Assembly (NCBI RefSeq): GCF_000219605.1
Contig: NC_015740.1
Coordinates: forward strand, 4,340,001-4,404,000
DNA length: 64,000 nucleotides
Reading direction: 5' to 3'
From: Stutzerimonas stutzeri
GTDB lineage: Bacteria > Pseudomonadota > Gammaproteobacteria > Pseudomonadales > Pseudomonadaceae
Made by a program: the position numbers and the translations under genes. Positions 1-64,000 of the stretch are shown one piece after another. Every line of letters starts with the position of its first letter. The stretch's first letter is position 1. The notes under the pieces were generated by a model, which saw nothing but the letters and a program-made list of their open reading frames with translations, had not been told where the DNA came from and ran no database searches.

Positions 1-870
<870 letters not shown>

Positions 871-889
871 TCGACCCGGAAGCGTCTGA

Positions 890-920
890 AACCCCGGTCA
901 CGTGCGAGCGTGCCGGGGTT
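890..920 (+). terminator. Hairpin after the TRAP permease gene
   Basis: An 8-bp inverted repeat (AACCCCGG and CCGGGGTT, 15-nt spacer) lies 20 bases after the TRAP stop codon. It also lies just past the stop of the convergent gene ending at 967. The tail GTTCATTT is only mildly T-rich, so this is a probable but not strong terminator. Confidence 0.5.
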
Positions 921-966
921 GTTCATTTGGTGCTCCCACCGGCGTACCCGCGCCAGGGCACCACGA

Positions 967-2196
967 TCAACCGAAGAACCAGTAGCACACCGCGATGGCA
1001 GCGATGATGCCGGCCAGATCCGCGACCAGGGCACAGCCCACCGCATGCCGCGCGCGCTGGATGCCGACCGCACCGAAGTACACCGCCAGCACGTAGAAGG
1101 TGGTCTCGGTACTGCCCTGCACCGTCGCCGCGACCAGCGCAGGGAAGCTGTCCACGCCCTGACTCTGCATGGTCTCGATCAGCATCGCCCGCGCCGCGCT
1201 GCCGGAGAACGGCTTGACCAGCGCGGTAGGCAGGGCGTCGACGAAGCGGGTGTCCCAGCCCAGCGCTTCGACCAGCCAGCGAATGCCTTCCAGACCGAAA
1301 TCCAGCGCACCGGATGCGCGCAGGGCGCCAATGGCGCAGAGCATGGCGATCAGATACGGCAACAGGCTCTTGGCGACGTCGAAGCCTTCCTTCGCGCCCT
1401 CGACGAACGCCTCGTACACCGGCACCTTGCGCAGCGCTCCGACGACGAGGAAGGCGATGATCAGGCCGAACAGGGTCAGGTTGCCCAGCAACGAGGACAG
1501 CGACGCCAGCGCGGTGGCCGACAGCCCTGCCAGCAGGGCCATGAAACCGCCGAGCAGCAGCGCACCGGGAATGAAATAGGCCAGCACCACCGGGTCCCAC
1601 AGGCGCAGGCGCTGCACCAGCGCCACTGCCAGCAGGCCCGCCAGGGACGAGGCACTGGTGGCCAGCAGAATCGGCAGGAACACCAGGGTCGGGTCGTCCG
1701 CGCCCTGCTGCACGCGGTACATGAAGATGGACACCGGCAGCAGCGTGAGCGAAGAGGTGTTGAGCACCAGGAAGAGGATTTGCGCATTGCTGGCCACGCT
1801 GGGCAGCGGGTTCAGCTCCTGCAGTGCGCGCATCGCCTTGAGGCCAATAGGCGTCGCGGCGTTGTCCAGACCAAGCCCGTTGGCGGCGAAATTGAGCGTG
1901 ATCAGCCCCAGCGCCGGGTGCCCGGCCGGCACTTCCGGCATCAGCCGGCGGAACAGCGGCCCGAGCAGCCGCGCCAGCAGCTCGATCAGCCCGGCCTTTT
2001 CGGCGATGCGCAGGAAACCCAGCCAGAGCGTCAGGGTGCCGAACAGCACGATCATCACTTCCACGGCCAGCTTGGCCATGGCGAACAGGCTCTCCACCAG
2101 CGCGGCGAACACCGCGGGATCGCCACCGATCAGCCAGCGCCCCAGGGCAGCCAGCGCGGCGACCAGAAAAAAGCCCAGCCAGAGGCCATTGAGCAT
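967..2196 (-). CDS. Nucleoside-recognition / spore-maturation SpmA-SpmB-like fused membrane protein
   Basis: 409 residues, very hydrophobic, with about ten predicted membrane segments. The conserved stretch NFAANGLGLDNAATPIGLKAM in the first half is characteristic of SpmA-type 'gate' (nucleoside recognition) domains. A second gate-like half begins around residue 230 with the AKEGFDVAKSLLPYLIAML stretch, matching SpmB. Proteobacteria commonly carry the two halves fused in one protein of about this length. The biochemical role is unknown; a transport or signalling gate is the family guess. It is convergent with the TRAP gene and stands alone on its strand. Confidence 0.8.
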   Translation of the reverse strand: MLNGLWLGFFLVAALAALGRWLIGGDPAVFAALVESLFAMAKLAVEVMIVLFGTLTLWLGFLRIAEKAGLIELLARLLGPLFRRLMPEVPAGHPALGLITLNFAANGLGLDNAATPIGLKAMRALQELNPLPSVASNAQILFLVLNTSSLTLLPVSIFMYRVQQGADDPTLVFLPILLATSASSLAGLLAVALVQRLRLWDPVVLAYFIPGALLLGGFMALLAGLSATALASLSSLLGNLTLFGLIIAFLVVGALRKVPVYEAFVEGAKEGFDVAKSLLPYLIAMLCAIGALRASGALDFGLEGIRWLVEALGWDTRFVDALPTALVKPFSGSAARAMLIETMQSQGVDSFPALVAATVQGSTETTFYVLAVYFGAVGIQRARHAVGCALVADLAGIIAAIAVCYWFFG

Positions 2197-2590
2197 GTCG
2201 TTCTCCCGTCAAAGCTGGCCGCGATGATAGCGGTGCGGGCGCGCAGGGGTCATCCGCAGATCGGCAGCAAGACGAGTAAAGAGAGGGAATATGCGGGAGA
2301 AAAGCGGATGGTTGTCGCCGCATGCCGGGGTGGCGATCACGCCACCACCGGCCGCAGCTTGCAGAACCCGGTCCAGTAAATGGAGGTACTCCCTGTACCC
2401 CTAGGTCGTTCCGCCAGGCAGAACAACCCGACCCCATGGTTCACCCCGTTGCAGGGGTTGAGCGCGCGTGGTCGTTACACCCTGCGCGCTTTGTGGATCA
2501 CCTTCGTAGGCCGAACATGACCCGGCGAATTTGGCTTCCTATGCCGCTGGTACTCCAATGCAGCCGCCCTTGCGGGCGGCTATCGACGCA
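2197..2590. other. Intergenic region of 394 bp without a convincing gene
   Basis: Open frames here lack a plausible start, ribosome site or family resemblance. A 7-bp hairpin (GGTGGCG and CGCCACC, loop ATCA) sits at 2329-2346. A second one (ACCCCGT near 2444 with its partner near 2456) follows. The region should hold the promoter of the SpmAB-like gene, but I see no clear -35/-10 pair. Confidence 0.5.
2562..2581 (-). terminator. Hairpin downstream of the DUF1328 gene
   Basis: Perfect 8-bp inverted repeat (AGCCGCCC and GGGCGGCT, loop of 4) beginning ten bases past the minus-strand stop at 2591. It lacks a clean T-run, so it is a probable terminator on stem strength and position. Confidence 0.55.
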
Positions 2591-2761
2591 TCAGACACGC
2601 GGTCCGCGGCCGCGGCCGAAGATCAGCGATGCCACGAACAGCACCAGGAAGACCACGAACAGGATCTTCGCAATACCTGTAGCAGTGCCTGCGATACCAC
2701 CGAAGCCCAGAACTGCAGCGATGATGGCAATGATCAGGAAGGTAATGGCCCAACTCAGCAT
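2591..2761 (-). CDS. DUF1328 (YtjA-like) small membrane protein
   Basis: 56-residue protein too short for a standard ORF list. It starts [20 protein letters not shown], contains [15 protein letters not shown] and a second hydrophobic segment ([14 protein letters not shown]), and ends with the basic tail GRGRGPRV. This two-helix layout and sequence are typical of the DUF1328/YtjA family of inner-membrane proteins of unknown role, in pseudomonads often linked to envelope or osmotic stress. An AGGAG site sits 10 bases before the ATG. A strong hairpin follows the stop. The start is well supported because the protein begins directly with the conserved MLxWAxxFLI. Confidence 0.88.
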
Positions 2762-2872
2762 GGTGTGACTCCTCTTGGTTCAGGAACGGTTCTCAGCGGA
2801 TCAGATCAGTCCGATCGGCATCGATTGTTGTTACGCATCCCTGCTGGTTCGCTCGCACGTCCCCTTCGTTGC

Positions 2873-3109
2873 TCAGAACACCCAGCGCTGCTCGGCAGGC
2901 GCCTGGCGATAATCGATGATTTGCGGTTCTTGTCCGGTTCGCATGAGCTCAATAGGTTGAGCGTCGTACATACCGATTCGTTCCGCGGAATTCTGTTGCG
3001 CCTGGCTGAGCGGTTGCGACAGCGGGCGCTCGGCACCCATGATCAGCATGACAACCGCAGCAGAGAGGAAACCCTTGCTGGCTAGCGATAAGCGGGCTTG
3101 GCGATTCAT
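2873..3109 (-). CDS. Small exported protein of unknown function
   Basis: 78 residues. The N-terminus MNRQARLSLASKGFLSAAVVMLIMGA has a basic head followed by a hydrophobic stretch, so it looks like a signal peptide or a single membrane anchor. The rest is short, polar and rich in Gln and Pro (SQPLSQAQQNS...), ending QRWVF. An AGGAG site lies 8-9 bases before the ATG. I do not recognise a family. It sits between two other small stress-type genes (DUF1328 and PA2169-like) on the same strand. An upstream AT-rich stretch (about 3130-3240) could hold its promoter. It is real on start signal and codon pattern, but the function is unknown. Confidence 0.6.
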   Translation of the reverse strand: MNRQARLSLASKGFLSAAVVMLIMGAERPLSQPLSQAQQNSAERIGMYDAQPIELMRTGQEPQIIDYRQAPAEQRWVF

Positions 3110-3288
3110 TCCTCAACTCCTTCTAAGCGTGGCGAACTTCGTTTCGATAACTCTGTTATTGCAGGCGTCGTGCCAGCCTTCCGAACATATAAAAATCCTT
3201 TAAGATCAATGACTTGTACTTATGGCAAATCGCTGCATGCAACTCAAATTGCAAGGCAGCCCCTAGCCAGCCGGGCGTTTTGCACGAA

Positions 3289-3720
3289 TCAGTGTCGGGC
3301 CTGTTTGAGCTGGCGCATGCGCTCGTGGCAGGTACGCAGCTTGGGCAGCTCAATAGCCAGCAAAGCCCGTACATCCGGCTCGGCGTCCTGCACGGCGTCT
3401 TCGAAAGCCTCCAGGATGTGTGCTTCGGTCTGCTCGAGCTGATCAACATAGGGCGTGTCGTGATCGCCGATGCGCGAACGGGTGTCGGCGTACAGCTCGC
3501 GCATGCGCCCGGTCAGCGTGCCGCCCTGCGAAGGCTGTTCATGGCTGGCGGCGACCTTGACGCTCAGGGCCTGGATGATCTGAGTTTTGGCCTGGGCCAG
3601 ATCGCGGAACAGGTGCTGCAGCTCGACGTCCGTTACTTCCTCGGCGGCATGCTGGTAGAAACGCTGCCCGTCGCGGGTGATCTCGATGAGCTCGTTGAGC
3701 TGGTTCATGGACTTGTTCAT
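3289..3720 (-). CDS. PA2169-family four-helix-bundle protein (DUF2383)
   Basis: 143 residues. The start at 3720 (MNKSMNQLNELIEITRDGQ) is chosen because a strong AGGAGGT site lies just upstream; a longer reading to 3921 has no such signal. The sequence is helical and charged, with family hallmarks such as LNELIEITRDGQRFYQHAAEEV near the N-terminus and regularly spaced Glu/His residues resembling ferritin-like bundles. This family is widespread in Pseudomonas, is of unknown biochemical function and is often stress-induced. It is divergent from algB across about 300 bp. Confidence 0.82.
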   Translation of the reverse strand: MNKSMNQLNELIEITRDGQRFYQHAAEEVTDVELQHLFRDLAQAKTQIIQALSVKVAASHEQPSQGGTLTGRMRELYADTRSRIGDHDTPYVDQLEQTEAHILEAFEDAVQDAEPDVRALLAIELPKLRTCHERMRQLKQARH

Positions 3721-4024
3721 GACACCTCCTGCGTGGTTGCGACAGATGTGGCCGCCCGTGAATGGGTCGGCACCCGTCTCCAGAGGGTCGCAAGCGCCAT
3801 GCCACCCGCGCGGCCATTGGCGCCCCCGACAAATCAGGCACTTGGACGCGCCCCTCTGCACAGGGGAATGCAGCATGCAGGAAAGCCTTGCCAGCACCGT
3901 GCAACTTGCAAGACTTTTCATAGACTAAAGCACTCGCCAGCAACGCAACGGCGCCGCGACGGCGCTCGACACGCCATAATCGAATCTCTACAGCGACCGA
4001 ACTCGCCTTTTGATGGGAGCATCC
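3721..4024. other. Divergent intergenic region between PA2169-like gene and algB
   Basis: 304 bp carrying the start signals of both genes: AGGAGGT for the minus-strand gene at its left edge and GGGAGC for algB at its right edge. A possible -10 (CATAAT, about 3975) precedes algB, but no good -35 accompanies it. I found no convincing AlgU-type promoter. Confidence 0.5.
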
Positions 4025-5367
<1,343 letters not shown>

Positions 5368-5371
<4 letters not shown>

Positions 5372-7155
5372 AACTGCAGATGAAGCTGCGAACCCGACTC
5401 TTCCTCGGGTTCTCGGCACTGATGACGGTGGCCCTGCTGGGCCTGCTGCTGGCGCTGGTCAGCGTGATGAAGATGGCCAAGAGCCAGGAGCAGCTGATCC
5501 GCGACAACTTCAGCATCATCGAGATCAACCAGCAGTTGCGTCAGACGCTGGGCAATCATCTGATCGTGATGCTTACCGACGACAACCGCAGCGAGGCGCT
5601 CGCCCCGCTGCGCCAGAGCTTCCAGCAGACCCTGGAGCGCGGCATCGCCGAGGCCAACGACGATGTCGACCGCCAGGCCTTCCGTGCAGTCGCCAGCGCC
5701 TATGCCGCCTTTCTGCAGCAGATCGAAGCCAGCCGCCATCAGAACCTGACCCTGCTGGAAGACAACCCGCTGAGCCAGTCCTTCAACAAGGTCCGCGGCC
5801 TGATGACCGACATGCAGGGCGCGGCCTACGACAAGATCCGCGACACCGAGCTGCGCAGCCGTGATCGCGCCTCGCTGCTGGCGGGCCTGCTGGGACTCAC
5901 CGCGATAGCCGTGCTGCTGATCGGCTTCATTACCGCGCACAGCTTCGCGCGACGTTTCGGCGAGCCGATCGAGCGGCTGTCCGCCGCTGCCGACCAGATC
6001 GGCCGCGGGGATTTCAACATCGCCCTGCCGACCCCGCCGATCGCCGAGCTGTCGTCCCTGAGCCGGCGCTTCGGTCTCATGGCGCAGGCTCTGCACGAGT
6101 TCAAGCAGACCAACGTGGAGGCCCTGGTAAACGGTCAACAGCGCCTGCAGGCGTTGCTCGACAGCATCGACGACGGCCTGCTGATCGTCGACCGCGACGG
6201 TCGCCTGGAGCACGCCAACCCGGTGGCGCAGCGACAGCTGGCCTGGGAGAACGAGCACCTGGGCTCCACCCTTGGCGAAGCGCTGGGCTATCCGCAACTG
6301 GACAACGCCGCGCGGCAGGTACTGGACGACAAGCCGCTGTCCGACCCGCCAGAGGATCTGGTCATCGAGGCCGACGGCGAACGGCGCCTGCTGGCCTGGC
6401 GCATCAGCCCGGTCAGCCACCACGACGGCAGCATCAGTGGCGCGGTGATGGTGCTGCACGACGTCACCGACCAGCGCACCTTCGAACGCGTGCGCAACGA
6501 ATTCGTGCTGCGCGCCTCCCACGAACTGCGCACCCCGGTCACCGGCATGCAGATGGCCTTCAGCCTGTTGCGCGAGCGTCTGCGCTACCCCGCCGACAGT
6601 CGCGAATCCGACCTGTTCGATACGGTGCACGAGGAAATGCAGCGCCTGGTCAGGCTGATCAACGACCTGCTCAATTTCTCCCGCTACCAGAGCGGCCAGC
6701 AGAAACTGGAGCTGGAGCAGTGCGACGTGCCGGAGCTGCTCGAAGCCGCGCGCCAGCGCTTCGAGGTCAACGCCGCCGAGCAGGACGTGCAGCTCAAGCT
6801 GGAGCTGCAGCAGCCACTGCCAACGCTGATGCTCGACCGCCAGCAGATCGAGCGGGTGCTGGACAACCTGCTGAGCAACGCCCTGCGCCACACGCCCAGG
6901 GGCGGCGAGGTGCGCCTGCTGGCGCGGCATCATGGCGAGCGGCTGATCCTCAGCGTCGAGGACAACGGCGAAGGCATTCCCTACAGCCAGCAGGCACGCA
7001 TCTTCGAACCCTTCGTGCAGATCGGCCGCCGTCGCGGCGGGGCCGGACTGGGGCTTGCCTTATGCAAGGAAATTGCCCAGCTGCATGGTGGCCGCATTGG
7101 CGTGCACTCGCGGATCGGCCACGGCACTATCTTCTACGTGGCGCTGCCGATCTGA
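5368..7155 (+). CDS. kinB: Sensor histidine kinase KinB
   Basis: 595 residues, inner-membrane sensor partner of AlgB. A first membrane segment (about 10-34) is followed by a ~130-residue periplasmic helical domain, then a second membrane segment (about 168-190) and a HAMP region. A PAS domain (about 245-365) precedes the HisKA box ASHELRTPVTGMQ, whose histidine is residue 385, the same number as in P. aeruginosa KinB. The HATPase domain carries the N box DNLLSNALRHTP and the G box GGAGLGLALCKE. The start overlaps the algB stop (ATGA), indicating translational coupling. In P. aeruginosa KinB is mainly a phosphatase of AlgB and restrains alginate production. Confidence 0.96.
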
Positions 7156-7179
7156 CGGCGCCCCATCGAGGAACCTGCC

Positions 7180-7584
7180 ATGCCGAGTCTGAACCCCAGC
7201 CCCGAGCAGCTCGCCGACTATGTGGCGGCGATGCCCTCGGGCGTGCCGATCCTGATGCTCAATCTGTTGCGCTACAACGCCCAGGCCACCTACCCGCCGG
7301 GCAGCCCGCACAGCCCCTGCAGCGGCCGCGAGGCCTATGCCCGCTACAGCCGCGTGGCGCTGACCAAGGTGCAGGCCGGTGGCGGCGCGGTGGAGCTGCG
7401 CGCCAAGGCCCATGCGACGCTGATCGCGCCGCCGGAGGAAGAATGGGATGACCTGCTGCTGGTCAGCTACCCGTCCAAGGAAGCCTTCCTGGCCATGCTC
7501 AGCGACCGCGAATACCAGGCCGCCGCCGAGCACCGCAGTGCGGCCCTGGCCGACTCGAGACTGATCGGCACCACCCGCTACTGA
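7180..7584 (+). CDS. DUF1330 domain-containing protein
   Basis: 134 residues, soluble, no signal peptide. The segment VPILMLNLLRYNAQA and the later DLLLVSYPSKEAFLAMLSDREYQAAAEHRSAAL stretch match the DUF1330/ferredoxin-like (dimeric alpha-beta barrel) family. A GAGGA site lies 9 bases before the ATG. It starts 24 bases after kinB and is probably cotranscribed. The enzymatic role is unknown. Confidence 0.82.
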   Translation: MPSLNPSPEQLADYVAAMPSGVPILMLNLLRYNAQATYPPGSPHSPCSGREAYARYSRVALTKVQAGGGAVELRAKAHATLIAPPEEEWDDLLLVSYPSKEAFLAMLSDREYQAAAEHRSAALADSRLIGTTRY

Positions 7585-7586
7585 GG

Positions 7587-8375
7587 TCAGCGGCTCGCCT
7601 GGGCGACCAGCACCTGCAGCATCGCCGCGGTTTCCGCGTCCGGCTCTCCATCGAAGCGGGTCGGGCGGTACTTCATCTGGAACGCGGCGATCACATTGCG
7701 CGTCTCGTCATCCAGATGGCCGTGGCGGGGTACCCGATAACCCTGCGCCGCCAGTGCCTCCTGGAACCAGCCGATCGCCGGCAGCCCCGCCGCGGCGTAG
7801 TGCGCCTGCGCCGCCGCCACCGCGCCGGCATCCGGCCAGGGCACCAGGCCCTCCTCGGCCAGACGCTTCCAGGGAAACAGCGGCCCCGGATCGACCTTGC
7901 GCTGCGGCGCGATGTCGCTGTGGCCGATGATGGCGCCCGGTTTCAGGCCATGACGCGCCATGATGTCCTTGAGCAGTACCACCAGCGCATCGATCTGCGC
8001 CTGCGAGTAGGGATACCAGAGCCGCCGTCCGTCCGCGCTCTGCTCGTAGCCCTGATTGACCAGCTCGATGCCGATCGAGGTGGCGTTCAGCCAGGTACGC
8101 CCGTTCCATTCGCTCTCCCCGGCATGCCAGGCGCGGCGATCCTCGTCCACCAGGCGGTAGATGGTCGCCGGCGACTCACCGATCAGGTAGTGGCTGCTCA
8201 CATCGCGCCCACTGAGCAGCTCCAGCGAGCGCGGCAGGTCGGTGGAGGTGTAATGCAGCACGATGAACTGGACGCGGCTGTCGTGGCCGATCGAGCTGTG
8301 GCTGGTGTCGATGCGTGGGCCGCTGGCACAGCCTGCAAGCAGCAGAAGCAAGAGGGTAGCGGAGAGCAATTTCAT
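7587..8375 (-). CDS. ampDh2: N-acetylmuramoyl-L-alanine amidase, lipoprotein, AmpDh2/AmiD type
   Basis: 262 residues from the ATG at 8375, which gives a clean lipoprotein signal (MKLLSATLLLLLLAGC, lipobox LAGC, Ala at +2, hence outer-membrane sorting). The longer reading upstream is a frame extension with no signal peptide. The amidase_2 domain (about 30-180) shows zinc-type residues in FIVLHYTSTD, in IGHSDIAPQRKVDPG and in HAGESEWNGR. A C-terminal peptidoglycan-binding domain (about 190-255, DDETRNVIAAFQMKYRP) follows. It cleaves the amide between MurNAc and the peptide stem in wall recycling. The position next to kinB matches ampDh2 of P. aeruginosa. It is convergent with the DUF1330 gene, 2 bp apart. 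Confidence 0.92.
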   Translation of the reverse strand: MKLLSATLLLLLLAGCASGPRIDTSHSSIGHDSRVQFIVLHYTSTDLPRSLELLSGRDVSSHYLIGESPATIYRLVDEDRRAWHAGESEWNGRTWLNATSIGIELVNQGYEQSADGRRLWYPYSQAQIDALVVLLKDIMARHGLKPGAIIGHSDIAPQRKVDPGPLFPWKRLAEEGLVPWPDAGAVAAAQAHYAAAGLPAIGWFQEALAAQGYRVPRHGHLDDETRNVIAAFQMKYRPTRFDGEPDAETAAMLQVLVAQASR

Positions 8376-8506
8376 CGGGACGACCTCTGTGTCGACGGCG
8401 CAAATGACGCAGATGGGCAGGAGCCCGGCATGCGGTGGCGATTCGATGCCGGAGCGGCGAGGGTCGTGATTATACCGGGCGCCCGGATACAGGCCAGGCC
8501 AGCCGG

Positions 8507-10372
8507 TCAGGCTGGCTCGACACGATTGCGTCCCGAATCCTTGGCGCGGTAGAGCGCCCGGTCGGCACGCTCGAAGGCACGCTCGGCGGTGTCGCCAGTA
8601 ACGAATGCCGTCAAACCGGCGGACAGGGTGATGGCAACCCGCTCGCCCTTGAAGTGGAACGGGCAACTGCCGATGGACTCGCGCAGCGTTTCAATCAGCT
8701 GCCGCCCCGCCTCGTAAGGCGTGTTGGGCAACAGCACGACGAACTCCTCACCACCGAAACGGGCGATGAAGTCGGTCTTGCGCAACCGCCTCTGCAGCTC
8801 CGTGCCGATGATCTTCAGCACCCGATCGCCGGCCAGATGGCCATAGCCGTCGTTGACCCGCTTGAAGTGATCGACATCCAGCACGGCCAGCGGCAGATCG
8901 CCACCGTAGCGTTGCCAGCGGGCGAATTCGAGATCCAGCCGTTCATTCCATGCCGCCCGGTTGGGCAGTCCGGTCAGCGGGTCCTGCAGGGCCTTCTGCC
9001 GCTGCTCTTCCAGATGGCCGCGCAGCCCCCGTGCCGCCTGTTCCAGGCTGCCGACACGGCTGACCAGCTGCTGCAGGCGCTCGCCCAGTTTCTGCTCCTG
9101 CTCGCTGCGCTGGCGACGGTAGTTGTCGACGGTGTCCAGCAGGCCATCCAGACGCGCCTCCACCACCCGCTTGAGGCTGTTCAGATCGGTGGCTTCACGC
9201 ATGCTGTGCTGCAGGCCGCCGACTTGTTCGCGCAGCTCGGCGTCCAGCGCCTGCGCCGCATCGCGGCCTTCCACATGGCCCTGGTGGGCGGCGAGCAGGT
9301 TCTCCTGCATCGCTGTCAGACGCTCGTTGAGAGTCTGCAGGTAGTTCTCGAAATCGCGCTGACCCTGATCGCTGAAGGCGATCATCAGCATCGCCAGATC
9401 GTCCAGCACTGGCACCAGCTCGTACCAGTTCAGGCCCTGCTGGATTCGCGCGCGCAACGTCTGCAGTTGCGGTTGATGCTGCTCGGGCAGATGCAGGCTG
9501 TCGAGCAGACTGCTGAGCGTCGCCTCCACACGTTCGGCGACAACGCTGAAAGCGGGCTCCGGCGAATCCGGCAGCGCATAGGCGGCCTCCTGCGGCAGCG
9601 GCTCGGCCGCTGGCGGCAGCTCGGCGTCCGCCACCGGCTCGTCCGCTTCGGGCTCAACTGACGAGACGACAGGCTCGACGGCCTGCTGCTCTTCGTTCGC
9701 CGGCTCCGGTAAGGTTGTCACTACAGACGGCTCGGTCACGGTGGAGGCGACGGCCGTCTCGCCGACGACGACCGCCTCTGCCTCGACCGCCACCGCTGGG
9801 GCCGACGCCGCCGCTGGAATCGCCGTCTCGAGCGGGGCCGCCGATTGGCTGTCCCGCCCCCCGAACAGGCGCTTCAGAAAGCCGCTCTGCTGCGGCGCGG
9901 ACAAGCCCTGCAGGTTGAGAACCTGACCCTGCAGTACACTCAGCTCGCCGAGCAGTAGCGGCAGCTCGCGCAATCTGGCTGCACGCTGGTCCAGATCCTT
10001 GGCGAAGCGTTTGAGCGGCTTGCGCAGCTCGGCGGGCACCGACATCCCCAGCAACTGGGACACCAGCCGATGCAGCGCCTCGGTCAACTGAACGGCACGC
10101 TCCTGGCGGTGGCGTTCGGAGTCCAGCACCGCCTTTTCCAGGCGTGGAACCAGCTGACCCAGCCCATCGTCCAGATCCCCGTCACGCAGGACCTCGCGCA
10201 TCTGCTGCAGGCAGCGCTCGACGGCGGGGTCGGCGCCCTCCACCGCCAGGCTGCTGCGCACCAGGCTGCGCCGCAACAGATCGACGCGCTGCTCCCAGCG
10301 GGCGTCCAGCTGCTCCTGGCGCTCGGCCAGCTGAAGATACTTTTCCTTCCAGCGTTCGGCTTCTTCGCTCAT
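8507..10372 (-). CDS. GGDEF diguanylate cyclase with long coiled-coil N-terminus
   Basis: 621 residues, no membrane segment. The N-terminal ~430 residues are helical, charged and interrupted by an Ala/Val/Glu/Pro-rich low-complexity linker (about 160-265). The C-terminal GGDEF domain (about 455-615) has the metal-binding DVDHFKRVND, the active-site GGEEF near 540 and, five residues before it, the RKTD inhibitory-site motif (RxxD). It therefore should make cyclic-di-GMP and be product-inhibited. The order amidase, GGDEF protein, EEP protein, dsbA matches PA5485-PA5489 of P. aeruginosa, where the GGDEF gene is known as dgcH. Its start overlaps the stop of the upstream EEP gene by 4 bp. Confidence 0.92.
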   Translation of the reverse strand: MSEEAERWKEKYLQLAERQEQLDARWEQRVDLLRRSLVRSSLAVEGADPAVERCLQQMREVLRDGDLDDGLGQLVPRLEKAVLDSERHRQERAVQLTEALHRLVSQLLGMSVPAELRKPLKRFAKDLDQRAARLRELPLLLGELSVLQGQVLNLQGLSAPQQSGFLKRLFGGRDSQSAAPLETAIPAAASAPAVAVEAEAVVVGETAVASTVTEPSVVTTLPEPANEEQQAVEPVVSSVEPEADEPVADAELPPAAEPLPQEAAYALPDSPEPAFSVVAERVEATLSSLLDSLHLPEQHQPQLQTLRARIQQGLNWYELVPVLDDLAMLMIAFSDQGQRDFENYLQTLNERLTAMQENLLAAHQGHVEGRDAAQALDAELREQVGGLQHSMREATDLNSLKRVVEARLDGLLDTVDNYRRQRSEQEQKLGERLQQLVSRVGSLEQAARGLRGHLEEQRQKALQDPLTGLPNRAAWNERLDLEFARWQRYGGDLPLAVLDVDHFKRVNDGYGHLAGDRVLKIIGTELQRRLRKTDFIARFGGEEFVVLLPNTPYEAGRQLIETLRESIGSCPFHFKGERVAITLSAGLTAFVTGDTAERAFERADRALYRAKDSGRNRVEPA

Positions 10373-11238
10373 TTACGTTCAGGCACCTGTACCGGCAGGG
10401 AGTCCGCCCGCAGGGAATCGGGCAACCGAATTTCCACCGCCACCGGCAAATGGTCGGAAATCGGCAGAGCCAGCACGTCCACACGTTCAAGCGTAAGGCT
10501 CGGGCTGAGCAGAATATGGTCCAGGCAGCGCTGCGGCCGCCAGCTGGGGAAGGTCGCCTCGACCTGCGGCGCCAACAGGCCGAGATCGCGCAACGGCGAG
10601 TTCTCCAGCAGGTCGTTGGCGTGGGTGTTCATGTCGCCCATCAGTACCTGATGCCGATAGTCGCCGATCAGGTCGCGAATGTAGGCCAGCTGCCGGGCCC
10701 GGGCGCCGCCGCCGAGTGCCAGGTGCATCATCACCACCACCAGCGCGTCCGCGCCATCGCCGAAACGCAGCAGGATCGCGCCGCGTCCCGACGGCCCAGG
10801 TAGCGGGTGGTCCTCCAGGCCCTGGGGCTCCAGGCGGCTAAGCACCCCGTTGCTGTGCTGGGCGAAGCGTCCGAGGTTGCGATTGAGCTGCTGATACCAG
10901 TAGGGAAACGCACCCAGGTGGGCCAGATGCTCGACCTGATTGACATAGCCGGACCGCAGGCTGCCGCCGTCGGCCTCCTGCAGCGCTACCAGGTCATAGT
11001 TGCCGAGCACCTCGCCGATGCGCTGCAGGTTGCCGGCCCGACCCGGATGGGGCAGTAGATGCTGCCAGCTGCGCGTCAGGTAATGGTGGTAGCGCTCGGT
11101 GCTGATGCCAACCTGAATGTTGAAGCTGAGCAGGCGCAGCCGGCCATCGGCCGGCAGGCCGGTGCTGGCCAGGCAGTGCGGATTGACCCGTGCCTTGCCG
11201 GGGCCGGCAAGGCGTGGGGCACTCCAACGGCGCAGCAT
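10369..11238 (-). CDS. Endonuclease/exonuclease/phosphatase family protein
   Basis: 289 residues. The EEP (DNase I-like) fold motifs are present in order: LLSFNIQVG, the catalytic Glu in ALQEADGGS, the GDMNTHANDLL loop, LDHILLSPSL and a terminal ISDHLPVAVEIRL. The metal and catalytic residues look intact, so it should be an active hydrolase of phosphodiester or phosphate substrates; the substrate is unknown. It lies 6 bp after dsbA and overlaps the GGDEF gene, so dsbA, this gene and the cyclase probably form one transcript. Confidence 0.9.
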   Translation of the reverse strand: MLRRWSAPRLAGPGKARVNPHCLASTGLPADGRLRLLSFNIQVGISTERYHHYLTRSWQHLLPHPGRAGNLQRIGEVLGNYDLVALQEADGGSLRSGYVNQVEHLAHLGAFPYWYQQLNRNLGRFAQHSNGVLSRLEPQGLEDHPLPGPSGRGAILLRFGDGADALVVVMMHLALGGGARARQLAYIRDLIGDYRHQVLMGDMNTHANDLLENSPLRDLGLLAPQVEATFPSWRPQRCLDHILLSPSLTLERVDVLALPISDHLPVAVEIRLPDSLRADSLPVQVPERK

Positions 11239-11244
11239 GCCGGG

Positions 11245-11874
11245 TTACCGCGCTGCGCGTTCTTTTTCGATGAGGAAATCCGCCACCTGCAGCGTGCGTT
11301 CCGGACCGCCGGAGGAGCCGAGGTCAAAGCGGTACTTGCCATTGACGATCATCACCGGTACGCCGGTGATCTGGTAGGCCATGCCGAGTTTCTTCGCCTG
11401 CTCGACGCGGCCACGCACGCCAAAGGAGTTGTAAGCCTTGAGGAAGGCCTGCTTGTCCACGCCATGCCCTTCGAGGAAATCGGCCATCTCCTCCGGCGTG
11501 GCGAGCTTCTTGCGCTCCTGGTGATAGGCGGCGAATACCGCGTCATGCACCTTAGGCTCCACGCCCATGGACTCCAGCGTGACGAACAGCTGGCCGTGCG
11601 CGTTCCAGATGCCGCCGAACATGGCGGGGATGCGCTTGAACTGCACATCCTCCGGCAGCTTCTCGGCCCAGGGCTTGATCACCGGTTCGAACTGGTAGCA
11701 ATGCGGGCAGCCGTACCAGAACAGCTCGACCACCTCGATCTTGCTCGGGTCGGCAACGGGCACCGGACTGCTCAGCTCGACATATTCCTTGCCGGCCTGG
11801 AACTCCGCTGCCTGGGTCACCCCGCCGAACAGGCTGGCGGTAGCAAGGACGGCAGTGAGTAGGAAGTTACGCAT
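11245..11874 (-). CDS. dsbA: Thiol:disulfide interchange protein DsbA
   Basis: 209 residues from the ATG at 11874, which has AGGAG upstream and opens a signal peptide (MRNFLLTAVLATASLFGGVTQA). A longer reading to 11922 would spoil the signal. The thioredoxin-fold active site is CPHC (near residues 55-58, GCPHCYQFEP), with the cis-Pro loop ITGVPVMIVNGKY near the C-terminus and a helical insert between. It oxidises cysteine pairs in exported proteins and is reoxidised by DsbB. It is the first gene of a likely dsbA-EEP-GGDEF unit. Confidence 0.96.
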   Translation of the reverse strand: MRNFLLTAVLATASLFGGVTQAAEFQAGKEYVELSSPVPVADPSKIEVVELFWYGCPHCYQFEPVIKPWAEKLPEDVQFKRIPAMFGGIWNAHGQLFVTLESMGVEPKVHDAVFAAYHQERKKLATPEEMADFLEGHGVDKQAFLKAYNSFGVRGRVEQAKKLGMAYQITGVPVMIVNGKYRFDLGSSGGPERTLQVADFLIEKERAAR

Positions 11875-11999
11875 GAAATACTCCTGTTTACGACGAACCG
11901 ATGGCGCAACAGGCTGCAGCAAAACGCCGGGACTCGCCAGCGTTTTTCATCTGCCCGTGCCAAGCCGTGACGAAGGTAGTGTAGCCAGCCCCTAAACGC

Positions 12000-12036
12000 A
12001 GAAGGGCGCCCGGGCTTTCGGCCCGGACGCCCTTCT
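12000..12036 (-). terminator. Terminator of cytochrome c4 gene
   Basis: Long GC-rich inverted repeat: AGAAGGGCG pairs with CGCCCTTCT across an inner CCCGGGC/GGCCCGG arm and a TTTC loop. It begins 20 bases past the minus-strand stop at 12057. A modest T-containing tail follows. It separates cytochrome c4 from the dsbA promoter. Confidence 0.78.
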
Positions 12037-12056
12037 CGGTCAGCCCGCGGATGCGA

Positions 12057-12689
12057 TCAGTGCAGGCCCTGGATGTAGCTGGACAGCGCTTCGATGTCCT
12101 TGTTGCTCAGCTTGGAGGCAACGCCACGCATGATCATGCTGTCACCGTCGTTGGTGCGGTTGCCTTCGCGGAAGTCGGTCAGCTGCTTGGCTGTGTACGC
12201 GGCGTGCTGGCCACCCAGTTTGGGGAAACCGGCCAGCTCGTTACCGACGCCGTTCGGCGCGTGGCACCCGGTACAGGCCGGCATGCCCTGATCCAGCTTG
12301 CCACCGCGGAACAGTTTCTCGCCCTGCTTGGCCAGAGCCGGATCGGCATAGCCAACGCTGCCCTTCTGGCTGGAGAAGTAGGCGGCGATGTCCTGCAGGT
12401 CCTGATCGCTCAGCGGATCGAGCATGCCGGTCATTTCCAGCACCTTGCGGCCCACACCTTCCGGGGCGCCCGGCGTGCTGCCGGCCTTGATGTCCTGGAG
12501 CTGCTTGAGCAGATAACGCTCGCCCTGGCCGGCGAGTTTCGGGAAGTTCGGCGCCGGGCTGTTGCCGTCCGCACCGTGGCAGGCGCCACACACTGCAACT
12601 TTGCCCTGACCAGCTTCGGCGTCTCCAGCCGCGTGGGCCATACCGGTGATGCCAAGGGTCAACAGCAGACTCACGAGTATTTTGTTCAT
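12057..12689 (-). CDS. cycA: Cytochrome c4, dihaem
   Basis: 210 residues with a signal peptide (MNKILVSLLLTLGITGMAHA). Two c-type haem sites are visible, CGACHG near residue 35 and CTGCHAP near 138, each followed by Met-containing ligand regions. This is the tandem-domain architecture of periplasmic cytochrome c4, classically described from P. stutzeri. It donates electrons to cbb3-type terminal oxidases. It is divergent from engB across 268 bp; a strong -10 and a palindrome sit between them. Confidence 0.95.
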   Translation of the reverse strand: MNKILVSLLLTLGITGMAHAAGDAEAGQGKVAVCGACHGADGNSPAPNFPKLAGQGERYLLKQLQDIKAGSTPGAPEGVGRKVLEMTGMLDPLSDQDLQDIAAYFSSQKGSVGYADPALAKQGEKLFRGGKLDQGMPACTGCHAPNGVGNELAGFPKLGGQHAAYTAKQLTDFREGNRTNDGDSMIMRGVASKLSNKDIEALSSYIQGLH

Positions 12690-12887
12690 CAGCTAATCCA
12701 ACTACGGCTAAGGGTTTGAAAGGGAATTCATCGGGTCACGCACGGCCATCGAACCGGGGTAACGCTCGTTATAAGTGGCACGCAGGGCATCCGCAGCGGG
12801 GCGGCGACACCGCCGCACAGGCGCCCGCAACAGGCTGGACACCACGCACGGCCCGATATCAGGCCAAAGCGCACATAAAAACTGCGG

Positions 12888-12916
12888 CATTATATACTTC
12901 CGTTTCTGAAACGGAA
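12888..12916 (-). promoter_or_regulatory. Candidate cytochrome c4 promoter with overlapping palindrome
   Basis: On the minus strand a perfect TATAAT lies at 12893-12888, with a weak -35 (TTCCGT) 17 bases upstream. The palindrome CCGTTTC-T-GAAACGG (12900-12914) covers the spacer and -35 edge, so a regulator bound there could block or help transcription. The plus strand of the same stretch contains TATACT, usable for engB. This would give cytochrome c4 a leader of about 190 nt. Confidence 0.45.
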
Positions 12917-12957
12917 ACGAACCATTGCCGCACCCGCGTGCACTCACCGGAACGACC

Positions 12958-13608
12958 ATGCTACCGAAAAACCCGATTCTCGGCCTTTGCCAACAGGCCT
13001 CCTTCATGATCAGCGCCGCCAAGGTCGATCAGTGCCCGGCCGACGAGGGTCTGGAAGTGGCCTTCGCCGGTCGATCCAATGCGGGCAAGTCCAGTGCGCT
13101 GAACACCATCACCCACGCCAACCTGGCGCGCACCTCGAAGACACCGGGACGCACCCAGTTACTCAATTTCTTCCGCCTCGATGACGAGCGCCGCCTGGTC
13201 GACCTGCCCGGTTATGGTTACGCCAAGGTGCCGATCCCGCTCAAGCAGCATTGGCAGCGCCATCTGGAAGCCTACCTGGGCAGTCGCGAGAGTCTGGTCG
13301 GGGTGTTCCTGATGATGGATATTCGCCATCCGCTGACGGAGTTCGACCGCATGATGCTGGACTGGGCCAATGCCAGTGACATGCCGTTGCACATCCTGCT
13401 GACCAAATCCGACAAGCTGGCCTTTGGCGCGGCGAAGAACGCACTGCTGGCGATCCAACGCGATATCCGCAAGGGCTGGGGTGCCGATGTCAGTGTGCAG
13501 CTGTTCTCCGCTCCCAAGCGGCAGGGTGTGGAAGAGGCGCAGCTGGTACTGGCCAGCTGGCTCGGTTTGCTGGACGACTCCGAGCAAGACCAGGCACCTG
13601 AAGCGTAA
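12958..13608 (+). CDS. engB: Ribosome biogenesis GTP-binding protein YihA/EngB
   Basis: 216 residues from the ATG at 12958; the earlier TTG at 12925 adds residues not typical of the family. GTPase motifs: P-loop GRSNAGKSS near 40, G3 [11 protein letters not shown]4 TKSDKL, and SAPKRQG in the G5 region. It is an essential-type GTPase in 50S subunit assembly. It stands next to cytochrome c4 and dsbA in the usual Pseudomonas order. Confidence 0.95.
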
Positions 13609-13626
13609 GACCGCTCAGCACCGCTG

Positions 13627-13661
13627 ATCCACCACGCCGTGCCAGCACGCCTGTGGTGGAT
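13627..13661 (+). terminator. Hairpin between convergent engB and gcvP
   Basis: Perfect 9-bp inverted repeat (ATCCACCAC and GTGGTGGAT, 17-nt loop) 18 bases after the engB stop. There is no T-tract, so termination is only probable. The remaining ~140 bases to the gcvP stop show nothing further. Confidence 0.4.
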
Positions 13662-13804
13662 GCGAACGCGACATCTATCCGCGATGCACCGGCGGCATGG
13701 CCGGGAATAAACGGCTGCAGGGCCCGAGCGCGACGTTCGCCGGTCCGCCGCTCCGAACCGGGCGGATGCCGAAAAACGACATCCACCCTCTCCATCACCT
13801 CCTA

Positions 13805-16681
13805 TCAGTCACGATAGGCGTCCACCGGCACGCACGCGCAGAACAGATTGCGGTCGCCGTAGACGTTGTCCACACGGTTCACCGCCGGCCAGTACTTGTG
13901 CGCACGGGCGTGGGCGCTCGGGGTCACCGCCTCGGCGATGCTGTAGGGGCGATCCCATTCGCCGATCACGTCGGCCAGGGTATGCGGCGCGCGTACCAGC
14001 GGGTTGTTGTCCGCCGGCCATTCGCCGTCCTGCACCTTGGCGATCTCCGCGCGGATGCTCAGCATCGCCTCGACGAAGCGATCCAGCTCCGCCTTCGACT
14101 CGCTCTCGGTGGGCTCGATCATCAGCGTGCCGGGTACCGGGAACGACATGGTCGGCGCATGGAAGCCGTAGTCCATCAGGCGCTTGGCAACGTCCTCCTC
14201 GCTGATGCCGCTGGCGGCCTTGAGCGGGCGCAGATCGAGAATGCACTCGTGGGCGACACGGCCGTTGCGGCCGCTATAGAGCACCGGGAACGCGCCGCCG
14301 AGACGGTTGGCGAGGTAGTTGGCACCGAGGATTGCCACCTCGGTCGCGTCACGCAGCTGCGGGCCCATCATGGCGATGTACATCCAGCTGATCGGCAGGA
14401 TGCTCGCGCTGCCCCAGGGCGCCGCGCTCACCGCACCGTTGCCCGGTTGCGGACCTTCCAGCTCGACCACAGGGTGATTGGCCACGAACGGCGCCAGGTG
14501 CGCCTTGACGCCGATCGGCCCCATGCCCGGGCCGCCACCGCCATGGGGGATGCAGAAGGTCTTGTGCAGGTTCATGTGCGAGACGTCGGCACCGATGTCC
14601 GCCGGTCGCGCCAGGCCGACCTGGGCGTTGAGGTTGGCGCCGTCCATGTACACCTGGCCGCCCTGGGCGTGGATCGCGGCGCAGATCTCGCGCACGTTTT
14701 CTTCGTAGACGCCGTGGGTCGACGGATAGGTGATCATCAGGCAGGACAGCCGGTCGCCGGCCTCGGCGGCCTTGCGCTTGAGGTCCTCGAGATCGACGTT
14801 GCCGCCCTTGTCGCATTCGACGATGACCACACGCATGCTGACCATCTGCGCCGAGGCGGGGTTGGTGCCGTGCGCCGAGGACGGGATCAGGCAGATGTCG
14901 CGCTGCCCTTCACCGCGGCTCTCGTGATACTTGCGGATCGCGACCAGGCCGGCGTATTCGCCCTGGGCACCGGAGTTGGGCTGCATGCTGATGGCGTCGA
15001 AACCGGTGATCGCGCAGAGCCAGGCTTCCAGCTCTTCGATCATCAGCCTGTAGCCCAGCGCCTGGCCCCGCGGGACGAACGGATGCAGGTTGGCGAATTC
15101 GGCCCAGGTGATCGGAATCATTTCGCTGGTGGCGTTGAGTTTCATGGTGCAGGAGCCGAGCGGGATCATCGCCTGGTTCAGCGCCAGATCCTTGTTTTCC
15201 AGCTGCTTGAGGTAGCGCAGCATCTCGGTTTCGCTGTGGTGCGAGTTGAACACCGGATGCTCCAGGTAGCCGCTCTCGCGTTGCAGCCCTGCGGGAATGC
15301 CCGCGGCCAGCTCACCGGCATCCAGCGCGGCAACATCGAGGCCGTGATCGGCACCGAGGAAGATCGCCAGCAGCTGCTCGACGGTGCGCTCGTCGCAGGT
15401 CTCGTCGAGGCTCACGCCCAGCCGGCCGCGGCCGAGGATGCGCAGGTTGATCTGCGCCGCCTCGGCACTTTCGATGATCGCGGTCTGCGCACCACCGACC
15501 TCGAGGGTCAGGGTGTCGAAGAAATGCCGGTTGAGCCGCACGACGCCCTTCTGCTCCAGACCCGCGGCGAGAATGGCGGTCAGCCGATGGACGCGCTGGG
15601 CGATGCGCTTGAGGCCCTGCGGACCGTGATAGACGGCATAGAAGCCAGCGATGTTGGCCAGCAGCACCTGCGCGGTGCAGATGTTGGAGTTGGCCTTCTC
15701 ACGACGGATATGCTGCTCGCGGGTCTGCAGCGCCATGCGCAGCGCGGTGTTGCCGCGGGCGTCCTTGGACACGCCGATGATGCGTCCCGGCATGCCACGC
15801 TTGAACTCGTCGCGGCTGGCAAAATAGGCCGCGTGCGGACCGCCGTAGCCCATCGGCACACCGAAGCGCTGGGTCGAGCCGAGCACCACGTCGGCACCCA
15901 GTTCGCCCGGCGGGGTCAGCAACAGCAGGCTGAGCAGGTCGGCCGCCACGCAGGCCAGCGCCTGCTGTGCGTGCAGCTGCTCGATCGCCGGACGCAGGTC
16001 GCGAATCTCGCCATGGGTATCCGGGTACTGCAGCAGCGCGCCGAACACCTCGTGTCCGGCCAGGTCTTCCAGCGTGCCGACTACCAGTTCGAAGCCGAAC
16101 GCTTCGGCGCGGGTCTGCACCACCGAAAGCGTCTGCGGATGGCAATTCTCGTCGACGAAGAAACGGTTGCTCTTGCTCTTGGCCATGCGCCGGGCCAGGG
16201 TCATGGCCTCGGCTGCTGCGGTCGCCTCATCGAGCAGCGAGGCATTGGCCAGATCGAGGCCGGTGAGATCGATGATCATCTGCTGATAGTTCAGCAACGC
16301 TTCCAGCCGACCCTGGGCAATCTCCGGCTGATAGGGCGTGTAGGCGGTGTACCAGCCCGGATTCTCCAGCACGTTGCGCAGGATCACCGGCGGGGTGATG
16401 GTGCCGTGGTAGCCCATGCCGATCAGGCTGGTCCAGAGCTGGTTCTGCTCGGCATAGCCCTTGAGCTTGGCCAGCGCCGCCTGTTCATCCAGCGCGGGCG
16501 GCAGATTCAGCTCGCCCTGCAGGCGGATCGCCGGCGGCACGGTCTGCTCGATCAGCTGCTCGCGGCTGGCCAGCCCCAGCGCGTCGAGCATGGCCTGCTG
16601 TTCGCCCTGATCCGGGCCGAGGTGACGGCGCAGAAAGGCATCGGTTTGCTGGAGTTGGGAAAGGCTCGGCATATACGGCAT
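13805..16681 (-). CDS. gcvP: Glycine dehydrogenase (decarboxylating), P protein
   Basis: 958 residues, the usual full length. The start at 16681 ([24 protein letters not shown]) follows a GAGAG site. The PLP lysine lies in [21 protein letters not shown] in the C-terminal half, and the two halves are the homologous repeats typical of bacterial single-chain GcvP. It decarboxylates glycine and hands the aminomethyl group to lipoyl-GcvH. It is last in the gcvT-gcvH-gcvP order, but an intrinsic terminator sits between gcvH and gcvP. Confidence 0.97.
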
Positions 16682-16693
16682 GGTCGCTACTCT

Positions 16694-16730
16694 CGAAAAA
16701 AACAAAAGCCCCGACAGAGCGGGGCTTTTG
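16694..16730 (-). terminator. Intrinsic terminator between gcvH and gcvP
   Basis: Perfect 11-bp inverted repeat (CAAAAGCCCCG at 16703-16713 and CGGGGCTTTTG at 16720-16730, 6-nt loop). On the minus strand it is followed by a run of T, giving a textbook intrinsic terminator. It lies 11 bases past the gcvH stop and ends only about 13 bases before the gcvP start codon, inside its 5' leader. Confidence 0.85.
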
Positions 16731-16740
16731 CGGATGATGC

Positions 16741-17130
16741 TTAGGCGTCGGCGTCGCAGGCGGCCTGGTAACCGGCTGCGTCGAGCAGCTTGTCCAGCTC
16801 CGCCTTGTCGCTCGGCTGCAGGCGGAAGAACCAGCTGCCGTAGGGGTCGCTGTTGACCTGCTCGGGCGAATCGGCCAGCGCCTCGTTAATGGCGATCACC
16901 TCACCGGAAACGGGGGCATAGATGTCGGAGGCGGCCTTTACCGACTCGACCACGCCGGCTTCCTGACCGGCATTGAGCTGGCGCCCGACCTCGGGCAGCT
17001 CGACGTAGACCACATCCCCCAGCGCCTCCTGGGCGTGATCGGAGATGCCGACGGTGACGCTGCCGTCCGCTTCGAGACGGGCCCACTCGTGGCTGGCGGC
17101 GTAACGCAGATCGCTGGGGATATTGCTCAT
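16741..17130 (-). CDS. gcvH: Glycine cleavage system H protein
   Basis: 129 residues from the ATG at 17130 ([20 protein letters not shown]); the longer frame upstream is spurious. The lipoyl-lysine motif [19 protein letters not shown] places the lipoylated residue at K65. It shuttles the aminomethyl group between P, T and L proteins. It lies 52 bp after gcvT. Confidence 0.97.
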
Positions 17131-17182
17131 TGTTGGATCCTCAAGGCTGTTGACAGCAGTCGCGCAAAACAGTCGGTCGAAT

Positions 17183-18265
17183 TTACACCAGTACCTTGCC
17201 GTGCCGCACGAATGTCGGCTGCACGACCCGCACCGGATACCACTTGCCACGAATCTCCACTTCCGCGCGCTCGGCGGTGCCGGCCGGCACGCGCGCCAGG
17301 GCGATGGATTTGCCAAGCGTAGGAGAAAAACTGCCACTGGTGATCTCGCCGTCACCGACACCGTTGACCCGCACCACCTGATGGGCTCGCAGCACGCCGC
17401 GCTCTTCCAGCACCAGGCCGACCAGCTTGGGGAGATCGCCCTGGGCGCGCTGCTGCTCCAGCGCGGCACGGCCGACGAAATCGCGCTCGGCGGGCTCCCA
17501 GGCCACGGTCCAGCCCATGTTGGCGGCCAGCGGCGAGACCTCCTCGGTCATGTCCTGGCCGTACAGGTTCAGCCCGGCTTCCAGACGCAGGGTGTCACGT
17601 GCGCCAAGGCCAATGGGGGGGATGCCGGCACCGACCAGCTCGCTGAGAAAATCCGGCGCCTGCTCGGCCGGCAAGATGATCTCCAGACCATCTTCGCCGG
17701 TGTAGCCGGTACGACCGATGAACCAGTCGCCTTCGGCCAGGCCCTGGAATGGCTTGAGTTCCTGGATCAGCGTGGCGCGGGCCTGGCTGACCAGCTCGGC
17801 GGTGCGCGCACGGGCATGCGGCCCCTGGATGGCCAGCATGGCCAGCTGCGGACGCTCGTTGATCTCGACGGCGAAACCCGCCGCCTGGGCCTGCATCCAC
17901 GCCAGGTCCTTGTCGCGGGTACTGGCATTGACCACCAGGCGGTAGCCCCAGTCGGTGAGGTAGACGATCAGGTCATCGATCACCCCGCCGCGCTCATTGA
18001 GCATGGCCGAGTAAAGAGCGCGGCCGGGGCTCTTCAGGCGTGCCACGTCGTTGGCCAGCAGGTGTTGCAGATAAGCGCTGGCCTGGTCGCCGGCCACGTC
18101 GACCACGGTCATGTGCGAGACGTCGAACACTCCGCAATCACGTCGCACCTGATGATGTTCTTCGACCTGGGAGCCGTAGTGCAGTGGCATGTCCCAGCCA
18201 CCGAAGTCGACCATCTTGGCGCCGAGCGCAAGGTGCTGATCGTAGAGGGGAGTACGCTGACCCAT
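17183..18265 (-). CDS. gcvT: Glycine cleavage system aminomethyltransferase, T protein
   Basis: 360 residues from the ATG at 18265, which has a strong AAGGAG site; the upstream frame extension lacks one. Family motifs include [18 protein letters not shown] at the N-terminus, [16 protein letters not shown] and [17 protein letters not shown]. It transfers the methylene unit from GcvH to tetrahydrofolate, releasing ammonia. It is first of the gcvT-H-P cluster. I saw no glycine riboswitch in the ~210 bp upstream. Confidence 0.97.
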
Positions 18266-18476
18266 GGGTTTCTCCTTCCGGGCAGGTCGCCGAATCGGCG
18301 TTGGAAAAGTCAGTAAAGCCGGCCCTTGCGGGGAGCGGCGACTTTCGAATGGCGCGCATTGTAGCCCCAAGGTGGCAGGAGGTCACGGCGCATCAGGCGG
18401 CAGGAGACTGGAGGTCGAACGGCCATACACGGGCGCTACCGGACCGCGTGCAGCGCCACCGGAAAGCCTCGGCAGG

Positions 18477-20093
18477 CTAGCCGACGCGCCTGGCCGAGCG
18501 ACGAATCAGCAGGATCACCGGCAGCAGGCCGACCAGCACCAGCGTCAGCGCCGGCAGCGACGCGCGCGCCCATTCGCCTTCGCTGGTCATCTCGAAAATG
18601 CGCACCGCCAGAGTGTCCCAGCCGAACGGACGCATCAGCAGAGTCGCCGGCATTTCCTTGAGCACGTCGACGAACACCAGCAGCGCCGCGCTCAGCGTGC
18701 CCGGCAGCAACAGCGGCAGATAGACGCGCAAGAACAGGGCCGGCCCGCCGACACCGAGGCTGCGCGACGCCTGCGGCAGCGATGGACGAATTCGCGCCAG
18801 GGCGTTTTCCAGCGGGCCGAAGGCGACCGCCATGAAGCGGATCAGATAGGCCAGCAGCAAGGCACCGAGGCTGCCGAGCAGGATCGGCTTGCCGGCCCCG
18901 CCCAACCAGCTCGACAGCGGTATCACCATGTGCCGGTCCAGGTAACTGAACGCCAGCATGATCGACACTGCGAGCACCGAGCCGGGCAGCGCATAACCCA
19001 GGTTGGCCAGGCTGACCGCGCTGCGGATCGAGCGCACCGGCGCCTGGCGCCGGGCGAACGCCAGCAGCAGCGCTACGCTGACGGTGATCAGCGCAGCCAT
19101 GCCGCCAAGGTAGAGCGTGTGCAGGATCAGCCCGGCGTAGCGTTCGTCGAGGTCGAAGCGCCCACGCTGCCAGAGCCAGGCCAGCAGTTGCAGCACCGGA
19201 ATGACGAAGGCACAGAGAAACACCAGACCGCACCAGGCGCTGGCGGCCAAGGCCTTCATGCCGGTCAGCCGATAAAGTGCAGCCGAGCGCGCGCGCTCGT
19301 TGGCCGGCCGCGCCGCGCCGCGCGCGCGGCGCTCGCCGTAGAGCACCAGCATCACCGCCAGCAGCAGCAGACTGGCCAGCTGCGTGGCGCTGGTCAGACT
19401 GAAGAAGCCGTACCAGGTCTTGTAGATGGCGGTGGTAAAGGTGTCGAAGTTGAATACCGCCACGGCACCGAAATCGGCCAGCGTTTCCATCATCGCCAGC
19501 GCCAGCCCGGCACCGATGGCCGGCCGTGCCATCGGCAGCGCCACGCGCCAGAAGGCCTGCCAGGGCGTCTGGCCGAGTATCCGCGCCGCCTCCATCAGCC
19601 CCTTGCCCTGAGCCAGAAAGGCCGAGCGAGCCAGCAGATAGACGTAGGGGTAGAACACCAGCACCAGCACCGCGATGACGCCCCCGGTGGAACGCACCCG
19701 CGGAAAGCGGATACCGCTGCCGAACCACTCGCGGGCCAGGCTCTGCACCGGCCCGGAGAAATCCAGCAGACCGATGAAGACGAACGCCAGCACGTAGGCG
19801 GGTATCGCGAACGGCAACATCAGCGCCCAGTCGAGCCAGCGTCGACCGGGAAACTCGCACAACGCCGTCAGCCAGGCGAGGCTGACCCCGAGCACCACCA
19901 CGCCGATGCCCACGCCGAGCACCAGTGTCAGCGTGTTGCCCAGCAAACGCGGCATCTGCGTGTCCCACAGGTGCGCCCAGATCTCGCCATCGATGCTGCC
20001 CCAGCTGAACAGCAGAATGCTCAGCGGCAGCAACACCAGCGCCGCGACGGCGAATGAGATGGGATACCAGCGGCGCTCGACGGGATGGGACAC
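18477..20093 (-). CDS. Iron(III) ABC transporter permease, FbpB/HitB/SfuB type
   Basis: 538 residues with about twelve membrane segments arranged as two homologous permease halves. Each half has an EAA-type loop: ARILGQTPWQAFWRVALPMARPAIGAG in the first and ASRSLGVGGPALFLRVYLPLLLPG in the second. This double-permease architecture is typical of ferric-iron importers. The binding protein gene lies 115 bp upstream on the same strand; no ATPase gene is adjacent and one must be supplied from elsewhere. An intercistronic terminator separates it from the binding protein gene. Confidence 0.9.
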   Translation of the reverse strand: MSHPVERRWYPISFAVAALVLLPLSILLFSWGSIDGEIWAHLWDTQMPRLLGNTLTLVLGVGIGVVVLGVSLAWLTALCEFPGRRWLDWALMLPFAIPAYVLAFVFIGLLDFSGPVQSLAREWFGSGIRFPRVRSTGGVIAVLVLVFYPYVYLLARSAFLAQGKGLMEAARILGQTPWQAFWRVALPMARPAIGAGLALAMMETLADFGAVAVFNFDTFTTAIYKTWYGFFSLTSATQLASLLLLAVMLVLYGERRARGAARPANERARSAALYRLTGMKALAASAWCGLVFLCAFVIPVLQLLAWLWQRGRFDLDERYAGLILHTLYLGGMAALITVSVALLLAFARRQAPVRSIRSAVSLANLGYALPGSVLAVSIMLAFSYLDRHMVIPLSSWLGGAGKPILLGSLGALLLAYLIRFMAVAFGPLENALARIRPSLPQASRSLGVGGPALFLRVYLPLLLPGTLSAALLVFVDVLKEMPATLLMRPFGWDTLAVRIFEMTSEGEWARASLPALTLVLVGLLPVILLIRRSARRVG

Positions 20094-20111
20094 TCAAGCC
20101 TCGACAGCAGG

Positions 20112-20140
20112 AAAAACGACGCCCCGGACAAGCCGGGGCG
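20112..20140 (-). terminator. Terminator between the iron-binding protein gene and its permease gene
   Basis: 8-bp stem CGCCCCGG/CCGGGGCG with a 5-nt loop, followed on the minus strand by GT CG TTTTT. It lies about 68 bases past the binding-protein stop and about 20 bases before the permease start. It would make the binding protein far more abundant than the permease, the usual stoichiometry. Confidence 0.75.
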
Positions 20141-20208
20141 CGAAGTATAACCGCAGCGGCAGACCTGGCGGCTGAGCCGGGGTCACCGCAGCGATGGCGG
20201 CAGGCGGA

Positions 20209-21210
20209 TCAGTTCCAGCCGGCGCGGTCCATCATCTTGATCGCCTCGGCCTGGCGCTTGCCGGCGACTTCAACCGGAATGGTGTCGGCCTTGAACTCGC
20301 CCCATGCCGCAACTTCGGCGGACGGTTTCACGTCCGGGTTGGCCGGGTATTCCATATTGATGTCCGCGAAAATGCTCTGAGCCTCGGCGCTGGTCATCCA
20401 CTCCACCAGCTTGCGCGCAGCATCCGGATTCGGCGCGTGCTTGGTCAGACCGATGCCCGACAGGTTGACGTGCACGCCGCGGTCCTGCTGGTTCGGCCAG
20501 AACAGCTTGGCCTTGAGCTGCGGGTTCTGCGCATGCAGACGACCGAAGTAGTAGGTGTTGACGATGCCGACGTCGCACTGGCCGGCGTCGACCGCCATGA
20601 CCACGGCGTTGTCGTCGGCAAATACGTCGGTGGCGAGGTTGTTCACCCAGCCCTTGAGGATCTGCTCGGTCTTCTCGGCGCCATGGGTTTCGATCATGGT
20701 GGCGGTCAGCGACTGGTTGTAGACCTTCTTGCTGGTGCGCAGGCACAGGCGGCCTTCCCAGTTCTTGTCGGCCAGCGCTTCATAGGTGGTCAGCTCACCG
20801 TCCTTGACCCGCTCCGGCGAGTAGACGATGGTCCGTGCGCGCAGCGACAGGCCGGTCCAGGCATCGCTGGAGGAGCGGTACTGCGCGGGGATGTTGTCCT
20901 TCACCACCTGGGAGTTCAGCGGCTGCAGGATGCCCATTTCTTCGGCTTGCCAGAGGTTGCCGCCATCGACGGTCAGCAGCAGGTCCGCAGGAGTGTTCGC
21001 GCCTTCGGCCTTGATGCGGGCCATCAGCGGAGCTTCCTTGTCGGTGATGAACTTGATCGCTACACCGGTCTTCTTGGTGTAGGCGTCGAATACCGGTTTG
21101 ATCAGCTCATCGATGCGCGAGGAGTAAACCACTACTTCATCGGCAGCCTGGACAGCGCCCGATAGCGCCGTCAGCGCCAGGGCGGCGAGAAAACCTTTGC
21201 TAGCCTGCAT
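20209..21210 (-). CDS. Iron(III) ABC transporter periplasmic binding protein, FbpA/HitA family
   Basis: 333 residues with a signal peptide ([22 protein letters not shown]). The mature start [21 protein letters not shown] and the paired-tyrosine segment [11 protein letters not shown] match the class of ferric-binding proteins in which two adjacent Tyr ligate Fe(III). The pocket segment [16 protein letters not shown] is also family-like. It binds ferric ions in the periplasm for import. A good promoter lies just upstream. Confidence 0.92.
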
Positions 21211-21235
21211 GGAACAGCCTCTTGGTGAGAACAGA

Positions 21236-21271
21236 GGCCTGAATAGTAGTGAATGTTATTTACCTTCTCAA
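21236..21271 (-). promoter_or_regulatory. Sigma-70 promoter of the iron-binding protein gene, possible Fur site
   Basis: On the minus strand TTGAGA (21271-21266) and TACTAT (21248-21243) are exactly 17 bases apart. The spacer (AGGTAAATAACATTCAC) is AT-rich and resembles part of a Fur box only loosely. The -35/-10 pair is convincing; Fur control is a guess from gene function. Confidence 0.6.
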
Positions 21272-21316
21272 TGCGACAAATCGTGCCGGTAACCTTTTGT
21301 AAATATCAGTCTGCTA

Positions 21317-22537
21317 TCAGGGCCGTGCCAGCGCAGGCAGGTCGCCGCTCAAGCCCAGCGCCTGGCGGACGAACAGCGCTTTCGCCTCCGGCAGTGCCTG
21401 TACGGCCTTGAGGCCGGTGTTGCGCAACCAGCGCAGCGGCAACGGATCGGCCTGGAACAGTCGCTCGAAGCCCTCCATCGCCGCCATCATCGCCAGGTTG
21501 TGCGGCATGCGGCGGCGTTCGAAGCGACTCAGCACCCGGATATCTTCGGGCCGCTCACCACGCGCCATGGCCGCCTCGATGACCTCCGCCAGTACCGCTG
21601 CGTCCAGAAGCCCGAGGTTGACTCCCTGCCCTGCCAGTGGATGGATGGTGTGCGCGGCATCGCCGATCAGCGCGAGCCCAGGCTGCACGTAGCGCTTGGC
21701 ATGACGCTGGCGCAGTGGAATGCACAGCCGCGGATCGACCTCCTCCACCTCGCCCAGACGCTGCTCGAAGGCACGGCCCAGCGCCGCGCGGAACGCCACG
21801 TCATCCAGCGCCATCAGGCGCCTGGCTTCTAGCTCGGTAACCGACCAGACGATGGAGCACCAGTGCTGGTCGCCATCACGCTCCAGCGGCAGAAACGCCA
21901 GCGGGCCGTCGTCGGTGAAGCGTTGCCAGGCAGTCCGCTGATGCGGCTCGCTGCAGCGCACACTGGTGACGATGGCCTGATGCAGATAGTCCCATTCGCG
22001 TGTTTCACAGCCAGCCAGCCGGCGCACCGCCGAGTTGGCGCCATCGGCGGCGACCAGCAAGGGCGCGTTCAGCTGACGACCGTCGTCCAGTGTCAGTTGC
22101 CAGCCCTGCGGCGTACGTTCCAGCCGCTCGAGCCGGGCGGCGCCGAGCAACCGCTGGCCGCCACGGCGCTGCATCGTCTCCAGCAGCGCGTCCTGCACCA
22201 CCCGGTTCTCGACGATATGGCCGAGCACCTCGGCATGCACGGTCTCGGCGGAAAAATGGATCTGTCCGGTACCCGAGCCATCCCAGACATGCATGTCGGT
22301 GTACGGGCTGACGCGCCGCGCCGACATCCCCGGCCAGGCGCCGAGGCGCTCGAAGATGCGCTGGCTGGCTGCCGACAGGGCGCTGACTCGTGGCTCGAAG
22401 CCGCCTTGCGGGTCGAAATCGGCGGCCTCCAGCGGGCTCGCATCGAGCACCAGGATGTCCAGCCCGCTGCCTTCGAGTGCCAGGGCCAGCGTACTGCCGA
22501 CCATTCCGGCACCGACGATGATCAGATCGGCTTGCAT
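21317..22537 (-). CDS. ubiI: UbiH/UbiF/VisC-family FAD-dependent monooxygenase, probably UbiI
   Basis: 406 residues. The N-terminal dinucleotide fold IIVGAGMVGSTLALALEGSG, the VAADGANSAVRRLAG motif and LIGDAAHTIHPLAGQGVNLGLLD define the ubiquinone-ring hydroxylase flavoprotein family. It sits one gene away from ubiH, as PA5221 and PA5223 do in P. aeruginosa, so it most likely performs another ring hydroxylation (C5, UbiI). Members of this family are hard to tell apart by sequence, so UbiF-like activity is the alternative. Confidence 0.88.
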   Translation of the reverse strand: MQADLIIVGAGMVGSTLALALEGSGLDILVLDASPLEAADFDPQGGFEPRVSALSAASQRIFERLGAWPGMSARRVSPYTDMHVWDGSGTGQIHFSAETVHAEVLGHIVENRVVQDALLETMQRRGGQRLLGAARLERLERTPQGWQLTLDDGRQLNAPLLVAADGANSAVRRLAGCETREWDYLHQAIVTSVRCSEPHQRTAWQRFTDDGPLAFLPLERDGDQHWCSIVWSVTELEARRLMALDDVAFRAALGRAFEQRLGEVEEVDPRLCIPLRQRHAKRYVQPGLALIGDAAHTIHPLAGQGVNLGLLDAAVLAEVIEAAMARGERPEDIRVLSRFERRRMPHNLAMMAAMEGFERLFQADPLPLRWLRNTGLKAVQALPEAKALFVRQALGLSGDLPALARP

Positions 22538-23025
22538 CGGTTGTCTCCTGCCTGCCGCGCGCGCGGCTTGAGTCTTATGTAGAGGGTCTTCTGCACCCGC
22601 GCCACCAGCGTACCGTCGCCATCACGCACTTCGACGTGCATCCGCGGCAGGTACTTGCTGCCATCGGCGGTGCGCATGCGAATCTCGTCGAGCAGTTGCT
22701 GGCTGATGCTGAAATCGGCGTAGACCGCGCCCCGCCCGGGGCTGACGAATTCGATGTTGGCCGCCTTGTCCCAGACGATGTAGTCCGGCCCGAGGTTCTC
22801 CATGAGCATCAGCACGAAGAACGGATCGACCATGGAATACAGCGATCCGCCGAACTGCGTGCCCACGTAGTTGCGGTTGTACCAGCGCAGCACCATCTTG
22901 ACCCGAACCAGGCGCAGGTCGGCGCTGATATGTCGCACCCGCACCCCGGCGCCGAGATACGGCGGGTAGAAGTTCAAGGCCCAGCGCAGAAATCGCGCCT
23001 TGCGCGCCAGCCTGGCCCCATCCAT
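22522..23025 (-). CDS. DUF4442 hotdog-fold thioesterase-like protein
   Basis: 167 residues from the ATG at 23025; a GTG at 23061 inside the end of ubiH is an alternative start giving 179 residues, and neither has a clear ribosome site. The segments LRWALNFYPPYLGAGVRV, YNRNYVGTQFGGSLYSMVDPFFVLMLMENLG and the terminal LYIRLKPR fit the DUF4442 hotdog family, related to acyl-CoA thioesterases (PaaI-like). It overlaps the start of ubiI by 16 bp and adjoins ubiH. The role in this ubiquinone cluster is unknown. Confidence 0.82.
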   Translation of the reverse strand: MDGARLARKARFLRWALNFYPPYLGAGVRVRHISADLRLVRVKMVLRWYNRNYVGTQFGGSLYSMVDPFFVLMLMENLGPDYIVWDKAANIEFVSPGRGAVYADFSISQQLLDEIRMRTADGSKYLPRMHVEVRDGDGTLVARVQKTLYIRLKPRARQAGDNRCKPI

Positions 23026-23050
23026 GCGGGAGCCCGCGGGTACGGCGCGG

Positions 23051-24229
23051 TCAGCCGGCACGTGTGCCGAGGCCCATGGCCTGGCGCGCGAACCAGCGTT
23101 TGGCCACGGGAGCCAGGTCCAGGCCGAGCAAGCCGAGGTTACGTCCGGTGGCGACCAGCCGTCCGGAATCGCCGAACAGGCGGGTAACCTGGTCGGAGAA
23201 ACCCACGGTCAGGCGCTGATCGAAACGTTGCCGGCGGGCGTACTCCTGCAGCAGCGCCAGATCGCCCAGCGGCGCTTCGCTGCGCAGCAACGCGGCACTC
23301 AGCGCATCCACGTCCCGTAGCGAGAGGTTGTAACCCTGCCCGGCGATCGGATGCAGGCTGTGGGCGGCATTGCCCAGCACCACCAGCCCCGAGCGTACCT
23401 GTTCCTCGGCCTCGATCAGCGTCAGCGGGTACAGATGACGGGCGCCGACCTGCTGCAGCGCGCCCAACCGATAGCCGAAGGCGTCCTGCAGTTCGGCAAG
23501 AAACACCGATTCGTGGGCCTGGGCCAGGCGCGTGGCATCGGCCGGCGAGCGGGTCCATACCAGGGCGCAGCGATGGTCCTGCAGCGGCAGCAGCGCCATC
23601 GGGCCGTCTTCGGTGAAGCGCTCGAAAGCCAGCCCGCCATGGGGCTTGCCCGGGGTGATGTTGGCGATCAGCGCGGTCTGCCCGTAGGGCCTGCGCGCGA
23701 CCTGGATGCCGAGTTGCTCGCGCAGGCTGGAGCGGCCGCCGTCGGCCAGCACCGTCAGCGCGCACTCCAGCCGCTGGCCATCGGTGAAGCTTAGGCGATA
23801 ACCGGCGGTGCCGGGCTCCAGCCGCTCGACTTCGGCCGGGCAATGGCGCACCACCACCTCGTCATCCAGCGCCTGCCACAGGCAATGTCCGATCCAGGCG
23901 TTCTCTACCACATAGCCCAGCGCCTCGACCGCCTCGTTCCGCGCATCCAGCCGGGCGGCACCGAAGCGGCCGCGTTCGGAAACGTGGATGCGCAGAATCG
24001 GCTCGGCACGCTCGGCGATCCGGCCCCACAGGCCCAGACGCTGATAGATCAGCCGGGTGCCGTAGGACAGCGCCGTGGAGCGCGCATCGTAGCTCGGCTG
24101 GTACTCGTGCCCCGGCTCGAACGGCTCGATCAGGTGGATGCGCCAGCCACGCTCACGGGCGCCCTCCTGCAAGGCCAGCGCAAGGCTCGCGCCGACCAGT
24201 CCGCCCCCGATGATCGCCAGGCTCTGCAT
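23051..24229 (-). CDS. ubiH: 2-octaprenyl-6-methoxyphenol hydroxylase UbiH
   Basis: 392 residues from the ATG at 24229, which overlaps the pepP stop (TGATG). Flavin motifs: IIGGGLVGASLALALQ at the N-terminus, VLADGGRSSLREQLG and VLGNAAHSLHPIAGQGYNLSLRDVDAL. It hydroxylates the ubiquinone precursor ring in the aerobic pathway. The pepP-ubiH-visC order is the conserved enterobacterial and pseudomonad arrangement. One oddity: the usual GDAAH motif reads GNAAH here, a variant also seen in other UbiH proteins. Confidence 0.93.
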   Translation of the reverse strand: MQSLAIIGGGLVGASLALALQEGARERGWRIHLIEPFEPGHEYQPSYDARSTALSYGTRLIYQRLGLWGRIAERAEPILRIHVSERGRFGAARLDARNEAVEALGYVVENAWIGHCLWQALDDEVVVRHCPAEVERLEPGTAGYRLSFTDGQRLECALTVLADGGRSSLREQLGIQVARRPYGQTALIANITPGKPHGGLAFERFTEDGPMALLPLQDHRCALVWTRSPADATRLAQAHESVFLAELQDAFGYRLGALQQVGARHLYPLTLIEAEEQVRSGLVVLGNAAHSLHPIAGQGYNLSLRDVDALSAALLRSEAPLGDLALLQEYARRQRFDQRLTVGFSDQVTRLFGDSGRLVATGRNLGLLGLDLAPVAKRWFARQAMGLGTRAG

Positions 24230-25563
24230 CAGGCGGCCTGTTCTCGTGCGGCGGCCATCAGTGCCTCGATCTCGGCCACGCTCTTCGGCACGCCACCGGT
24301 GAGGATCTCGCAGCCGTTCTTGGTCACCACCACGTCGTCCTCGATGCGTACGCCGATGCCGCGCCATTTCTTGGCGACGTTCTGGTTGTCCGCGGCGATA
24401 TAGATGCCAGGCTCCACGGTCATCGCCATGCCCGGCTCGAGCACGCGCCACTCGCCACCGATCTTGTAATCGCCGACGTCGTGCACGTCCATGCCCAGCC
24501 AGTGGCCGGCGCGATGCATATAGAAAGGTTTGTAGGCCTCGCTGGCGATCAGCTGGTCGACCTCACCCTGCAGCAGACCCAGCTCCACCAGGCCGGCGGT
24601 GATCACCCGCACCGTGGCCTCGTGCGCCTCGTTCCAGTGCTTGCCGGGTGCGATGTGCTTGAAGGCTTCTTCGTTGGCCTTGAGCACCAGCTCGTAGATG
24701 GCCTTCTGCTCGGGCGAGAACCTGCCGCTGACCGGGAAGGTGCGGGTGATATCGCTGGCGTAGCAGTCGATCTCGCAACCGGCGTCGATCAGCACCAGAT
24801 CGCCATCCTTGAGCGGCGCATCGTTCTCCCGGTAATGCAGGATGCAGGCGTTCCTGCCGGCGGCGACGATGCTGCCGTAGGCCGGCATCTTCGCGCCACC
24901 CTTGCGGAACTCGTAGTCCAGTTCGGCTTCCAGGTGGTATTCGAACAGGCCGGCGCGGCTGGCCTGCATGGCCCGGATGTGCGCACGGGCGGAAATCTCC
25001 GCGGCGTGCTTCATCACTTTCACCTCGCTGCTCGACTTGTACAGACGCATGTCGTGCAGCAGGTGATCGAGGGCGACGAACTCGCTGGGCGGCTGCGCAC
25101 CCTGGCGCGCCTTGGCGCGGATGGTCTTGATCCACTCCATCAGCCGGTGATCGAAGGCTTCATTGGTGCCGATGGCGTAGTAGACCCGATCGCGGCCCTC
25201 GATCAGGCCGGGCAGGATGTCGTCGATATCGCCGATGGGAAAGGCATCGTCGGCACCGTATTCAGCGATGGCACCGTCCTGCCCGGCACGCAGGCCGTCC
25301 CAGAGCTCGCGCTCGGGATCGCGCTCGCGGCAGAACAGCACGTACTCACCATGCTCGCGGCCCGGAATCAGGGCAATCACCGCTTCCGGCTCGGGGAAGC
25401 CGGAGAGGTACTGGAAGTCGCTGTCCTGGCGGTAGACATGCTCGACATCGCGGTTGCGGATGTACATCGGCGCCGCCGGCAGGATGGCGATGCTGTTGGG
25501 TTCCATCTGCTCCATCAGCGCCTTGCGTCGACGGGCGTATTCCGATCTGGGGATGCGAGTCAT
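24229..25563 (-). CDS. pepP: Xaa-Pro aminopeptidase
   Basis: 444 residues, full length for PepP. An N-terminal AMP_N domain (about 5-135) precedes the pita-bread metallopeptidase domain. Dimetal ligands appear in order: the Asp pair in LIDAGCEIDCYASDITRTFP, the His in MHRAGHWLGMDVHDVG, the Glu in AMTVEPGIYI and the Glu in IGVRIEDDVVV. It removes an N-terminal residue preceding proline in the cytosol. It lies 16 bp after the UPF0149 gene and is coupled to ubiH. Confidence 0.96.
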   Translation of the reverse strand: MTRIPRSEYARRRKALMEQMEPNSIAILPAAPMYIRNRDVEHVYRQDSDFQYLSGFPEPEAVIALIPGREHGEYVLFCRERDPERELWDGLRAGQDGAIAEYGADDAFPIGDIDDILPGLIEGRDRVYYAIGTNEAFDHRLMEWIKTIRAKARQGAQPPSEFVALDHLLHDMRLYKSSSEVKVMKHAAEISARAHIRAMQASRAGLFEYHLEAELDYEFRKGGAKMPAYGSIVAAGRNACILHYRENDAPLKDGDLVLIDAGCEIDCYASDITRTFPVSGRFSPEQKAIYELVLKANEEAFKHIAPGKHWNEAHEATVRVITAGLVELGLLQGEVDQLIASEAYKPFYMHRAGHWLGMDVHDVGDYKIGGEWRVLEPGMAMTVEPGIYIAADNQNVAKKWRGIGVRIEDDVVVTKNGCEILTGGVPKSVAEIEALMAAAREQAA

Positions 25564-25579
25564 GGGCGCAACGGTGTCC

Positions 25580-26134
25580 TCAATGCAGGGAAGGTTTCGC
25601 GGCAGCGGGCAGCGGCTTGGCGCATTCGGTAAACAGCAGCAGCGGCGCTACGCGCAGATATTCCATCACTTCCATATAGTCGGTCTCGCCGTCCTCGGAC
25701 TCTTCCAGCGAGTCCTGGATCTGCGCGATGGCCGAGAGATCCTGCAGCACTTCCATGGCTTCGCTGCTCAGCGCACGGTCACCGGCGGTCAGGCCGAAGC
25801 CGGCAAGGAAGCCCTGGCACCACTGACCGAGGGCCACGGCGCGTTCGGCCAGTGGCGCATCGTCGCTGGGCAGCAGCAACACGATGGCGATGTCGTCACC
25901 GGCGAGCTCGCCCTTGACCATTTCCTGCAGGCCGATAAGCGCCTGACGCACGTTGTCCTGCGGCGCTTCGCCAAGCAGGTCCGAGGCATCGGTCAGCCAG
26001 GGTTCGACGTCGAAACCGGCACCGGCGCAACTGCGCCCGAGCAACAGGCCGTGCAGCTCGGCCGGCGATACGCTTTGTGGACTGCCTGCCAGAAGCGTGG
26101 CGAAAGCAGCATAAGGGGAGTTCTGAATGGACAT
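25580..26134 (-). CDS. UPF0149 (YgfB/YecA-like) family protein
   Basis: 184 residues from the ATG at 26134 ([38 protein letters not shown]). The conserved AELHGLL, the FLAGFGL segment and the acidic tail region [25 protein letters not shown] are typical of the YgfB family. It is a small cytoplasmic helical protein without known catalysis; in P. aeruginosa the homologue has been tied to control of beta-lactamase through AlpA. It is first in the pepP-ubiH transcript and divergent from the zapA genes. Confidence 0.9.
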
Positions 26135-26264
26135 GGCGGCTAGGCGCACGGTGGCGCAATGACTAGAATGAAGGCTTCGTATCCTAGCACCGGCGGCCGC
26201 GGCAAGACCATCGAAGCCCCCGGGCATCGCCTCCGTCTTCAGCCGAGCCCCCAACAGGAATCCC

Positions 26265-26474
26265 ATGGAAGACGCCGATCTGAAAGCGCTGACCGCCAAG
26301 CTGGAGCAGCTGATTCAGCGCATCGAACAACTCAAGGCGCAGAACCACCTGCTGCTGGCCAACGAGCGGGCCTGGCGCGAAGAGCGCGCTCATCTGATCG
26401 AAAAGAACGAAATGGCCCGGTTGAAGGTCGAATCAATGATTTCGCGCCTGAAAGCCCTGGAGCAGGACTCATGA
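26265..26474 (+). CDS. TIGR02449-family coiled-coil protein (ZapB-like)
   Basis: 69 residues, almost entirely one amphipathic helix: [21 protein letters not shown] then heptads to the end. This small family always accompanies zapA in pseudomonads and resembles the division protein ZapB in length and coiled-coil form. It overlaps zapA by 4 bp (ATGA), so the two are coupled. A role in division-ring bundling is inferred from context. Confidence 0.85.
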
Positions 26475-26785
26475 CCCAGCCGAACACCGTTACCGTGCAC
26501 ATCATGGACAAGGAATACTGCATTGCCTGTCCGCCGGAAGAACGCAGCAACCTGGAAGGCGCGGCCCGCTACCTGGATCGCAAGATGCGCGAGATCCGCA
26601 GCAGCGGCAAAGTCATTGGCGCCGATCGCGTGGCCGTCATGGCCGCGCTGAACATCACCCATGAGCTGTTGCACAAGCATGACCGCCTGGATGCCGAGGC
26701 CAGCAGCGCACGCGAGCACGTACGCATGCTGCTGGAGCGCGTGGACAGCGCCCTGGCCACCGACCCCAACCCATCCGGCAACTGA
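26471..26785 (+). CDS. zapA: Cell division protein ZapA
   Basis: 104 residues. The N-terminal NTVTVHIMDKEYCIACPPEERSNLEGAARYLDRKM and VIGADRVAVMAALNITHELL segments are diagnostic for ZapA, followed by a C-terminal coiled coil. It cross-links FtsZ filaments at midcell. The start ATG overlaps the stop of the preceding coiled-coil gene. The 6S RNA gene follows within 150 bp, the classical zapA-ssrS linkage. Confidence 0.95.
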   Translation: MTQPNTVTVHIMDKEYCIACPPEERSNLEGAARYLDRKMREIRSSGKVIGADRVAVMAALNITHELLHKHDRLDAEASSAREHVRMLLERVDSALATDPNPSGN

Positions 26786-26911
26786 TTGGCGGTGTCGCCG
26801 ACCGAGTGGCGCCCTGTGCAGTGGCAGGGCTCGCGCGACGCTCGTTCCGCCTGTCGCCGGCCCGGCGCCAGGGTTCCCGATGAACCGGGACCAGAGGCCG
26901 GATTGTTGAGG

Positions 26912-26917
26912 TATACT
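26912..26917 (+). promoter_or_regulatory. -10 element of the 6S RNA promoter
   Basis: TATACT placed 7 bases before the inferred 6S 5' end. No good -35 is seen, so the promoter may depend on upstream context. Confidence 0.5.
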
Positions 26918-26923
26918 GCGGCC

Positions 26924-27104
26924 AACTCCCTGGCATGTTCGCCAGTCGGCGATGACCCTCTCCCGATAAGCAACACCATGGAGGCTACACGTGGTACCGG
27001 TGTGCATGTCCGCCTGACGGAAAGCCTTAAGGTACTCTGTAGTCGCCACCTTGAACTCTCGGGTTCAAGGGCCTACGCTGGCAGCGGCATGCTGGGGAGC
27101 CACT
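26924..27104 (+). ncRNA. ssrS: 6S RNA
   Basis: About 180 nt. The ends pair as expected for 6S: CTCCCTGGCATG at the 5' end with CATGCTGGGGAG at the 3' end. The closing-stem region contains CTTGAAC...GGGTTCAAGGGCCTACG, the conserved 3' motif of gammaproteobacterial 6S RNA, and GAAAGCCTTAAGGTACT precedes it. It mimics an open promoter and sequesters sigma-70 RNA polymerase in stationary phase. Location between zapA and the 5-formyl-THF cyclo-ligase gene is the conserved one. The exact ends are inferred from the closing stem. Confidence 0.92.
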
Positions 27105-27108
27105 TCCG

Positions 27109-27714
27109 ATGATCGTAGCCGAAGGCCTCTCGCGCCCGGCGCTGCGTCGCAAGCTGCGCCAGACCCGGCGCCAACTCTCTCCCGCCCAGCAACGCCACGC
27201 CGCCCGCCGCCTCTACCGGCAACTCAGCCATCACCCGCTCTTTCGTCGCGCCCGGCATATCGCCCTGTATCTGCCCAACGACGGCGAGATCGATCCACGC
27301 CTGCTGCTGCGCGCCGCGCAACGCCGGGGCAAGGCGACCTATCTGCCGGTACTCAACCCATGGCCGCGCACGCGCATGGTGTTCCAGCGCATCGAGCCCG
27401 GCGAGCGGCTGCGGCGCAACCGCTTCGGCATCTTCGAACCCGTGATTCGAACCGCTCGACAGCGTCGCGTCTGGGCGCTGGACCTGCTGTTGATGCCATT
27501 GGTGGGTTTCGATGGGAATGGCGGGCGGCTGGGCATGGGCGGCGGGTTCTATGATCGCAGCCTGGCGTACCGCGCCAGGCGCAAAAAAAGTCACAAACCG
27601 ACGCTTCTGGGCCTGGCCCATGAATGCCAGCGGGTCGATCGACTGCCGCTGGAGACCTGGGATGTACCCCTGCTGGGTACGGTGACGGACCGGGGCTGGT
27701 ACGTCGAGCGCTGA
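27109..27714 (+). CDS. 5-formyltetrahydrofolate cyclo-ligase
   Basis: 201 residues. Family motifs: the N-terminal RRKLRQTRRQLSPAQQ, the substrate-site region YLPNDGEIDPRLLL and the Gly-rich nucleotide region RLGMGGGFYDRSLA. It converts 5-formyl-THF to 5,10-methenyl-THF using ATP. The ribosome site GGGGAG overlaps the last bases of 6S RNA, so the two probably share a transcript that is processed, as in E. coli ssrS-ygfA. Confidence 0.93.
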   Translation: MIVAEGLSRPALRRKLRQTRRQLSPAQQRHAARRLYRQLSHHPLFRRARHIALYLPNDGEIDPRLLLRAAQRRGKATYLPVLNPWPRTRMVFQRIEPGERLRRNRFGIFEPVIRTARQRRVWALDLLLMPLVGFDGNGGRLGMGGGFYDRSLAYRARRKKSHKPTLLGLAHECQRVDRLPLETWDVPLLGTVTDRGWYVER

Positions 27715-27739
27715 AACGCCGCGTCCATGCGGCACTCGA

Positions 27740-27892
27740 TCAGCGTTGCTGGGTCTGCTGCACCTGGATCACCGGGGCCATGCCCGCGGCGCCGTCGTTG
27801 CGCTCCCACAGGCTCTGCGTATAGCCGGTGGTGACTACGCCCAGGCCGAAGATGAAGACCAGAATCCAGAGAATATCGGGCTTGCGTTTCAT
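27740..27892 (-). CDS. Small single-helix membrane protein of unknown function
   Basis: 50 residues: basic start MKRKPDILWILVFIFGLGVV (one membrane helix), then TTGYTQSLWERNDGAAGM and a Gln-rich end. It ends 25 bp from the convergent cyclo-ligase gene. I do not know a named family, but pseudomonads often carry a short ORF at this position. The coding pattern and lack of internal stops support a real gene. Confidence 0.55.
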   Translation of the reverse strand: MKRKPDILWILVFIFGLGVVTTGYTQSLWERNDGAAGMAPVIQVQQTQQR

Positions 27893-28089
27893 GTGTGTTC
27901 GCCTCCCCCTACCAGGCGAAATGCTTGCGTCGAGTCGATGTGATTTATCGTTCTAGGACTCGATAGGCCACCTTACAGCCGCGGCATTTTCCGTGAAGCC
28001 TCGGCACGGCGCAAATCCGTATTGCAGCCGATTGTCGGAGATTTTGCCATCATGGTCTTATCGAACCGAACGAACGGAGAGCAAGGTTC

Positions 28090-28539
28090 ATGCCTTACTG
28101 GTTAATGAAGTCCGAACCCGATGAGTTTTCCATCCAGGACCTGAAAAAACTGGGCCACGGCCGCTGGGATGGCGTACGCAACTATCAGGCGCGTAACTTC
28201 CTGCGCCAGATGCAGGAGGGGGATCATTTCTTCTTCTATCACTCCAGCTGCGCCGAGCCGGGCATCGCCGGAGTCGGCCGGGTCATCCGCAGCGCCTACC
28301 CCGACCCTACCACCCTGGACCCCGAAAGCCCCTATCACGATGGCAAGGCCAGCAGCGAAGCCAACCCCTGGAGTGCCGTGGACGTCGAATTTGTCGAAGC
28401 CTTCTCGACTCCCCTCGCGCTGGCTCGGCTCAAAGCTAACCCGGCGCTGCGGGAACTGGCACTGGTGAAAAAAGGCAGCCGCCTCTCGGTCATGCCGGTA
28501 AGCGACACCGAGTGGCAAGCGATCCTGGCGATGCGCTGA
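28090..28539 (+). CDS. EVE domain-containing protein
   Basis: 149 residues. It opens MPYWLMKSEPDEFSIQDL and contains WDGVRNYQARNFLRQM and DHFFFYHSSCAEPGIAGVGRV, the hallmarks of EVE/THYN1 proteins. The fold is PUA-like and binds modified bases in DNA or RNA; in bacteria some act in modified-DNA restriction, but stand-alone housekeeping copies like this have no defined role. A ribosome site (GGAGAGCAAGG) precedes the ATG. It is convergent with the FliL-like gene, 1 bp between stops. Confidence 0.92.
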   Translation: MPYWLMKSEPDEFSIQDLKKLGHGRWDGVRNYQARNFLRQMQEGDHFFFYHSSCAEPGIAGVGRVIRSAYPDPTTLDPESPYHDGKASSEANPWSAVDVEFVEAFSTPLALARLKANPALRELALVKKGSRLSVMPVSDTEWQAILAMR

Positions 28540-28540
28540 G

Positions 28541-28948
28541 CTACTGGATGATCAGGTTGTTGAACAGCAGATCGTCGACCAGAGGCTTGCCCTCTTCCTG
28601 CTCGAGCACTTCGCGCACCTGTTTCAATGCTTCCTGACGCAAGAGCTCCTTGGCCTCGACACTGCCCAGCGTCTCGTCGGTCTGCTCGGAGAACAGCATC
28701 ACCAGCTGATGGCGGATCAGCGGCTCGTGGTGCTTGACCCGATCCTCCACCTCCTTGCTGGAAATGCGCAGCGCCACGTCGGCCTTGAAGTACTTGAGTC
28801 GCTCGCCGGAGGCATAGTTGCCTACCATCGCCGGCGTCAGCGCGTAATAGAGGGTCTGTGGAGCAGCGGACTCATCGGCCGACTCATTGGCTTGAGCGGC
28901 TCCGGCAACTGCCAGGCAGAAAAACATCGAAAAAAGTAGGTATCTCAC
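28541..28948 (-). CDS. Orphan FliL-like exported protein
   Basis: 135 residues from a GTG at 28948 with GGAG about 10 bases upstream, which gives a signal peptide or anchor (VRYLLFSMFFCLAVAGAAQA). The longer reading to 29074 has no signal. The body (YYALTPAMVGNYASGERLKYFKADVALR, then EPLIRHQLVMLFSEQTDETLGSVEAKELLRQEAL) matches the periplasmic part of FliL, the flagellar basal-body protein. No flagellar genes are nearby, so this is a FliL paralogue with another or unknown role. Confidence 0.8.
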   Translation of the reverse strand: MRYLLFSMFFCLAVAGAAQANESADESAAPQTLYYALTPAMVGNYASGERLKYFKADVALRISSKEVEDRVKHHEPLIRHQLVMLFSEQTDETLGSVEAKELLRQEALKQVREVLEQEEGKPLVDDLLFNNLIIQ

Positions 28949-29160
28949 GCGCTGCGGCTCCAGAGAGGAAACCCTCCCAGCATAACCAGTCACAGCACAA
29001 CGCCCAAGCCGTTGCACTACCGCCTGCCACTTATACGCCGCCATTACAGCGAGCGATGCTGATTGCCTCGCCACGTAGCGCTCCTAGACTGAAAGCCCTG
29101 AGCAGTCGAGCCATCCCATGTCGGGCGGCAAGCGTCCGACCAGTCGAACAAGGAAAAGCG

Positions 29161-30141
29161 ATGAAAGCCGTCCTGTGCAAAAGCTTCGGCCCGCCCGAAA
29201 GCCTGGTTGTCGAAGATGCCCCCTCCCCTCAGATCAAACCGAGCGAGATCCTGCTCGACGTGCATGCTGCCGGGGTCAATTTCCCGGACACGTTGATGAT
29301 CGAGGGCAAATACCAGTTCAAGCCGCCGTTTCCGTTTTCGCCCGGCGGCGAGGCGGCCGGCGTGGTCGCTGCGGTCGGCGAAAAGGTCAGTCACCTGAAG
29401 GTGGGCGACCGGGTCATGGCGCTGACCGGCTGGGGCAGCTTCGCCGAGCAGGTGGCAGTGGCCGGCAGCAATGCGCTGCCGATTCCGCCGAGCATGGACT
29501 TCGCCACCGCTGCTGCCTTCAGCATGACCTACGGCACCTCGATGCACGCACTGAAGCAGCGCGCCAACCTGCAGCCCGGTGAAACCCTGCTGGTACTGGG
29601 CGCCTCCGGTGGTGTCGGCCTGGCTGCAGTGGAGATCGGCAAGGCCATGGGCGCCCAGGTGATTGCCGCGGCCTCCAGCGCCGAGAAGCTGGAGGTGGCG
29701 AAGAATGCCGGCGCCGACGAGCTGATCAACTACAGCGAAGTGAGCCTGAAGGAGCGGCTGAAGGAACTTACCGGCGGCCAGGGCGTGGATGTGATCTACG
29801 ACCCGGTGGGCGGCAAGCTGTTCGAGGAAGCCTTCCGCAGCATCGCCTGGAACGGCCGCATGCTGGTGGTCGGCTTTGCCGCCGGCGGCGATATCCCGGC
29901 ACTACCGGCCAACCTGCCGCTGCTCAAGGGTGCGGCACTGATCGGCGTGTTCTGGGGCGCCTTCGCCCAACGCCAGCCGCAGGACAACGCTGCGAATTTC
30001 CGCCAGCTGTTCGCCTGGCACGCCGAAGGCAAGCTCAAGCCGCTGGTGTCGCAACGCTTCACGCTGGAGGAAGCCGGCCAGGCCATCGCCACGCTGGGTC
30101 AGCGCAAGGCAGTGGGCAAGCTGGTGGTGCAGGTGCGCTAA
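29161..30141 (+). CDS. NADPH:quinone oxidoreductase family protein (zinc-independent MDR)
   Basis: 326 residues from the ATG at 29161 (AGGAAAAGCG upstream). The N-terminal GroES-like domain starts MKAVLCKSFGPPESLVVEDAP; the Rossmann motif is LLVLGASGGVGLAAVEIGKAMG, and VDVIYDPVGGKLFEEAFRSIAWNG is typical of the Qor/ZTA1 group. Structural and catalytic zinc cysteines are absent. It likely reduces quinones or enoyl/unsaturated carbonyl substrates with NADPH. Confidence 0.9.
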   Translation: MKAVLCKSFGPPESLVVEDAPSPQIKPSEILLDVHAAGVNFPDTLMIEGKYQFKPPFPFSPGGEAAGVVAAVGEKVSHLKVGDRVMALTGWGSFAEQVAVAGSNALPIPPSMDFATAAAFSMTYGTSMHALKQRANLQPGETLLVLGASGGVGLAAVEIGKAMGAQVIAAASSAEKLEVAKNAGADELINYSEVSLKERLKELTGGQGVDVIYDPVGGKLFEEAFRSIAWNGRMLVVGFAAGGDIPALPANLPLLKGAALIGVFWGAFAQRQPQDNAANFRQLFAWHAEGKLKPLVSQRFTLEEAGQAIATLGQRKAVGKLVVQVR

Positions 30142-30159
30142 GAACGCACCTAGGGGGGC

Positions 30160-30186
30160 TGCAGGAAGCGTCAGACGCTTCCTGCA
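30160..30186 (+). terminator. Bidirectional hairpin between qor-like gene and secB
   Basis: Perfect 12-bp inverted repeat (TGCAGGAAGCGT and ACGCTTCCTGCA, 3-nt loop) between two convergent genes. It starts 18 bases after the oxidoreductase stop and ends 13 bases before the secB stop. No T-run, but the stem is very stable. Confidence 0.65.
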
Positions 30187-30199
30187 CGATCCGATCGGA

Positions 30200-30694
30200 T
30201 CAATGGGCGGTGGCGGGGGCCTCGCCGGCGCTCTGCATGCGCGCCATTTCCTGGGCGTAGAGCGCATCGAAATTCACCGGAGCCAGCATCAGCGCCGGGA
30301 AGGAGCCGCGGGTCACCAGGCTGTCCAGCGCTTCGCGGGCATACGGGAAGAGGATGTTCGGGCAGAACGCACCAAGCGTGTGGCTCATCGCAGCCGCTTC
30401 CAGGCCCTTGATCAGGAAAATGCCGGCCTGCTGCACCTCGGCAATGAAGGCCACTTCCTCACCGGTCTTGACGGTGACCGAGAGGGTCAGCACCACTTCG
30501 TAGAAGTCGCTTTCCAACTGCTTCTGCTTGGTGTTCAGGTCCAGCGCGACACTCGGATTCCATTCCTGACGGAAAATTTCCGGGCTCTTCGGCGCTTCGA
30601 AGGACAGGTCACGGACGTAGATGCGCTGCAGGGAGAACTGCGCGCCCTGTTCGTTCTGCGACGCTGCGCCGCCGTTGTTAGCTTGTTCAGTCAT
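30200..30694 (-). CDS. secB: Protein-export chaperone SecB
   Basis: 164 residues. Family signatures: [22 protein letters not shown] near the N-terminus, [11 protein letters not shown] and [40 protein letters not shown]. It holds preproteins unfolded and delivers them to SecA. A ribosome site AGAAGG precedes the ATG. It is last in a yibN-grxC-secB cluster, a conserved order. Confidence 0.97.
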
Positions 30695-30758
30695 TTCTGC
30701 AACCTTCTATCCAGTTGTGCGTGTCGTTTGAATTGTTCGCGGACCCGCGGTGCCGGCC

Positions 30759-31013
30759 TCAGGCCTGCAGCAACGGGTCGAGGCGTCCGGCGCGCTCCAG
30801 AGCGTGCAGCTCATCGCAGCCGCCGACGTGCTTGTCGCCGATCCATATCTGCGGCACCGAGGTGCGTCCGGCCTTGCTGGCCATCTCGGCGCGCAGGGTC
30901 GGGTTGCCATCCACGGGAATTTCCTCGTAGGCGACACCCTTGCGATCGAGCAGCGCCTTGGCGCGGATGCAGAACGGGCACCAGGCGGTGGTATAGATGA
31001 CGACGTTGGGCAT
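30759..31013 (-). CDS. grxC: Glutaredoxin 3
   Basis: 84 residues, usual size. The dithiol active site is CPFC (YTTAWCPFCIRAKALL, residues about 11-14), with the TSVPQIWIG cis-Pro loop and GGCDELHALE glutathione-binding turn. It reduces disulfides with glutathione in the cytosol. It lies 2 bp after the rhodanese gene and upstream of secB. Confidence 0.96.
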   Translation of the reverse strand: MPNVVIYTTAWCPFCIRAKALLDRKGVAYEEIPVDGNPTLRAEMASKAGRTSVPQIWIGDKHVGGCDELHALERAGRLDPLLQA

Positions 31014-31015
31014 GA

Positions 31016-31432
31016 TTACTTGACCACTGGCAGATTGTCGCCGCGCCAGCTGGAAATCCCTCCCGACAACTTGGCGGCGGTGAAGCCTGCCTTCTGCAGC
31101 TCACGGCAGGCCGTTCCGGCGTGCTGCCCCATGGCGTCGACCACGATGATGGTCTTGGCCTTGTGCTTTTCCAGCTCGCCTGTGCGGCTGACCAGTTTCT
31201 CGTAGGGAATGTTCAATGCATCGACGATATGGCCGGCGTCGAACTCCTTCTTGGCGCGCACGTCCAACACCACGCCCTCGCCACTGTTGACCAGTGCCGT
31301 CAGTTCGCGATTGCTCAGGCTCTTGCCACCCTTGCGTGTCTCGGTGATGAACAGAAGGATCAACAGCGCCACGAACAGGCTGCTGAGTACATAGTGGTTA
31401 GAGACAAATTCAATCAGGTTAGCGAGCATCAA
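31016..31432 (-). CDS. Rhodanese-like membrane-anchored protein, YibN type
   Basis: 138 residues. An N-terminal membrane helix (FVSNHYVLSSLFVALLILLFI) precedes a rhodanese domain with LVNSGEGVVLDVRAKKEFDAGHIVDALNIPYE. The usual catalytic-loop cysteine position reads VVDAMGQHAGTACREL, without Cys at the loop start, so sulfurtransferase activity is doubtful. The gene order yibN-grxC-secB is conserved in gammaproteobacteria. It is divergent from gpmI. Confidence 0.9.
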   Translation of the reverse strand: MMLANLIEFVSNHYVLSSLFVALLILLFITETRKGGKSLSNRELTALVNSGEGVVLDVRAKKEFDAGHIVDALNIPYEKLVSRTGELEKHKAKTIIVVDAMGQHAGTACRELQKAGFTAAKLSGGISSWRGDNLPVVK

Positions 31433-31569
31433 CGGGTACCCGGACGATAAAATGCGGGCCAGTATACACAGCCCCTCCTACCGGCTGAACCCTGATGATT
31501 CGTGACCTCGCCCCGGCCAGCCAGTAGACTGGCCACCCTTTTCCGCCCCCGTGCAAGGAGCCCGAAAGC

Positions 31570-33117
31570 ATGCCCGTCGCCCCTACCGCCGCGCCCAAAC
31601 CTCTGGTACTGATCATTCTCGATGGCTTCGGGCACAGCGACAGCCCGGACTTCAATGCCATCCATGCCGCGCGCAAGCCGGTATACGATCGCCTGCTGGC
31701 GACTCAGCCGCACGGACTGATCTCCGGCAGCGGCATGGATGTCGGCCTGCCGGACGGGCAGATGGGCAACTCCGAGGTCGGCCACATGAACCTGGGGGCC
31801 GGGCGCGTGGTATATCAGGACTTCACCCGGGTGACCAAGGCGATCCGCGACGGCGAGTTCTTCACCAATCCGACCATCTGTGCCGCCGTCGACAAGGCCG
31901 TAGGTGCCGGCAAGGCGGTGCACATCCTCGGCCTGCTCTCCGACGGTGGCGTGCACAGCCACCAGGATCATCTGGTCGCCATGGCCGAGCTGGCGGCCCA
32001 GCGCGGCGCCGAGAAGATCTACCTGCACGCCTTCCTCGACGGCCGCGACACCCCGCCGAAGAGCGCACAGCACTCCATCGAACTGCTCCAGGCCACCTTC
32101 ACCCGCCTGGGCAAGGGCCGTATCGCCAGCCTGATCGGCCGCTACTTCGCCATGGACCGCGACAACCGCTGGGACCGCGTGCAGCAGGCCTACGAGCTGA
32201 TCGTCGACGGCAAGGCCGAGTACCGCTCCGACTACGCGGTGGACGGCCTGATCGCCGCCTACGAGCGCGGCGAGAGCGACGAGTTCGTCAAGGCCACCGG
32301 CATTGGCGAGCCGGTACGTGTCGAAGACGGTGACGCCGTGGTGTTCATGAACTTCCGCGCCGACCGCGCCCGCGAGCTGACCCGCTGCTTTGTCGAACCC
32401 GGTTTCAAGGAATTCGAGCGTGCCCGGGTGCCGCAACTGGCCGAGTTCGTCATGCTCACCCAGTACGCCGCGAGCATTCCCGCTCCCGCCGCTTTCGCCC
32501 CGGAAGCGCTGACCAACGTGCTCGGCGAGTATCTGGCCAACAACGGCAAGACCCAGCTGCGCATCGCCGAAACCGAGAAGTACGCCCACGTCACCTTCTT
32601 CTTCTCCGGCGGCCGCGAGGAACCCTTCCCCGGCGAGGAGCGCATCCTGATTCCTTCGCCGCAGGTTGCCACCTATGACCTCAAGCCGGAAATGAGCGCG
32701 CCGGAGGTCACCGACCGCATCGTCGAGGCCATCGAGAACCAGCGCTACGACGTCATCGTCGTCAACTATGCCAACGGCGACATGGTCGGCCATACCGGCG
32801 TGTTCGAAGCGGCGGTCAAGGCGGTGGAGTGCCTGGACAGCTGCGTCGGTCGCATCGTCGAGGCGCTGGACAAGGTCGGCGGCGAAGCCCTGCTGACCGC
32901 CGACCACGGCAACGTCGAGCAGATGGAAGACGCCATGACCGGGCAGGCGCACACCGCGCATACCTGCGAGCCGGTGCCCTTCATCTATATCGGCAAGCGC
33001 AACGTCTCGATCCGCGAAGGCGGCGTACTGGCCGACGTCGCGCCGACCATGCTGACCCTGCTGGGCATGCCGGTTCCGCAGGAAATGACCGGCCGCTCCA
33101 TCGTCGAACTCAACTGA
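31570..33117 (+). CDS. gpmI: 2,3-bisphosphoglycerate-independent phosphoglycerate mutase
   Basis: 515 residues, full length. It starts with a strong AAGGAG site. The alkaline-phosphatase-fold motifs are [11 protein letters not shown], the phospho-serine segment [34 protein letters not shown] and [10 protein letters not shown], covering the two Mn sites. It interconverts 3- and 2-phosphoglycerate. It is first of gpmI-envC-ctpA-yibQ and divergent from the rhodanese gene. A terminator follows, so envC may also have its own promoter. Confidence 0.97.
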
Positions 33118-33160
33118 CGGGTGCCGGCGGGAAGCCGGGGCGCACGACTTCGCTTCCCGC

Positions 33161-33190
33161 GACGGGCCTCAAGCTTCCCGTCAGCTTTTT
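33161..33190 (+). terminator. Intrinsic terminator of gpmI
   Basis: GACGGG (33161-33166) pairs with CCCGTC (33177-33182), followed by AGCTTTTT. A second, longer repeat (GCGGGAAGC and GCTTCCCGC, 33127-33160) lies just before it. It sits about 45-70 bases after the gpmI stop and 40 bases before envC. Confidence 0.7.
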
Positions 33191-33232
33191 AGGCATACTA
33201 CGCCGGTCATAACCCTCGGTTGACAGCCCTCC

Positions 33233-34495
33233 ATGCCTCGTACATTCCTCGCTCTCGCCTTTCTCTGCCTGCTCGGCCCGGCCGTGGCGGACGAGCGCGC
33301 CGCCGCGCGCCAGCAGATCGAAGCCGCCCGCCAGGACATCGCCGAACTGCAGAAGCTGCTCAAGCAGATCGAGCAGGAGAAATCCGGCGTCCAGAAACAG
33401 CTGCAGACCACCGAAAGCGAGATGGGGCAGCTGGAAAAGCAGGTCGACACCCTGCAGCAGGAGATCGACCGCAGCGAGGCCGAGCTGGAGCGCCTGAACG
33501 AGGAGAAGACCACCCTCGAAGGTGCTCGCCTGGAACAGCAGCGCCTGATCGGCCTGCAGGCCCGCGCCGCCTATCAGAACGGTCGCCAGGAATACCTCAA
33601 GCTGCTGCTCAATCAGCAGAACCCGGAAAAATTCAGTCGCACCCTCACCTATTACGACTATCTCAACAAGGCCCGCCTCGAGCAGCTCGACAGCTTCAAC
33701 GAGACACTGCGCCAGCTGGCCAACGTCGAGGCCGACATCGAAGCGCAGCAGAACCTGCTCGCCGAGAAGAAGGACGGCCTGCTGGAGCGACGCGATCAGC
33801 TGGCCGAAGTGCGCAAGGAGCGCCAGCAGGCACTGGCCAAGCTGAACAGCGACCTGTCCAGCCGAGAGCAGCGGCTGCAGGCTCGCCGCCAGGAACAGGC
33901 GCAGTTCGAGCGGGTGCTCAAGACCATCGAAGAGACGCTGGCCCGTCAGGCACGCGAGGCCGAGGAGGCTCGTCAGCGCGAACTGCTTGCCGAACGCCAG
34001 CGTCAGCAGCAGCAACAACAAGCCAGGCCCAGCGGCAGCTCCGCGCCGAGTGGCCCGCTGGTATCCAGCGCCGGTGGCAGCTTTGGCGGGCCGTTCGCCC
34101 AGGCCAAAGGTAAACTGCCCTGGCCGGTGGACGGACGTCTCGTCGCCCGCTACGGCACTCCACGCGGCGGCGATGCTCGAACCAAGTGGGACGGCGTACT
34201 GATCGGCGCCAATGCCGGCACCCAGGTCCGTGCCGTGCATGGCGGCCGGGTGGTGTTCGCCGACTGGTTGCGCGGTGCCGGCCTGCTGGTGATCCTCGAT
34301 CACGGCAACGGTTACCTGAGCCTTTACGGACACAACCAGAGCCTGCTGCGGGACGCCGGCGACATCGTCAAGGCCGGCGACCCGATTGCCACGGTAGGCA
34401 CCAGCGGCGGCCAGGAAACCGCCGCACTGTATTTCGCCATTCGTCAGCACGGTCGCCCCAGCGACCCTGCCCAATGGTGCCGCGCGCAAGGCTGA
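33233..34495 (+). CDS. envC: Murein hydrolase activator EnvC
   Basis: 420 residues with a signal peptide (MPRTFLALAFLCLLGPAVA). Two long coiled-coil blocks (about 20-110 and 150-270) precede a Gln/Ser-rich linker and a C-terminal LytM/M23 domain (about 295-415). The LytM metal ligands are degraded: the first His position reads KWDGVLIG and the HxH-type motif reads LYFAIRQHG. So this is an activator rather than an enzyme, as for E. coli EnvC, which activates AmiA/AmiB amidases at the septum through FtsEX. It is followed 72 bp later by ctpA. Confidence 0.94.
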   Translation: MPRTFLALAFLCLLGPAVADERAAARQQIEAARQDIAELQKLLKQIEQEKSGVQKQLQTTESEMGQLEKQVDTLQQEIDRSEAELERLNEEKTTLEGARLEQQRLIGLQARAAYQNGRQEYLKLLLNQQNPEKFSRTLTYYDYLNKARLEQLDSFNETLRQLANVEADIEAQQNLLAEKKDGLLERRDQLAEVRKERQQALAKLNSDLSSREQRLQARRQEQAQFERVLKTIEETLARQAREAEEARQRELLAERQRQQQQQQARPSGSSAPSGPLVSSAGGSFGGPFAQAKGKLPWPVDGRLVARYGTPRGGDARTKWDGVLIGANAGTQVRAVHGGRVVFADWLRGAGLLVILDHGNGYLSLYGHNQSLLRDAGDIVKAGDPIATVGTSGGQETAALYFAIRQHGRPSDPAQWCRAQG

Positions 34496-34566
34496 CCGAT
34501 GGCGGCATCCGGCCCCGCCGAGCCACCCGGTCCACCTGGCGTGCCCTCTCATTACTGGAGTTCGAC

Positions 34567-35889
34567 ATGTTGCACCTGCGCCGTTTCGCCCGCCCTTCCA
34601 CGCTCGCCCTGGCCATCCTGCTAGGCATGCAAGGCGGTGCCTGGGCCCAGCAGCCTCCGGCGGAAGCGGCTGCAGTACCAAGCTCCAAGGCACCGCTGCC
34701 GCTGGACGAGCTGCGCACCTTCGCCGAGGTCCTGGACCGCATCAAGGCGGCCTATGTCGAGCCGGTGGATGACAAGACCCTGCTGGAAAACGCCATCAAA
34801 GGCATGCTCAGCAACCTCGATCCGCACTCGGCCTATCTCGAGCCAGAAGCCTTTGCCGAGCTGCAGGAAAGCACCAGCGGCGAATTCGGCGGGCTGGGCA
34901 TCGAGGTCGGCATGGAGGACGGCTTCATCAAGGTGGTGTCGCCGATCGACGATACGCCGGCATCCAAGGCCGGCATCGAAGCCGGCGACCTGATCGTCAA
35001 GATCGACGGGCAGCCGACCAAGGGTCTGTCGATGATGGACGCCATCGCCAAGATGCGCGGCAAACCCGGCAGCACCATCAGCCTGACGCTGGTACGCGAA
35101 GGCGGCCAGCCGTTCGACGTCAAGCTGACCCGTGCGGTGATCAAGGTGCGCAGCGTCAAGAGCCAGCTGCTGGAGCCCGGTTACGGATACCTGCGTGTCA
35201 CCCAGTTCCAGGTCAACTCCGGCGAGGAGGTCGGCAAGGCGCTGGCCAAGCTGAAGAAGGACAATGGCGGCAAGAAGCTCAACGGCCTGGTGCTGGACCT
35301 GCGCAACAACCCCGGCGGCGTGCTGCAGGCCGCGGTGGAGATTTCCGATCACTTCCTCACCAAGGGCCTGATCGTCTACACCAAGGGCCGCATCGCCAAT
35401 TCCGAGCTGCGCTTCAACGCCGATACGGCCGATGCCAGCGAAGGGGTGCCGCTGGTCGTGCTGATCAATGGCGGTAGCGCCTCGGCCTCGGAGATCGTGG
35501 CCGGCGCCCTGCAGGATCACAAGCGGGCGGTGGTCATGGGCACCGACAGCTTCGGCAAGGGCTCGGTGCAGACCGTGCTGCCGCTGAACAACGATCGCGC
35601 GCTCAAGCTCACCACGGCGCTCTACTACACGCCCAAGGGCCGCTCGATCCAGGCCCAGGGCATCGAGCCGGATATCGTCGTCGAACGTGCCAAGCTGACC
35701 CGCGAACAGGCTGCCGAAGGCTTCCGCGAAGCGGATCTGGCCGGGCATCTGGGCAATGGCAACGGCGGCCCGGATCGGCCAACCAGCACGCAGATCGCCA
35801 GCGACTCGGATCGACCGCAGGACGATGACTACCAGCTCGGTCAAGCGCTGAACCTGCTCAAGGGATTGAACCTCACCCGCGGCCAATGA
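34567..35889 (+). CDS. ctpA: Carboxy-terminal processing protease CtpA (S41 family)
   Basis: 440 residues from the ATG at 34567, which has GGAG upstream and opens a signal peptide ending near GGAWAQ. A PDZ domain (about 95-175, SPIDDTPASKAGIEAGDLIVKIDG) precedes the S41 core. The Ser/Lys dyad is seen in INGGSASASEIVAGAL and TDSFGKGSVQTVLP. In P. aeruginosa CtpA works with the lipoprotein LbcA to degrade peptidoglycan endopeptidases, which agrees with its position after envC. It overlaps yibQ by 4 bp. Confidence 0.95.
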   Translation: MLHLRRFARPSTLALAILLGMQGGAWAQQPPAEAAAVPSSKAPLPLDELRTFAEVLDRIKAAYVEPVDDKTLLENAIKGMLSNLDPHSAYLEPEAFAELQESTSGEFGGLGIEVGMEDGFIKVVSPIDDTPASKAGIEAGDLIVKIDGQPTKGLSMMDAIAKMRGKPGSTISLTLVREGGQPFDVKLTRAVIKVRSVKSQLLEPGYGYLRVTQFQVNSGEEVGKALAKLKKDNGGKKLNGLVLDLRNNPGGVLQAAVEISDHFLTKGLIVYTKGRIANSELRFNADTADASEGVPLVVLINGGSASASEIVAGALQDHKRAVVMGTDSFGKGSVQTVLPLNNDRALKLTTALYYTPKGRSIQAQGIEPDIVVERAKLTREQAAEGFREADLAGHLGNGNGGPDRPTSTQIASDSDRPQDDDYQLGQALNLLKGLNLTRGQ

Positions 35890-36683
35890 GCGTGCCGCGC
35901 TGGACGGCCGGCCTGGCGCTGCTCCTGGCGCTGGCCGGGCAGCCAGGGTTTGCAGACGAAGCCGATGCAGACCGGCGCGTCGCCGCGCGGCCCAGTCTGA
36001 CCCTGATCATCGACGACCTCGGCCAGAACCCCGCACGCGACCGCCGCGTGCTGCAGCTGCCCGGGCCGGTCGCATTGGCCATCCTGCCCGGTACGCGCCA
36101 CGCCGCGGAATTGGCCGAACAGGCCCATCGCGCCGGCAAGACGGTAATGCTGCACATGCCGATGGCGCCCGCCGGTGGCCGCTTCGCCTGGCATCCGCAA
36201 CTACCCCACGACGAGCTGGCACGCCGCCTTGACGCTGCGCTGGCCGCCGTGCCCCACGTGCGCGGGTTGAACAATCACATGGGCAGCGCGATGACCGAGC
36301 AGCCGCAAGCCATGACCTGGTTGATGGGCGAGCTGCAGCGTCGTCATCTGTTCTTCCTCGACAGCCGCACCAGCCCTCGCACCGTAGCCGCTGCCAGCGC
36401 GCAGCGCACTGCGCTGGCGAGCCTGTCGCGGGATATCTTTCTCGATGACGACCCATCCCCCGCTGCGGTGGCCGAGCGGTTCCAGGCCGCGATCGCGCTT
36501 GCGCGCAAGCAGGGTTCGGTGGTGATCATCGGCCACCCCCACGAGAGCACGCTGGCGCTCCTGGAGCGGGAACTGCCGCGCCTGACTGCGCAGGGCATCG
36601 AGTGGGTGGACGTTGGCCAGATGATCGCCACGCGCGGCAATCGCGCCATGGCCGCCCACGGTCGCGGCGGTATCTACCGCTGA
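35886..36683 (+). CDS. Divergent polysaccharide deacetylase family protein, YibQ type
   Basis: 265 residues with an N-terminal signal peptide (LALLLALAGQPGFA). The catalytic-domain motifs are SLTLIIDDLGQNPARDRRVL near 38, MLHMPMAP, GLNNHMGSAMT and FFLDSRTSPRTVA, all of the Polysacc_deac_2 group. It is presumably periplasmic. Substrate is unknown, though the envC-ctpA-yibQ linkage implies cell-wall work. Its ATG overlaps the ctpA stop. Confidence 0.9.
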   Translation: MSVPRWTAGLALLLALAGQPGFADEADADRRVAARPSLTLIIDDLGQNPARDRRVLQLPGPVALAILPGTRHAAELAEQAHRAGKTVMLHMPMAPAGGRFAWHPQLPHDELARRLDAALAAVPHVRGLNNHMGSAMTEQPQAMTWLMGELQRRHLFFLDSRTSPRTVAAASAQRTALASLSRDIFLDDDPSPAAVAERFQAAIALARKQGSVVIIGHPHESTLALLERELPRLTAQGIEWVDVGQMIATRGNRAMAAHGRGGIYR

Positions 36684-36686
36684 AAA

Positions 36687-37433
36687 TCAGAGGTAGCGAC
36701 GCAGCATGCCGTCCACAGTGCCATCGGCACGCATCGCATCGAGCGCCCGCTGCAAGCGCTCGACCACCTCGTCCGGCGTCGCCCGATTGAGCGCAAGGAA
36801 CAATCGCGCCTCATTGAAACGCAGCACCGGCTTCAGCCCGGTCACACCTTCCTGCTTGGCCAGATAGGGGCCGACCGGATCGGCAGTGGCCCAGACATCG
36901 ATCTGGCCCTTGAGCAGCTTGCCGATGTTCTCCTGGTCGCGCAGCGAATTGATCGGCGCCAGCCCCAGGCGCTCCAGATGCTGGCTCACCGCGTCGTTCT
37001 TGTATGCACCGATGCGCAGGCTGCGTGCCTGTTCCAACCCGGTCAGCTGCAGAGAGCTGTCCGCCGGCGCCAGCAGCACCCAGCTGATGCTCGCCAGGGG
37101 CCCGACCCACTTGAACTGCGGCTCCCGCTCGGCAGTGAAGGTGGTGGAAAACAGCCCCTGATCGGGCTGTTCGAGCACCTGCTTGTAGATGCGATCCCAG
37201 GGAAAGCGCAGGCTGAGCTCGTAGCGGATGCTCGCCCGGCGGAACATCTCGCGAACGATGTCGGCGTTGATGCCGTGGATCTTTGCATCGGCCGCGTAGT
37301 TCTTGTTGTCCTCGGCCATGTTGAAAGGTGGAAAGTTTTCGGTCAGCAGCACGACGCGATAGTCGTCGGGCAGCTCGGCATGGGCATGACTGCAGAGCAG
37401 CAGCACGATGGCGGCTAGGATTCGTTTAAGCAT
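36687..37433 (-). CDS. Periplasmic solute-binding protein (SBP_bac_3), copy 1
   Basis: 248 residues from the ATG at 37433 with a signal peptide (MLKRILAAIVLLLCSHAHA). The mature part LPDDYRVVLLTENFPPFNMAEDNKNYA through GINADIVREMFRRASIRYELSLRFPWDRIYKQ has the amino-acid-type SBP family 3 fold. It is the same length as the next gene and clearly a paralogue (shared RFPWxRIY, GLxPVLRF, AINAL-type end RYL). No permease or ATPase is adjacent, so it may feed a distant transporter or act as a sensor. Confidence 0.85.
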   Translation of the reverse strand: MLKRILAAIVLLLCSHAHAELPDDYRVVLLTENFPPFNMAEDNKNYAADAKIHGINADIVREMFRRASIRYELSLRFPWDRIYKQVLEQPDQGLFSTTFTAEREPQFKWVGPLASISWVLLAPADSSLQLTGLEQARSLRIGAYKNDAVSQHLERLGLAPINSLRDQENIGKLLKGQIDVWATADPVGPYLAKQEGVTGLKPVLRFNEARLFLALNRATPDEVVERLQRALDAMRADGTVDGMLRRYL

Positions 37434-37625
37434 GGCTCGCTCCCTGGTTCTGATTCCCGATCCGCCCCTCCGCGGATCATGGCCGAAGCGGTCGAAAGCA
37501 AGATGCGAACCAGCGCAGCAGCACCGCCGCGGTACTCGGGCGGTGGCTGACAAGGACACGATGGGTGCGCCAGAACGGCGCGAGAGGCGTGTGCGGCGCA
37601 CCCTGCTGGCGCGCCGCCATCACCA

Positions 37626-37650
37626 GCCTGACGCGGCAAACGCGTCAGGC
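37626..37650 (-). terminator. Hairpin after the second solute-binding protein gene
   Basis: Perfect 10-bp inverted repeat (GCCTGACGCG and CGCGTCAGGC, 5-nt loop) 14 bases past the minus-strand stop at 37664. No T-run. It separates the two paralogous genes. Confidence 0.55.
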
Positions 37651-37663
37651 GAGAGGAAGCAAC

Positions 37664-38410
37664 TCAGAGATAGCGCGCGTTGATCTCGTCGATCACGCCT
37701 TCGCGGCGCATCTGGTCCAGTGCCTGCTGCAGCTTCTGCACCGTCTCGTCGGCCACCTGCTTGTTCAGCGCCAGGTAGAGTTCGGCGCTGTCGAAGCGCA
37801 GCACGCGCTTGAGCCCGGTCACGCCTTCCTGTCGAGCCAGGTAGCGGCCGGCCGGGTCGCCCGTGGCCCAGAGGTCGATCTTGCCGTCGAGCAGCTTTTT
37901 CACGTTCTCCTGATCACGCAGGGCAAGCACCGGCTGCAGACCCTGGCCCTCCAGGTGCTCGGCGATGGCGTCACCCTTGTAGGCGCCGACCGTGTACTGG
38001 CGAGCCTGGTCCAGGCTGGTCAGGTTGATCGGATTGTCGCCACGGGCCAGCAGCACCCAGTCGTCCGGGCCGATGGGGCCGACCCACTTGAACAGCTCTT
38101 CCCGCTCGGGCAGCCGCGCGGTGACGAACACCCCGTAGTTGGCCTGCTCCAGCGCCATGCCGTAGATGCGCTCCCAGGGGAAACGCAGTGTCAGCGTGTA
38201 ATCGACCCCGGCGCGCTTGAACATCTCGCGCACGATGTCCACCGCGATACCGCTGATGTTTTCATCGCGGGCGAAGTTCTTGCCGTCGGCCGCCATGTTG
38301 TAGGGCGGAAAGTTCTCCGTCAGCAGGTCGATCTTCGCCGGGGCCTGGGCATGAGCCAGCGAGACGCCGAACAGCAACGCACTGGCAATGGAAGCTATGG
38401 TCTTGAGCAT
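37664..38410 (-). CDS. Periplasmic solute-binding protein (SBP_bac_3), copy 2
   Basis: 248 residues from the ATG at 38410, signal peptide MLKTIASIASALLFGVSLAHAQ. Mature motifs: IDLLTENFPPYNMAADGKNFARDE, GIAVDIVREMFKRAGVDYTLTLRFPWERIYG, DQENVKKLLDGKIDLWATGDPAGRY. It is highly similar to copy 1 along its length and ends EINARYL. Ligand unknown; amino acids or related small molecules are usual for the family. The pair lies next to hisF, as similar binding-protein genes do in P. aeruginosa. Confidence 0.86.
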   Translation of the reverse strand: MLKTIASIASALLFGVSLAHAQAPAKIDLLTENFPPYNMAADGKNFARDENISGIAVDIVREMFKRAGVDYTLTLRFPWERIYGMALEQANYGVFVTARLPEREELFKWVGPIGPDDWVLLARGDNPINLTSLDQARQYTVGAYKGDAIAEHLEGQGLQPVLALRDQENVKKLLDGKIDLWATGDPAGRYLARQEGVTGLKRVLRFDSAELYLALNKQVADETVQKLQQALDQMRREGVIDEINARYL

Positions 38411-38428
38411 GAGAATCTCCTGATTGCT

Positions 38429-38449
38429 CGCCCGCAACAGCAGCGGGCG
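38429..38449 (-). terminator. Hairpin between hisF and the solute-binding protein gene
   Basis: 7-bp stem CGCCCGC/GCGGGCG with a 7-nt loop, about 42 bases after the hisF stop and 19 bases before the next start codon. No T-run; a weak terminator or a processing site. Confidence 0.4.
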
Positions 38450-38490
38450 TGTCCTTGTAGCGCGTCAGCCGTGTGGGCGGCGCGCCGCGA

Positions 38491-39261
<771 letters not shown>

Positions 39262-39275
39262 GGTCGATCTCTCTC

Positions 39276-39350
39276 GTAGGGCGGACAGGGCCGCATGGCG
39301 CTATCCGCCGGGGAATGCATGGCGGCACACGGAGCGTGGTCCGCCTTACG
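39276..39350. repeat. REP-like palindromic element between hisA and hisF
   Basis: The segment reads GTAGGGCGGAcag... to ...TATCCGCC (39276-39309), an imperfect palindrome. A second TCCGCC motif follows with the TTACGG end at 39340-39350. GTAGGGCGGA...TCCGCC elements of this kind recur as extragenic palindromes in P. stutzeri-like genomes. Only one copy is in this window, so the repeat nature rests on recognition. Confidence 0.5.
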
Positions 39351-39352
39351 GC

Positions 39353-40096
39353 TTACTCGTCTTTCAGCTTGAGGTCGCAGAGCGCCTGCGCCTCGGCCAC
39401 ATCCAGCGTGCCTTCATAGATGGCGCGGCCGGTAATGGCTCCGATGATGCCCGGGGTGTTGGTGTCGAGCAGCTTCTGGATGTCGCCGATGTTGTGGATG
39501 CCACCGGACGCGATCACCGGGATACGGCTGGCGTTGGCCAGGGCCACGGTGGCCTCGACGTTGCAGCCCTGCATCATGCCGTCCTTGGCGATGTCGGTGT
39601 AGACGATCGCCGAGACGCCATCGGCCTCGAAACGGCGGGCCAGATCGACGGCCTGCACGCTGGAGACTTCCGCCCAGCCATCGGTGGCGACGAAGCCGTC
39701 CTTGGCGTCCAGACCGACGATCACCTTGCCCGGGAAGGCACGGCAGGCCTCGGTAACGAACTGCGGCTCTTTCACCGCCTTGGTGCCGATGATCACGTAG
39801 CTGACACCGGCGCGCACGTAGTGCTCGATGGTTTCCAGGGTACGGATGCCGCCGCCGATCTGGATCGGCAGCTCCGGGTAACGCTTGGCAATGGCGGTGA
39901 CCACTTCGCCGTTGACCGGCTGGCCTTCGAAGGCCCCGTTGAGGTCGACCAGATGCAGGCGGCGGCAGCCGGCCTGGACCCACTTGGCAGCCATGGCCAC
40001 CGGGTCATCGGAGAACACCGTGGCGTCGTCCATCAGGCCCTGGCGCAGACGTACGCAGGCGCCGTCCTTGAGATCGATAGCGGGGATAATCAGCAT
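39353..40096 (-). CDS. hisA: Phosphoribosylformimino-5-aminoimidazole carboxamide ribotide isomerase
   Basis: 247 residues. Barrel motifs: [20 protein letters not shown] with the catalytic Asp of [38 protein letters not shown] with the second catalytic Asp and [19 protein letters not shown]. It isomerises ProFAR to PRFAR in histidine synthesis. It follows the DUF2164 gene by 36 bp. Confidence 0.97.
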
Positions 40097-40132
40097 GGCT
40101 TGAACCTGTTCAAATCAAGTGTCGGTTAAGGG

Positions 40133-40393
40133 TCAGCTCTTCTCGAGTGCCCACAAGTCGCTTTCGATGCTCTCGAACCGCTCCTTCAGGTGGCTCTGCA
40201 CGTCGAAGATCGCCTTGTTGTAATACAGCGGCGCGATTTCCCGGGCGAACAGATCGAGCACTTCCTGCGCCTCGAACGAGCCCAGTTCGAGTTCGAACCG
40301 CTCTTGCAGAAAGCGCTTGATGACCTGTTGCGCCGCCTGCTCCTGAGCGGCATCCAGCGTCAGGACCGGCGGCTTGAGCTTGGCCCGGCTCAT
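40133..40393 (-). CDS. DUF2164 family protein
   Basis: 86 residues, helical and acidic: LKPPVLTLDAAQEQAAQQVIKRFLQERFELELGSFEAQEVLDLFAREIAPLYYNKAIFDV. The ELG-x-FEAQEVLDLF segment and YYNKAI match DUF2164, a small family of unknown function that is often inserted between hisH and hisA in pseudomonads. It abuts the hisH stop with no gap. Confidence 0.86.
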   Translation of the reverse strand: MSRAKLKPPVLTLDAAQEQAAQQVIKRFLQERFELELGSFEAQEVLDLFAREIAPLYYNKAIFDVQSHLKERFESIESDLWALEKS

Positions 40394-41032
40394 TTACCAG
40401 CGGCCATCCCAGGCGGCGAAGTTCTGCAGCAGCTGCAGGCCGTGGGTATGGCTCTTTTCCGGGTGGAACTGCACGGCAAAGCGCGAGCCTTCTGCCAGCG
40501 CGGCGGCGAAGTCCTTGCCGTAGTGGCCACGGCCGACCACCTGGCGCGGATTGCCGGCCTCGATGTAATAGCTGTGCACGAAGTAGAAGCGGCCATTGTC
40601 CGGGATCGCGTGCCAGAGCGGGTGATCCACCGCCTGCTTGACCTCGTTCCAGCCCATGTGCGGCACCTTCAGGTGCTCGCCGTCCTCAACCAGATCCTTG
40701 CCGAAGAAGCGCACCTGGCCGGGAAACAGGCCGATGCAGTCGACGCCGTCGTTCTCCTCGCTGCGCTCCATGAGGGCCTGCATACCGACGCAGATACCGA
40801 GAAACGGGCGGTCCTGGCTGACTTCGCGGACCAGTTCGTCGAAGCCCAGCCGGCGAATCTCGGCCATGCAGTCGCGAATCGCGCCGACGCCGGGAAACAC
40901 CACGCGGTCGGCTTCACGGATGACCTGCGCATCGCTGGTGATCAGCACGCGGCCAGCGCCGACATGCTCCAGTGCCTTGGCCACCGAATGCAGGTTGCCC
41001 ATGCCGTAGTCGATGACGGCAACGGTCTGCAT
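40394..41032 (-). CDS. hisH: Imidazole glycerol phosphate synthase glutaminase subunit HisH
   Basis: 212 residues from the ATG at 41032, which overlaps the hisB stop (TAATG). Class I glutaminase triad: nucleophile Cys in [12 protein letters not shown], His in [10 protein letters not shown] and the following Glu. N-terminal motif [14 protein letters not shown]. It supplies ammonia to HisF. The longer frame to 41608 is a shadow. Confidence 0.96.
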
Positions 41033-41625
41033 TACAGGCACCCCTTTGTCGACGGCATCTGCCCGGCCATGCGCGGATCGAGCTCGATGGCCATGCGCAG
41101 CGCGCGGCCGAAGGCCTTGAACACCGTCTCGATCTGGTGGTGGGTGTTGGTTCCGCGCAGGTTGTCGATGTGCAGGGTCACCAGGGCGTGGTTGACGAAG
41201 CCCTGGAAGAATTCCTGGAACAGGTCGACGTCGAACTTGCCGACCACCGCTCGGGTGTAAGGCACGTGCATGGTCAGCCCGGGACGCCCGGAGAAGTCGA
41301 TCACCACGCGCGACAGCGCCTCGTCCAGCGGCACGTAGGCGTGCCCGTAGCGGGTCATGCCTTTCTTGTCGCCGATGGCCTTGGCGAAGGCCTGGCCGAG
41401 GGTGATGCCGACATCCTCGACGGTGTGGTGGTCGTCGATGTGCAGGTCGCCGTTGCATTCGATATCCAGGTCGATCAACCCGTGACGGGCGATCTGGTCG
41501 AGCATGTGCTCGAGGAAAGGCACACCGATGGCGAAGCGCGCCTTGCCGGTGCCATCGAGATTGATGGTGACCTTGACCTGGGTTTCCAGGGTGTTGCGCT
41601 CTACGCAAGCCGTACGTTCGGACAT
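41032..41625 (-). CDS. hisB: Imidazoleglycerol-phosphate dehydratase (monofunctional)
   Basis: 197 residues from the ATG at 41625 ([29 protein letters not shown]). Mn-binding repeats are [17 protein letters not shown] with the HHTVEDVG motif and the second [17 protein letters not shown]. There is no phosphatase domain, as normal for pseudomonads. It is first of the his cluster and divergent from the nasR-like gene across 129 bp. Confidence 0.97.
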
Positions 41626-41754
41626 CAACAGCTCCGCTGATCGTGGGGCGAAAAGGGGCTCATTATAGGCGCAAACGCCCGGGCGCGGATATGCGCCGGG
41701 CGGCTGGACTGCATCTTGCAGGAAGCTGGTCGTCCAACCGCCGAGGTGCCGCCC

Positions 41755-43056
41755 ATGCACGGACGGAAAATGCCTGCGACCCTGCGCTTCATGCTCGCCT
41801 CCCGGCGCAGCGAACTGCTCGGCCTGGAGGATCTGACCCGCACCTGCGAGCTGGTCACGCGCATCAGCCAGCTGGTTCACGCGCTGCAGAAGGAACGCGG
41901 CTATTCGAACATCTACCTCGGCGGCAATGCCGCTCACCAGCGCCAGCAGCTGGATGCGCTGAGCCTGGAGGCCGAGGCGCTGGAGCGTGCGGTGCGCCAG
42001 GATCTGGACCGCATCGACCTGGAGGCGGTCAGCGCGGCGGACAAGACCCGGCTGTTCACCCGCATCGCCTATGCCCTGCACAGCCTGGACGAGCTGCCCG
42101 CGCTGCGCCGACGCATCCGCGAGCACGCGATCAGCATGCAGGACGCCACGGCGACGCTGGTACGCCTGATCGGCGGGCTGCTGGCCGTCGTCTTCGAAGC
42201 CGCTGACACCGCTTCCGATCCGCACATCACGCGCTGCCTGGTGGCACTGTTCAACTTCATGCAGGGCAAGGAGCTGGCCGGCCAGGAGCGCGCACTGGGG
42301 GTGGTCGGCTTCGCCAGCGGCTATTTCCGCGCCGACATGCTGGAGCGCCTGGAGCACCTGCTGGAAGGGCAGGAGCGTTGCTTCGACACCTTCAGCCGCT
42401 TCGCCAGCCCAGCGGCGCAGGCGCTATGGCAAGCCCTGTGTGCCAGCGATACCAACATCAACGCCTGCCGCTTGCGCGACATCGCCCGCCGGACCAACCC
42501 GGGCGCGGCGGTCGAGGCGCAGCTGGGCGAACTCTGGTTCGAGCTGCACACCGGCCGCATCGACGCCATGAAACATGTCGAGACTCGCCTGGAGCAGGAC
42601 CTGCTGCAGCAGTGCCGGCAGAGCATCGAGCGCATCCGCAAGGACCTGCAGAGCCATCGCAAGCTGCTCGACGGCATCGCCGACATGCACGCCGCCGCCG
42701 AGCAGGCCAAGCTGTTCAGCGTGCAGGCCAGCGACCTCGACACGCCACCGCCGGATGGCATGACCGCGATGGTGGCGCGCTCGACGCTGGAGCTGCTGCT
42801 GACCCAGAGCGTGCGCCTGCAGGGCCTCAATGAGGAGTTGCGCGAGGCACGCCAGGCGCTGGACGAGCGCAAGCAGGTGGAGCGTGCCAAGCAGCAGCTG
42901 ATGCGCCAGCAGGGCTGCTCGGAAGGCGAGGCCTACGGCCGGCTGCGTCAGGCAGCAATGAACCAGGGCCTGCGCCTGGAGGAAGTCGCCCAGCGCCTGC
43001 TGGCGTTGGACGGTTCGGCGAACACGGCCGCACGCGGCCAGCGTTGCCGGCACTGA
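41755..43056 (+). CDS. nasR: Nitrate/nitrite-sensing ANTAR antiterminator, NasR-like
   Basis: 433 residues from the ATG at 41755 (GAGGTG site); ATGs at 41770 and 41791 are alternatives. The N-terminal ~280 residues form a helical NIT domain, with the typical [21 protein letters not shown] signature (KERG) in helix 1. After a linker helix the last ~65 residues form an ANTAR domain: [48 protein letters not shown]. This is the architecture of Klebsiella NasR, which binds nitrate or nitrite and then a two-hexaloop RNA to prevent transcription termination before the nitrate assimilation genes. A matching leader lies 282 bp downstream. Confidence 0.92.
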
Positions 43057-43274
43057 AAACAGGCACGCCGTGCCGCCCAGGGGCCCGCCCTGCCCCGCGA
43101 CTGTGCAGCGACCCGCAAGCCAGCCTGCCCATTCAGCTCGTCGATGGCGGCGACCCGCCTCCCCAGCGCGCCGGCCTTGCGCCTCGACTGCGCGAGCCAA
43201 GTGCCTGATTTACCTGCCCACCAGCCTGTCGCTCGAGCATTCCGGCGGCGCCGACGGGCGCCTCCAGTGCACCC

Positions 43275-43290
43275 TGGCACAGCTTTCGCA
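43275..43290 (+). promoter_or_regulatory. Sigma-54 (-24/-12) promoter of the nitrate transport leader
   Basis: TGGCAC-N5-TCGCA: the -24 GG and -12 GC have exactly canonical spacing, with one mismatch to TTGCA. It predicts a start near 43301, just before the leader hairpins. Sigma-54/NtrC control is the norm for nitrate assimilation operons. No clear NtrC site pair was found in the 218 bp between nasR and this promoter. Confidence 0.75.
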
Positions 43291-43301
43291 ATGACCTGTT
43301 C

Positions 43302-43351
43302 AAGGCCGGATCGCTCGGCTTCCACAACTGACTTTCAGGACAACGGTGTCC
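43302..43351 (+). promoter_or_regulatory. ANTAR-binding leader RNA: two hexaloop hairpins
   Basis: P1: a short stem around the hexaloop ATCGCT (43310-43315), with one bulged G. P2: GGAC (43338-43341), hexaloop AACGGT (43342-43347), GTCC (43348-43351). Both loops have A at position 1 and G at position 4, the rule for ANTAR protein RNA targets. P2 shares bases with the 5' arm of the following terminator, so the two are mutually exclusive, the expected antitermination switch. Confidence 0.78.
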
Positions 43352-43394
43352 ACGCTCTCCGGCTCCAGCCGGGCGGTGTGGCGCCGTTTTTTTT
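43343..43394 (+). terminator. Leader terminator controlled by the ANTAR switch
   Basis: ACGGTG plus CCAC (43343-43353, one bulged T) pair with GTGG plus CGCCGT (43378-43387), around an inner CCGGCT/AGCCGG stem (43359-43372). Eight T residues follow (43387-43394). The 5' arm overlaps hexaloop hairpin P2. The insertion sequence begins immediately after the T-run. Confidence 0.85.
43387..43394. repeat. Left copy of 8-bp target duplication (all T)
   Basis: TTTTTTTT at the left IS border, matched by TTTTTTTT at 44700-44707 on the right. Eight base pairs is the duplication length of ISL3-family elements. Being homopolymeric, the exact border could shift by a base or so. Confidence 0.75.
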
Positions 43395-43423
43395 GGTTCT
43401 TCGCGGACTCTGGGGGAAGAGCG
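43395..43423 (+). repeat. Left terminal inverted repeat of the ISL3 element
   Basis: Begins GGTTCTTCGCGGACTCTGGG and continues GGAAG. Pairs with the right repeat at 44671-44699. Confidence 0.85.
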
Positions 43424-43493
43424 AGTTGACAGTCAGGGAAGCAGGTAAATTGGCAGTCGCCAAACACACCCTTCACCTGTCCCTGCTGTCGCC

Positions 43494-44696
43494 GTGCATC
43501 CTATTGATCTTGCCTCGTTCTGGCCAGGCTATGACGCCGTTGCCTGCCGTTCATCCGCCAACAACTCCCTTCTGATTGAGCTCGAGCCTCAAGCCGGTTC
43601 AGTGCCCAAGTGCGGGCGTTGTGGTCAGCTCAGTCCGTTGATTCACGAGCGCCGAATTCGTCTGGTGCGCGATCGTGATCTGTTCGATCAGCGCGTCTTG
43701 CTTCAACTACCCGTGCGCCGAGTCGATTGCCTGAACTGTGGTCGGGTGACCGAGCGGATCGACTGGCTGGAGCCTGCATCTCGCCTGACCCGGCGGTTAC
43801 AGGTCTGGCTCGAAAGCTTGCTGCGGCTGCTGCCGATCAGCCACGTCAGCCAGCTCACCGGCCTGCACTGGCACACCCTCAAGACGCTCGACAAGCGCCG
43901 CCTGCAAGCCGAGGTAGGCACCTTCTATTCAAGCGGTGTCCGCCGCCTGGTGATGGACGAGTTCGCCCTGCACAAGGGGCATCGCTATGCCACGGTCATC
44001 ATGGACGCCGAGCGAACACGGGTGCTGTGGGTCGGCCACGGCAACAGCCGTGAGGCGATCCGCCCGTTCTTTGAATTGCTCGGCGAGCACTGCCAGCAGA
44101 TTGAGGCGGTGGCCATGGACATGAACACGGCTTTCGACCTGGAGGTGAAGAAGCATTGCCCGCAGGCCGAAGTGGTGTACGACCTGTTTCACGTCGTCGC
44201 GCGCTACGGTCGGGATGTGATCGACCGAATCCGGGTCGACCAGGCCAACCTTCTGCGCGAAGACAAGCCGGCACGAAAGGCGGTCAAGCAGAGTCGTTGG
44301 CTGCTGCTGCGCAACCGCGACAACCTGAAGGACGGACAGGCCGTGCAGTTACAGGAGCTGCTTGCTGCCAACCAGCCGTTGGCTACGGTCTATGTGCTCA
44401 AGGATGCGCTGAAGGATGTTTGGTACGCCCCCAGCGTACGAGAGGGTTGGCGACGCTGGCGAACCTGGCTGCGACATGCTCGCGAGAGCGACCTCGCGCC
44501 GCTGCAACGCTTCGCTCGCAACCTGCGCAAATACGCGCGAGGCATCCTTGCCAGTGCTCACTTCCACATGCATACCAGCGTCCTTGAGGGTGTTAACAAC
44601 CGCATCAAGGTAATCAAGCGCATGGCCTATGGATTCCGGGACTCGGAGTACTTCTTCCTGAAAATCAAGGCCGCCTTCCCCGGGAAAGCGCGATGA
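43494..44696 (+). CDS. ISL3 family transposase
   Basis: 400 residues from a GTG at 43494. An N-terminal zinc finger has C40/C43 (CGRCGQL) and C79/C82 (CLNCGRV). A helix-turn-helix region (about 110-130, LLPISHVSQLTGLHWHTLK) follows. The DDE catalytic triad is readable as D155 (RRLVMDEFALHKG), D209 (VAMDMNTAF) and E365 (LEGVNNRIKVIKRMAYGFRD). All are intact, so the element could be active. The frame is open throughout. It lies directly behind the NasR-controlled leader, so its transcription may be joined to nitrate control. Confidence 0.95.
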   Translation: MHPIDLASFWPGYDAVACRSSANNSLLIELEPQAGSVPKCGRCGQLSPLIHERRIRLVRDRDLFDQRVLLQLPVRRVDCLNCGRVTERIDWLEPASRLTRRLQVWLESLLRLLPISHVSQLTGLHWHTLKTLDKRRLQAEVGTFYSSGVRRLVMDEFALHKGHRYATVIMDAERTRVLWVGHGNSREAIRPFFELLGEHCQQIEAVAMDMNTAFDLEVKKHCPQAEVVYDLFHVVARYGRDVIDRIRVDQANLLREDKPARKAVKQSRWLLLRNRDNLKDGQAVQLQELLAANQPLATVYVLKDALKDVWYAPSVREGWRRWRTWLRHARESDLAPLQRFARNLRKYARGILASAHFHMHTSVLEGVNNRIKVIKRMAYGFRDSEYFFLKIKAAFPGKAR

Positions 44697-44699
44697 ACC
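44671..44699 (-). repeat. Right terminal inverted repeat of the ISL3 element
   Basis: Read on the minus strand it begins GGTTCATCGCGCTTTCCCGG and continues GGAAG, matching the left repeat. It contains the transposase stop codon (44694-44696). Confidence 0.85.
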
Positions 44700-44707
44700 T
44701 TTTTTTT
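44700..44707. repeat. Right copy of 8-bp target duplication (all T)
   Basis: TTTTTTTT directly after the right inverted repeat, 20 bases before the nrtA start codon. Confidence 0.75.
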
Positions 44708-44727
44708 CGCCCAAAGGAAATTCGACC

Positions 44728-46059
44728 ATGACCGACAAGCCGAACAATGACCAGCCCAGCGACCTGACCCTGGCCTCGCGCCGCAGCTTCCTCAAGCATT
44801 CGATCATCGCCGCCAGCGGGGTCGCCCTGTTCGGCGGCATGTCCCTGGGCATGCGTTCGGCCGCCTGGGCTGCGGGCGGCGACGTGGAAACCAGCAAGGC
44901 CAAGCTCGGCTTCATCGCCCTGACCGACGCCGCACCGCTGTTCGTCGCCGCGGAAAAAGGCTTCTTCGCCAAGTACGGGATGACCGAGGTCGAGGTGCTC
45001 AAGCAGTCTTCCTGGGGCACCACCCGCGACAACCTGGTGCTCGGCTCGGCGAAGAACGGCATCGATGGCGCGCACATCCTCACGCCCATGCCCTACCTGA
45101 TCAGCGCCGGCATCGTCACGCCGAACAACCAGCCGGTGCCCATGTCGATCCTCGCGCGGCTCAACCTGGCCGGGCAGTGCATCTCGGTGGGCGAGGAGTA
45201 TCGCGATCTGAAGATCGGCCTCGACAGCACGCGGTTCAAGGCGGCGTTGGAGGCGAAGAAGGCTGGCGGCAAGAAGGTCAGCGCCGCAGTGACCTTCCCC
45301 GGCGGCACACACGACCTGTGGATGCGCTACTGGCTGGCCGCCGGCGGCATCGACCCGAACGCCGACATCAACACCATCGTCGTGCCGCCAGCGCAGATGG
45401 TCGCCAACATGAAGGTCGGCAGCATGGACACCTTCTGCGTCTGCGAGCCGTGGAACGCCCAGCTGATCAACCAGAAGATCGGCTACACCGCCAACACCAC
45501 CGGCGAGCTGTGGCACAACCATCCGGAGAAGGCCTTCGCCCTGCGCAGCGACTACGTGGCGGCCAACCCCAACGCGGCCCGCGCGCTGACCATGGCGATC
45601 ATGGAAGCCCAGCAGTTCTGCGAGAAGGCCGAGAACAAGGAAGAAGTGGCGAAGATCTGCTCGCAACGCAAGTGGATCGGCGCGCCCTACAAGGACATCG
45701 TCGACCGCATGAAGGGCAACTTCGCCTACGGCACCGGCAAGGTCATCGAGAACCATCCCGAGCAGATGCGCTACTGGGACGACCACGCCTCCTATCCGTT
45801 CCAGAGCCACGACCTCTGGTTCCTCACCGAGAACAAGCGCTGGGGCTACCTGCCGGCCGACTTCGACAGCCAGGCGCTGATCGCCAAGGTCAACCGCGAA
45901 GACATCTGGCGCGCCGCGGCCGGCGAGCTGAACCTGCCCGCCGAGCTGATCCCGACCTCCACCTCCCGCGGCGTGGAGAAGTTCTTCGACGGCAAGCTGT
46001 TCGATCCCGAGAACCCGCAAGCCTACCTGGACAGCCTGACCATCAAGGCCATGGCCTGA
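44728..46059 (+). CDS. nrtA: Nitrate ABC transporter substrate-binding protein, NrtA/CmpA family
   Basis: 443 residues with an N-terminal twin-arginine signal: SRRSFLK at residues 17-23, then a hydrophobic stretch ending SAAWA. The mature part (KLGFIALTDAAPLFVAAEKGFFAKYGM, then VTFPGGTHDLWMRYWLAAGGIDPNAD and VCEPWNAQLI) matches the nitrate/bicarbonate-binding NrtA/CmpA family. It captures nitrate for NrtBC. An AAAGGAAA site precedes the ATG. Its leader has been split off by the IS: only 20 bases remain between the IS duplication and the start codon. Confidence 0.93.
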   Translation: MTDKPNNDQPSDLTLASRRSFLKHSIIAASGVALFGGMSLGMRSAAWAAGGDVETSKAKLGFIALTDAAPLFVAAEKGFFAKYGMTEVEVLKQSSWGTTRDNLVLGSAKNGIDGAHILTPMPYLISAGIVTPNNQPVPMSILARLNLAGQCISVGEEYRDLKIGLDSTRFKAALEAKKAGGKKVSAAVTFPGGTHDLWMRYWLAAGGIDPNADINTIVVPPAQMVANMKVGSMDTFCVCEPWNAQLINQKIGYTANTTGELWHNHPEKAFALRSDYVAANPNAARALTMAIMEAQQFCEKAENKEEVAKICSQRKWIGAPYKDIVDRMKGNFAYGTGKVIENHPEQMRYWDDHASYPFQSHDLWFLTENKRWGYLPADFDSQALIAKVNREDIWRAAAGELNLPAELIPTSTSRGVEKFFDGKLFDPENPQAYLDSLTIKAMA

Positions 46060-46085
46060 TAGCCGCAACCCGCGAGGAAAAGCCC

Positions 46086-46955
46086 ATGAATGCCAACGTC
46101 AAACTGCAGCCCGCCAGCACCGAGCCGGTGTCCATTGTCCGCCCATCCAGAGCCGCTGCCCTGATGCAGCGTAGCGGCCGCTACGCGGTGCAGCAGCTGT
46201 TGCCGCCACTGGTCATCCTGCTGGTGCTCGGGGTGATCTGGGAGATGCTCTGCTCCGGTGCCGATGCCGCGCTGCCACCGCCTTCGCAGGTGATCGCGGA
46301 AACCTGGGAACTGATCGTCGATCCGTTCTACGACAACGGCGGCAATGACGTGGGCCTGGCCTGGCAACTGCTGGCCAGCCTCGAACGGGTAGCGGTCGGC
46401 TATCTGCTGGCGGTAGTCGCCGGGGTCGGCCTCGGCGTGCTGATCGGCCAGTCGGACTGGGCCATGCGCGGCCTCGATCCGATCTTCCAGGTGCTGCGCA
46501 CCGTGCCGCCACTGGCCTGGCTGCCGCTGTCGCTGGCGGGCTTTCAGGACAGCCATCCCTCGGCGCTGTTCGTCATCTTCATCACCGCGATCTGGCCGAT
46601 CATCATCAATACCGCGGTGGGCATCCGCAACATCCCGCAGGACTACCGCAACGTCGCCCAGGTGCTGCAGCTCAATGGCTTCGAATACTTCAAGACCATC
46701 ATGCTGCCGGCCGCCGCGCCCTACATCTTCACCGGCCTACGCATCGGCGTCGGCCTGTCGTGGCTGGCGATCATCGCCGCGGAGATGCTCATCGGCGGCG
46801 TCGGCATCGGCTTCTTCATCTGGGATGCGTGGAACGCCTCGCGCATCAGCGACATCATCCTCGCGCTCGTCTACATCGGCGTGGTCGGCTTCGTACTCGA
46901 TCGCCTGGTGGCCTTCGTCGGCCAGCGCATCACCCGCGGCATTCCGGCCAACTGA
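46086..46955 (+). CDS. nrtB: Nitrate ABC transporter permease
   Basis: 289 residues with about six membrane segments. The EAA loop (NVAQVLQLNGFEYFKTIMLPAAAPYIFTGLRIGVGLSW) is typical of the NrtB/SsuC/TauC permease family. It lies 26 bp after nrtA and 11 bp before nrtC. Confidence 0.93.
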   Translation: MNANVKLQPASTEPVSIVRPSRAAALMQRSGRYAVQQLLPPLVILLVLGVIWEMLCSGADAALPPPSQVIAETWELIVDPFYDNGGNDVGLAWQLLASLERVAVGYLLAVVAGVGLGVLIGQSDWAMRGLDPIFQVLRTVPPLAWLPLSLAGFQDSHPSALFVIFITAIWPIIINTAVGIRNIPQDYRNVAQVLQLNGFEYFKTIMLPAAAPYIFTGLRIGVGLSWLAIIAAEMLIGGVGIGFFIWDAWNASRISDIILALVYIGVVGFVLDRLVAFVGQRITRGIPAN

Positions 46956-46966
46956 GGAGCAACGCC

Positions 46967-47749
46967 ATGAGCTATCTCTCCATCGAACACCTAGACAAGA
47001 GTTTCGTGCGCGGCAACCTCGCCTCGCAGGTGCTCAAGGACATCAACCTGAACATCGCCAAGGGCGAGTTCATCTCCATCATCGGCCACTCCGGCTGTGG
47101 CAAGTCGACGGTGCTGAACATCGTCGCCGGGCTGCTGGAGCCCAGCCTCGGCGGGGTGATTCTCGACGGCAAGGAAGTGCGCGGGCCGGGCCCGGACCGC
47201 AGCATGGTGTTCCAGAACCATTCGCTGCTGCCCTGGCTGACCGTCTACGAGAACGTCGAGGTGGCAGTGAACAAGCTGTTCAAGCGCAGCATGGGCAAGC
47301 GCGAACGGCGCGAATGGATCGAGCACAACCTGGCGCTGGTGAACATGGGCCATGCGCTGAACAAATACCCGCAGGAAATCTCCGGCGGCATGAAGCAGCG
47401 CGTCGGCATCGCCCGCGCGCTGGCGATGAAGCCCAAGGTGCTGCTGCTCGACGAGCCGTTCGGCGCGCTGGATGCGCTGACCCGCGCGCACCTGCAGGAC
47501 GAGGTGATGAAGATCCAGAAGGAGCTGGGCAACACCATGATGATGATCACTCACGATGTCGACGAGGCCGTGCTGCTCTCCGATCGCATCGTGATGATGA
47601 CCAATGGCCCCTCGGCGACCATCGGCGAGATTCTCGACGTGAAACTGCCGCGCCCGCGCGACCGCATCGCCCTGGCCGATGACCCCGAGTACAATCACTA
47701 CCGTCGTGCGGTGCTGAGTTTCCTCCACGAGCGCCATCGCCTGCACTGA
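46967..47749 (+). CDS. nrtC: Nitrate ABC transporter ATP-binding protein
   Basis: 260 residues from the ATG at 46967 (GAGGAG upstream). Walker A GHSGCGKSTV, Q-loop FQNHSLLPWLTV, signature ISGGMKQRVGIARAL, Walker B VLLLDEPFGALDALT and the switch His in MITHDVDEAVLL are all present. It lacks the C-terminal NrtA-like regulatory domain of cyanobacterial NrtC, so it resembles NrtD. Assimilatory reductase genes do not follow; the cluster ends here. Confidence 0.93.
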   Translation: MSYLSIEHLDKSFVRGNLASQVLKDINLNIAKGEFISIIGHSGCGKSTVLNIVAGLLEPSLGGVILDGKEVRGPGPDRSMVFQNHSLLPWLTVYENVEVAVNKLFKRSMGKRERREWIEHNLALVNMGHALNKYPQEISGGMKQRVGIARALAMKPKVLLLDEPFGALDALTRAHLQDEVMKIQKELGNTMMMITHDVDEAVLLSDRIVMMTNGPSATIGEILDVKLPRPRDRIALADDPEYNHYRRAVLSFLHERHRLH

Positions 47750-47837
47750 TCGGGCGCGCCCACCGCCGGCGTCTCGTGCGCTGGCGGCGGTTCGGCGTAT
47801 GCTTGCCGGCATTCCGCCCAGCCGTCGCAAGGTCGCC

Positions 47838-48236
47838 ATGCCCGTCTACGTCGAATCCGTCACCCAGCCCAGCCCGCAGGACCTTACCGACCTGGCGAAA
47901 ATCTACGCCGATGCACCCGACTGGCTGCTGGCGCCCTATTCCAGCGCCGACACGCTGATCGCCGCGGCGCTGGCCGATGGCAGCCTGATCGCCGGGCGCT
48001 TCAATGACCGCCTGCTCGGCGCCGCCCTGCTGCAGCGCGGCGACGACGCCTGGCGCCTGTCGCACCTGTGCGTACGCAAGCTCACCCGCAAGCGCGGCGT
48101 CGGCCGCCGGCTGCTGGAGGAAACCCAGCGCCAGGCCAGTGAAGCCGGCAAACCGTTGCGCCTGGCCGCTCCCGCCGGCCATCTGGAAGCCAGCGCCTTG
48201 GCCGCGCGCACCCATCTGCCGCTGGACCCGCTGTAG
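47838..48236 (+). CDS. PanZ/PanM-like acetyl-CoA sensor, GNAT fold
   Basis: 132 residues from the ATG at 47838 (AAGG site). The segment IAGRFNDRLLGAALLQRGDDAWRLSHLCVRKLTRKRGVGRRLLEETQRQ has the GNAT acetyl-CoA signature RxxGxGxxLL and resembles E. coli PanZ (RFNERLLAA, VRxxTRRRGVG). PanZ binds acetyl-CoA and triggers PanD maturation in pantothenate synthesis. An ordinary N-acetyltransferase is the alternative. No panD is nearby. Confidence 0.72.
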   Translation: MPVYVESVTQPSPQDLTDLAKIYADAPDWLLAPYSSADTLIAAALADGSLIAGRFNDRLLGAALLQRGDDAWRLSHLCVRKLTRKRGVGRRLLEETQRQASEAGKPLRLAAPAGHLEASALAARTHLPLDPL

Positions 48237-48438
48237 GTAACGATGACGGGCTGAATGGCGGCCGAACGCGCTGCTGGCTCACCACCCGGCGCGACAGTTC
48301 GTCTGCCCGCGCGGTGCCGCAACCCTCGCGCGGAACCAGCTCCGCGCACGCCACTCCAACCCCGGCCGCCTCCCGACATCGGAGAGCACGGGGCTATACT
48401 CGCCACCTTTCAGACCGCTTCTCTACAAGGACTCGTCC

Positions 48439-50661
48439 ATGAAATCGCTCGGCAAAATCCTGGGCCTGGTCATTCTCGGACTGTTGCTGATCCTCGTGGC
48501 GGCAGGCTTCGCCCTGACCCACCTGTTCGATCCCAACGACTACAAGGACGAGATCCGCGACCTGGCGCGCAACAAGGCCGGCCTCGAACTGGACATCAAG
48601 GGCGACATCGGCTGGAGCCTGTTCCCCTGGCTCGGCCTGGAGCTGCACGACACCACCCTGGCCAGCGCGCAGACCCCCGAACAGCCGTTCGCCGATTTGC
48701 GCATGCTCGGGCTCTCCGTACGGGTGATGCCGCTGCTCAGCCGCGAAGTGCAGATGAGCGATATCACCGTCAATGGCCTCAACCTGACGCTCAGCCGTGA
48801 CGAACAGGGTCGCGGCAACTGGGAAGGCGTCGGCCAGCCGGCCGGTCGCAGCGAACAGGCCGGCGAGCCGCCGAAAGCTGCCGAGCCGCAAACCGAACAG
48901 CGCGAAGAGGCATCGTCCGCACGCAAGCCGCTCACACTGGATATCGACAGCCTGACCGTCAGCGATGCGCGCGTGACCTACAGCGACGCCAAGACCGGCC
49001 AGCAATACAGCGCCGAAAGCATCGAGCTCACGACCGGCGCGATCCGCGAGGGCAGCTCGATCCCGGTGAAGCTCAACGCCTTCTTCGGCAGCAATCAGCC
49101 GGTGATGCGCGCGCGCACCGAGCTGCAAGGCGCGCTGCGTTTCGACAACCAGCTCAAGCGCTACCAGTTCGAGGACATGCGCCTGTCCGGCGAGGCCTCC
49201 GGCGAGCCGCTGCAGGGCCAGACCCTGACCTTCAGCGCCCAGGGCCAGCTGCTGGTCGATCTCGCCGCGCAGATTGCCGAATGGAACAGCCTCAAGTTCA
49301 CCGCCAACCAGCTGCGTGGGCTGGGCGAGCTGAAGGCGCGCGACCTGGACAAGGAACCGAAGATCAGCGGCGCGATGACCGTGGCGCAGTTCAACCTGCG
49401 CGAATTCCTCCAGGGCACAGGGCAGCAGCTGCCGGCCATGGCTGATGGCAATGCGCTGAGCAGGGCCGAGCTGGTCAGCCGGCTGAGCGGTACGGCCAAC
49501 AGCCTGGCGCTGGAAGAACTGACCCTCAAGCTCGATGACAGCACCTTCACCGGCCGCATCGCCATCAGCGACTTCGCCCGCCAGGCGCTGCGCGTCGATC
49601 TCAAGGGTGATCGGCTGAATCTCGACCGCTACCTGCCGCCGCCAAGCAAGGACGAGCCGGCCGGCGCCGCGCGCAAGAGCGAAGTGAAGAACACCCAGGC
49701 CGCCGCGGTCGGCAGCGGCAGCACCCCGCTGCCCAACGCACCGACCCAGCAGGCCTGGAGCGAGGCCTCGGTGCTGCCGCTGGATCAGCTGCGCAAGCTC
49801 GACAGCGAGGTCAGCCTGGCCATCGGCAGCCTGACCGCCATGCAACTGCCGCTGGAGGGCTTCAACCTCAAGGCCCGAGCCCGCAACGGCCAGCTGAACC
49901 TGCAGGAACTGCGCGGCGGCCTCTACGGCGGACGCCTGGACAGCAGCGCCAGCCTCGACGTGCGCCAGGCCCAGCCGCTGCTGACGCTGCAGAACCGCTT
50001 CAACGGCGTGCCAATCGAGCGCCTGCTGGAAAGCCAGGGCGAAGAGGTGGTGGTCAAGGGTCTGCTGAACCTGGATGCCGACCTGCGCACCCAGGGCAAC
50101 AGCCAGAAGGCCTGGGTCGACAACCTCAACGGCAAGGTCGGCTTCATCATCGACAACGGTGTGCTGGTCGATGCCAACCTCGAGCAGCAGCTCTGCCGCG
50201 CCATCGCCACGCTCAACCGCAAGCCGCTGTCCAGCGAGCCACGCAGCAAGGACACCCCCTTCCGCGAACTCAAGGGCAACCTGACCCTGCGCAACGGCGT
50301 GGCCAGCAACCCCGACCTCAAGGCCAGCATCCCCGGCCTGACGGTCAATGGCAACGGCGATGTCGACCTGCGCGTGCTGGGCATGGACTATCGCGTCGGC
50401 ATCGTCATCGAAGGCGACAAGGGCGCCATGCCGGACCCTGCCTGCCAGGTCAACGAGCGCTACGTCGGCATCGAGTGGCCACTGCGCTGCCGCGGCCCGC
50501 TGGAGCTGGGCGCCAAGGCCTGCCGTTTCGACAATGACGCCCTCGGCAAGATCGCCGCCAGGCTGGCCGGCGAAAGGCTCAACGAGAAGATCGAGGAGAA
50601 GCTCGGCGACAAGGTCAGCCCGGAACTCAAGGACGCCCTCAAGGGCCTGTTCAAGCGATGA
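48439..50661 (+). CDS. asmA: AsmA family protein
   Basis: 740 residues. One N-terminal membrane helix (LGKILGLVILGLLLILVAAGFAL) is followed by DPNDYKDEIRDLARNKAGLELDIKGDIGWSLFPWLGLELHDT, the diagnostic AsmA_N segment. A long periplasmic beta-rich body holds a Glu/Ala linker near 140-160, and the C-terminal AsmA repeat ends with [16 protein letters not shown]. AsmA-like proteins belong to the bridge-type lipid transport group linking inner and outer membrane. It overlaps mutY by 4 bp. Confidence 0.93.
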   Translation: MKSLGKILGLVILGLLLILVAAGFALTHLFDPNDYKDEIRDLARNKAGLELDIKGDIGWSLFPWLGLELHDTTLASAQTPEQPFADLRMLGLSVRVMPLLSREVQMSDITVNGLNLTLSRDEQGRGNWEGVGQPAGRSEQAGEPPKAAEPQTEQREEASSARKPLTLDIDSLTVSDARVTYSDAKTGQQYSAESIELTTGAIREGSSIPVKLNAFFGSNQPVMRARTELQGALRFDNQLKRYQFEDMRLSGEASGEPLQGQTLTFSAQGQLLVDLAAQIAEWNSLKFTANQLRGLGELKARDLDKEPKISGAMTVAQFNLREFLQGTGQQLPAMADGNALSRAELVSRLSGTANSLALEELTLKLDDSTFTGRIAISDFARQALRVDLKGDRLNLDRYLPPPSKDEPAGAARKSEVKNTQAAAVGSGSTPLPNAPTQQAWSEASVLPLDQLRKLDSEVSLAIGSLTAMQLPLEGFNLKARARNGQLNLQELRGGLYGGRLDSSASLDVRQAQPLLTLQNRFNGVPIERLLESQGEEVVVKGLLNLDADLRTQGNSQKAWVDNLNGKVGFIIDNGVLVDANLEQQLCRAIATLNRKPLSSEPRSKDTPFRELKGNLTLRNGVASNPDLKASIPGLTVNGNGDVDLRVLGMDYRVGIVIEGDKGAMPDPACQVNERYVGIEWPLRCRGPLELGAKACRFDNDALGKIAARLAGERLNEKIEEKLGDKVSPELKDALKGLFKR

Positions 50662-51725
50662 GCCCGGAGCAGTTCGGCGCGGCGGTCCTCGACTGGTTCG
50701 ACCGCCACGGCCGCAAGGACCTGCCCTGGCAGCAGAACATCACGCCGTACCGGGTCTGGGTGTCGGAGATCATGCTGCAGCAGACCCAGGTCAGCACCGT
50801 GCTCGGCTACTTCGACCGCTTCATGGATGCGCTGCCCACCGTCGACTCGCTCGCCGCGGCCGAGGAAGATGAAGTGCTGCATCTTTGGACGGGCCTCGGC
50901 TACTACAGCCGCGCACGCAACCTGCACAAGACCGCCAAGCGCGTGGTTACCGAATACGGTGGCATATTCCCCGCGGATGTCGACAAGCTCGCCGAGCTTC
51001 CCGGGATAGGCCGATCGACCGCCGGCGCCATCGCCAGCATCAGCATGGGTCTGCGCGCGCCGATTCTCGACGGCAACGTCAAACGCGTGCTGGCCCGCTA
51101 CGTTGCCCAGGACGGTTATCCCGGCGAGCCGAAGGTGGCCCGCCAGCTGTGGGAGGTGGCCGAGCGCCTCACCCCCCGGCAGCGGGTCAACCATTACACC
51201 CAGGCGATGATGGACCTTGGCGCCACGCTGTGCACGCGCAGCCGCCCGAGCTGCCTGCTCTGCCCGCTCAGGGACGGCTGCCGCGCCCATCTGCTCGGGC
51301 GCGAAACCGACTTCCCGGTACCCAAGCCGCGCAAGGCGCTGCCGCAAAAGCGCACGCTGATGCCGCTGCTGGCCAATCGCGACGGCGCCATCCTGCTCTA
51401 CCGTCGCCCGTCGAGCGGGCTCTGGGGCGGGCTCTGGAGCCTGCCGGAACTGGACGACCTCGCTGCCCTCGATCCTCTGGCCGAACGGCATGCGCTGCAG
51501 CTGGAAGACCGTCGCGAACTGCCAGGGTTGACCCACACCTTCAGCCATTTCCAGCTGGCCATCGAACCCTGGCTGATCAGGGTCAAGACCGCGCCCGACG
51601 CCGTGGCCGAGGCGGACTGGCTCTGGTATAACCTCGCCACCCCGCCGCGCCTCGGCCTTGCCGCGCCGGTAAAGACACTGCTCAAGCGCGCCGCCGCTGA
51701 ATTGAATGCAGGAGAGACCTCATGA
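50658..51725 (+). CDS. mutY: A/G-specific adenine DNA glycosylase MutY
   Basis: 355 residues. The motif [15 protein letters not shown] carries the catalytic Glu; the helix-hairpin-helix is [18 protein letters not shown] with the catalytic Asp in [14 protein letters not shown]. The 4Fe-4S site C-x6-C-x2-C-x5-C is intact ([17 protein letters not shown]). A C-terminal NUDIX-like 8-oxoG recognition domain (about 230-345) follows. It removes A opposite 8-oxoG. It overlaps asmA and yggX at 4-bp junctions, so the three are coupled. Confidence 0.96.
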
Positions 51726-51994
51726 CCCGCACCGTGAACTGCCGCAAGTACAACCAGGAACTCCCCGGCCTCGAGCGCCCGCCGTTTCCGGGCCAGAAAG
51801 GCGAGGACATCTACAACAACATCTCCAGGCAGGCCTGGGACGACTGGCAGAAACACCAGACCATGCTGATCAACGAGCGCCGCCTGAACATGATGAACGC
51901 CGAGGACCGCAAGTTTCTCCAGGGCGAGATGGACAAGTTCTTCTCCGGCGAGGACTACGCCAAGGCCGAAGGCTACGTGCCACCCAGCGAATAA
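51722..51994 (+). CDS. yggX: Fe(2+)-trafficking / oxidative damage protection protein YggX
   Basis: 90 residues. [24 protein letters not shown] carries the conserved Cys near residue 7, followed by [37 protein letters not shown], diagnostic for YggX. It protects iron-sulfur proteins, including MutY, from oxidative damage; mutY-yggX linkage is conserved from E. coli on. Its ATG overlaps the mutY stop. Confidence 0.96.
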
Positions 51995-52046
51995 CCGCCC
52001 GGCTGCGCTAAGCGCCCGTCCGGATTAAATATTTTCCGGGCCGCGC

Positions 52047-52075
52047 TTGACAGGCAAAAGGCAAATCCGTCTAAT
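52047..52075 (+). promoter_or_regulatory. Sigma-70 promoter of tRNA-Phe
   Basis: Perfect TTGACA at 52047-52052, 17-bp spacer, TCTAAT at 52070-52075, then a GC-rich discriminator (AGCGCCCC) typical of stringently controlled stable-RNA promoters. The start would fall about 5 bases before the tRNA. Confidence 0.85.
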
Positions 52076-52086
52076 AGCGCCCCGTT

Positions 52087-52162
52087 GCCCAGGTAGCTCA
52101 GTCGGTAGAGCAGGGGATTGAAAATCCCCGTGTCGGCGGTTCGATTCCGTCCCTGGGCACCA
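52087..52162 (+). tRNA. tRNA-Phe (GAA)
   Basis: 76 nt including encoded CCA. Acceptor stem GCCCAGG/CCTGGGC, discriminator A, D-arm AGCTCAGTCGGTAGAGCA, anticodon loop with GAA between GGGGATT and AATCCCC, and T-arm GGTTCGATTCC. Promoter and terminator are both visible, so it is a single-gene transcript. I found no integrase or duplicated 3' end marking an island. Confidence 0.98.
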
Positions 52163-52210
52163 CCTTTCGTTTTCAGGTGGTGCCAAGACCACCCGAAAGC
52201 CCACAAGAAG

Positions 52211-52231
52211 CCCGCCTAGTGCGGGTTTTTT
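52211..52231 (+). terminator. Intrinsic terminator of tRNA-Phe
   Basis: CCCGC (52211-52215), loop CTAGT, GCGGG (52221-52225), then six T. Textbook rho-independent terminator 49 bases after the tRNA. Confidence 0.9.
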
Positions 52232-52385
52232 GTTGCCTGCAATTCAGCCGAATCGGCTGCACAGCCAATGGAATTCTTCCGCGCAGCTGCCGCCGGGGCC
52301 CAACGTGACCATCTGAGACCTTGCTCCGGTTCGGCCGGTGATCGGCCTGTTACCCTCGCCGGCCCCAACCGAAGCGATCGCTCCC

Positions 52386-52868
52386 ATGCTGCGCTGTGTA
52401 CTCGCCGCCCTGCTGCTCACCGCCCTTCCCGCGTCCGCGCAAACAACCGACTGCCGGGTGATCGGCATTGCCGATGGCAACGTCTTCAGTTGCCGTACCG
52501 CCGAGGGCGATCGGCTCAGGGTACGGATGGCCGAGATCGATGCACCGGAGCTCAAGCAGCCGTATGGCGCCCAGGCCCGTCAGGCACTTTCCGGCTATGT
52601 GTTCGGCAAGAACGTCCAGCTCGCGGTCCAGGGTCGCGACGACCAGGGGCGAACCCTGGCTCGCGTTAGGGCCGGGGACACCGACGTCAACGCCGAGATG
52701 GTCCGCACCGGCACTGCCTGGGCATATCGTGCTCAACTGAAGGACCGCACCCTGCTCGATCTCGAGGCGGTCGCCCGGGAGTTCAAGCGGGGCCTCTGGG
52801 CGTTGCACAAGACCGAACAGCAACCGCCATGGGAATGGCGCAAGGAAATGCGCAGCGCCAGGCGCTAG
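52386..52868 (+). CDS. Thermonuclease (SNase)-like exported protein
   Basis: 160 residues from the ATG at 52386 with a signal peptide (MLRCVLAALLLTALPASAQ). The OB-fold nuclease motifs are VRMAEIDAPELKQPYGAQAR, holding the Arg, Asp and catalytic Glu, and GRDDQGRTLARV, holding the second Arg. The first calcium-ligand motif, normally DGDT, reads ADGNVFSC, with Asn for the second Asp. The nuclease may thus be weakened or metal-altered. It is probably periplasmic or secreted. Confidence 0.85.
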   Translation: MLRCVLAALLLTALPASAQTTDCRVIGIADGNVFSCRTAEGDRLRVRMAEIDAPELKQPYGAQARQALSGYVFGKNVQLAVQGRDDQGRTLARVRAGDTDVNAEMVRTGTAWAYRAQLKDRTLLDLEAVAREFKRGLWALHKTEQQPPWEWRKEMRSARR

Positions 52869-53027
52869 ATAACCCGCACCTCGCAAACCGGCGTAACCCG
52901 CAGACTCGCCCCGGCCGCTCGATCCGCGACACCGTCACCGGGGGTCGCGCTGTGGCGCCCGACGCGCTAGCCTGATGCTCACGGACGGAGCGCACCTGCT
53001 GCTGTCACCGCGCCGGGAACCTCGACC

Positions 53028-53798
53028 ATGGCCATACGCCGAATTGCACTCTGGATGGCGCTAGCCCTGGCAGTCGGCGACAGCCATGCCGAACAGCTGC
53101 GCTTCGTCACCGAAGACTTCCCGCCATTCACCTACGCAGCCACGCATAAGACTGACGACGACAGGGCCGCCGGGCCCTTCGTCGAGATCGTCGAAGCCGT
53201 CTGCGCGCGGATGGGTATCGACTGCCCGATCCAGCTGCTGCCCTGGCGCCGCGCGCTGGCCCTGGCCGAGGCGGGTGAGGTGGACGGCATTTTCACCGTG
53301 ATCCGCTCGCCGGAACGCGAACGCGCCTTCCACCTCACCCGCATGTTGGCGACCTCGCGCTACGGCGTGTATGCACGCGGTGCCAGCGGCTTCGTGTTTC
53401 ATCGCGCACAAGACCTGGCTGGCCGCACCGTTGCGGTGTACGGCCCATCCGGTACCTCGTTCGTATTGAGCGAACATCTGGCCCAGGTGGACGACGTGCA
53501 GATGATTCTGGAGTCGGACAACCGTCGTCTGATGCGCATGCTGCAGGCCGGACGCTTTGGCGGACAGGGCGTGGCGGTGGTCAACCAGGATGTGGCCTGG
53601 CACCTGATCGAGCAGGAGCGGCTGGTGAATATCCACGAAGCGGGTGAGCTGCAAAGCGTTTCCTACGCCATCGGGCTTTCCCGCGTGGCGGTGAGCGAGA
53701 CACGCTTCCAGCGTTTCGACGATGCGCTGGAGGCACTGATCGCCGATGGCAGCATCGCGCGCATCCTGCGCCGACACGGGCTGCAGCCTGCCTTCTAG
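53028..53798 (+). CDS. Orphan periplasmic solute-binding protein (SBP_bac_3)
   Basis: 256 residues with a signal peptide (MAIRRIALWMALALAVGDSHA). EQLRFVTEDFPPFTYA, GPFVEIVEAVCARMGIDCPIQLLPWRRALALAEAGEVDGIFTV and SYAIGLSRVAVSETRFQRFDDALEALIADGSIARI follow the family 3 binding-protein pattern. No transporter genes adjoin. It is a third, more distant relative of the two genes at 36.7-38.4 kb. Ligand unknown. Confidence 0.85.
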   Translation: MAIRRIALWMALALAVGDSHAEQLRFVTEDFPPFTYAATHKTDDDRAAGPFVEIVEAVCARMGIDCPIQLLPWRRALALAEAGEVDGIFTVIRSPERERAFHLTRMLATSRYGVYARGASGFVFHRAQDLAGRTVAVYGPSGTSFVLSEHLAQVDDVQMILESDNRRLMRMLQAGRFGGQGVAVVNQDVAWHLIEQERLVNIHEAGELQSVSYAIGLSRVAVSETRFQRFDDALEALIADGSIARILRRHGLQPAF

Positions 53799-53952
53799 CG
53801 GCCACGGCCGCCCCGATCGACCTTCCATCGCATCTTTTCGCTGAATCATTCGACGCTTCGGGCCGTCTACCCAGAAGGCAGCGTTCGGGCAATCCGGAGG
53901 TTTCGCCGCGTACATCCCGCTCATCACCCGCTCAAACGGAGGCTGACCGCCC

Positions 53953-56008
53953 ATGGACGCCGCTAGGAAATTGCCCAAGGCCATCATTCTGTTTCCCGTG
54001 TTCATCCCCGCGGTGGTGATCACGCTGCTGCTGGTGATCGGCACGGCGAGCAATCCGGAACTGGCCGGGGAGCTGTTCGATTCGGTGCTGGCGTACATCA
54101 CCCGCACCTTCGGCTGGTTCTACATGCTGTCGGTGGCGTTCTTCCTGGTGTTCATCGTCGGCATCGCCCTGACCAAATGGGGCAACATCAAGCTGGGCCC
54201 TGACCACTCCGAGCCGCAGTACAGTTTCCCTGCCTGGTTCGCCATGCTGTTCTCCGCCGGCTACGGCATCGCCCTGCTGTTCTTCGGTGTCGCCGAGCCG
54301 GTGCTGCATTATTCGACGCCACCGGCCGGCGCGCCGGAGACGGTGGATGCCGCCAAGCAGGCCATGCAGATCGCCTTCTTCCACTGGGGCTTTCACATCT
54401 GGGGCATCTTCGGCATCGTCGGCCTGGCGCTGGCCTATTTCGCCTTCCGCCACGGCCTGCCGCTGTCGCTGCGCTCGGCGCTGTATCCGCTGATCGGCGA
54501 GCGCATTTACGGGCCGATCGGCCATTTCGTCGACGTGCTGGTAATCCTCGGCACGCTGTTCGGCATCGCCACCACGCTCGGCCTGTCGGTCACCCAGATC
54601 AACGCCGGCCTGAACTATCTGTGGGACGTACCAGTGGACATCACGGTGCAGGTGATCACCATCGCCATCATCACCTGCATGGCCATCGCCTCGGTGGTCG
54701 CCGGGCTCGACAAAGGGGGTGAAGAACCTGTCGCTGCTCAACATCGTGCTGGCCACGGTGCTGATGCTGTTCGTGCTCGCAGTCGGCCCGACCATCTTCA
54801 TCCTGGAGACCTTCCTGCAGAACACCGGCAGCTACCTGAACAACATCGTCGAGCGCACCTTCAACCTGCAGGCCTACAGTCGCAGCGACTGGATCGGCAA
54901 CTGGACGCTGTTCATCTTCGGCTGGACCATCTCCTGGTCGCCCTTCGTCGGCTTGTTCATCGCCAAGATCAGCCGTGGTCGGACCATCCGCCAGTTTGTC
55001 TTCGGCGTGATGATCGTGCCGACCATGTTCACCTTCTTCTGGTTCTCGGTGTTCGGCGACACGGCCCTGCACCTGATCATGGTCGAGGGGTACAACACGC
55101 TGATCCAGGATGTGCAGGCCGACCACGCGGTGGCGCTGTTCAAGCTGTTCGAGCTATTGCCCTGGACCACACTGACCTCGATCCTCGCGGTGCTGCTGAT
55201 CGTGACCTTCTTCGTCACCTCCTCGGACTCCGGCTCGCTGGTAATCGACTCCATCGCCGCCGGCGGCGCCATCCATACGCCGACCTGGCAGCGCGTGTTC
55301 TGGGCGACGATCGAAGGCGTGGTGGCCTCCGTGCTGCTGCTCGCCGGAGGCCTCAGTGCGCTGCAGACCATGGCCATCGCTGCCGGCCTGCCGTTCTGCA
55401 TCCTGATGATGCTGATCGCCTTGGGCATGTGGCGGGCGCTGGTGATCGAGGGGCATCAGCTGAGCCTGCAGACCCACGTGCAGACCGCCAACCGGCAGAG
55501 CGCAGCAGCCGGCCCGGGCGTGTGGAAGAAGCGCCTGGCCGGGCTGGTCACCTTTCCCAGCCGCGAGGAGGTGGAAGGTTTCATGGCCAGTACCGTGCTC
55601 AAGGGCATGCGTCGCGTGCAGCGTGGCCTGGCCGAGCAGGGCTGGCCGGCCGAGGTCCAGATAGACGAAGCCAATTCGCGCCTGTATCTGGAGGTGATCA
55701 AGGACGACCAGCTCGACTTCGTCTACGAGATCCGCCTGATCAGCTACGCCATGCCGGCTTTCGCCCAGCCACAAAGCCCGGACGGCGACGAGCACTACTA
55801 CCGCGCCGAGGTGTTCCTGCGCCGTGGCGGGCAGTCCTATGACATTTATGGCTATGACCAGGCGGAGATCATCAGCGACATCCTCGACCAGTTCGAGAAG
55901 TACCTGCACTTCCTGCATATCTCGCCCGGCAGCCTGCCGTGGAAGATGGACGAACACGACGAAATGCTTGGTAACGAATCGGAGCCGCCGAAGGTCGCGC
56001 CGCAGTAG
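53953..56008 (+). pseudogene. betT: BCCT choline/glycine-betaine transporter BetT, frameshifted
   Basis: Strong GGAGG site and ATG at 53953. The first ~255 residues carry TM1-TM6 of a BCCT transporter (KLGPDHSEPQYSFPAWFAMLFSAGYG, FFHWGFHIWGIF). The frame then breaks in a run of five G at 54715-54719: with four G it would read GLDKGVKNLSLLNIV and continue to 56008, about 684 codons in all. The second part includes the Trp-rich SWSPFVGLFIAKISRGR signature, the last TM helices and a ~180-residue cytoplasmic tail typical of osmosensing BetT. Function needs the frame restored. A base-call error in the G run is as likely as a real mutation. Confidence 0.88.
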
Positions 56009-56247
56009 GGGCCGGTCGACGGCGGCCCGGCGCAGACGATACGAAGCCGCCAGCGAAAACGGTGGTTGACGACAGATGGCAGCTTTTCGATGCCCACAGC
56101 CCGTGCGCCTCGCTTTATCGGCGCTTGGCGCATGCCGCGGTGCATGCTAGGTTTGCGCCTCGCCAGGATGGCGAGCAGTTCGCGCGGAGCGCACCAACAG
56201 AATATCCGGACCCTGGCGGCCATCGCCGGTCTGAAAGAGGACCCTTC

Positions 56248-57021
56248 ATGGCCGAGGCCATCCCTGCACTGGAAATCCGCAACCTGCACAAGCGCTACGG
56301 CGATCTGGAAGTTCTCAAAGGCATCTCGCTGACCGCTCGTGACGGCGATGTGATTTCCATCCTCGGCTCTTCAGGCTCCGGCAAGTCCACCTTTCTGCGC
56401 TGCATCAACCTTCTGGAAAACCCTCACGAGGGCGAGATCCTGGTGGCCGGCGAGCAACTCAAGCTCAAGCGCGACAAGCAGGGAGACCTGATCGCCGCCG
56501 ACGGCAAGCAGCTCAACCGGATTCGCAGCGAGCTGGGCTTCGTGTTCCAGAACTTCAACCTCTGGCAGCACATGACCATCCTCGACAACATCATCGAGGC
56601 GCCGCGCCGCGTGCTGGGCCAGAGCAAGGCCGAAGCCACCGAGGTGGCCGAAGCCCTGCTGGCCAAGGTCGGCATCGCCGACAAGCGCCACGTCTACCCC
56701 AATCAGCTTTCCGGTGGCCAGCAGCAGCGCGCGGCGATCGCCCGCACGCTGGCGATGCAGCCCAAGGTGATCCTGTTCGACGAGCCCACCTCGGCGCTGG
56801 ACCCGGAAATGGTACAAGAAGTGCTAGCAGTGATTCGGTCGCTCGCCGAGGAAGGCCGGACTATGCTGCTCGTCACCCACGAAATGAATTTCGCCAAGCA
56901 GGTATCCAGCGAAGTGGTGTTCCTCCATCAGGGTCTGGTCGAGGAGCAGGGAACGCCCGAGCAGGTATTTGACAATCCTCAATCGGCGCGCTGTAAACAA
57001 TTCATGTCCAGCCATCGCTAA
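56248..57021 (+). CDS. Amino-acid ABC transporter ATP-binding protein (HisP/AotP type)
   Basis: 257 residues from the ATG at 56248 (AGAGGA upstream). Walker [12 protein letters not shown]-loop [12 protein letters not shown], signature [15 protein letters not shown], Walker [15 protein letters not shown] and switch His in LVTHEMNFA are present. It energises a polar amino acid importer. The same four-gene order (ATPase, binding protein, two permeases) is PA5152-PA5155 in P. aeruginosa. Basic amino acids are likely but unproven. Confidence 0.93.
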
Positions 57022-57035
57022 TGGAGCAACACCGC

Positions 57036-57791
57036 ATGAAGAGCTATAAGAAGATCCTGCTGACCGCTGCTGCCTCGCTGATCATCGGCACCCAGGCATT
57101 CGCGGCGGAAAAACTACGGATTGGTACCGAAGGCGCCTACCCACCCTTCAACCTGATCGACGCCAGCGGCAAGGTGGTCGGCTTCGACCTGGATATCTCC
57201 CACGCGCTGTGCGCCAAGATGAAGGTCGAGTGCGAGGTGGTTACCTCTGATTGGGACGGCATCATTCCGGCGCTGAACGCCGGCAAGTTCGACTTCCTCG
57301 CCGCCTCCATGTCGGTCACCGAAGAGCGCAAGAACGCCGTCGACTTCACCGACCACTACTACACCAACAAGCTGCAGTTCGTGGCGCCGAAGAACGTCGA
57401 CTTCAAGACCGACGAGAGCTACCTGAAAGGCAAAGTGATCGGTGCGCAGCGCGCGACCATCGCCGGCACCTGGCTGGAAGACAACCTGGATCGCGTCGTC
57501 GACATCAAGCTCTACGACACCCAGGAAAACGCCTATCTGGACCTGGCCTCCGGTCGCGTCGACGGCATCCTGGCTGACACCTTCGTGCAGTGGGAATGGC
57601 TCAAGAGCGATGCCGGCAAGAACTTCGAGTTCAAGGGCGAGCCGGTATTCGATGACGACAAGATCGCCATCGCCGTGCGCAAGGGCAACGATGAACTGCG
57701 CGAGCGGCTGAACAAGGCATTGGCGGAGATCATCGCTGACGGCACCTACAAGCAGATCAACGACAAGTACTTCCCGTTCAGCATTTACTGA
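57036..57791 (+). CDS. Amino-acid ABC transporter periplasmic binding protein
   Basis: 251 residues. The ATG at 57036 (GGAG 9 bases upstream) is preferred over the one at 57021 that overlaps the ATPase stop, because it gives a clean signal peptide (MKSYKKILLTAAASLIIGTQAFA). EKLRIGTEGAYPPFNLIDASGKVVGFDLDISHALC and DGIIPALNAGKFDFLAASMSVTEER match the lysine/arginine/ornithine-binding (ArgT/HisJ) group. Confidence 0.93.
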   Translation: MKSYKKILLTAAASLIIGTQAFAAEKLRIGTEGAYPPFNLIDASGKVVGFDLDISHALCAKMKVECEVVTSDWDGIIPALNAGKFDFLAASMSVTEERKNAVDFTDHYYTNKLQFVAPKNVDFKTDESYLKGKVIGAQRATIAGTWLEDNLDRVVDIKLYDTQENAYLDLASGRVDGILADTFVQWEWLKSDAGKNFEFKGEPVFDDDKIAIAVRKGNDELRERLNKALAEIIADGTYKQINDKYFPFSIY

Positions 57792-57801
57792 TCCAACCGA
57801 G

Positions 57802-57842
57802 CCGAAGCCCGGTCGCCAGCCTTCTGGCCGACCGGGCTTCGG
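57802..57842 (+). terminator. Intercistronic hairpin after the binding-protein gene
   Basis: CCGAAGCCCGGT pairs perfectly with ACCGGGCTTCGG (12 bp) around an inner CCAG/CTGG stem. The tail TGTTTGAG is weakly T-rich. It begins 11 bases after the stop and likely limits or stabilises transcript so that binding protein exceeds permeases. Confidence 0.6.
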
Positions 57843-57855
57843 TGTTTGAGCTTCT

Positions 57856-58551
57856 ATGATTCCTGACCTTCACGGATTCGGTCCGGCCCTGCTCGCCGGC
57901 ACCTGGATGACCATCCAACTGGCCCTCGCCTCCCTGGCGCTGGGGCTGGTGCTCGGCCTGCTCGGCGCGCTGGCCAAGACGTCGCCTTACAGCGCCCTGC
58001 GCTGGATCGGCGGCACCTACTCAACCATCGTGCGCGGCGTACCCGAATTGCTCTGGGTGCTGCTGATCTATTTCGGCACCATCAACCTGATTCGCGGCCT
58101 TGGCGAACTGTTCGGCATCGCCAACCTGGCCCTGAGCCCGTTTGCCGCCGGCACCATCGCCCTCGGCCTGTGCTTTGGCGCCTATGCCACCGAGGTGTTC
58201 CGCGGTGCGCTGCTGGCCATTCCCAAGGGCCATCGTGAAGCCGGCCTGGCACTGGGCCTGGGCAAGCGCCGTATCTTCCTGCGGCTGATCCTGCCGCAGA
58301 TGTGGCGCCTGGCCCTGCCGGGCCTCGGCAACCTGTTCATGATCCTGATGAAGGACACCGCGCTGGTCTCGGTGATCGGTCTCGAGGAGATCATGCGCCG
58401 CTCGCAGATCGCGGTGACCGCCAGTAAGGAACCCTTCACCTTCTTCCTGGTGGCGGCCTTCATTTACCTGTGCCTGACCATCGTTGCCATGATCGGCATG
58501 CACTTCCTCGAAAAACGTGCCGGCCGCGGCTTCGTGCGGAGCGCAGCATGA
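57856..58551 (+). CDS. Amino-acid ABC transporter permease, HisQ type
   Basis: 231 residues, five or so membrane segments. The EAA loop reads GHREAGLALGLGKRRIFLRLILPQMWRLALPGLGN, and the IVRGVPELLWVLLIYFG region is typical of HisQ. It overlaps the next permease by 4 bp (ATGA). Confidence 0.93.
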   Translation: MIPDLHGFGPALLAGTWMTIQLALASLALGLVLGLLGALAKTSPYSALRWIGGTYSTIVRGVPELLWVLLIYFGTINLIRGLGELFGIANLALSPFAAGTIALGLCFGAYATEVFRGALLAIPKGHREAGLALGLGKRRIFLRLILPQMWRLALPGLGNLFMILMKDTALVSVIGLEEIMRRSQIAVTASKEPFTFFLVAAFIYLCLTIVAMIGMHFLEKRAGRGFVRSAA

Positions 58552-59237
58552 CCTGGGAAATCTTCATCAAATGGCTGCCGAGCTTCATCGACGGCGCCTG
58601 GCTGACCCTGCAACTGGTCGGCGTGTCGGTCATCACCGGACTGATTCTCGCCGTACCGCTGGGTATTGCCCGTTCTTCCCGGCACCTGGCGGTGCGGGCA
58701 TTGCCTTACGGCTACATCTTCTTCTTCCGCGGCACGCCGTTGCTGGTCCAGCTGTTTCTCGTGTACTACGGCATGGCGCAGTTCGACATCGTGCGCCAAA
58801 GCGCGCTCTGGCCGTACCTGCGTGACCCCTACTGGTGCGCGATCATCACCATGACGCTGCACACCGCGGCCTACATCGCCGAGATCATCCGCGGCGCGAT
58901 CCAGAACGTGCCCCATGGCGAAGTCGAAGCCGCCCGCGCGCTGGGCATGTCGCGCAGCCAGGCACTGCTGCACATCATCCTGCCGCGCGCTACGCGCATC
59001 GGCCTGCCGGCCTACAGCAACGAGGTGATCCTGATGCTCAAGGCCAGCGCGCTGGCCAGCACCATCACCCTGCTGGAACTGACCGGCATGGCGCGCAAGA
59101 TCGCCGCCCGCACCTACCTGCACGAGGAAATGTTCCTCACCGCCGGCCTGATCTATCTGCTGATCGCCTTCGTGCTGATGCAGGGCTTCAAACTGCTGGA
59201 GCGCTGGCTGCGGGTCGACGCCTGCCAGGGACGCTGA
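58548..59237 (+). CDS. Amino-acid ABC transporter permease, HisM type
   Basis: 229 residues from the ATG at 58548, which overlaps the preceding stop. FFRGTPLLVQLFLVYYG and the EAA loop (HGEVEAARALGMSRSQALLHIILPRATRIGLPAYSNE) match HisM. It forms a heterodimer with the preceding permease. It is the end of the transporter operon. Confidence 0.93.
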   Translation: MTWEIFIKWLPSFIDGAWLTLQLVGVSVITGLILAVPLGIARSSRHLAVRALPYGYIFFFRGTPLLVQLFLVYYGMAQFDIVRQSALWPYLRDPYWCAIITMTLHTAAYIAEIIRGAIQNVPHGEVEAARALGMSRSQALLHIILPRATRIGLPAYSNEVILMLKASALASTITLLELTGMARKIAARTYLHEEMFLTAGLIYLLIAFVLMQGFKLLERWLRVDACQGR

Positions 59238-59243
59238 TTCCCG

Positions 59244-59271
59244 CACTGCCTCCTTGCGCGAGGAGGCAGTG
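59244..59271 (+). terminator. Terminator of the amino-acid transporter operon
   Basis: Perfect 11-bp inverted repeat (CACTGCCTCCT and AGGAGGCAGTG, 6-nt loop), seven bases past the last permease stop, then ACCCTTTCT. Confidence 0.7.
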
Positions 59272-59337
59272 ACCCTTTCTGAATCCCGCCTTCACTCTGC
59301 GGTCAGACGCAGATCCCGAACCCTTACGAGATTCCCC

Positions 59338-60240
59338 ATGCCTGTCGATATCCAACGCATCGAAATGAACCAGCTCGCCTGCTGGCGACTACGCCGCGGT
59401 GAGGACGAACTGCTGATCGCCGAACAGGGCGCGCAGATCCTCAACTATCGCCAGGGCGATGCGCCGCCGATCATCTGGCTCAGCGAGGAGGCCGCCTTCG
59501 AACAGGGCCAATCGGTACGCGGAGGCGTACCCGTATGCTGGCCGTGGTTCGGCGATCTGGCGCGCAACCCACAAGAGGTCCAGGCGAGCTACCACGGCGA
59601 GCAACCCGCGCCCTTCCACGGCCTGGTGCGCGCCCTGCCCTGGCAACTGCGGGAGCAGCGCGGCGAAGGCGATACGGCGATTCTCGAGTTCCACTGCCCG
59701 CAGGCGCTCGGCGCACTGCCGGGCTGGCCGCACCGGGTCGAACTGACACTGCAGATCCGCCTGGCCGACGAGCTGGAGCTCAGCCTCAGCAGCCGCAACG
59801 TTAGCACGCAGGCAGTCACCATCAGCCAGGCCCTGCACAGCTACTTCGCCGTCGGCGACATCCATCAGGTTCGCGTCGAAGGCCTGGCCGGCTGCCCCTA
59901 CATCGATACGCTGCTGGATTGGCAGCAGCGCCAGCAGCAGAACGGAGACCTGGCGTTCAACGGCGAAACCGACCGCATCTACTTGCAGCTCCCGACAACG
60001 TTGAGGCTCGTCGACCCGGCATGGAAACGCAGCATCCAGCTGACCACCCGCGGCTCGCGATCAGCGGTGCTGTGGAACCCCTGGATCGACAAGGCCAAGC
60101 GCCTGTCCAGCTTCGCCGGCGACGCCTGGCAGCGCATGGCCTGCATCGAGACAGCCAATGTGCTGGACGACGCAATGGTCTTGCAGCCGGGCGAGCAGCA
60201 CCTGTTGGGCGTATCCGTCACCGCAATCCCTGCGCGCTGA
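59338..60240 (+). CDS. D-hexose-6-phosphate mutarotase (aldose 1-epimerase family)
   Basis: 300 residues from the ATG at 59338. The YeaD-type motifs are visible: GAQILNYRQGDAPPIIWLSEEAAFEQGQSVRGGVPVCWPWFG, HGLVRALPW with the catalytic His, the HSYFAVGDIHQVRVEGL segment and VLWNPWIDKAKRL near the C-terminus. It interconverts alpha and beta hexose-6-phosphates. It is a single gene after the transporter terminator. Confidence 0.92.
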   Translation: MPVDIQRIEMNQLACWRLRRGEDELLIAEQGAQILNYRQGDAPPIIWLSEEAAFEQGQSVRGGVPVCWPWFGDLARNPQEVQASYHGEQPAPFHGLVRALPWQLREQRGEGDTAILEFHCPQALGALPGWPHRVELTLQIRLADELELSLSSRNVSTQAVTISQALHSYFAVGDIHQVRVEGLAGCPYIDTLLDWQQRQQQNGDLAFNGETDRIYLQLPTTLRLVDPAWKRSIQLTTRGSRSAVLWNPWIDKAKRLSSFAGDAWQRMACIETANVLDDAMVLQPGEQHLLGVSVTAIPAR

Positions 60241-60296
60241 ATAGTCGCTGCGTTCGACTATAATAGTATCCATCATCTTTCTGTGATCGAGTAGAT

Positions 60297-60328
60297 AGTT
60301 GCATGTAAGTGATGACTTACATGCAACT
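60297..60328 (+). terminator. Perfect 14-bp inverted repeat, possible terminator or binding site
   Basis: AGTTGCATGTAAGT, loop GATG, ACTTACATGCAACT. It lies 57 bases after the mutarotase stop. No T-run follows, so it may be a terminator for that gene or an operator. Confidence 0.45.
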
Positions 60329-60492
60329 GGCTTATCTCGCACAAAATTAAATTATTCCACAGAGCAACTTCTTCGGCAGTTTTGAATTAGTTCCGTCGAT
60401 TGCCGGCTAATATTTCCCACTGCAACAGAGATCACACTTCTCGCCTTGAATGAGACATACCCCCCGTCTAGGATGCCCGCCCCATAAGGCCC

Positions 60493-60535
60493 TGTGCAAT
60501 TTATTGCGCAGGAAAGGTGTGCAAAAAGTTGCGCA
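60493..60535 (+). promoter_or_regulatory. Two tandem copies of an 18-bp palindrome before tssA
   Basis: Copy 1 TGTGCAATTTATTGCGCA (60493-60510) and copy 2 TGTGCAAAAAGTTGCGCA (60518-60535) share TGTGCAA-N4-TTGCGCA and are 25 bp apart start to start. Copy 2 extends to 10-bp arms with AGG/CCT. Tandem palindromes just upstream of an operon suggest a dimeric regulator site; the regulator is unknown. Confidence 0.55.
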
Positions 60536-60618
60536 CCTCCTTTCTCGGAAACATGCCGTTCTTGATATTTGGCTGTTTCAAAGTTCACGGATCGAACTTG
60601 AGCGTCACGGAAGACCCA

Positions 60619-62181
60619 ATGCACGCCAGCGCACTCAGCAAGCATTATCTGGAACTTGCCAGAAAGCCGGTCAATGACAGCAATTTCGCTGGCGATGATA
60701 TTCGCTACAGCAGCGAATTCGAATTGCTCGAGGCCGAGCTGGCCAAGGCCGGAGCGCTACACCAGACCACTGGCATCGACTGGCAGAAGGTCCGCGAGGG
60801 CAGCGAGACGCTGCTCACCTCGCTGTCCAAGGACCTGCGCGCCGCCGCCTGGCTGACCTGGAGCCTGTTCCAGCGTGAGTCCTTTGCCGGGTTGCAGGCC
60901 GGCCTGAGCGTTCTGCACTACCTGTGCAGCAATCACTGGGCCGAGCTGCATCCCCGCAAGCCGCGCACGCGCGCCGCCGCGATCAACTGGCTGCTGCCGC
61001 GGCTGGAACAGACCTTTTCCGAAGACGTCCCGGTCGGCGAACAGCTGGCGCTGTTCCGCAGCCTGGCCGAGCAACTGCATGCGCTGGAGCAGTGCCTGTC
61101 CGGTCATCTCGGCGAAGATGCTCCATTGCTGCTGCCGCTATGCCGCCAGCTCGACGGCATGGTCAAGCGCGCCAGCTCGGGGCAATCGCAACCCGGGACG
61201 GTCGGCGCAGCCATCGCCCAGGTGAAACAGGTCGCCAGCCAGGTCTTCGCCCCCGGCGCGCCGATCGAGAATGACAAGGAAGCGCTCAAGGCGGTGCGCA
61301 ACCTGCAGGAGCAGGCGCGTCCGCTCACAGCCTGGTGGCTGAAGCAGCGCACCAGCGATTTGCGGCCGCTGCGCCTGTCACGCACGCTCCTGTGGCTGAG
61401 CATCGACAGCCTGCCGGAGCACAACGGCGAGCAGGTCACCGCCCTGCGTGGGATACCTGCCGACAAGCTGGCCAACTACCGCGAACGTTTCGCCCAGGGC
61501 CTGTATGCGGACCTGCTGGTGGACCTGGAGAACAGCACCGCGCGTGCCCCGTTCTGGCTGGACGGTCAGCGCCTGGCCTGGGAGTGCCTGCAGGAGCTGG
61601 CGGCCGAACAGGCCATGCGCGAGGTGGAGATTCAGCTCGCGTTGTTCCTGCAGCGCCTGCCGCGTCTGGAGGAGCTGCGCTTCCACGACGGCACGCCGTT
61701 CGCCGACGCCGAAACCCGCGCCTGGATCAGCGGCCAGGTCCTGCCACATGTGCAGCCTGCTGCCACAACGAGACAGGAAGAGCCGCCTGCTTCCGGCAGC
61801 ATACAGCCGAGCTGGGAGCTGGCGTTGCAGGAAGCGCTGCCCCTGTTGCGCAAGGAAGGCCTCAAACCCGCCGTGCAGCAGCTCAAACAGGGCCTTGCTC
61901 GCGCCCGTGGCGGCCGTGAGCGATTTTTCTGGCAACTGAGCCTCGCCCGCCTGTGCTACCAGGCCAAGAAATACGAGCTGGCCAAAACCCAGCTCGAAGC
62001 ACTCGACCAGCAGCTCGAGGCCAGCGGCCTGGGCAGCTGGGAACCCGATCTCGCCCTCGAGGTACTGCGCCTGCTGCACAGCTGTTGCGAGCTGTTGCCG
62101 CAGAACCACGCCGTGCGTGAAAGCAAGGATGAGATTTACCGCAGGCTGTGCCACCTCGATCTCGAAGTGGTGCTGGACTAA
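60619..62181 (+). CDS. tssA: Type VI secretion system protein TssA
   Basis: 520 residues from the ATG at 60619 (GGAAG site); an earlier GTG at 60517 is inside the palindromes and gives an unnatural N-terminus. The ImpA_N region is visible in YLELARKPVNDSNFAGDDIRYSSEFELLEAELAKAGALHQ. A long helical middle and a C-terminal VasJ-like part (LARLCYQAKKYELAKTQLEALDQQLE) follow. TssA caps and coordinates sheath and tube assembly. It is first of tssA-tssB-tssC. Confidence 0.9.
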   Translation: MHASALSKHYLELARKPVNDSNFAGDDIRYSSEFELLEAELAKAGALHQTTGIDWQKVREGSETLLTSLSKDLRAAAWLTWSLFQRESFAGLQAGLSVLHYLCSNHWAELHPRKPRTRAAAINWLLPRLEQTFSEDVPVGEQLALFRSLAEQLHALEQCLSGHLGEDAPLLLPLCRQLDGMVKRASSGQSQPGTVGAAIAQVKQVASQVFAPGAPIENDKEALKAVRNLQEQARPLTAWWLKQRTSDLRPLRLSRTLLWLSIDSLPEHNGEQVTALRGIPADKLANYRERFAQGLYADLLVDLENSTARAPFWLDGQRLAWECLQELAAEQAMREVEIQLALFLQRLPRLEELRFHDGTPFADAETRAWISGQVLPHVQPAATTRQEEPPASGSIQPSWELALQEALPLLRKEGLKPAVQQLKQGLARARGGRERFFWQLSLARLCYQAKKYELAKTQLEALDQQLEASGLGSWEPDLALEVLRLLHSCCELLPQNHAVRESKDEIYRRLCHLDLEVVLD

Positions 62182-62198
62182 CCGCAAAGGAGAACACC

Positions 62199-62705
62199 AT
62201 GGCCAAAGAAGGCTCGGTTGCACCCAAGGAACGCATCAACGTCACGTTCAAGCCGGCCACCGGCAACGCTCAGGAAGAGGTCGAGCTGCCCCTCAAGCTG
62301 ATGGTGCTGGGCGATTTCACCCAGCGCGCCGACGACCGCAAGATCGAAGACCGCAAGCCCATCGCCATCGACAAGAACAGCTTCGACGAGGTCCTGGCCA
62401 AGCAGGAGCTGAACCTGACCTTCGGCGTGCCGAACCGCCTGCAGGACGAGCAGACCGATGACGAGTTGGCCGTGCAGCTGCGCATCAACTCGATGAAAGA
62501 CTTCAATCCGGCAAACCTGGTCGAGCAGGTCCCGGAGCTGAAGAAACTGATGGAACTGCGCGACGCCCTGGTCGCCCTGAAGGGTCCGCTGGGCAACGCT
62601 CCGGCCTTCCGCAAGGCCATCGAAAGCGTACTCGCCGATGACGACTCGCGTGACCGCGTACTCGGCGAACTGGGCCTGGCGGCCAAAGAGAAGCTGGACG
62701 CCTGA
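62199..62705 (+). CDS. tssB: Type VI secretion contractile sheath small subunit TssB
   Basis: 168 residues with an AAAGGAG site. ERINVTFKPATGNAQEEVELPLKLMVLGDFT and the IAIDKNSFDEVLAKQELNLTFGVPNRL segment are characteristic of TssB/VipA, with the helical C-terminus (LRDALVALKGPLGNAPAFRKAIE). It forms the sheath with TssC. It follows tssA by 17 bp. Confidence 0.96.
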   Translation: MAKEGSVAPKERINVTFKPATGNAQEEVELPLKLMVLGDFTQRADDRKIEDRKPIAIDKNSFDEVLAKQELNLTFGVPNRLQDEQTDDELAVQLRINSMKDFNPANLVEQVPELKKLMELRDALVALKGPLGNAPAFRKAIESVLADDDSRDRVLGELGLAAKEKLDA

Positions 62706-62731
62706 TATCACCGACAAGGAAGCACATATAC

Positions 62732-64000
62732 ATGACCACTAGCGCAGCCGCCGTCGAGCACGGCAATCACCTCGCCGAAGGCGGCATTCTCGACCGCATC
62801 ATCGCCGAAACCCGCCTGACCCCGGACGACGAGGCCTACGACATCGCCAAGCGCGGCGTATCGGCCTTCATCGAGGAACTGCTCAAGCCGCAGAACGAAA
62901 ACGAGCCGGTGAAGAAGGCAATGGTCGACCGCATGATCGCGGAGATCGACGCCAAGCTCAGCCGGCAGATGGACGAAATCCTTCACCACCCACAGTTCCA
63001 GGCGCTGGAGTCCTCCTGGCGTGGCCTGAAGCTGCTGGTGGATCGCACGAACTTTCGCGAAAACATCAAGCTCGAACTGCTCAACGCCTCCAAGCAAGAC
63101 CTGCTGGACGACTTCGAGGACAGCCCTGAAATCGTCCAGTCCGGCCTGTACAAGCACATCTACACGGCCGAGTACGGCCAGTTCGGTGGCCAGCCGGTCG
63201 GTGCGCTGATCGCCAACTACTTCTTCGATCCCAGCGCGCCCGACGTCAAGACCATGCAGTACGTCGCCAGCGTCGCGAGCATGTCCCATGCGCCGTTCAT
63301 CGCCGCTGCCGGCCCGAAATTCTTCGGCCTGGAAAGCTTCACCGGCCTGCCGGACCTTAAGGACCTCAAGGATCACTTCGAGGGCCCGCAGTTCACCAAA
63401 TGGCAGAGCTTCCGCGAACAAGAAGATGCCCGCTATGTCGGCCTGACCGTCCCGCGGTTCCTACTGCGCAATCCGTACGATCCGGAAGACAACCCGGTGA
63501 AGAGCTTCGTCTACAAGGAAAACGTCGCCGGCAGCCACGAGCACTACCTGTGGGGCAACACCGCCTACGCCTTCGCCAGCCGGCTGACCGACAGCTTCGC
63601 CAAGTTCCGCTGGTGCCCGAACATCATCGGGCCGCAGAGCGGCGGCGCAGTGGAAGACCTGCCGCTGCACCATTTCGAAAGCATGGGCGAGATCGAGACC
63701 AAGATCCCGACCGAGGTGCTGGTTTCCGACCGTCGCGAGTACGAGCTGGCCGAGGAAGGCTTTATCGCCCTGACCATGCGCAAGGGCAGCGACAACGCCG
63801 CCTTCTTCTCCGCCAACTCGGCGCAGAAGCCGAAGTTCTTCGGCAACAGTGAGGAAGGCAAGACCGCCGAACTGAACTACAAGCTCGGCACCCAGCTGCC
63901 CTACCTGTTCATCGTCAACCGCCTGGCGCACTACCTGAAGGTGCTGCAGCGCGAGCAGATCGGTGCATGGAAGGAGCGCACCGACCTCGAACTGGAACTG
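62732..64000 (+). CDS. tssC: Type VI secretion contractile sheath large subunit TssC, 3' end outside window
   Basis: 423 codons present from the ATG at 62732 (AAGGAAG upstream) and still open at the last base; full TssC is about 490-500 residues. Motifs: ILHHPQFQALESSWRGLKLLVD, HIYTAEYGQFGGQPVGALIANYFF, YVGLTVPRFLLRNPYDPEDNPVKSF and KLGTQLPYLFIVNRLAHYLKVLQREQIG, all typical of TssC/VipB. It lies 26 bp after tssB. Confidence 0.96.
   Translation, partial: MTTSAAAVEHGNHLAEGGILDRIIAETRLTPDDEAYDIAKRGVSAFIEELLKPQNENEPVKKAMVDRMIAEIDAKLSRQMDEILHHPQFQALESSWRGLKLLVDRTNFRENIKLELLNASKQDLLDDFEDSPEIVQSGLYKHIYTAEYGQFGGQPVGALIANYFFDPSAPDVKTMQYVASVASMSHAPFIAAAGPKFFGLESFTGLPDLKDLKDHFEGPQFTKWQSFREQEDARYVGLTVPRFLLRNPYDPEDNPVKSFVYKENVAGSHEHYLWGNTAYAFASRLTDSFAKFRWCPNIIGPQSGGAVEDLPLHHFESMGEIETKIPTEVLVSDRREYELAEEGFIALTMRKGSDNAAFFSANSAQKPKFFGNSEEGKTAELNYKLGTQLPYLFIVNRLAHYLKVLQREQIGAWKERTDLELEL

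Follow-up and report, generated by a model that had tools for sequence, protein, structure and literature searches.

An ISL3-family insertion sequence in the U-tract of a nitrate-transporter leader terminator, and the target preference of its relatives

The nrtA leader and its inserted element

The 64,000-nucleotide stretch of the Stutzerimonas stutzeri genome analysed here (NC_015740.1, positions 4,340,001 to 4,404,000; hereafter the window, whose own numbering is used throughout) carries, all on the + strand and in this order, a NIT-ANTAR regulator gene, a strong leader hairpin, a run of eight thymines (T8), a 1305-bp insertion sequence (IS), a second T8, a ribosome site and an nrtA-like gene. 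The regulator gene (41716-43056) encodes a NasR-like nitrate/nitrite sensor fused to an RNA-binding antiterminator (Pfam NIT, 4.8e-54; ANTAR, 1.5e-16), and the gene at 44728-46059 encodes a nitrate transporter binding protein (Pfam NMT1_2, 9.6e-109), for which we retain the name nrtA given in the first-pass annotation. The terminator hairpin of the leader lies at 43344-43386, its stem abutted by the left T8; folding of 43338-43394 gives -33.4 kcal/mol (z = -5.4), a stability that none of 200 shuffled sequences reached. This stem is interrupted, such that a strict test for perfect stems yields only 4 bp and fails although the energy is strong (-30.2 kcal/mol), and the strict-stem counts reported below therefore run low, because strong interrupted stems of this kind fail the strict test.

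The IS occupies 43395-44699 and is bounded by imperfect inverted repeats that start with GG, GGTTCTTCGCGGACTC and GGTTCATCGCGCTTTC, which match at 18 of 24 positions. It is flanked by an 8-bp target-site duplication, TTTTTTTT, identical at 8/8 positions, whose left copy (43387-43394) is the U-tract of the terminator and whose right copy lies at 44700-44707. The transposase gene (43494-44696; GTG start, 400 aa), delimited from its ORF and from Pfam and NCBIfam profiles, has the zinc ribbon, HTH and DDE domains PF14690, PF13542 and PF01610 (DDE_Tnp_ISL3, 1.8e-71), and its product matches NCBIfam NF033550 at 2e-100 (336.5 bits, cut-off 180). Together with the 8-bp duplication and the inverted repeats, these matches bear out the assignment to the ISL3 family made in the first-pass annotation, which had also placed the element exactly in the U-tract, between the leader and nrtA and in the same direction as both, as the coordinates confirm. 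Ahead of nrtA the ribosome-site region AAAGGAAA (44713-44720) remains. An ORF of 143 codons (43144-43575, + strand) spans the leader into the left end of the IS and is probably spurious. Elsewhere in the window, on inspection by eye, two adjacent ORFs on the - strand (304 and 257 aa, 36687-38437) are similar to each other and to solute-binding proteins, which may point to a duplication.

Among 56 genomes of the genus, our own included, 25 carry the NIT-ANTAR gene, leaving 24 relatives for comparison of this locus. In 20 of these the site is empty: the hairpin is followed by a single T-run (T8 in 19 relatives, T9 in one, L046), then by CGCC..AAGGAAA, with AAGGAAA at the place equivalent to the ribosome-site region, and by nrtA, whose first 150 aa are 83-99% identical to those of the window gene; no IS end is present. 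In the other four relatives nrtA was not found adjoining the NIT-ANTAR gene. Since 20 of 24 relatives have the empty site, the insertion arose in the window strain's own lineage and fell exactly into the U-tract. The ancestral arrangement predicted earlier, hairpin, T8 and nrtA, is thus the one found, with neither a differing ancestral site nor IS ends located elsewhere, and the hairpin and T8 left whole upstream of the IS have the same arrangement as at the empty sites.

Target tracts and neighbouring hairpins in further copies

Relatives of the element were collected in a search of the genus (matches in 15 of 56 genomes at 1e-100, own included) and of the family (30 of 398 genomes at 1e-140), the latter with at most four candidates scored per genome and eight multi-copy genomes rescanned; further copies came from extra stretches and from titled genome records, of whose 358 loci the best 80 were kept. 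A class-level search at 1e-160 added no further relative, the single matching genome of 369 being the window's own. We could locate both ends in 138 copies and not in 38 other matches, in an end-finding set that omitted loci L008, L009, L036-L061 and L200-L227; 17 of the 138 repeat a site already counted, giving 121 unique sites. The target duplication agreed at 8/8 positions in 92 of these, at 7/8 in 10 and at fewer in 19. Omitting the latter 19 and one site with a short flank left 101 usable sites, of which the 65 with elements at least 84% identical form our core set.

The core sites share a strong and nearly symmetric consensus, which on the T strand reads four G/C positions, T8 and four G/C positions. 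The T strand was the transposase strand in 38 core sites and the other strand in 27, so that no orientation bias relative to the T-tract was detected in these 65 sites (p = 0.21). Seven copies (L148, L151, L197, L099, L012, L027 and L072) have unlike flanks, mostly with an A/T tract on each side, as might result from chromosomal rearrangement by recombination between copies. In one genome (G082), two neighbouring copies in opposite directions (L161 and L186), less than 1 kb apart, have flanks that resemble each other, which may reflect duplication or rearrangement at this locus.

In the window's own genome we found seven full copies of the IS, six of them in terminator U-tracts, with the terminator pointing in the direction of the transposase at L001, L002, L003 and L005 and in the opposite direction at L006 and L007; the duplication of L007 agrees at 6/8 positions in register. 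The remaining copy, L004, has the target ATAATTAA, which is no terminator U-tract. T-runs of at least 8 occur at 63 places in this genome; as five IS copies account for 10 of these with their paired flanks, the 4.55 Mb would ancestrally have held about 58 such tracts. Five of the seven copies thus lie in some 58 tracts, each random insertion having a probability of about 1.7e-5 of doing so (at 1.3 positions per tract). When the unoccupied G/C-bounded T8 runs of the genome were judged by eye, 11 of 21 looked like terminators, and because about half of such runs are terminators, part of the link to terminators follows from the tract alone.

The hairpins were distributed unevenly about the tract. 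A perfect stem of at least 5 bp abutted the T side at 37/65 core sites and the opposite side at 4/65, and a hairpin of up to 32 nt with an energy of -8 kcal/mol or below was found at 47/65 sites versus 12/65 on the mirror side, the foot of the stem touching the duplication directly in 42 of the 47. We adopted perfect stems or hairpins of up to 32 nt because energy scoring with hairpins of up to 46 nt proved too lax in G+C-rich flanks, the mirror side reaching -8 kcal/mol or below in 10/15 and 27/50 cases. By identity of the element, sites with a hairpin amounted to 11/15 (at least 95%), 36/50 (84-95%), 9/11 (65-80%) and 10/25 (54-63%).

Other insertion sequences in the same genomes behave differently. 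In six genomes where one test was applied to both sets, this ISL3 element was at a terminator in 43 of its 53 copies (three rearranged copies being scored on either flank), as compared with 2 of 42 elements of other families (p = 6e-15, Fisher); by strict stems the counts were 34/53 and 1/42. The control elements were those with PF01609 or PF00665 (DDE_Tnp_1, rve) transposases, for which boundaries were obtained at 42 of 60 loci. We also compared insertion sites with sequence-matched background sites of equal score from the same loci, and found a strict stem at 36/58 insertion sites versus 22/92 background sites (p = 3e-6), a gap that was smaller at higher scores (33/49 versus 10/30, p = 0.003); by energy at -8 kcal/mol, 40 of the 92 background sites had a hairpin. 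With only non-coding sites considered, strict stems occurred at 34/54 insertion and 17/65 background sites (p = 5e-5), and stratification by leave-one-out score, which took in 48 of the 54 insertion sites and all 65 background sites, gave odds ratios of 5.7 (p = 3e-4, strict) and 5.2 (p = 0.0014, energy), on background sets that are small (92 sites, 65 of them non-coding) and hold no site in the top score stratum. By both comparisons, insertion beside intrinsic terminator stems exceeds expectation (43/53 versus 2/42; matched odds ratio 5-6).

A hairpin of -8 kcal/mol or below is absent at 18/65 core sites, and the share of copies at terminators varies by genome (3/7 in G032, 8/11 in G112). Plasmid copies, chosen before their flanks were seen, comprised 10 stretches, 9 of them with ends, at 8 distinct sites, among them three that the earlier set had included (L143, L165 and L028); two of the eight adjoin a hairpin (L325 and L326), and the others are mostly T8 or similar tracts, one being AAATCTTT. 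In G032 (L010), two copies of the IS stand in tandem with one common A8 and no terminator stem; judging from this arrangement the duplicated T-run seems to have been reused as a target, and a tract beside an IS end can thus serve as one. These hairpinless core, plasmid and G032 sites speak against a strict need for a hairpin, and we take the tract to be the primary requirement and the hairpin a preference within the chromosome set.

Target recognition and related systems

The element makes 8-bp duplications, prefers T tracts, and adjoins hairpins more often than other IS families and matched background sites do. Probably, in our assessment, the ISL3 transposase prefers T/A tracts of 8 bp with G+C-rich borders, and on the G+C-rich chromosomes examined the tract used is mostly the U-tract of an intrinsic terminator. 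As the 8-bp duplication would copy the U-tract, the host terminator would remain complete; the IS would then lie just past a rebuilt terminator, where few transcripts arrive, and so would do the host little harm and be shielded from read-through in either orientation.

What the hairpin contributes is where the readings part. We give a nearly even chance to the transposase reading only a T/A 8-mer with G+C borders, through DNA shape, terminators being struck as the holders of many such tracts in a G+C-rich genome and the hairpin having no part in it. The strength and near symmetry of the consensus favour this, as do the hairpinless T8 insertions among the chromosome-set and plasmid sites and the use of the A8 between two IS copies, but the hairpin excess persists, against a small background, when sites are matched for coding status and for 20 bp of their sequence. 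Tentatively, we also consider that a DDE transposase may have evolved to seek intrinsic terminators, sensing the stem and U-tract as DNA structure or sensing the terminating RNA polymerase; the U-tract would become the duplication, the stop signal would be rebuilt with the element parked behind it, and where the terminator is regulated, as in nrtA, the transposase would come under a host switch. Survivorship, with insertion occurring widely and copies persisting only at harmless spots behind genes, is improbable: 54/65 core sites do lie outside long high-GC3 ORFs, and terminators are harmless places, but mere survival in such places is disfavoured by the other IS families, which faced the same selection in the same six genomes and are at terminators in 2/42 cases, and non-coding background of equal tract score has fewer hairpins.

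Two further candidates were rejected. Chance coincidence does not fit five of seven copies in about 58 tracts of a 4.55-Mb genome, nor the difference from the control elements at terminators. The terminator could also belong to the element itself, as proposed for mobile attenuators, a class of terminators upstream of transposases that counts ISL3 (mainly Firmicutes) among its members and is read as IS-owned (PMC2965389); for the window element we dismiss this almost entirely, since the hairpin is present at the empty site of 20 relatives, lies outside the inverted repeat, varies between sites, and is on the opposite side in 2/7 own-genome copies. In contrast to the mobile attenuators as described there, the terminator at the window IS belongs to the host and serves as the target.

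With ISL3 insertion sequences generally the window IS shares the transposase family and 8-bp duplications rich in A/T; the nearest named relative we found is a transposase annotated as ISAeme19 family (76% identical). PMC7643977 names 8 bp as the classical duplication length for ISL3, gives T-rich examples, and describes an ISL3 element with such duplications inside genes. The CLJ-ISL3 element (an ISPst2 isoform; 2985 bp, GGGTATCC ends) is reported within many genes, unlike the subgroup of the window IS, which is about 1.3 kb long, has GGTTCWTCGC ends and lies mostly at terminators in the chromosome set. An ISL3-wide sample, with matches in 28 of 349 genomes, yielded ends for only 5 of the 28 loci tested; one of two GGTTC-ended copies was at a hairpin, and none of three with other ends. 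Plasmid-borne ISL3 elements with the names ISKpn25, ISKox3, ISEc53 and ISCfr12 are more remote, at about 25% identity. The ISL3 family is described as over-represented between co-directed genes (PMC9208149), and a different case, the disruption of an rRNA terminator in an event involving an ISL3 element, is described in PMC11702846. In the portions of the literature searched we found no account of a terminator preference for ISL3 or another DDE insertion sequence; ISfinder lay outside this search, and prior notice there is possible.

DDE elements that aim at a transcription signal are, to our knowledge, few. Group IIC introns are not known to make a target duplication and are retroelements that act as an RNA-protein complex, whereas the main ORF of the window element encodes a DDE transposase, and neither intron RNA nor a reverse transcriptase of this group was found in it. 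They resemble the window IS in inserting at intrinsic terminator motifs (PMC4424553, citing Robart 2007). The Mutator-like DDE elements of the TnGBS, ISLre2 and ISKra4 group are likewise aimed at a transcription signal, which in PMC3942029 is the promoter: their insertions fall upstream of sigma-A promoters, those of TnGBS in conserved orientation, as compared with terminators and no detected orientation bias for the window IS. If true, a preference for intrinsic terminators, coupled to their rebuilding by the element's own duplication, would amount to a clear low-damage strategy, and landing in terminator T-runs may let the IS spread while harming the host little. Such targeting would explain the terminators upstream of some transposases without the IS carrying them, and would raise the question of whether the transposase reads DNA, a cruciform or a terminating polymerase.

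The regulated leader as a landing site

In the window strain, the terminator struck is that of the nrtA leader, probably a regulated one. A putative ANTAR hexaloop hairpin, GGAC-AACGGT-GTCC (43338-43351, + strand), overlaps the 5' arm of the terminator, as the hexaloop hairpin does in 21 of 21 leaders, and its loop follows the A1/G4 rule for hexaloops of ANTAR leader hairpins (PMC3369931); as predicted structures, the hexaloop hairpin and the terminator are mutually exclusive. This overlap, and the NIT-ANTAR gene upstream, support the earlier description of the leader as sensor-controlled. The first hairpin of an ANTAR pair (stem of at least 4 pairs) was found near the second in only 1/21 leaders (L055) by the same simple test, the window leader having one candidate about 155 nt further upstream of the hexaloop hairpin. 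An Rfam scan of 43000-44900 returned a chance match only (E = 0.83).

By this layout, the transposase gene and nrtABC probably now stand together behind an ANTAR-type antitermination switch, and nitrate read-through would cross the transposase gene before nrtABC. Nitrate-linked expression of the transposase, suggested in the first-pass annotation, is plausible for the window copy. The stronger reading, a nitrate-controlled IS whose transposase, with nrtABC, would be expressed only when NIT-ANTAR antiterminates the leader, we regard as possible but rather doubtful. It draws on the shared direction, the intact terminator, and the NIT-ANTAR gene and hexaloop hairpin upstream, and a crude scan of 43000-44800 recognised no sigma-70-like promoter, an absence that fits dependence of nrtABC on read-through but proves nothing; against it stand the near-absence of the first ANTAR-pair hairpin close to the second and the six other copies elsewhere, which leave selection for the nitrate link unproven. 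The insertion site is not special to the regulated nrtA leader. Given its preference for T-tracts, chiefly terminator ones, the nitrate link is probably a by-product of where the element settles. Such a preference would also make regulated leaders natural landing sites, so that insertion there could bring a host operon and the transposase gene of the element under shared control.

A second leader of the same kind was seen at two loci (L058 and L059), where a homologue about 51% identical to the NIT-ANTAR protein is followed by a hairpin, T8 and an ORF that, by eye from its translation, is NirB-like.
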